Source: a virus
Length of the DNA stretch: 24,442 nt
Strand: one strand, 5' to 3'
Virus record (IMG/VR): IMGVR_UViG_3300030109_000549
Span: 1 to 24,442 of that record
This document shows positions 1-24,442 of the stretch, piece by piece; positions within the stretch are counted from its first letter, which is position 1, and each line of letters begins with the position of its first letter. Below the pieces are notes generated by a model. That model had not been told where the DNA came from and made no database searches. It saw only the letters and a program-made list of their open reading frames with translations. A program made the position numbers and the translations under genes.

Positions 1-80
1 AAAAAACCAATAACTAATGGCGGTCAGCTACTGGTATTTCTCGTGTTGTAATAGAAAGACTCTCCTATGACATCATTACC

Positions 81-109
81 TTATCACATAAATTTAAACC
101 TGCTATACT
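81..109 (+). promoter_or_regulatory. Probable sigma70-type promoter (extended -10) for the late operon
   Basis: A -35-like TTATCA (81-86) is followed after 17 bases by TATACT (104-109), preceded by TG one base away, which makes an extended -10 element. Transcription would start near 116, just ahead of the first gene at 154. The leader (1-153) holds no convincing gene: a short open stretch ending at 51 and a 14-codon reverse stretch both lack a start. Confidence 0.5.
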
Positions 110-124
110 TTATTATCAAAAGTG
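110..124 (+). promoter_or_regulatory. 15-base leader motif, copy 1 (candidate phage promoter or processing site)
   Basis: TTATTATCAAAAGTG lies 29 bases before the first gene. It matches 14 of 15 bases with a copy at 4088-4102 ahead of the capsid gene. I noticed no other near-copy of its TCAAAAGTG core in the window. T7-like viruses often place a phage-polymerase promoter before the capsid gene, so this may be one. The copy here overlaps the expected start region of the sigma70-type promoter, so it could instead be a 5' leader element. Confidence 0.4.
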
Positions 125-153
125 AACTACAATACCTTTAAATCTTATTAATC

Positions 154-357
154 ATGTCATCTGAAAAGCTACCAGTTATTACAGATGAATTGATCTTTGC
201 CTTAGATCAAATCTTTCCACACCGTCATCCTGACTTGTCTTTATCTGATAGAGAGATATGGTTTAAAGCAGGGCAACGATTTGTTGTTGATTACCTGATC
301 GAACAACAGGCAAGACAAAAAGATACCATGCTCACTGAATCAGTATTGGAGAATTAG
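154..357 (+). CDS. Small acidic protein at the head of the morphogenesis operon
   Basis: The 67-residue product has no signal peptide or membrane segment. It carries a recognisable stretch, LSDREIWFKAGQRFVVDYL (about residues 29-47), that looks like one amphipathic helix-rich domain. I remember similar short proteins upstream of the portal gene in marine podoviruses but cannot name a function. No Shine-Dalgarno sequence is visible before the ATG, as for most genes here. The gene ends two bases before the next one, so the two are probably co-expressed. A role in head assembly or the switch to late expression is only a guess from position. Confidence 0.75.
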   Translation: MSSEKLPVITDELIFALDQIFPHRHPDLSLSDREIWFKAGQRFVVDYLIEQQARQKDTMLTESVLEN

Positions 358-359
358 TT

Positions 360-575
360 ATGTGTATTTTCTCATCACCAAAACCACCACCTTTACCAGA
401 GCCTAGACCAACAGCACCTATGCCAGAGAAGACTGCCAAGGCTCCGACTGTAGGTACTAAAAGAACAACTTCTACAAGAACTGGTCGTGGTAGAAGATCT
501 TTTAGAAGACTTGGTACTAGCTCTTTACGCATACCTCTTAAAACAGGCATGGGATCAGGTAATCTAAATTACTAA
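360..575 (+). CDS. Proline-rich, arginine-rich small protein before the portal gene
   Basis: The 71-residue protein starts MCIFSSPKPPPLPEPRP, a proline-rich N-terminus with a cysteine at position 2. It then has a strongly basic segment with GRGRRSFRRLGTSSLRIPL at about residues 42-60. This layout (proline-rich head, RRxGTSSLRIPL tail) is one I associate with short proteins next to the portal gene in T7-like marine phages. The basic tail could bind DNA or the portal ring. It is tightly packed between its neighbours (two bases upstream, one base downstream). Function is unknown; identity as a real gene is supported by position and composition. Confidence 0.75.
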   Translation: MCIFSSPKPPPLPEPRPTAPMPEKTAKAPTVGTKRTTSTRTGRGRRSFRRLGTSSLRIPLKTGMGSGNLNY

Positions 576-576
576 A

Positions 577-2160
577 ATGGAATATTCAACAGGTGGCACA
601 ACTGCTGCTGGCAGATATGCACAACTTCAAAGTTCAAGATCTACTTATGACAGAGAAGCGAAAGACTCTTCTGCGTTGACCATCCCTAGTCTTATTCCAG
701 AAAGTACAGTTGGAACAAAAGCAAAAATAAAAACTCCCTTTCAAGCTGTAGGTGCTAGAGGTGTCAATAGTCTTGCATCTAAACTTTTATTTGCATTGCT
801 ACCACCATCAACTGCCTTCTTTAAATTAAGTATTGATAGTCTTGAATTACTAAAGCAAGGCCAGGAAGGACTAGAAACAGAGATAGATAAAGGACTACGC
901 ACAATAGAAACAGCTTTGATGAATGAGATAGAGATCTCTAACGACAGGGTTGCAATGTTTGAAGCACTGAAACATCTGATCGTTGGAGGGAATGTTCTTC
1001 TCTATCTCACAGACAATGGATTAAAAGTATATCCACTATCAAAGTTTGTTTGTAAAAGAGATGCCGTAGGTAATGTATTAGAAATTATTACACAGGAATC
1101 AGTACACCCCAATGCCCTTCCAGAAGAGTTCTTAGAACAGATCAAAAAGAAAGAGAACTATGACGAGAAGACAATGGATAGTGACCTTGATATATACACA
1201 TACGTCAAGAGAGTTAATGATGACTTCATGTGGTATCAGGAATGTAAAGGAGAAAAGATACCAGGTACTGATGGCAGGTCAAAAGTAGATGTATCACCTT
1301 GGATTACTTTGAGATTTGTAAGAATAGATGGAGAAGATTATGGAAGAGGATATGTAGAAGAATACAGAGGAGACTTAATTAGTTTAGAAGCTTTGATGCA
1401 AGCAATCATAGAAGGTGCTGCTGCATCAGCTAAAACTTTATTCCTTGTAAACCCTAATGGTGTAACTAGAGCAGCAACCCTAGCCAAAGCTCCCAACGGT
1501 GCAATAAGAGAAGGATCTGCTGCCGACATATCTGTGATGCAAGTTAACAAGGGTGCAGACTTTAACGTATCTTTCTCTGCCATACAGCGTATTGAATCAA
1601 GACTAGAGTATGCGTTCCTCATGGCAAGGTCTGTACAGAGAGATGCTGAAAGAGTAACAGCAGCAGAAGTTACCATGATGGCTAATGAATTAGAGAACAG
1701 TCTTGGTGGTATCTACTCCATACTTACTCAGGAGTTTCAACTACCTTACCTAAGACGTAGGATGCACATGCTAGTTAGGTCTGGTAAAGCTCCTAAGTTA
1801 CCAGAGAAGATAGTGAAACCTAAGATTGTTACTGGTGTTCAAGGTCTTGGTAGAGGTAATGATCGTAATAAGCTTGTTGAGTTTATAGGCACAGTCAGTC
1901 AAGCTTTAGGTCCAGATATTATGCGTCAATACATGAATGTGGATGAAGCCATAAAACGACTAGCAAATTCAATTGGGATAGATACTGCTAACCTAGTAAA
2001 GACACAAGAAGAAATTCAAGCAGAACAACAAGCCTTGCAACAGCAACAGCTTATTCAAAGTCTTGGACCTGCTGCTCTTGGATCACCACTTCTTGATCCT
2101 AAAAACAACGCACAAGCACAACAACTATCGGAGGAAGCTAATGCCCAACAAGAAGCCTAG
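577..2160 (+). CDS. Portal (head-tail connector) protein, T7 Gp8-like
   Basis: At 527 residues this is the usual size for a T7-type portal (T7 Gp8 is 536). The portal forms the dodecameric ring at one capsid vertex through which DNA is packaged and ejected, and it seeds capsid assembly. Recognisable features are the N-terminal 'SSRSTYDREAKDSSALTIPSL' region, the following GARGVNSLASKLLFALLPP segment, a central beta/alpha body, and a helical region around AERVTAAEVTMMANELENSLGG. A glutamine-rich C-terminal tail (about residues 470-527) replaces any domain there. The gene begins one base after the preceding stop and lies directly upstream of scaffold and capsid, which is the canonical position. 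Confidence 0.96.
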   Translation: MEYSTGGTTAAGRYAQLQSSRSTYDREAKDSSALTIPSLIPESTVGTKAKIKTPFQAVGARGVNSLASKLLFALLPPSTAFFKLSIDSLELLKQGQEGLETEIDKGLRTIETALMNEIEISNDRVAMFEALKHLIVGGNVLLYLTDNGLKVYPLSKFVCKRDAVGNVLEIITQESVHPNALPEEFLEQIKKKENYDEKTMDSDLDIYTYVKRVNDDFMWYQECKGEKIPGTDGRSKVDVSPWITLRFVRIDGEDYGRGYVEEYRGDLISLEALMQAIIEGAAASAKTLFLVNPNGVTRAATLAKAPNGAIREGSAADISVMQVNKGADFNVSFSAIQRIESRLEYAFLMARSVQRDAERVTAAEVTMMANELENSLGGIYSILTQEFQLPYLRRRMHMLVRSGKAPKLPEKIVKPKIVTGVQGLGRGNDRNKLVEFIGTVSQALGPDIMRQYMNVDEAIKRLANSIGIDTANLVKTQEEIQAEQQALQQQQLIQSLGPAALGSPLLDPKNNAQAQQLSEEANAQQEA

Positions 2161-2299
2161 TTCTCGTAAAAGAAATGAGGACGGTAAGTTTGCACCTGCA
2201 AAAGCTATTGTAAGCGAGTTAGGTGTTAATGATGAACCCACTCCTACAGAGCCAAAGGTGGTCAAAACCAAAAATGGTCGTACACTTACTTTTAATTAA
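2141..2299 (+). CDS. Small basic protein between portal and scaffold
   Basis: I place the start at the ATG at 2141, not at the ATG at 2063 further upstream, because GGAGGA (2130-2135) sits five bases ahead of it. It is one of the few clear Shine-Dalgarno sequences in the window. The product is 52 residues, beginning MPNKKPSSRKRNEDGKFAPA and ending KVVKTKNGRTLTFN. It is basic at both ends with an acidic, proline-containing middle. It overlaps the end of the portal gene by 20 bases, so translation is coupled to it. No function is recognised; a minor virion or assembly factor is plausible from position. Confidence 0.7.
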   Translation: MPNKKPSSRKRNEDGKFAPAKAIVSELGVNDEPTPTEPKVVKTKNGRTLTFN

Positions 2300-2308
2300 C
2301 AAAATTCT

Positions 2309-3112
2309 ATGACTTCATCCCAGGTAAATGTCACAGAGACACCACCAATGTCTCAACAAGATTTAGAAACTCTTGCTAAAAATGAAACTGATGATAACGG
2401 TCTTATACTAGGAAAGTTTAAATCAGTAGAAGATCTTGCTGCCAGTTATAAAGAACTGGAAGGTAAGCTAGGTACAGTAACAGAAGAAGATCAACCTCAA
2501 ACAGAGGAAGAAACAGAAACTACTAAACCAGAATTTAATGCAGAAGAGTTTTATGGTGATGGTCTTGCTTCAGTATTAGAAGAAGTTGGTATTGATGCAC
2601 AAGAAATCTCTACCAGATTTACAGAATCAGGAGAGATCAGTGAAGATGATTACACTAAGTTAGGAGAAGCAGGGTTCTCAAAACAGGTGATCGACACCTA
2701 TCTTGATGGTTTAAGAGGTGCAAGTGAAGGTACTGCTGAAGAGATAGCAACCTCACAAATACAAGGTATAAAAGATTCAATCGGTGGTGATAAGGCTTAC
2801 AATCAAATGGTTAGCTGGGCTTTAGAAAACTTACCAGCAGAAGATCAAAAAGCTTTTAATAAAGTCACAGAATCTGCTGATGCTCCTATTATAAAAATGG
2901 CTGTTCAAGGTCTTTATTCACAATACAAAAATGCTATGGGTGTTGAACCAAATTTAGTATCAGGTAAGGCTTCCACTAGTGGACCTACTCCATATAGATC
3001 TACAGCAGAAGTAGTTACTGCCATGTCAGATCCACGCTATGGTAAAGATGTTACCTACACCGAAGATGTCCAAAGACGTTTAGGTGGTAGTGACGTATTC
3101 TCTAATCGTTAA
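2309..3112 (+). CDS. Capsid assembly (scaffolding) protein, T7 Gp9-like
   Basis: The 267-residue protein is highly acidic and predicted largely helical and disordered, as expected for an internal scaffold. It contains the short GLILGKFKSVEDLAASYKEL stretch (about residues 31-50) typical of podovirus scaffolds. A Glu/Thr-rich linker and a helical core follow, and the C-terminal region ends MSDPRYGKDVTYTEDVQRR. Scaffolds direct polymerisation of the capsid protein around the portal and leave the prohead before DNA enters. The gene lies between portal and major capsid genes, as in T7. It has no Shine-Dalgarno sequence; the first ATG fits the family length. Confidence 0.9.
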   Translation: MTSSQVNVTETPPMSQQDLETLAKNETDDNGLILGKFKSVEDLAASYKELEGKLGTVTEEDQPQTEEETETTKPEFNAEEFYGDGLASVLEEVGIDAQEISTRFTESGEISEDDYTKLGEAGFSKQVIDTYLDGLRGASEGTAEEIATSQIQGIKDSIGGDKAYNQMVSWALENLPAEDQKAFNKVTESADAPIIKMAVQGLYSQYKNAMGVEPNLVSGKASTSGPTPYRSTAEVVTAMSDPRYGKDVTYTEDVQRRLGGSDVFSNR

Positions 3113-3114
3113 CT

Positions 3115-3261
3115 ATGGCTAACAAACCTACAAACCCTTCACTTTATGCAAGGGTAAAATCAGAAGCAAAGAAGAAGTTTAGAGTCTATCCTTCTGCCTA
3201 TGCTAATGCTTGGTTGGTTAGAACTTATAAAAAACGTGGCGGAGGTTATCGTAAAACTTAA
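3115..3261 (+). CDS. 48-residue basic protein with a YPSAYANAW motif
   Basis: An ATG two bases after the scaffold stop opens a 48-codon frame: MANKPTNPSLYARVKSEAKK, then KFRVYPSAYANAWLVRTYKK, then a glycine/arginine tail. The RVYPSAYANAWLV...YK.RGG pattern is a widespread small domain in tailed-phage proteins of unknown function. I associate it with small uncharacterised phage families of the DUF5872 kind, but cannot check this. The protein is strongly basic, so nucleic-acid or capsid contact is possible. It starts the run of five tiny genes that separates scaffold from capsid here. Confidence 0.75.
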   Translation: MANKPTNPSLYARVKSEAKKKFRVYPSAYANAWLVRTYKKRGGGYRKT

Positions 3262-3263
3262 TT

Positions 3264-3380
3264 ATGCCTTTATCTAAAAAACAAAAACAACTAGACAAAA
3301 CTGGTGATGGTAAAATCACTAGAGAAGATCTTATGATCCTTCGTAAATCTAAAAAGAAAAATGGCAAAGTTAAGTCTTAG
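3264..3380 (+). CDS. 38-residue protein with a single EF-hand-like loop
   Basis: The reading frame starts two bases after the previous stop and encodes 38 residues. Residues 11-22 read DKTGDGKITRED, which fits the calcium-binding EF-hand or dockerin loop pattern: Asp at loop position 1, Asp at 5, Gly at 6, Ile at 8, Asp at 12. A hydrophobic LMIL follows, then a lysine-rich tail. The usual entering helix is short and lysine/glutamine-rich. A lone EF loop would need a partner or dimerisation to bind calcium well. The gene's 3' end overlaps the next gene by 20 bases. Function is unknown. Confidence 0.7.
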   Translation: MPLSKKQKQLDKTGDGKITREDLMILRKSKKKNGKVKS

Positions 3381-3513
3381 TCAGATTAATACTCTGAAGA
3401 AACATTCAGTTCATCATTCCAAAAAACATATGGACATGATGAAAAAGCTTATGCGTGAAGGTAAAACATTTAAAGCTGCACATACTGCTGCACAAAAAGA
3501 AGTAGGCAAATGA
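3361..3513 (+). CDS. 50-residue His/Lys/Met-rich helical protein
   Basis: This frame opens inside the end of the preceding gene (20-base overlap) and ends in an ATGA overlap with the next one, a sign of translational coupling. The 50-residue product is almost entirely helix-forming: MAKLSLSQINTLKKHSVHHS, a KKHMDMMKKLMREGK segment, then FKAAHTAAQKEVGK. It has four histidines and five methionines, and is basic. I have seen similar HxxHMxxM...AHxxAxxxVG small proteins in phage genomes without an assigned role. No domain is recognised. Confidence 0.7.
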   Translation: MAKLSLSQINTLKKHSVHHSKKHMDMMKKLMREGKTFKAAHTAAQKEVGK

Positions 3514-3767
3514 GTCTTAAAAGATGGTTTGATGAAAAGTGGGTAGATGTTAAAACAGGTAAAGACTGTGGTAGAGGAAAGGATGAGAAAGGTAGACCTT
3601 ACCCTGCTTGCAGACCTAGTAAAAGAGTTAGTAGTAAAACACCAAAGACTACAGGTGAAATGAGTGCTAAAGAAAAGGCTAGATTTAAATCAGAAAAGAC
3701 CAGCAGTAAAAGAATTTCTTACAATCATAAAAGGAAAAAAGGACGAAAGAGTTTAAAGATTGCATAA
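3510..3767 (+). CDS. DUF5872-like basic protein (WFDEKWVDVKTGKxCG)
   Basis: The 85-residue product begins MSLKRWFDEKWVDVKTGKDC and continues with a PYPACRPSKRVSSKTPKT stretch. This W(F)xEKWVDxxTGKxCGR...YPxCRPSKRV signature is the one I associate with DUF5872-type phage proteins. C20 and C34 could form a metal site or disulfide. The second half is lysine/arginine-rich and probably disordered, with SAKEKARFK at about 52-60. It starts in a four-base overlap with the preceding gene. Function unknown; the very high positive charge suggests binding to DNA or the capsid interior. Confidence 0.75.
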   Translation: MSLKRWFDEKWVDVKTGKDCGRGKDEKGRPYPACRPSKRVSSKTPKTTGEMSAKEKARFKSEKTSSKRISYNHKRKKGRKSLKIA

Positions 3768-3804
3768 ACGTGTTACATTTTAAATAACTACTTATCTTTC
3801 CTTT

Positions 3805-4068
3805 ATGTCGAAGGGAGTATCTCTTACCAAGAAAGACAAAGATCCCACAGGGGGTCTTACTGCTTCTGGTCGTAGGAAATATAACCGAGCAACAGGTGGA
3901 AACTTGCAAGCCCCTGTTACTAAAAGGACAGGTCTTTCACTTAGACAGAAAGCCAGAAGAAAATCCTTTTGTGCAAGAATGTCTAAAGTAAAAGGACCGT
4001 TAAAGAAAGATGGTGAGTTGACACGCAAAGCTCTTGCATTACGCAAGTGGAATTGCGGTTCAGTATAA
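3805..4068 (+). CDS. DUF6321-like basic protein (GGLTASGRRKYNRATGGNL)
   Basis: The 87-residue protein carries GGLTASGRRKYNRATGGNL at about residues 16-34, then KSFCARMSKVKGPLKKDG. It ends KALALRKWNCGSV, with cysteines at 56 and 84. This DPxGGLTxxGRxxYNxxTGxNLxxPV...RxxSFCARM pattern is shared with small phage proteins I know as the DUF6321 type, mostly from T4-like viruses. It follows the DUF5872-like gene after a 37-base gap and ends the tiny-gene run. Long antisense frames on the other strand here are shadows. Function unknown; a DNA- or capsid-associated role is inferred from charge and location. Confidence 0.78.
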   Translation: MSKGVSLTKKDKDPTGGLTASGRRKYNRATGGNLQAPVTKRTGLSLRQKARRKSFCARMSKVKGPLKKDGELTRKALALRKWNCGSV

Positions 4069-4087
4069 ACTTAACAAAACGAAAATC

Positions 4088-4124
4088 TTAATATCAAAAG
4101 TGCCTGATGCGTCAGATACCACTT
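4088..4124 (+). promoter_or_regulatory. 15-base motif copy 2 plus hairpin in the capsid-gene leader
   Basis: TTAATATCAAAAGTG (4088-4102) repeats the motif at 110-124 with one mismatch. Its last bases begin an imperfect hairpin: AAGTG (4098-4102) pairs with CACTT (4120-4124), and CTGA (4104-4107) pairs with TCAG (4112-4115) around TGCG. The 120-base leader before the capsid gene also holds the Shine-Dalgarno AAGGAG (4175-4180), eight bases before the ATG at 4189. A phage promoter, or a processed stable 5' end that boosts capsid expression, is the likely role. Confidence 0.45.
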
Positions 4125-4188
4125 AAGAGAACAGACAGTAGTGAAGTTAGTTTCTCAAATTATTAATCAATCCAAAGGAGTTTAAATT

Positions 4189-5175
4189 ATGGCTAATGCC
4201 ACAGTTTCACGCCTGGGTCTGGTGAACAATAGTGGAACAGGCTTTGACGCTCTGTTTTTAAAAATTTTTAGCGGCGAGGTCTTGACTTCGTTTGCCAGAA
4301 ACAACATCTTCAATGATGCACTGCATTCTGTTCGTACCATAACTTCAGGTAAATCAGCACAGTTCCCTGTAACAGGTGCTGCAACTGCTGCATATCACAC
4401 ACCAGGCACACCATTAGTAGGTGCTAACCAGATCTTGGCAAATGAGAAGATTATTTCTATTGATGATCTACTTATTTCACAAGCATTTGTAAGCAACCTA
4501 GATGAGCTTAAGAATCATTACGATGTAAGGGCAACTTACGCTGATGAATTAGGTAAGGCTCTCGCAAAAACATACGATCAAAACGTAGCGAAGGTAATTG
4601 CTAATGCTTCAAGAGCTTCAACAACACTTACAGGTGGTAGTGGTGGTATCGTAGCTACTTTAGCTTCTGGTAATACAACTTCTGCTGCTGTATCAGGTGA
4701 TGAACTAGCTGGTGCTATCTATGATATTGCACAGACAATGGATGAAAGAGACATTCCTCCAACAGATCGTTTCTGTGTGTTACCACCTGCTGAGTACTAC
4801 AAACTTGCTGAGTCAGCTACAAGAACTGTAGATGTTGACTTCAACCCAGGTGGTAATGGTTCGTTTGCATCAGGTCGTGTACAACAGATTGCTGGTATTC
4901 CAGTAATGATGAGTAACAACGTACCTCAATCAAACGTAGGATCTGAAGTATCTGGTACAAACAACAGCTATGCTGGTGACGATAGTAAAACTATTGGTCT
5001 TGTCTTCCATCGGTCAGCAGTTGGTACTGTGAAGCTAATGGACATGACAACTGAGATCAGTGGTCAGGACTACAGTATTATGTATCAAGGTACATTGATG
5101 GTTGCTAAATATGCTCTTGGTCACGGTATCCTCCGTCCTGAGTGTGCAGCTACAATCAAGCTTGCTGCTTCTTAA
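4189..5175 (+). CDS. Major capsid protein, T7 Gp10-like
   Basis: The 328-residue protein has the hallmarks of T7-type HK97-fold shell proteins: an N-terminal region with FDALFLKIFSGEVLTSFA, a beta segment SVRTITSGKSAQFPVTG, ISIDDLLISQAFVSNLDEL, a YDQNVAKVIA helix, and a C-terminal GTLMVAKYALGHGILRPE strand-helix. Length is close to T7 Gp10A (345). It polymerises on the scaffold into the icosahedral shell. Its strong ribosome-binding site, dedicated leader and immediately following terminator fit the most abundant virion protein. It is the most GC-rich and codon-tidy gene of the region by eye. Confidence 0.97.
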   Translation: MANATVSRLGLVNNSGTGFDALFLKIFSGEVLTSFARNNIFNDALHSVRTITSGKSAQFPVTGAATAAYHTPGTPLVGANQILANEKIISIDDLLISQAFVSNLDELKNHYDVRATYADELGKALAKTYDQNVAKVIANASRASTTLTGGSGGIVATLASGNTTSAAVSGDELAGAIYDIAQTMDERDIPPTDRFCVLPPAEYYKLAESATRTVDVDFNPGGNGSFASGRVQQIAGIPVMMSNNVPQSNVGSEVSGTNNSYAGDDSKTIGLVFHRSAVGTVKLMDMTTEISGQDYSIMYQGTLMVAKYALGHGILRPECAATIKLAAS

Positions 5176-5188
5176 TTTCAATTTATAG

Positions 5189-5217
5189 GGTATCTTATTA
5201 TTAGATACCTTTTTTTT
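5189..5217 (+). terminator. Intrinsic terminator after the capsid gene
   Basis: GGTATCT (5189-5195) and AGATACC (5203-5209) form a perfect seven-pair stem around a seven-base loop, followed by eight T residues (5210-5217). It starts 13 bases after the capsid stop codon. T7 also has a terminator (Tphi) directly after gene 10, so the position matches. It would lower expression of tail genes relative to capsid. Confidence 0.9.
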
Positions 5218-5223
5218 ATTACC

Positions 5224-5295
5224 ATGTATTATTCAAAAAAGAAAAAGAAGAAAGGTGGGAGAGACTCACTTAAGATTAAAAAGAAAGGCTATTAA
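5224..5295 (+). CDS. 23-residue lysine-rich peptide
   Basis: An ATG seven bases after the terminator opens a 23-codon frame: MYYSKKKKKKGGRDSLKIKK followed by KGY. Eleven of the 23 residues are Lys or Arg. Such lysine-rich mini-proteins recur beside capsid genes in this window (3115-4068), which supports a real gene, but the frame is very short. The next gene starts two bases after its stop. No function is recognised. Confidence 0.5.
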   Translation: MYYSKKKKKKGGRDSLKIKKKGY

Positions 5296-5297
5296 AT

Positions 5298-5474
5298 ATG
5301 TTTGGTAAAAACAAAAAGAAAAAAGGTATTCTTGGTTTAGAAGGTCAAGCTTATCTTGATGCTTATAATAAAAAACAAAAAGAAACTGGTAAAACTTCAT
5401 TAGCTGAAAGGGCTAGGTTTATAAAAGAAACATCTAAACTTAGAAATAAACTTATTCAATCAGGAGGTAAGTAA
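5298..5474 (+). CDS. 58-residue basic helical protein
   Basis: The frame begins MFGKNKKKKGILGLEGQAYL and continues into a long helix with TSLAERARFIKETSKLRNK at about residues 33-51. The final codons contain AGGAGG, which is the Shine-Dalgarno sequence for tail tube A, and its stop TAA overlaps that gene's ATG by one base. The SLAERARFIKE segment resembles SAKEKARFKSE in the gene at 3510, hinting at a shared helical element. No assigned function; possibly a minor head component. Confidence 0.68.
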   Translation: MFGKNKKKKGILGLEGQAYLDAYNKKQKETGKTSLAERARFIKETSKLRNKLIQSGGK

Positions 5475-6085
5475 TGTCTATCGCTGCAACTACTGAACTT
5501 GAAAGTGTTAATATTATTCTTGCTTCGATAGGAGAATCACCTATCAATACTTTATCAGGAACACTTCCTGTTGATGCTCGTCTTGCACAATCAACTCTTA
5601 CTGAAGTTAATAAGCTTGTTCAATCAGAAGGTTGGTCTTTTAATACTGAACTTACTGTAACTCTTACAAGAGATAGTTCTACTAAACACATTACTTTATC
5701 AACTGATACCTTAAGAATTGATCCTAGTGAACACCATCATCCAAGTGTTGATGCAATACAACGTGGATCAAAATTATATGACAGATTAAATAATACGTAT
5801 GAATTTGATGAAGACCTTATTTGTACTGTAATTTATTTTAGACCTTATGATGAGATACCAGAACCTGCGAGGAGATATATCACAATTAGAGCTGCTCGTG
5901 TTTTTGTTGATAGACTTGTAGGAGATCAGGCATTACGAACTTACACTCAACAAGATGAGATTAGAGCAAGAGCAGTACTTATGGAGACTGATTTAAGTAA
6001 TGCTGACCATAACTTGTTAAGAGGTGACCCTAGTACTACAAGTGTAATTAGTACTTATTCCCCAGCTAATGTATTAATTAGGTAA
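5474..6085 (+). CDS. Tail tubular protein A, T7 Gp11-like (gatekeeper)
   Basis: The 203-residue product matches the T7 Gp11 family in size (196) and pattern. It begins TELESVNIILASIGESPINTL, followed by a helix EVNKLVQSEGWSFNTE, then an IDPSE...DRLNNTYEFDED beta segment and an ARRYITIRAARVFVDRLVGD helix. It forms the ring that joins the portal to the nozzle and seals the packaged head. AGGAGG lies six bases upstream of the start. The gene directly precedes tail tube B, as in all T7-like phages. Confidence 0.95.
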   Translation: MSIAATTELESVNIILASIGESPINTLSGTLPVDARLAQSTLTEVNKLVQSEGWSFNTELTVTLTRDSSTKHITLSTDTLRIDPSEHHHPSVDAIQRGSKLYDRLNNTYEFDEDLICTVIYFRPYDEIPEPARRYITIRAARVFVDRLVGDQALRTYTQQDEIRARAVLMETDLSNADHNLLRGDPSTTSVISTYSPANVLIR

Positions 6086-6087
6086 TC

Positions 6088-9000
6088 ATGCCACTAATAT
6101 CAAGAGCAATTCCTACTTTATTGAGAGGGGTTTCACAATCTTCTGATTCAACGAAACAAGCTGACCATGCTGACATACAGGATAATGCCAATAGTGATCC
6201 TGTGTTAGGACTTACAAAACGATCTGGTACGCAATTCGTATCAAATCTTATAACCAGTGGAACTCCTATTGGTAATGCCCATGTAAAATTTATCAATAGA
6301 GATATTAACGAAAGATATATTGCAATATTTACTTCTGATAATGTAAGAGTATTTGAATTAGATGGTACAGAGTTAACAGTACATAAACCTGATGGAGTTG
6401 GTTATTTAAATGTAGCTAATCCAAGAGATCAGCTAAAAACTGTTACTATAGCTGACTTCACTTTTGTTGTTAATACAAATAAAATAGTAAAAATGAATAG
6501 TAATCAATTAACAACTGGTCCTATTTATAACGATGGATCTCAAGATATCACTATTACAAATCAAGCAATTGTATTTATAAAACAATGTTCAGCAGAATCA
6601 AAATACACGCTTGAGGTCGATGGTCGTAAGGTCATATATGACACTGTAGATGTCAGTGACAGAGTAAATACTTCAACGTGTGCTGAACAACTTAGGAATG
6701 GTTTATTTGGAACTACATCAGCTCCTCAAACAGACGAAGAAGGAACTGCATTAGCATCAGGAGTTTCTGGCAATACTTTTACTGCAACATTTAATGGTCC
6801 TGTTATAAATATATTTAAAAATGATAACTCTGATTTTAATATTAAATTAACTGATTCAAAAGGTAATACACAAACAACATTAGTAAAACAAAGCATACAA
6901 AGATTTACTGATTTACCAATCACTGCCCCTAATGGATATGTTGTAGAGATAAAAGGAGATCGATCATCTGATTTTGATAATTACTTTGTAAAATTTACTA
7001 CCTCTAACACGACCGCAGATGGCACAATAGATAAAGGTACATGGGAAGAAACAGTCAAAGTTGGTATTAATAAGAGATTTTCATATTCCACAATGCCACA
7101 TGTTTTACTAAGACAAGCGGATGGTCATTTTAGATTCGTAAAGGTTAATGGTGGAACCTATGGAACATCAACACAAAGTTCAGCTACCTTTACCTCTACA
7201 GCTTCAAGCATTACAGAAACTGGTACATATGCTCAAGCAAACACTGTTGGTATAACTGTTACACTTAACAATCATGGGTTTTCTATTGGTGAATCAATAA
7301 CTATTGATTTTACGTCTGGAACTAGTGTTGATGGAACTTTTACTGTCACCTCAATACCTGATACTAATACATTTACTGTTACAAGCTCTCAATCCAATAT
7401 TCAAACAACCACTGGTAATTGTAGTGTTAGTTCATCTAATAATACAGTAACTATTACTAAAAATAATCATGGGTTTGTTACTGGTGAATTAATTAATGTA
7501 GAAAGTAATAATTTAACAAATGGACAATTTATCATAACAGTTGTAGATGCTAATACATTTACTTATGAATCCGCATCTAATGAAGGTAATCATACTAATG
7601 TAGCTTGCACAGTTGGTTTAGGTTTTACATTACCTAAATGGGGAGAAAGAACTGTAGGTGATTTAGATCTTGCACCTGATTCTTCATTTGTAGGGTCAAC
7701 TATTAATAACGTATTCTTTTTTAGAAATAGACTTGGTTTTTTATCTTCTGATAATGTAATACTTTCAAGAGTATCAGCATTTTTTGATTTCTTCCCTGAA
7801 ACAGTATTATCAGTTCTTGATAGTGATCCTATTGATGTAGCTGCATCTCATACTAAGGTTGCTATTTTAAAAAATGCAATAACTATGGGAGAAAAATTAA
7901 TATTATTTTCTGATCAAACACAATTTACTTTAACGTCATCATCTGATTCTTTAACACCTGCTTCTGCTAATATAATAGTTTCAACAGAATTTGAATCAAG
8001 TGATTCTGCTACACCTGTAGGTTCTGGAGCTTCTGTTTATTATTTAACAGAGAAAGGTAATTTTTCTAGTGTAAGAGAATATATATTTCAGCCAGGAGTT
8101 GACATAAAAGATGCTTCAAATATAACAATTCATGTTCCAAGACTTATCCCAAATGATGTATTTAAAATTGCTGTTTCTACCAATCAAGATATATTGGCTT
8201 TAGTTAGTCTTACTAATCCAAATGTTTTATATATTAATCGTTGGTTATATGGATCAAGGTCAGAAAAAATATTAAATTCTTGGTTTACCTATACATTTAA
8301 TCCAAAAAAAGCTATTAAAGATGTAGAGTTTCTTGGAACAGATTTATTAATTACCTGTGATGATATAAGTGAAAGTGTTGCAAGAGTAACCCTAGAAAAA
8401 TTACCTTTTGCTACTGATTATAGAGAACCAAATTCATTATTTGAATATCATTTAGACCATAAAGTTTCTGATACAACAACAGGTGTTTCAGTATCTTATG
8501 ACGCTGATACTGATACGTCTACATTTACTGTTCCATATAAATTAAATGGAACAATGAAAGTTATAGGTAGATATTTAGCTTCAGGTGAAACCAGTACATA
8601 TATTGATACAGCAGATGCTCAACAAACATTACAACCAGGACAAATTATTACAACAACAAACCTTACTAATAACACAACAAGCACAATTGAAGCTAATGGT
8701 GACTATAGGAATAGTAAATTTATTATTGGTGAATCTTACGAAATGCACTATAGGTTCTCAACACAAAGATTAACACAATCTTCTGGAGGACAAAATGCTA
8801 GTGAGATCATAAGTGGTCGTCTTCAACTAAAACATTTCTATTTAAAGTTTGAAGACAGTGGATTTTTTAAAATAGAAGTGACACCTGAAAATAATACAAC
8901 ATCAACACATAAATTTACTGGTCGTTTTCTTGGTGCAACTTCTAGTGCCATTGGTGATATTGTTTTAGAAACAGGTACATTTAGAGTGCCAATTCTTAGT

Positions 9001-9108
9001 AGAGCTGATAGAGTTAATATAGATATTAAAAACGACACGTTTCTACCAAGCACTGTAACAAGTGCTGAATATGAAGCTATGTTTCATATGAGAAGTAGTA
9101 GGATGTAA
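6088..9108 (+). CDS. Tail tubular protein B (nozzle), T7 Gp12-like, with tandem beta insertion
   Basis: This 1006-residue protein forms the hexameric tail nozzle. Family features include the N-terminus LISRAIPTLLRGVSQSSDS (typical '..PxLxxGVSQQ' region), VFFFRNRLGFLSSDNVILSR at about 546-565 and ATPVGSGASVYYLTEKGNFS. It is longer than T7 Gp12 (794). Part of the excess is an insertion at about residues 370-515 with two repeats, each containing NNHGF, a GE(S/L)I turn, an NG/DGxF strand and an (D/A)NTFT strand (about 388-435 and 453-500). These look like two Ig-like or beta-sandwich modules exposed on the nozzle. The start lies two bases after the tube A stop. Confidence 0.94.
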   Translation: MPLISRAIPTLLRGVSQSSDSTKQADHADIQDNANSDPVLGLTKRSGTQFVSNLITSGTPIGNAHVKFINRDINERYIAIFTSDNVRVFELDGTELTVHKPDGVGYLNVANPRDQLKTVTIADFTFVVNTNKIVKMNSNQLTTGPIYNDGSQDITITNQAIVFIKQCSAESKYTLEVDGRKVIYDTVDVSDRVNTSTCAEQLRNGLFGTTSAPQTDEEGTALASGVSGNTFTATFNGPVINIFKNDNSDFNIKLTDSKGNTQTTLVKQSIQRFTDLPITAPNGYVVEIKGDRSSDFDNYFVKFTTSNTTADGTIDKGTWEETVKVGINKRFSYSTMPHVLLRQADGHFRFVKVNGGTYGTSTQSSATFTSTASSITETGTYAQANTVGITVTLNNHGFSIGESITIDFTSGTSVDGTFTVTSIPDTNTFTVTSSQSNIQTTTGNCSVSSSNNTVTITKNNHGFVTGELINVESNNLTNGQFIITVVDANTFTYESASNEGNHTNVACTVGLGFTLPKWGERTVGDLDLAPDSSFVGSTINNVFFFRNRLGFLSSDNVILSRVSAFFDFFPETVLSVLDSDPIDVAASHTKVAILKNAITMGEKLILFSDQTQFTLTSSSDSLTPASANIIVSTEFESSDSATPVGSGASVYYLTEKGNFSSVREYIFQPGVDIKDASNITIHVPRLIPNDVFKIAVSTNQDILALVSLTNPNVLYINRWLYGSRSEKILNSWFTYTFNPKKAIKDVEFLGTDLLITCDDISESVARVTLEKLPFATDYREPNSLFEYHLDHKVSDTTTGVSVSYDADTDTSTFTVPYKLNGTMKVIGRYLASGETSTYIDTADAQQTLQPGQIITTTNLTNNTTSTIEANGDYRNSKFIIGESYEMHYRFSTQRLTQSSGGQNASEIISGRLQLKHFYLKFEDSGFFKIEVTPENNTTSTHKFTGRFLGATSSAIGDIVLETGTFRVPILSRADRVNIDIKNDTFLPSTVTSAEYEAMFHMRSSRM

Positions 9109-9560
9109 TGGGTTATTTAAGAAAAGCAAATATTAAAGATCTTAGATATGTAGCTAATAATCTAAGAGAGATAGATAAAAGAGAAGCTTTCTATCAAACA
9201 GGACAGGAACCCCTACAAGCTGTTCAATTCACTTATATTTGCAGCAATGTAAATATGGCTATAGCTGATGATAACGACCATCCTATAGGTCTTTGTGGAG
9301 TAGTAGAAGGGGGTGTTATATGGATGGTTGCTACTGATAGACTATTTGAAAATAAAAAATATAAAATACAACTAATAAGAAAAGGTCGAAAATGGGTCGA
9401 TAACCTGTTGAAAAAATATAAAATCCTATATAATTTTGTATATGCAGAGAATCATTCTGCTATAAAATGGTTAAAAGCTCTTGGTTTTACTTTTATTAAA
9501 TATCATGAACATTATGGTATTGAACGTAAACCATTCTACGAATTTCTGAGGATCGCATAG
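9108..9560 (+). CDS. Gp13-like protein with GNAT acetyltransferase fold
   Basis: The 150-residue protein has a GNAT-like layout: an N-terminal helix (KDLRYVANNLREIDKREAF), a central strand pair (PIGLCGVVEGGVIWMVATD), a helix (YKIQLIRKGRKWVDNLLKKY), and the final NHSAIKWLKALGF segment that in GNAT enzymes binds the cofactor pantetheine end. T7 Gp13 (138 residues), once called internal virion protein A, has the same genomic position between Gp12 and Gp14. The usual acetyl-CoA loop QxxGxG/A is not obvious (IRKGRKW instead), so catalysis is uncertain. It begins in a one-base overlap with the tube B stop. Confidence 0.88.
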   Translation: MGYLRKANIKDLRYVANNLREIDKREAFYQTGQEPLQAVQFTYICSNVNMAIADDNDHPIGLCGVVEGGVIWMVATDRLFENKKYKIQLIRKGRKWVDNLLKKYKILYNFVYAENHSAIKWLKALGFTFIKYHEHYGIERKPFYEFLRIA

Positions 9561-10199
9561 ATGTGTGTTGCAGCATTACCAGTATTAGGTGCTTTAGGTG
9601 GTGGTAGTGGTGGATTATTTGCAACAAGTTTAGGTCTTAACTTAGCTTCTGGTCTTGCACAAAGATCTGCAGCACAGTCAGCAGCAAGACAACAATATCA
9701 GAGTTCTTTAAAAGCAAGTGAATCAGCAGATAAATCTCTTTCAAGACAGGCAGAAGCTTTTGGACAACGTATATCAGAACAACGAGCATCTTCAGCACAG
9801 GAAAAATTAGCAAAAACAATACAGGGATTACAAGCAAGAGGAGCTTTGAGAGCTAGTGAAAGAGCAGGTCTATCACTTAACTTATTAGCTCGTGACCAAG
9901 AAAGACAAGTATTAAATCAAAGAGAATCTATTAATCAAGCTATAGAATCAGCAAACAGACAATATAGTAGAAATATAGAAGGTCTTATAGCTGAAAGAGA
10001 TAGCAGACGTAATCAACTACAAAGTAATATTAACCAGGCTTACAACCAAGTTCCTTCTCTTGGATCAGTTCTTCTAAATACTGCCGTATCAGGTCTTAAC
10101 TCGTATGCTTCTCTTACAGGTGGTCTTGGTAAGGTCGGTTCAACAGACGATCCTTTCATAGGAACTGTAAATGATCCTTATTTTAGGAATGTTTATTAA
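9561..10199 (+). CDS. Internal virion protein B, T7 Gp14-like
   Basis: The 212-residue product starts with a glycine/alanine-rich hydrophobic segment (ALPVLGALGGGSGGLFATS) and continues as a long Gln/Ser/Ala/Arg-rich helix. It ends in a mildly hydrophobic SLGSVLLNTAVSGLNSYASL region. T7 Gp14 (196 residues) has this build: it is ejected first and forms the outer-membrane pore for DNA entry. The gene lies between Gp13-like and Gp15-like genes with no gap. An AGGA sequence lies just upstream of the ATG. MC at the N-terminus is shared with the gene at 360, probably by chance. Confidence 0.9.
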   Translation: MCVAALPVLGALGGGSGGLFATSLGLNLASGLAQRSAAQSAARQQYQSSLKASESADKSLSRQAEAFGQRISEQRASSAQEKLAKTIQGLQARGALRASERAGLSLNLLARDQERQVLNQRESINQAIESANRQYSRNIEGLIAERDSRRNQLQSNINQAYNQVPSLGSVLLNTAVSGLNSYASLTGGLGKVGSTDDPFIGTVNDPYFRNVY

Positions 10200-10207
10200 C
10201 AAAAACA

Positions 10208-12829
10208 ATGACTAACAGTTTTCAAAGTACAGCTTTTCAATCCTCTGCAAGCCCTGTAGATACTTTTGTACAGCCTGTGAGGGTACAACCTAAAACTGGT
10301 ATTGAGTCTTTAGCTGAAACACTTGCTGCTGTAAATCCTAATCTTCAAAAGTTTATTGGTACTAAGATTGAACAAGAAGCAGAAAGAGAAGCACAAAAAG
10401 CTGTAAATGATGCTCTTGATGGAGACATAAATGATTTTAAAGCTGCAACAAAAATATTAAAATCTGACGAATTGATAGGTGGTAATATTTTTTATGATAG
10501 AGCTTTTAGAAGAAGTAAAGCACAAATACTAGGAAGCACTTTAGAAACAAGATTAAAAAATTCTTACAAAAGTACTTTAATAAATGGATCACCATTATCA
10601 ACTTTTGATATAAATTCTGCTGAATATAAGAATTGGGAAAACAATGAAATAAATCAAGTTGTTGATGCTGTAGGCAATTTAGATGAAGATACTTTTAATA
10701 GAAAATTTTTACCGTATTTAATAAATGCAAAACAAAAAATAAATCAATTTGCTTTATCAGAAAACCAAAAACTTCAATTACAAAATTTAGAATCGCAAGC
10801 TGTTGAATTAGGTAATCAAGTTTTAACCTTTGCCACTTTAGATCCTGACTCTGATGACTTAAATAAAAATACTTTTCTTTTGCTTATGAATGGAATTAAA
10901 GGTTATGAAAGTGATATTAATAAACTTGGATTGACACAAGAACAAAGATCAAATTTAAATAAAAGACTTTTGACAAGTATTTACAACAAAGCAACAGAAA
11001 TAGGTTATGAAACAAGAGATGCTGAATTTGCATTAGAACTTTTAGAATCTGCAAATTTATTTCCTTATGGACCTGGTGGCAAGTTAAATTTAACTAATCA
11101 TCCAGATTACCAAGCTTTTAAAAATAAATTAAGAGTAGAAATAGAAACTTATAGTGCAGCACAAGATAATAGAGATATTCAAAAGATAAAAAATATTAGA
11201 GAAAAACAATTAGATAATGATATGTTGAGATTTGGACAATTATTAGAAGAAGGTAATGCGGAACAAGCCAATATACTTTTGAGAAATATTAAATTAAATA
11301 ACCCTTTGAGAGCAGCAAATATAGGATCAAACGCTTCAGCTTTAGACGGTGATACAAATGAAAGATATGCACAGATGTTATTTAACATACAAAACAATAC
11401 CTATGGAACTCTTGTTGATTCAAGAATTGCAGCTATGGAATGGTTTAACGACCCAAGAACACCACCTTCATCTGTAAATGTAACAAGACTCACTAATTTA
11501 TTAAAACTTGCTGGTACTGTCGATACTGGTATCTTAACTCCTTTAAATCAATACTTTACTAGGTTTGATAAATTTTCAAAAGATCTTTTATTAAATAATA
11601 AAAATGCACAGGCATTTAGCAGAATATTAAGTGAGGATTTAGCATCTTTAAAAGGTATTTTAACTGAAGAATATAAAAGCGATTTTAGAAGATGGAGATT
11701 AGATAATCCCAATGTAGGTTCTAAAGAATTTGCTATTGAAGATGAAAGATTAAAAACAGAATTTAAAAATAAACTTATTAGAGGTATAAATGATTTAATA
11801 GAAGTTGATGACGATTCAAATAAAAATGATTCTATTCCTGAAGGTTTAGAAGGTGTACCAACAAGTAAAGAAAACAATAATCAAAGAGACTTTTTTGGTA
11901 ATACATCATTAGGTAATGAACAAAAAAGACTTTTAAATCAATTACAAAACATGGGTGGAGTAAATAAAGAAAATATTACTAATTTAGTAAATATGATTGA
12001 AGAAGAAAAAAATAAAGTAACTGGTGTTGATTTGTTTGGAAGAAAAGCAGAAGCAGATCGTTTAATTAAATTTTTGATGACAGGTCAATATGGATTTGGT
12101 TTTGGAGAATCACAAGTATATGAACCTTTACGAAATTTAATGACTGAAGGAGTTGAACCTAGTGCTTTTTCAAATAACAATACACCTACTACCGTTGAAG
12201 TTAAGCAAGGAGATACTTTAAGTGAATTAGCAAAAGAATTTGGTGTTCCGTTAAAAGCTCTTATAGAAGCAAACAATATAACTAATCCAAATTTAATAAA
12301 ACCTGGTCAAGAATTAATTGTACCAATGGTAGAAACTACAACTTCTAATGAAATAAAAACAAAAAATAAATTACCAGAAGTAGAATTAAATAAATTAAAA
12401 GAAGAAATAAAAATAAGAGTAGATAAGAAACAACCTCTTACTAAACAACAAATAAATCAACTATTACTTAATGCAGGGTTTACAGCAGAGCAAGCAAAAA
12501 TAATGACTGCTATTGCCATGGCTGAATCAGATAATAAAGTAAATGCTTTCTATGGTGGTACGGAAAAAGATCCAGAAGCATCTTATGGTCTATTTCAAAT
12601 AAATATGTACAACTACAAAGGTATGGAATTAGGAAATGATAGACAACCTAAACTTGGTATAGATAATAATGAAGCTTTATATGACCCTGTTCTTAATGCT
12701 ATAGCTGCTAAATTAGTGTTTGATGAAACACAGGCACAAAAAGGTAATGGTTATTTGGCTTGGGGTGTCTATTCTAAAGATGGAGAAACTGAAGCTCCTG
12801 ACGCTAGATACAAACAATTTCTTGATTAA
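10208..12829 (+). CDS. Internal virion protein C (Gp15-like) fused to LysM and lytic transglycosylase domains
   Basis: Residues 1 to about 640 are long, helical and charged, as expected for T7 Gp15 (747 residues), a part of the periplasmic ejection tube. A LysM peptidoglycan-binding domain follows at about 662-708 (QGDTLSELAKEFGVPLKALI, then NITNPNLIKPGQELIVP). Next is a C-terminal SLT-type domain at about 745-873. It has AMAESD with the expected catalytic Glu at 773, SYGLFQIN, and DPVLNAIAAKLVFD...AWGVY. The enzyme would cut cell-wall glycan for tail penetration. In T7 this activity sits at the N-terminus of Gp16, so the domain has moved or was acquired separately here. Confidence 0.92.
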   Translation: MTNSFQSTAFQSSASPVDTFVQPVRVQPKTGIESLAETLAAVNPNLQKFIGTKIEQEAEREAQKAVNDALDGDINDFKAATKILKSDELIGGNIFYDRAFRRSKAQILGSTLETRLKNSYKSTLINGSPLSTFDINSAEYKNWENNEINQVVDAVGNLDEDTFNRKFLPYLINAKQKINQFALSENQKLQLQNLESQAVELGNQVLTFATLDPDSDDLNKNTFLLLMNGIKGYESDINKLGLTQEQRSNLNKRLLTSIYNKATEIGYETRDAEFALELLESANLFPYGPGGKLNLTNHPDYQAFKNKLRVEIETYSAAQDNRDIQKIKNIREKQLDNDMLRFGQLLEEGNAEQANILLRNIKLNNPLRAANIGSNASALDGDTNERYAQMLFNIQNNTYGTLVDSRIAAMEWFNDPRTPPSSVNVTRLTNLLKLAGTVDTGILTPLNQYFTRFDKFSKDLLLNNKNAQAFSRILSEDLASLKGILTEEYKSDFRRWRLDNPNVGSKEFAIEDERLKTEFKNKLIRGINDLIEVDDDSNKNDSIPEGLEGVPTSKENNNQRDFFGNTSLGNEQKRLLNQLQNMGGVNKENITNLVNMIEEEKNKVTGVDLFGRKAEADRLIKFLMTGQYGFGFGESQVYEPLRNLMTEGVEPSAFSNNNTPTTVEVKQGDTLSELAKEFGVPLKALIEANNITNPNLIKPGQELIVPMVETTTSNEIKTKNKLPEVELNKLKEEIKIRVDKKQPLTKQQINQLLLNAGFTAEQAKIMTAIAMAESDNKVNAFYGGTEKDPEASYGLFQINMYNYKGMELGNDRQPKLGIDNNEALYDPVLNAIAAKLVFDETQAQKGNGYLAWGVYSKDGETEAPDARYKQFLD

Positions 12830-12831
12830 AC

Positions 12832-15800
12832 ATGACTGATTCCAACATCAATAGTCTTCTAAACAATGAAGAAGAAAAAGATGAAACTCTGTTAAACACA
12901 ACACAGATTAAAAGTAATACAGAATCATTGTTAGATAGAATTGAACAAAAATCTTTTACACCAAATTTAGATCAGAATATATTTAAAACGCAAGCCAAAG
13001 TTGTTGATTTTTTTGATAATAAATTTTTAGGTAATCAAAGAAGTTTTGAAGAAATTTTAGAAAACAGATCAAGAATTGTAAATGAGAGTATAAAAAAGAA
13101 AGAAGAAACAGATAAACAAATTACCAAAACAGCAACTTCACAAGTAATAAGAGGTGCTATAACAGGTCCAGTGAAAGCTATAAATGAAACTGTTGAATTT
13201 GTTGATGATATTTATGATTATTTAGCTGGCAATCCATACGATAATAACGATTTAATTGATACAAGTAATTTTGAAAGAGAAGATGATGGTGCTTTTTATC
13301 AAATTCCTCAAGCTATTACTCAATTTTTATTACCTATGGGTATCTTTACCAAAGGTCTTAAAGGTATAAAAAATCCTTGGACAAGAAACCTTGTTGCAGG
13401 TTTTCTTACTGATTTTGTAGTAGAAGATCCGTTTGAACAAAATCTTTATAACATGGTTGATTCTTATGAAGGTATGTTAGAACCTGTTGTGGACATTTTA
13501 AAAATGCCTGCATCAATATTTAAAGCAGAGGATGATATATCACCAATAGAAGCAAGACTTAGGAAGGCTTTTGGTGGTGCAGTTATAGGAGAAGCTTTAA
13601 CAGGTTTATCTGTAGGTCTTAAAGCATTTAGAAATTCAAAGCTTGCACCAGAAGCCTTAAGAACTTTAGAAGCAAAACAACGATTAAAATTTAAAGATCT
13701 AGGTATAGACCAAGCTGGTAATGAATTATTAGATGAAAAGGTTATAGATCTTATTAAACCTTTAGATGTTAAAAAAGGAAAAGGTATTGGAGATAAAACA
13801 CAAACACCAAGAGTTGGTGAGAAAATAGAATCTACATTTAATCCTAAAATTACAGGAGGTGGAATACAAAACTTACGAGAAAGTTTACTAAATATAAGTG
13901 AATACTTTAGAGATACTGATGAATTTGGACAATGGGCTAGATCTGTTTCTTTACAAGATATGTTTAATGCTTCACAAAGACAATCAAGAGGACAAGCATT
14001 AGAAGCTGCTAGATTTTTCTTACAGGAGTTTGGTCCATTTAAAAAAACAAGAAACGGAAATATAATAAATAATCCACAATATTTACCTGCAACAACCATT
14101 TCTGTAAATCAAATGATGAACAAAAATGGCGAAGAAGTATATAACTTATCTGTAGCTTTACATAATGCTATTGTCACTAAAAACCTTGATGCTATAAAAG
14201 AAATAAGAAGTGATTTTATAGAAGAAACCAAAGTATTAAAAGGTCTTGTTTATCTTAATAAAGGAGTTGGCTCTTTAACATCACAATCTTTAGGAGCAAG
14301 AAGGGCTGCTGGTGGTTTAAGAGATGCGAAAACAACTGCTCAAGATTTTGGAGTTCGTTCTGGTACTGAAGATATAAATTCAATAAATAGAAACTTTATT
14401 GAAGATACAGGTGCTGATGAGATAGATGAGACTTTTAATAAAATATTCGATTTAGTTGAAAAAGGCGATGAAGAAGCAGCTTTATCATTAACTAGATTGA
14501 CTAAATATCTACATATAGCAGGTGGTAATCCAGAGGTTTTAAAGAAAATGATTAAAAAAGGATTTATAGAAAGAGGGGTAGAGTTTACTAACGAAATATA
14601 CATTAACTCAATTTTAAGTGGACCTCCAACACACGTAGTAAATATTTTATCAACAGGTCTTAATACTCTTATAAAACCATTAACACAATCTGCTGGTGCA
14701 TTTAAAGTTACAGCTACTGATAGTTTTGGTAAAAAAGTTTTTAGACCAGAATTTAATACTGAAGAATTTATTAAAGGATGGAAACAATTTATTTATATGT
14801 ATCAGTCTCTAGGAGATGCTTTTAATGTCGCAGGTAAAGCTTTCAAAGTTAATGAAAATGTTTTAGATAGGGCTGCTATGGTTCAAGATGCAAGAAGAGT
14901 TTCAAGAAATATTAATGGGCAGGATGTTACAAATTTTGCTGATAGCAATGCACTTACTAGAAATGCTATAAAACCTTTTGTTGATTTTACGAATGCTGAT
15001 GCTTGGCTACCATCTATTTATAATAATTTTAGAAGAATTAATGGTTTTGGATCAAGATTACTAATTACAGAAGATGAGTTTTATAAACAAGTAAATTTTA
15101 GAGCTTATGTTAAATCTGACGCATGGGAAAAAGGTGTTAAAGCAGGTAAGACAGGCAATGCTTTAACAGAATACATAGAGAAACAATCTAATAAAGTTTT
15201 TGATATTGTTGATACTGGAAGTACCAAAGGTTTACCACCTAGTATTACTGATCTATATAAGAAAGCAAAAGATTATGCTGCTGAGGTAACTTTTACAAAA
15301 GATCTACCTCAAGATGGATTTGGTAAAACAATACAAAACTTTGCTAATCATCCATTTGGTAGATTAATAGTTCCATTTGTAAGAACTCCTATAAATATTT
15401 TTAAAACTCAATTAAGATTTATTCCAGGTTTTAATTATGCTTTATTAGGTGAATATAGAAGAGCTTTAAAAAGTACAGATCCAAGTGTCGCTGCTAGAGC
15501 AAGAGGGGAAATGTATTTAGGAGGTGGTTTTACATCAATGGCCCTTCTTTTAGCTAGAGATGTTGATAATCCTATGGCAGAAGTGTCCTTTACAGGTGGT
15601 GGTCCTAATACAGTTGGATTTGGCGATGTTATCGAACAGAATAGATTATTAGTCAAACAAAAAAGAGCAGAAGGTTGGCAGCCTTATTCTTTTAGATTTT
15701 TAGTAAGAGATAAAAACGGTGAAGTGGTAATGACCAAAAGTGGCAAACCAAAATATAAATATATTTCATATAAAAGATTAGATCCTTGGTCTGGTATCTT

Positions 15801-16758
15801 TATGTTATTAGGAGATTATGCAGATATAGAAGGACAAATAGGACAGCAACAACGTAATGATTTTGCAGTTGCTATGACTGTGGCGATTGCAAGAAACTTA
15901 ACAGATAGAACATTTGTAAGTGGTATAACAGAATTTGCAGAAGCTATTCATAATCCATTTAAGTTGCAAACATTACTATCAAGAAGAGTTGCTAATATTG
16001 TTAATCCTGTCTCAAGTTTTGGTAGATCAGTTAATAAAGCTATTGATAAAACAAAATTAGATACAAGTTTTTATCCAAAAGGATCAGAAGAAATGTTTAC
16101 AGGTGTAAGATCATTTTTAAATGAACTAGCTAAAACCGTACCTCTGTATAATGCTGACTTGCAACCTGATAGAAATTGGCTTACAGGTGCAGTTATTGAA
16201 TATCCTAATGGTGTAGGTCCAGATATTTTTGATGTTTTAAATCCATTTACAGCTACAAATACGAAAGATAATTTAGTATTAACAGTAATAAACGATTTAA
16301 ATATTTCTTTGCAACCACCTAAAAAATTCTTTTTTAGAGAACAAGGAGTAGAAGGAACAGGTATTGAACTTGATAATGATCAATATGCAGATTATATAAA
16401 ACATTTAGCTTTTGATACTAAAATTGATGGCAAAAGATTAATTGTAAAATTGTTTGAAGAATTAAATAAACCACAAAACAAAGCTTTCTATCAAACCGCA
16501 TTAGGTCAAAATATAGATGCTGATGATGCAAGGTTAAAAATGCAAATACAAGATAACGCAAGAGCAGAATTAGCTAGTCTTATAAGAAGTACAGTCGGTG
16601 ATTACAAGGATAAAGCAAAGAAGGGATGGTTTAGAAAACCAGAAAATCGTAAAATATATTCAGATTACCAAGACAAACTTACAAAAATCAATGATAATAC
16701 AACTAAAGCAACAATTAAAAATTACAACAAGAATATTGTTGACTTTAATTCTAACTAA
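12832..16758 (+). CDS. Internal virion protein D, T7 Gp16-like, lacking a transglycosylase domain
   Basis: At 1308 residues it matches T7 Gp16 (1318) in size and position. The N-terminal 150 residues are charged and helical rather than SLT-like; no catalytic Glu-Ser motif is visible. The central part includes INSILSGPPTHVVNILSTGL (about 590-609) and a PFVRTPINIFKTQLRFIPGF stretch (about 847-866), both familiar from large podovirus ejection proteins. A C-terminal helical region follows. It forms the inner part of the ejection channel across the cytoplasmic membrane. The wall-degrading domain appears to have been relocated to the upstream gene, which starts 2.6 kb earlier and ends two bases before this one. 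Confidence 0.92.
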   Translation: MTDSNINSLLNNEEEKDETLLNTTQIKSNTESLLDRIEQKSFTPNLDQNIFKTQAKVVDFFDNKFLGNQRSFEEILENRSRIVNESIKKKEETDKQITKTATSQVIRGAITGPVKAINETVEFVDDIYDYLAGNPYDNNDLIDTSNFEREDDGAFYQIPQAITQFLLPMGIFTKGLKGIKNPWTRNLVAGFLTDFVVEDPFEQNLYNMVDSYEGMLEPVVDILKMPASIFKAEDDISPIEARLRKAFGGAVIGEALTGLSVGLKAFRNSKLAPEALRTLEAKQRLKFKDLGIDQAGNELLDEKVIDLIKPLDVKKGKGIGDKTQTPRVGEKIESTFNPKITGGGIQNLRESLLNISEYFRDTDEFGQWARSVSLQDMFNASQRQSRGQALEAARFFLQEFGPFKKTRNGNIINNPQYLPATTISVNQMMNKNGEEVYNLSVALHNAIVTKNLDAIKEIRSDFIEETKVLKGLVYLNKGVGSLTSQSLGARRAAGGLRDAKTTAQDFGVRSGTEDINSINRNFIEDTGADEIDETFNKIFDLVEKGDEEAALSLTRLTKYLHIAGGNPEVLKKMIKKGFIERGVEFTNEIYINSILSGPPTHVVNILSTGLNTLIKPLTQSAGAFKVTATDSFGKKVFRPEFNTEEFIKGWKQFIYMYQSLGDAFNVAGKAFKVNENVLDRAAMVQDARRVSRNINGQDVTNFADSNALTRNAIKPFVDFTNADAWLPSIYNNFRRINGFGSRLLITEDEFYKQVNFRAYVKSDAWEKGVKAGKTGNALTEYIEKQSNKVFDIVDTGSTKGLPPSITDLYKKAKDYAAEVTFTKDLPQDGFGKTIQNFANHPFGRLIVPFVRTPINIFKTQLRFIPGFNYALLGEYRRALKSTDPSVAARARGEMYLGGGFTSMALLLARDVDNPMAEVSFTGGGPNTVGFGDVIEQNRLLVKQKRAEGWQPYSFRFLVRDKNGEVVMTKSGKPKYKYISYKRLDPWSGIFMLLGDYADIEGQIGQQQRNDFAVAMTVAIARNLTDRTFVSGITEFAEAIHNPFKLQTLLSRRVANIVNPVSSFGRSVNKAIDKTKLDTSFYPKGSEEMFTGVRSFLNELAKTVPLYNADLQPDRNWLTGAVIEYPNGVGPDIFDVLNPFTATNTKDNLVLTVINDLNISLQPPKKFFFREQGVEGTGIELDNDQYADYIKHLAFDTKIDGKRLIVKLFEELNKPQNKAFYQTALGQNIDADDARLKMQIQDNARAELASLIRSTVGDYKDKAKKGWFRKPENRKIYSDYQDKLTKINDNTTKATIKNYNKNIVDFNSN

Positions 16759-16760
16759 TC

Positions 16761-19700
16761 ATGGCTACTAACACCGTTCCTACCTTTACAAACCATACTG
16801 GTAATGGTTCTGCTGGTCCTTTTAATATTGGTTTTAATTATATTGATAAAAGTGAAGTAATCGTTACAGTTAATGAAGTTTTAAAATCTACTCCTACTCA
16901 TTACACCTTTAATAGTAATACTCAAATAACTTTTACTTCAGGTAATGAACCTGCCAGTGGTCTTAATATAGGGTTAAGAAGAAGTACAAATATAACAACA
17001 GCTAAAGTAGATTTTGAAGATGGTAGTGTTCTTACTGAAACAGATCTAGATGCTAATACTAATCAATTACTATTTGCCCTTCAAGAAAATACTGATGCTC
17101 TAAGCGGTACTGGGTTAGAAACTTCAATTCTTTACCTTAGAGATGGTTCAAGAACTTTAACAGGAAATATAGTTTTTGAAGGTAGTACTAAAGATGCACA
17201 TGAAACTACTTTAACTCCTATTGATCCTACTGCTGATAGAACAATTAATATTCCTAATATTAGTGGCACATTAGTTACTACTGGAGATACAGGAACAGTT
17301 AATTCAACCATGATCGTTGATGGAACTATTGCTAATATTGATATTAATAATAGTGCAGCAATAGCTGGTACAAAAATATCTCCTAACTTTGGTAGTCAGA
17401 ATATTATTACTACTGGTAACTGTACAGCTAATAAATTTTTTGGTGATGGTTCAGCTTTAACTGGTATTGACTTAGCTGGTAATCCTTATTTTTTAAGATC
17501 AGATGTTGATGATGAGGCCAATGGAAATATTACTTTTGATAATAATATAAAAATTCCTAAAGCTCGAGATGACACAAATGCTTACCCAAATGGTGCTCAT
17601 GGTGATGGAGATTCATCTTTTTTTGATAAAGGTCAAATATTTTGGAATTATCCAGCAGATAACACTGTTAATAGAGCTTTTAAAAGTTCAGCTTGGATGT
17701 TTCTTAGAGAGTTCCAATACTTTGGTTCTACTATATTAAATCCAGAATTAAATTTAGTAGTTGGTCAAAATGGTAGTAACCTAGATGGACGATTTGCGAT
17801 ACAGGCAGGTGGTCCAGCGGAATGTATATATTTTGATAAGGACGGAACTAACATAGTAAACGATCCTTTAAGGATTCATCATAGTGGTGGGATTCAATTT
17901 GAATTTAGAAATAGCAATCCCTCTTTAACGATAAGTTGCACCAGTGCATTTGGATTAAATCCTACTACAAGTATATATAATTTTAGAGGACAATTTAATA
18001 TAACTGGAGACTTTATAGATATACTTGACAAAGACGGAAATAAATATATAAAACTTAAAAGTACTGGTGATAATTCTGGTGAGCCTTATTACAATGGATC
18101 AGTTGAACTTTACTCCGAAAATACTAAACGATTTGAAACTAATCATACTGGAGGAAAAATTTACGGAGTACTTGAAGCTACAGGGTCTGGAAGTATTGTC
18201 TCTGGATTTAAAGTACCAGATAATCCTAGCACTAGTGGACAAGCTACTTATGGTGTTTTTACGGCTGGTTCTAATGATGATTTAGAAATCTACCATGACA
18301 GTATAAATTCTTACATCAAAAACTCAACAGGGAATTTAATACTAGGAACTTATTTAAATCATACAGGAATAAATCTTGTTCCTAATGCTGAAGTATCACT
18401 ATATTACGCTAATAGTAAAAAATTAGAAACCACAAGTACTGGTATTACAATTACTGGAACTGTTAACGGTAGAAATGTAGCAACAGATGGTACAAAGTTA
18501 GATACCATAGCAACTAACGCAGACGTAACTTCAACAAAAAATATTGGAGATCTAGCTAACGTAAATACATCAGGAGTAAGTGATGGCAAGATACTTAAAT
18601 ACCAAGCTTCATCATCTTCATTTATTATTGCTGATGATACTGGGGCTGGAGGTGGAAGTACCACATTTACAGGTTTATCTGATACTCCTTCAAACTTTTC
18701 AAGTTCCGCTAGTAAAGTATTAAAAGTAAATTCAGCTGGTAATGCGGTTGAGTTTACAGATATTGCGACAGCAAACATACAAGATTCTGCTATAACTACA
18801 GCTAAAATTGCAGATGATGCAGTTACTGGTGATAAACTAGCTAACAATTTAGATCTTCCAGACAATAATAAAATTCGTTTTGGTTCAGGTAATGATTTAC
18901 ACATTTTTCATGACGGCTCCAACTCAATAATTAATGACGATGGGACAGGTGAGCTGCAACTGCAAAGGGGTGGTAATCCAATATTGTCTTTAACAAGTGG
19001 TGGTATAAATATTACAGATCCAAATGGACAAGCGATTTGTCAAGTTACGGGTTTTGAAAGTTCTGATGCTATCCTTCAATTAGTTACGGATGAAGGTGAT
19101 GATAATGGGGATGCTTGGAGGTTGCAAGCAAGCCATAGTGATAATACTCTTAAATTAAGAAATAATATAAGTGGAAGTCATTCTGATAAATGGACAATAA
19201 GTACAGCAGGTGATGTTACACAAATAGGACATTTAGATTTCCCAGACAGTAAAAATATAAGACTTGGTGATGCTGATGATTTACAGTTGTACCATGACGG
19301 AACACATTCCTATCTCGTTAATGATACAGGTGCTTTATATATAAAAGCTGATTCAACTAGAGATGGTATTCAAATAAATAACAACGGAAAAGTTGCGTTG
19401 TTCTATCAAGGTGATGAAAAGTTTAGAACATCAGCTACTGGTACAACAACAACAGGAATATCTACTGCAACTGGACCGGGTAATGCTGGATTTAAAGTCC
19501 CAGACAGCCCAGCAATAACCAATGAAGCTTCTACTATTGGAAAGTTTATTGTTGGTACTGGTGATGATCTAACCATTTATCACAATGGGACAGATTCATT
19601 TATTAGAAATGACACAGGTAATCTTACTATAGAGGCAAAGAGTGATGAAACAGGAATTAAAGCTATTCCTGACGGTGCTGTAGAACTTTACTATGACGGT

Positions 19701-20201
19701 GCAAAAAGACTTGAAACTATTTCTAGTGGTGCAAAAATAGAAAAAGCTGGTACAGCACAATTCCATTTAATCAACACAAGCACAAGTGGTTCAAATCATG
19801 TAGTTTTAGGACTTAGATCATATACTCCTGATGGAGATACCAAAATATTCTTTGGTACTTCGGCTGATGATAATCCAGGTGAAATTAAGTATTTCAGTGA
19901 CACAAACAAATTTCAAATAAGAGTTAATGGTACAAATACTTATACTGTAACTTCTACCGAAATCCAACCTAATTCTGACAACGCAGTAGCTTTAGGAACA
20001 AGTTCAAAGCGTTTTACAACATTACATTCCGCAGCCTTAAATACAGGTGATATTCATATGAGCAATTTAGATCATGCTTCTGGTAACGAAGTTAATGGAA
20101 CTAAAGGTTCTTGGTCGTTACAAGAAGGAGCAGATGATTTGTTCCTTATCAACCGTGTAAACGGTAAAAAATATAAGTTTAATTTGACCGAAATTAATTA
20201 A
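16761..20201 (+). CDS. Tail fibre, T7 Gp17-like N-terminus with four YHDG-type repeats
   Basis: The 1146-residue protein begins with a T7 tail-fibre anchor domain (about 1-120: GPFNIGFNYIDKSEVIVTVN, then DLDANTNQLLFALQENTDAL). The shaft carries four related units of about 70-120 residues starting near 507, 712, 840 and 936. Each reads 'DL.(I/L)(Y/F)HDG..S.I.N.TG.L.(I/L)' followed by a 'V.L(Y/F)Y...K(R/K)LET...G' strand, a beta-rich trimeric fibre pattern. The C-terminus (GSWSLQEGADDLFLINRVNG then KKYKFNLTEIN) is a tip-proximal motif I know from cyanophage fibres. No intramolecular chaperone domain is seen. It recognises the host surface. Confidence 0.93.
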   Translation: MATNTVPTFTNHTGNGSAGPFNIGFNYIDKSEVIVTVNEVLKSTPTHYTFNSNTQITFTSGNEPASGLNIGLRRSTNITTAKVDFEDGSVLTETDLDANTNQLLFALQENTDALSGTGLETSILYLRDGSRTLTGNIVFEGSTKDAHETTLTPIDPTADRTINIPNISGTLVTTGDTGTVNSTMIVDGTIANIDINNSAAIAGTKISPNFGSQNIITTGNCTANKFFGDGSALTGIDLAGNPYFLRSDVDDEANGNITFDNNIKIPKARDDTNAYPNGAHGDGDSSFFDKGQIFWNYPADNTVNRAFKSSAWMFLREFQYFGSTILNPELNLVVGQNGSNLDGRFAIQAGGPAECIYFDKDGTNIVNDPLRIHHSGGIQFEFRNSNPSLTISCTSAFGLNPTTSIYNFRGQFNITGDFIDILDKDGNKYIKLKSTGDNSGEPYYNGSVELYSENTKRFETNHTGGKIYGVLEATGSGSIVSGFKVPDNPSTSGQATYGVFTAGSNDDLEIYHDSINSYIKNSTGNLILGTYLNHTGINLVPNAEVSLYYANSKKLETTSTGITITGTVNGRNVATDGTKLDTIATNADVTSTKNIGDLANVNTSGVSDGKILKYQASSSSFIIADDTGAGGGSTTFTGLSDTPSNFSSSASKVLKVNSAGNAVEFTDIATANIQDSAITTAKIADDAVTGDKLANNLDLPDNNKIRFGSGNDLHIFHDGSNSIINDDGTGELQLQRGGNPILSLTSGGINITDPNGQAICQVTGFESSDAILQLVTDEGDDNGDAWRLQASHSDNTLKLRNNISGSHSDKWTISTAGDVTQIGHLDFPDSKNIRLGDADDLQLYHDGTHSYLVNDTGALYIKADSTRDGIQINNNGKVALFYQGDEKFRTSATGTTTTGISTATGPGNAGFKVPDSPAITNEASTIGKFIVGTGDDLTIYHNGTDSFIRNDTGNLTIEAKSDETGIKAIPDGAVELYYDGAKRLETISSGAKIEKAGTAQFHLINTSTSGSNHVVLGLRSYTPDGDTKIFFGTSADDNPGEIKYFSDTNKFQIRVNGTNTYTVTSTEIQPNSDNAVALGTSSKRFTTLHSAALNTGDIHMSNLDHASGNEVNGTKGSWSLQEGADDLFLINRVNGKKYKFNLTEIN

Positions 20202-20217
20202 AAGCTACACTATATAT
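20173..20217 (+). promoter_or_regulatory. Possible promoter between fibre and accessory genes
   Basis: TTGACC at the end of the fibre gene is followed after 16 bases by TACACT, and a second -10-like TATAAT lies a few bases further. No terminator separates it from the following genes. It would allow the accessory genes to be expressed independently of the fibre. The evidence is sequence resemblance only. Confidence 0.3.
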
Positions 20218-20232
20218 AATAAAAAATTATTT

Positions 20233-20427
20233 ATGAACACACCAGAAAAAATTTTAAAAGAAACACAACTTTCTTTTGATACAAATCTTGCAAAAGCACA
20301 ACGACTTGAGCAAGAAATTACAAAGCTACAAGAAGAACTTAGATCTTTACAACTACCTCTTGCTGAAGATCAAGGAGCTATAAAAAAATTAAAGCAACTT
20401 GTACAATCAGTTAAAGAAACTGTTTAA
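20233..20427 (+). CDS. 64-residue coiled-coil protein
   Basis: The whole protein is predicted helical, with heptad-like spacing of Leu/Ile from about residue 8 to 60: KAQRLEQEITKLQEELRSLQ, then AIKKLKQLVQSVKETV after a proline break at 42. It has no signal peptide or membrane segment, so it is unlike a spanin. Similar short coiled-coil proteins follow the fibre gene in some cyanophages, but I cannot assign a role. Fibre trimerisation chaperone or structural adaptor are possibilities from position. No Shine-Dalgarno sequence is visible. Confidence 0.75.
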   Translation: MNTPEKILKETQLSFDTNLAKAQRLEQEITKLQEELRSLQLPLAEDQGAIKKLKQLVQSVKETV

Positions 20428-20447
20428 TTTATTATAAAAATTTTAAA

Positions 20448-20804
20448 ATGGCTATTACAAAAGATTGGGAAGTAAACACTTGTATTCGTGATTTATCTGA
20501 TGGATATATTACTAAAGTAATCTATCGTATAACAGTAATTGAAGATGGTGTTGAAATAAAAGAAGCAAAAAGATCAGGTTCAGTAGAGTTTACAAAACCT
20601 TCTTCATTGCCCTCTGATTTTATTTCATATGATATGTCAGCTAAAAAACCTGACGCTGCAACAGTTTTAAGTTGGGTAAAAACAAAAATAGATGCAGATG
20701 CTGCTGAAGATAATGGTTCTACAGTCGCACAGATAGAAACTGCTATAGATAATCATGTAAATGAAATTAAAACACCTGTCACTGCTACTGGAGTTCCTTG
20801 GTAA
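20448..20804 (+). CDS. 118-residue cyanophage-type small protein (SDGYITKVIYR)
   Basis: The product begins MAITKDWEVNTCIRDLSDGY and continues ITKVIYRITVIEDGVEIKEA, an alternating beta-strand pattern. Later come SVEFTKPSSLPSDFISYD and a helical C-terminal half ending TPVTATGVPW. I recall the same 'MAITKxWEVNTxERxLSDGYVxxxIYR...GxGxPW' layout from small tail-region proteins of T4-like cyanophages, of unknown function. This supports a picocyanobacterial host. No export signal. Its stop overlaps the next gene's ATG by one base, so the two are translationally coupled. Confidence 0.82.
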   Translation: MAITKDWEVNTCIRDLSDGYITKVIYRITVIEDGVEIKEAKRSGSVEFTKPSSLPSDFISYDMSAKKPDAATVLSWVKTKIDADAAEDNGSTVAQIETAIDNHVNEIKTPVTATGVPW

Positions 20805-21034
20805 TGAAGAAACTAATCACAACAATTTTTGCTATAGGTTTATTATTACCTTTAATAGCTGAAGCTGGTGTTTCACCAGAAGGTAAAATAAGAAAGAAAA
20901 GATGTAAAGGTAGTGGAGGTGTAGTTGTCTGCCGTATGCCAAAGAAGCCTAAAAAATGTACACCTTGGAAGCCTTGTACTCCTAAAGGTTATTACAGACG
21001 AAATAAACCTAGAATAGTTCCTATGGGGTTTTAG
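20804..21034 (+). CDS. Secreted cationic Cys-containing peptide
   Basis: I choose the ATG at 20804, in a TAATG overlap with the upstream stop, over an in-frame TTG six bases earlier. The first 21 residues are a clear Sec signal peptide (MKKLITTIFAIGLLLPLIAEA). The mature 55-residue part has about 17 Lys/Arg, four cysteines and several prolines, and no hydrophobic segment. It would end up in the periplasm, where four cysteines could form two disulfides. Candidate roles are wall or outer-membrane interaction, or superinfection exclusion; a lysis accessory is also possible. No family is recognised. Confidence 0.75.
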   Translation: MKKLITTIFAIGLLLPLIAEAGVSPEGKIRKKRCKGSGGVVVCRMPKKPKKCTPWKPCTPKGYYRRNKPRIVPMGF

Positions 21035-21155
21035 TTTTTTCTGTCATCTGCTTTGTCATAATTCCCATTGTTATGTAGAGGGGAGCTAATGCACACAGGC
21101 CAGAAAATACTATAATTGTTGTTAATGGTAGTAATTTCAAAAACGCATTTCTCAT
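21021..21155 (-). CDS. Candidate antisense 44-residue membrane peptide
   Basis: A complete reverse-strand frame fills the 121-base gap between two forward genes. It begins MRNAFLKLLPLTTIIVFSGL, continues CALAPLYITMGIM and ends TKQMTEKTKTP. This gives one strong membrane helix (about residues 8-33) with basic residues before it and a charged tail. Its ATG abuts the ATG of the forward gene (CAT|ATG at 21153-21158), and its stop overlaps the end of the secreted-peptide gene by 14 bases. The sensible topology argues for a gene; the short length and absence of a Shine-Dalgarno sequence argue caution. Confidence 0.5.
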   Translation of the reverse strand: MRNAFLKLLPLTTIIVFSGLCALAPLYITMGIMTKQMTEKTKTP

Positions 21156-21368
21156 ATGCTTAATAAGATTTCGTCAATTTTGTCCATCTTATCATTCTTG
21201 ATAAGCTTAACAACTATAGGGGCTGGATACGCTGGTTACAAATGGGTCACAAGTCCACAGTTTGAGGCGATGATGCTTGAGAAAATAATGGGGTCTGTAA
21301 ATAAAATCATGCCCGACCAGATTGATAAGAAGTTACCAAAAGTAACTGGCCCGATGTTGCCTTTATGA
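21156..21368 (+). CDS. Small membrane protein, 70 residues
   Basis: Residues 5-30 (KISSILSILSFLISLTTIGA followed by GYAGYKW) form one membrane helix. The rest is an amphipathic, Met-rich segment (AMMLEKIMGSVNKIMPDQID) ending in VTGPMLPL. It resembles short 'M(L)xKISSxLxIL' membrane proteins I know from cyanophages, whose function is undetermined. A holin-like role is conceivable from size and topology but there is no specific evidence. Its ATG directly abuts that of the antisense frame, and its stop overlaps the next gene by four bases (ATGA). A TATAAT at 21111-21116 without a good -35 lies upstream. Confidence 0.8.
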   Translation: MLNKISSILSILSFLISLTTIGAGYAGYKWVTSPQFEAMMLEKIMGSVNKIMPDQIDKKLPKVTGPMLPL

Positions 21369-21592
21369 TATTTGGTTTTTTAAAAAAGTTACTTAAATAC
21401 TACATAGACAAACTGATCCACTGGATGCGGATGCAAAAGTTTAATTTAGAACTTGATAATGACATAAAAAAGTATCACGAAGAATTAGATAAAAAAATAA
21501 AAAAACCTGAGATAAAAGAAGTTGGTAAGTTTGGAGAAGATGGTTGGTCTATTTCTATTGGTAACGTAGATGACGAAGATACAAAAAATTGA
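21365..21592 (+). CDS. 75-residue basic amphipathic protein
   Basis: The N-terminus (MIFGFLKKLLKYYIDKLIHW then MRMQKFN) is an amphipathic, aromatic and basic helix suited to lying on a membrane surface. A charged helix (DIKKYHEELDKKIKKPEIKE) and an acidic tail follow. It is coupled to the membrane protein upstream by an ATGA overlap and overlaps the next gene by 23 bases, so the three are one translational unit. No family recognised. A peripheral partner of the neighbouring membrane proteins is a reasonable inference. Confidence 0.78.
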   Translation: MIFGFLKKLLKYYIDKLIHWMRMQKFNLELDNDIKKYHEELDKKIKKPEIKEVGKFGEDGWSISIGNVDDEDTKN

Positions 21593-22196
21593 AATAAAAG
21601 AAGTTTACGTTCCAAAAATAAGACTCTGGGAAGTACAAACACCGACATTAGATTTAATTTATAAACCAGTTGTAGATATTCCAGCTTGTGTTGATGCCCA
21701 TAGAAATAATTTAACAGGATTAATTAATGAAGATGAATTGGGTACATATCAAGCCTGTGGTACGTTTAATATTCCAAGCTTTGAGCCACTAGAGTATAAC
21801 CCTGCAAACTTTCAATACACCGCACCAGCAAAACAACAAGAGCAACAACAAGAACAACCTCCACAGCAACAGGCAAAGATTCCAGAAAAGAAAAAAGAAG
21901 AAGAACTTGTAATACCACCTTGTCCTAGTGATAAAGAACAAAAAATTGGCGATTTTCGTAACGATCAAAAATTATTGCGTGTTTCTGGTTATTCTCGTGG
22001 TAAAAATGGGATAGAATGTATCACTCTTTATGAAGACGTACCGTTCATCGATCAATATATTCCGTCTTTTAAACAGTTTACTGGGGTTTTTAGTCTTGCT
22101 CTGGTCGGCTGTTCTGCTCCGATCATTCTTAATTTAGTAAAACCAGTTGTTAAAAACTTGATAAAGAAACTGACAAAGAAGAAAGATAAGGTATAA
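21570..22196 (+). CDS. Pro/Gln-linker protein with C-terminal membrane anchor
   Basis: This 208-residue protein has three parts. Residues 1-82 contain PVVDIPACVDAHRNN and GTYQACGTFNIPSFEPLEY, with Cys40 and Cys63. Residues 83-116 are a Gln/Pro/Lys/Glu-rich linker. Residues 117-208 hold Cys118 and Cys150, the YEDVPFIDQYIPSF motif, a membrane helix at about 169-190 and a lysine-rich end. I recall this order (Cys pair, proline linker, PFIDQYIPS, membrane segment, basic tail) from proteins of marine picocyanobacteria and their T4-like phages, function unknown. No N-terminal signal is visible, so orientation is uncertain. A promoter for the following RNA is embedded in its last codons. Confidence 0.83.
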   Translation: MTKIQKIEIKEVYVPKIRLWEVQTPTLDLIYKPVVDIPACVDAHRNNLTGLINEDELGTYQACGTFNIPSFEPLEYNPANFQYTAPAKQQEQQQEQPPQQQAKIPEKKKEEELVIPPCPSDKEQKIGDFRNDQKLLRVSGYSRGKNGIECITLYEDVPFIDQYIPSFKQFTGVFSLALVGCSAPIILNLVKPVVKNLIKKLTKKKDKV

Positions 22197-22197
22197 T
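22170..22197 (+). promoter_or_regulatory. Strong sigma70-type promoter for the structured RNA
   Basis: CTGACA (22170-22175, five of six to consensus) and TATAAT (22192-22197, six of six) are separated by 16 bases. Initiation about seven bases downstream would fall at 22203-22207, exactly where the first stem of the folded RNA begins. It overlaps the last codons of the 208-residue protein gene. Confidence 0.65.
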
Positions 22198-22206
22198 AAA
22201 AATATT

Positions 22207-22305
22207 AGATCGGAGTTGTTATGCCTAGAGAAATACTAGGTCAGCCAACCTCTCTCTGATGCGGACTAAGCAGCTTAGGCAACTGCGAAGGAACCCTTCC
22301 GATCT
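22207..22305 (+). ncRNA. Candidate structured small RNA (about 100 nt, ends paired)
   Basis: The convergent gap between forward and reverse genes is far more structured than its neighbours. AGATCGGA (22207-22214) pairs perfectly with TCCGATCT (22298-22305), closing the element. Inside are hairpins CCTAG/CTAGG (22224-22228 with 22236-22240), CTAAG/CTTAG (22266-22270 with 22274-22278) and GAAGG/CCTTC (22287-22291 with 22295-22299; its last bases compete with the closing stem). An alternative pairing joins GCCTAG (22223-22228) to TTAGGC (22275-22280) and AGTT (22214-22217) to AACT (22281-22284). No coding frame or T-tract terminator is present. I do not recognise a family; it is not a tRNA. The strand is inferred from the promoter. 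Confidence 0.6.
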
Positions 22306-22308
22306 AGC

Positions 22309-22914
22309 CTACTCTAATTTATGAGTGTGCGGTAATACCTGATTCATCTTTTCAGCAACAATTACATCCTTACATAGATCATGGTAAGGGCTATCTGTAG
22401 CAAATGATATTCCCTTAATCTTTAACTCTCCACAATTTTTAAGCCTTGCCAATTCATAATTTAATCTTTCCTTAGATAGTATTTGATGCTGTATTTTTTC
22501 TTGGGTCGTTGCAGATTTTAAACACGCATTTTGAAATCTTTGATCTAGTGGAAAAGTAAAGGTTAATGCAGCACCAAAATTAAGTCCAAGACTATCTTTA
22601 TTGCCACTATAGTTTTCTTGATAGTAAAGAATATCACCTGGGTTTATAAGATTACCGTCATCATCAACACTCGGATCGTACACCGGTGTCATATATGTGT
22701 AATCCTGTGGACGTTTTTGGTTAAAACTACTGGTAAGAAAGGGAGAAAATGAGACTTGTGGCCCTTGACATCTAATACCATTACCGTAATGATTTTCTAT
22801 AGTATTTCCTTGTAAAACTTGGGTAGCAAAATTAGAGACTGAACCACTAGCAGAAGCAGAGGGAGCAGCAGTGTTTGAGGTGTTAGCTAGTACAGGATTT
22901 CCTAATAAACTTAT
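22309..22914 (-). CDS. Probable exported protein with eroded (ATA) start, last gene of the reverse cassette
   Basis: I give the frame from an ATA codon at 22914, yielding 201 residues. The upstream 56 codons, up to an ATG at 23082, read as an arginine-rich shadow of the preceding gene and are rejected. The product has SLLGNPVLANTSN, a weak export leader, then APSASASGSVSNFATQVLQG, GNGIRCQGPQVSFSPFL, a tyrosine-rich middle, GLNFGAALTFTFPLDQRF, and a helical Cys-containing end (NACLKS, LKNCGEL, DLCKDV). I recall this architecture from cyanophage and picocyanobacterial secreted proteins. The 'LNFGAALTFTFPLD' segment is reminiscent of an outer-membrane strand. ATAA here replaces the ATGA overlap expected for this operon. 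Confidence 0.6.
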   Translation of the reverse strand: MSLLGNPVLANTSNTAAPSASASGSVSNFATQVLQGNTIENHYGNGIRCQGPQVSFSPFLTSSFNQKRPQDYTYMTPVYDPSVDDDGNLINPGDILYYQENYSGNKDSLGLNFGAALTFTFPLDQRFQNACLKSATTQEKIQHQILSKERLNYELARLKNCGELKIKGISFATDSPYHDLCKDVIVAEKMNQVLPHTHKLE

Positions 22915-23336
22915 TGCGAGAAGATAGTTGTGGTATCTGTTACGCTTTCTGACTGGATCGTGCGAGTTACGTCTGTAACTGACTCTAGACCAGGTGGTGT
23001 ATAAACTTCTGTAAATTGAAAAGCATCCCCTTGTACTGTTTGCGTCCAGTTTGGTTTTTCTCCTAAATCTAAACCTGTCCATGTATATGTCGTACCGTTT
23101 ATAGTTTCAGTGACAGTTGCATTTGGAGCAGAGATAGTCGATCCATCATGTTCAACACCTGATCCTGTAACTGAATATGTGTACCCAGAATTATAGTTTG
23201 ATGTTCGTATAGTCTCTGTAATATTTGTTGTGGTTTCAGTTCTTGAAGTGGAACTACCTTGAGTGAAGTTAGGAACCACAGGCACAGCGTAGACAGGGCT
23301 AGATATAAGAAAAACAAACGGAAGTGTCCTCCACAT
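22911..23336 (-). CDS. Secreted beta-rich protein, paralogue of its upstream neighbour
   Basis: The 141-residue product has a signal peptide (MWRTLPFVFLISSPVYA, cleavage after 17). It then has a Thr/Ser/Asn-rich chain of short strands including YSVTGSGV (54-61), HDGSTI, and QGDAFQFTEVY (102-112). The next upstream gene has the matching elements in the same order, so the two are likely tandem duplicates. Very low Lys/Cys content and repeated T/S/N strands suggest an extracellular or surface beta-structure such as a fibre or amyloid-like protein; that is inference. Its ATG overlaps the previous stop by one base (TGATG). Confidence 0.8.
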   Translation of the reverse strand: MWRTLPFVFLISSPVYAVPVVPNFTQGSSTSRTETTTNITETIRTSNYNSGYTYSVTGSGVEHDGSTISAPNATVTETINGTTYTWTGLDLGEKPNWTQTVQGDAFQFTEVYTPPGLESVTDVTRTIQSESVTDTTTIFSQ

Positions 23337-23824
23337 CAGTCAATGGTTAAGTCGGTAACAAACTGTCCTGTTAATGTTATTCCTGTTCCTGTTCCTGGAG
23401 TTAGGGTTATGGAATGATTATCCAATCCAATAGCTGCTGTACCTACACTTGCTGCTGCTGAACTCGTAATATCTGAAAAGTTAGGAATTTCTCCTACTGT
23501 AGCTTCAGATGTCGGTGTTACATCTCCTTCAAGGTAACTTTGACTGAATGAAAAGCTATCTCCTGATGTACTTTGCGAAGCTGTAACCGTAGTTAAAGCT
23601 GGAACGCCAGAACTGACTGTGCCTAGTCCACCAATAGTTGAGTTACCATCACTATCTACTGTAGCTACACCGCTACCTGACACAGAATAACTTGAGCCAA
23701 CCTTGTCTGCTGAAGTAGCTGCTGATACTGCCTCGATCTTAACAGTAGACATTATTGAATGATTTAAGTCTGCGTAGGCTGCTGGAATACCTGCAACTAA
23801 CAGAAGTGACAAAAGTTTTTTCAT
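23336..23824 (-). CDS. Secreted beta-rich Ser/Thr protein
   Basis: A signal peptide (MKKLLSLLLVAGIPAAYA) precedes a 144-residue mature chain made of Ser, Thr, Gly, Val and Ala, without cysteine. Elements shared with the downstream gene are YSVSGSGV (46-53), DGNSTI (59-64) and SGDSFSFSQSYLEGD (87-101). The C-terminal half has ITLTPGTGTGITLTGQFVTD, another strand-turn-strand. Composition suggests a surface or periplasmic beta-solenoid-like or aggregating protein. Its start overlaps the preceding stop by four bases (ATGA). No family is assigned. Confidence 0.82.
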   Translation of the reverse strand: MKKLLSLLLVAGIPAAYADLNHSIMSTVKIEAVSAATSADKVGSSYSVSGSGVATVDSDGNSTIGGLGTVSSGVPALTTVTASQSTSGDSFSFSQSYLEGDVTPTSEATVGEIPNFSDITSSAAASVGTAAIGLDNHSITLTPGTGTGITLTGQFVTDLTID

Positions 23825-24105
23825 TTACTTGAAGGATCTTTACCTGATGTTACATTATTGGGCCGCTTCTTGCCATTACTATTGTTTTTGACCTGTAATC
23901 CCATATTTTGCATCACTGATGCTAAAAGTCCAGCAGCAAATGTAGTGTCAATTTGTCTGGTTGAGTTTCCAAAATATGCAAAAGAAATTACTGCCAAACT
24001 CCAAAATAAAATTATCATTTGGACTAAATTGGAGATAAAAGAAGGACCATCTTTCTCTTCTTTTTCTTCTATTATTGGTTCGGTTTTTGGGTCTTTTGTT
24101 GTCAT
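23821..24105 (-). CDS. Small membrane protein, first gene of the reverse cassette
   Basis: The 94-residue protein has an acidic N-terminus (residues 1-20) and one strong membrane helix at about 23-46 (FISNLVQMIILFWSLAVISF then AYFG). An alanine-rich second hydrophobic segment (TTFAAGLLASVMQNMGLQV) and a Lys/Asn-rich tail follow. It has no cleavable signal. The layout is compatible with a two-helix holin or with an assembly factor for the secreted proteins encoded downstream. Genomic coupling (ATGA overlap) favours the latter only weakly. The forward frame across it at 23858-24157 is a shadow. Confidence 0.78.
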   Translation of the reverse strand: MTTKDPKTEPIIEEKEEKDGPSFISNLVQMIILFWSLAVISFAYFGNSTRQIDTTFAAGLLASVMQNMGLQVKNNSNGKKRPNNVTSGKDPSSK

Positions 24106-24115
24106 AATCCTAGTG

Positions 24116-24178
24116 GTATACTATAAATATAAAGAAAGAGGCCAAGATTTGCAATAAGCGTTAAGGTAGAAGTAGATA
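24116..24178. promoter_or_regulatory. Divergent promoter region with palindromic -35 box
   Basis: The 83-base gap between divergent genes contains TTGCAA (24149-24154), which is its own reverse complement. On the reverse strand it is followed after 17 bases by TATATT (24131-24126). On the forward strand it is followed after 18 bases by TAGATA (24173-24178). A further TATACT (24117-24122) is seen. The same box could thus serve both directions. This is pattern matching only. Confidence 0.35.
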
Positions 24179-24188
24179 TAACAGACAA

Positions 24189-24353
24189 ATGGTAAAATTT
24201 CTAAAACCAATACTAATGACGTTTCTTACAACTACAACTGTAAAACGTTTAGTCGTAAATCTTTTACGTGCAATTTGTAAGCAGACCTCGAATACATTGG
24301 ATGATCGTGCTGTGGATATGTTAGAGCAACAACTATTCCCAAAGCTAAACTGA
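24189..24353 (+). CDS. 54-residue small membrane-associated protein
   Basis: The frame starts MVKFLKPILMTFLTTTTVKR, continues LVVNLLRAICKQTSNTLDDR and ends AVDMLEQQLFPKLN. The first half is hydrophobic with Lys/Arg at intervals, the second is a helical charged segment. I recall near-identical short proteins ('xxFLKPILMTFLTSxxVKxLVVDLL...DNTxDDxAVxMV...LFP') in marine cyanophages, of unknown function; several sit close to terminase or lysis genes. It resumes the forward operon after the reverse cassette and ends one base before the next ATG. Confidence 0.8.
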   Translation: MVKFLKPILMTFLTTTTVKRLVVNLLRAICKQTSNTLDDRAVDMLEQQLFPKLN

Positions 24354-24354
24354 T

Positions 24355-24442
24355 ATGAACCATAAAGAATTTTTTGATATTCTTATTGGTAATCCTCCTC
24401 CCGAAGTAGAGCTTGAAATAGAAATAAAATGCAGAGAGGTGA
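24355..24442 (+). CDS. Start of a further forward gene (cut by the window end)
   Basis: An ATG one base after the previous stop opens a frame that is still open at the window edge, giving 29 residues: MNHKEFFDILIGNPPPEVEL then EIEIKCREV. The frame is in good codon register and acidic. GAGGTGA at the very end could hold either its continuation or a ribosome site or start for a next gene. By comparison with T7-like gene order a terminase gene may follow, but nothing here proves that. Confidence 0.6.
   Translation, partial: MNHKEFFDILIGNPPPEVELEIEIKCREV

Follow-up and report, generated by a model that had tools for sequence, protein, structure and literature searches.

The window, the whole stretch of DNA that we analysed, is a linear virus record of 24,442 bases (IMGVR_UViG_3300030109_000549). 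Its gene content encodes a T7-like podovirus, with portal, scaffold, capsid, tail tubes and internal virion proteins. The nearest isolate is the Prochlorococcus phage P-SCSP2, whose portal protein is 77% identical. P-SCSP2 is an MPP-C cyanopodovirus, and phages of this group have no DNA polymerase gene (PMC9860041). The last gene of the late operon (21570-22196, plus strand) encodes a 208-aa protein of PHROG 570. The gene facing it (22309-23082, minus strand) encodes a 257-aa protein of PHROG 848. Both PHROGs are of unknown function. The PHROG 848 protein has 428 relatives, all from cyanophages or unclassified marine virus records. Because of these relatives and of the nearest isolate, the host is probably a marine picocyanobacterium.

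The two genes converge on a gap at 22197-22308, as the preliminary description of this DNA had reported. A promoter-like site (22170-22197, plus strand) overlaps the 3' end of the 208-aa gene. It consists of a -35 box CTGACA (22170-22175), a 16-bp spacer and a -10 box TATAAT (22192-22197). Earlier called a strong promoter, it matches at 11 of 12 positions and is the best site of the region. Eight nucleotides separate the -10 box from the first base of a 101-nt RNA element, E1 (22206-22306, plus strand). The interval 22170-22305, previously presented as one feature, is therefore corrected to a promoter (22170-22197) and an RNA at about 22206-22306. No terminator-like site was detected between 21900 and 22700 on either strand, nor after E1 in the window. 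The signature of such a site, a short hairpin rich in GC with a T tract immediately after it, was sought here on both strands and is absent, which sets aside an intrinsic or bidirectional terminator, the trivial identity raised beforehand. A coding peptide was also discarded. The 12-codon ATG frame MPREILGQPTSL loses its start in one homolog (L164) and is shortened in two others (L166 and L171).

To find relatives of E1, we searched 2.9 million viral contigs (IMG/VR) with three independent DNA patterns, and their results agreed on one set. E1 is rare, with 11 homologous contigs beside the window. They support a covariance model (R2) with three parts. The closing helix P1 joins 22206-22214 with 22298-22306 (TAGATCGGA/TCCGATCTA). 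The pairing of the two ends was anticipated over eight bases, and it extends over nine. It is paired in 98.7% of cells and nearly invariant, with one G-U variant (L174). The P2 arm (22215-22249) combines GUUG 22215-22218/CAAC 22246-22249 with an inner hairpin, GCCUAG 22223-22228/CUAGGU 22236-22241. Its 10 pairs are all invariant across the homologs. An equally invariant joining strand, CUCUCUCUGAUGC (22250-22262), carries a CUCUG core and leads into the P3 hairpin (22263-22295). P3 is built from GG/CC, CU/AG and GCAG 22270-22273/CUGC 22283-22286, and it is capped by the loop CUUAGGCAA (22274-22282).

The evidence for an RNA fold comes from P3. Its inner stem varies among the homologs as GCAG/CUGC, ACAG/CUGU and GCAC/GUGC, and its outer pairs as CU/AG, UU/AA and CC/GG, around the loop CUUAGGCAA. 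Four pairs show double changes, a count that none of 500 shuffles reached. The compensating changes that homologs were expected to reveal are thus present in P3. Because E1 is rare and P1 and P2 do not vary, this covariation amounts to four pairs with few independent events. The fold differs in part from the one first proposed. All three hairpins described before exist in the sequence and CCTAG/CTAGG is kept in every homolog, but CTAAG/CTTAG and GAAGG/CCTTC are broken in many of them with no compensatory change. The covarying hairpin GCAG-CUUAGGCAA-CUGC takes their place in the 3' region.

A further pairing, between GCCUAG 22223-22228 and UUAGGC in the P3 loop (22275-22280), was also pointed out at the outset. 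It is present, and all 10 distinct homologs retain it. This possible alternative is compatible with P3 and excludes the inner hairpin of P2. It is almost invariant, with one change from U-A to U-G, and thus gives covariation nearly nothing to act on. The idea of a switching RNA found no support, since both competing pairings are invariant and there is no downstream gene in the same transcript. The folding energy of E1 does not stand out (z = -1.33), and 19 of 200 shuffled sequences reach an equally stable fold. In the window, the covariation-based fold has -26.7 kcal/mol, the minimum is -29.5 kcal/mol, and the fold first described, with its third hairpin left out, has -19.2 kcal/mol. The case for an RNA rests on the relatives.

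The gap of these relatives contains much more than E1. We collected 160 loci by means of the two neighbouring proteins, together with the loci from the DNA patterns, and obtained 134 distinct versions of the gap. They show 43 architectures, in which structured modules stand alone or in tandem. At least seven non-trivial structured classes (E1 to E7) occur, with rarer E12 and E18 and simple hairpins (E9 to E11). The class counts were made with core motifs because an automated parser of closing stems merged modules. Nearly all the modules lie on one strand, and the sole match on the opposite strand is one simple E10 hairpin. E1 adjoins E3 or E7 modules through short linkers such as TTATTA. In some relatives the site is empty and the two flanking genes abut. 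These varying arrays and empty sites mean that the module RNA is accessory. On sequence comparison, E1 appears as one interchangeable module of a fast-changing small-RNA cassette that is shuffled among marine cyanophages. This array, and its second location described below, had escaped the preliminary description. In one relative (L069), we also observed three tandem E5 modules (AAGCAY...CCTG...CAGG...RTGCTT) whose stems differ. E5 is a candidate pseudoknot class.

The promoter placement is a property of the arrays as a whole. Of 106 arrays, 85 have a TANAAT box with its end 6-8 nt ahead of the first module, compared with 1.2% of 16-nt windows in the upstream coding sequence. One further box (86 in all) lies 11 nt from its module and is outside this count. 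The distance is the usual spacing from a -10 box to the transcription start. Clean empty sites have no -10 box. The box of E1 sits at the end of a coding region. Elsewhere, the same box is found both where the codons are for Val or Leu and within leader sequences that do not code.

The same modules recur at a second hotspot, which separates the exonuclease gene from the portal operon. In the window, this hotspot (1-124, minus strand) has a promoter-like region, only a short hairpin module and a strong intrinsic terminator. The terminator (1-40; 35-6 in the scan, minus strand) ends a minus-strand unit in this interval. Two relatives (L166 and L167) carry E1 itself there. In L167, E1 is on the plus strand, the genes for portal, exonuclease and helicase all occupy the minus strand, and the array follows no ORF. 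As E1 opposes all its flanking genes, it is a free-standing RNA gene, neither a leader nor a tail or UTR of their mRNAs. Many arrays of this hotspot finish, by eye, with a hairpin and then a T run. The terminator scan detected none in L167 at this place. A separate observation concerns GATAAGGT, which stands directly before the modules in both hotspots of many loci. It lies in coding sequence at one hotspot and outside it at the other, and a role in recombination or as a promoter motif is conceivable.

E1 shows the own promoter and the conserved structure of a phage-encoded trans-acting sRNA, in its promoter placement, its covariation and its free-standing position. As far as Rfam 15 and the searched literature show, we are highly confident that E1 is a real RNA gene of a previously unclassified family. 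The earlier reading of a compact and unrecognised RNA with a promoter of its own is supported to this extent, without the three-hairpin fold and the switching.

Two sister classes share features with E1. The E3 core pattern matched in 92 contigs. Its alignment of 28 sequences has 47 compensatory cells, and the covariation score is 0.314 against 0.179 in shuffled alignments. In E4, double changes occur at 10 of 14 pairs. Both classes keep their internal loops fixed despite the changes in the stems. At the level of comparative analysis, these patterns prove RNA-level selection in E3 and E4. A strand containing CUCUG follows the P2 helix in E1, E3 and E4 alike. The array strand has 101 copies of CTCTG and the opposite strand 5, where shuffling gives a mean of 19. 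E3, as the commonest class, dominates this count. We infer that E1, E3 and E4 may form one superfamily. In several loci (L067, L174, L184, L207 and others), E3 takes a longer form of about 145 nt with a long insert. There, a larger shared structured domain (GGTATGTTAGG...CCTAACGGACT) replaces the short P2 hairpin.

A cultured phage carries an element of this kind. The homologous gap of P-SCSP2 (OM416780, 31009-31160) contains an E3-like element that carries a long insert (AGGAACCAGACC...CGTCAGTTCCT). Its assignment to E3 rests on motif and position, because the long insert left the covariance model with no score. The closing architecture of E3 (six free bases, a CA bulge, GAC/GUC and the matching six bases) has a single occurrence among five phage records searched on both strands, and this lies exactly in the P-SCSP2 gap. 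By blastn, E1 and the other modules were not found in isolate phages, and covariance models gave no convincing match in P-SSP7, P-RSP2 and P-SCSP1u. In bacterial genomes, E1 has no match and E3 has one (L311:1718-1760), in the single-cell genome AG-426-I04, labelled Alphaproteobacteria. This contig belongs to the phage type of the window, with a homolog of the 257-aa protein that is 65% identical. The match reflects either contamination, an adsorbed virus or a wider host range.

We compared E1 with known families and systems. A covariance-model scan of the window against Rfam 15 gave no match above the curated thresholds, which no self-cleaving ribozyme family reaches. Relaxed filters added only chance-level hits (E 6.8). 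Likewise, 20 related loci with classes E2 to E7 and E9 to E12 had no match, and ARAGORN detected no tRNA or tmRNA gene in the window. A riboswitch or cis-regulatory leader was rejected, since the next gene is convergent at the first hotspot and the flanking genes all face the opposite way at the second. We found no description of such RNA arrays in the literature searched, outside subscription journals and preprints. The noncoding RNAs reported in cyanophages are the CfrI antisense RNA, PhotoRC-II, wcaG and the glutamine riboswitch (PMC9602691). These are antisense or cis-regulatory, whereas the modules described here match no Rfam family. Phage tRNA arrays, together with the extra stable RNAs in the tRNA clusters of T4-like phages, are alike in being tandem, small, closed, structured, accessory and variable. 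However, our modules are 55-145 nt long, have unrelated cores and lack tRNA features. ToxI RNAs and their phage mimics likewise form compact structures in tandem, and their shape neutralises a host protein. Type III antitoxins of this kind repeat one short pseudoknot unit beside the gene of a toxin endoribonuclease. The present modules are longer, of different classes and mostly non-identical as repeats, and they have no partner toxin gene. A ToxI-like type III antitoxin was rejected because modules of different classes stand in tandem and the neighbours are PHROG 570 and 848, not a toxin.

E1 may be a phage sRNA, about 100 nt long and a single module in a variable cassette, that binds and diverts or inhibits a host factor. 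A host-type RNA polymerase, or a phage polymerase with a similar site, would begin transcription with the first base of the closing helix. The RNA would then adopt a P1-closed fold resembling a three-way junction, with the conserved P2 arm and the P3 hairpin with its invariant loop. Modules in tandem would be co-transcribed and possibly processed. During infection, one conserved host factor, which might be a ribonuclease, RNA polymerase, a part of the ribosome or a defence protein, would be bound, diverted or inhibited. The benefit to the phage would be host takeover or counter-defence. Because the helices compensate while the junctions and loops (the CUCUG core and the UUAGGCAA loop) are fixed, the working part would be a three-dimensional surface and not an antisense sequence. 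Free stems and fixed loops point to a partner that reads shape and loop sequence. Together with the accessory arrays and with the turnover at two hotspots, similar to accessory host-interaction cassettes, they lead us to favour a host-factor-binding sRNA. We hold the full explanation tentatively, at a little under an even chance. An extended version is doubtful. It proposes that the interchangeable structured RNAs of abundant marine cyanophages form a superfamily in which the CUCUG core is shared and the shells differ, shuffled between two slots like anti-defence genes, as an RNA-only arsenal against a single conserved host machine. Phage tRNAs are reported to be able to evade bacterial defences (PMC11555353), a precedent for RNA counter-defence.

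Other explanations are conceivable for the same arrays. The position of the first hotspot between convergent operons might suggest a 3'-end device, that is, a structured tail, or a barrier in both directions, against convergent readthrough or against exonucleases. The tandem nuclease-resistant RNAs of flavivirus 3'UTRs (xrRNAs) would be a parallel, as duplicated compact folds at the end of a transcript. Closed, compact and tandem modules, and the simple E9 hairpins in the same gap of many relatives, would agree with such a device. It is nevertheless unlikely. The array at the second hotspot opposes all its flanking genes and follows no ORF, so that E1, unlike the xrRNAs, is free-standing there with its own promoter and no upstream mRNA. 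Moreover, E1 lacks a terminator signature, true empty sites are tolerated, and promoter boxes precede the arrays. A DNA element, such as a recombination, packaging or replication site, could account for cassette-like shuffling between two hotspots and for the short AT linkers. The strict strand bias, the compensatory changes that preserve the junctions (G-U variants included) and a promoter box at the spacing of a transcription start make it extremely unlikely.

The remaining alternatives accept an RNA and give it another role. An own promoter, small size and invariant single-stranded segments would suit an antisense sRNA that pairs with host or phage mRNAs through the exposed loop or the CUCUG strand. 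However, the conserved strand of 16 nt has no second complement with up to 3 mismatches in the 24-kb phage record, and complements of the loop are no commoner there than chance. Invariance across many phages is also easier to explain by a single constant partner than by targets that change, and we judge this role distinctly unlikely. Self-cleaving ribozymes processing a tandem transcript, or ligand-binding aptamers or riboswitches, typically combine free stem variation with fixed internal loops, as in E3 and E4, and the two mutually exclusive pairings in E1 would agree with them. Against this, no Rfam family matches at gathering scores, the self-cleaving ones included, and the activity would be needed separately in several unrelated cores. 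There is also nothing to switch, with no downstream gene in the same transcript and both competing pairings invariant. This makes ribozymes and aptamers very unlikely.

Cyanophages shape the ocean's most abundant photosynthetic cells, and their known host-takeover genes nearly all encode proteins. Shuffled small RNAs with constant binding surfaces would, if true, represent an RNA-based handling of the host. As P-SCSP2, which grows on Prochlorococcus MED4, carries an E3-like module, the idea of an RNA gene is testable in culture. Besides, the several new RNA families with covariation can be used for structure work and for annotating the dark intergenic space of viral metagenomes.

Apart from the arrays, the window has, upstream of the capsid gene, a hairpin AAGTG-CCTGATGCGTCAGATAC-CACTT (4098-4124). 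The matching place in P-SCSP2 holds AAGTGCCTACTGAGGTAGATAACACTT, with compensating changes. It is a separate conserved structured element. Finally, TATCAAAAGTG occurs at 114-124 and 4092-4102 on the plus strand, upstream of the portal operon and of the capsid gene, respectively. The motif is a candidate for the late promoter of the phage.
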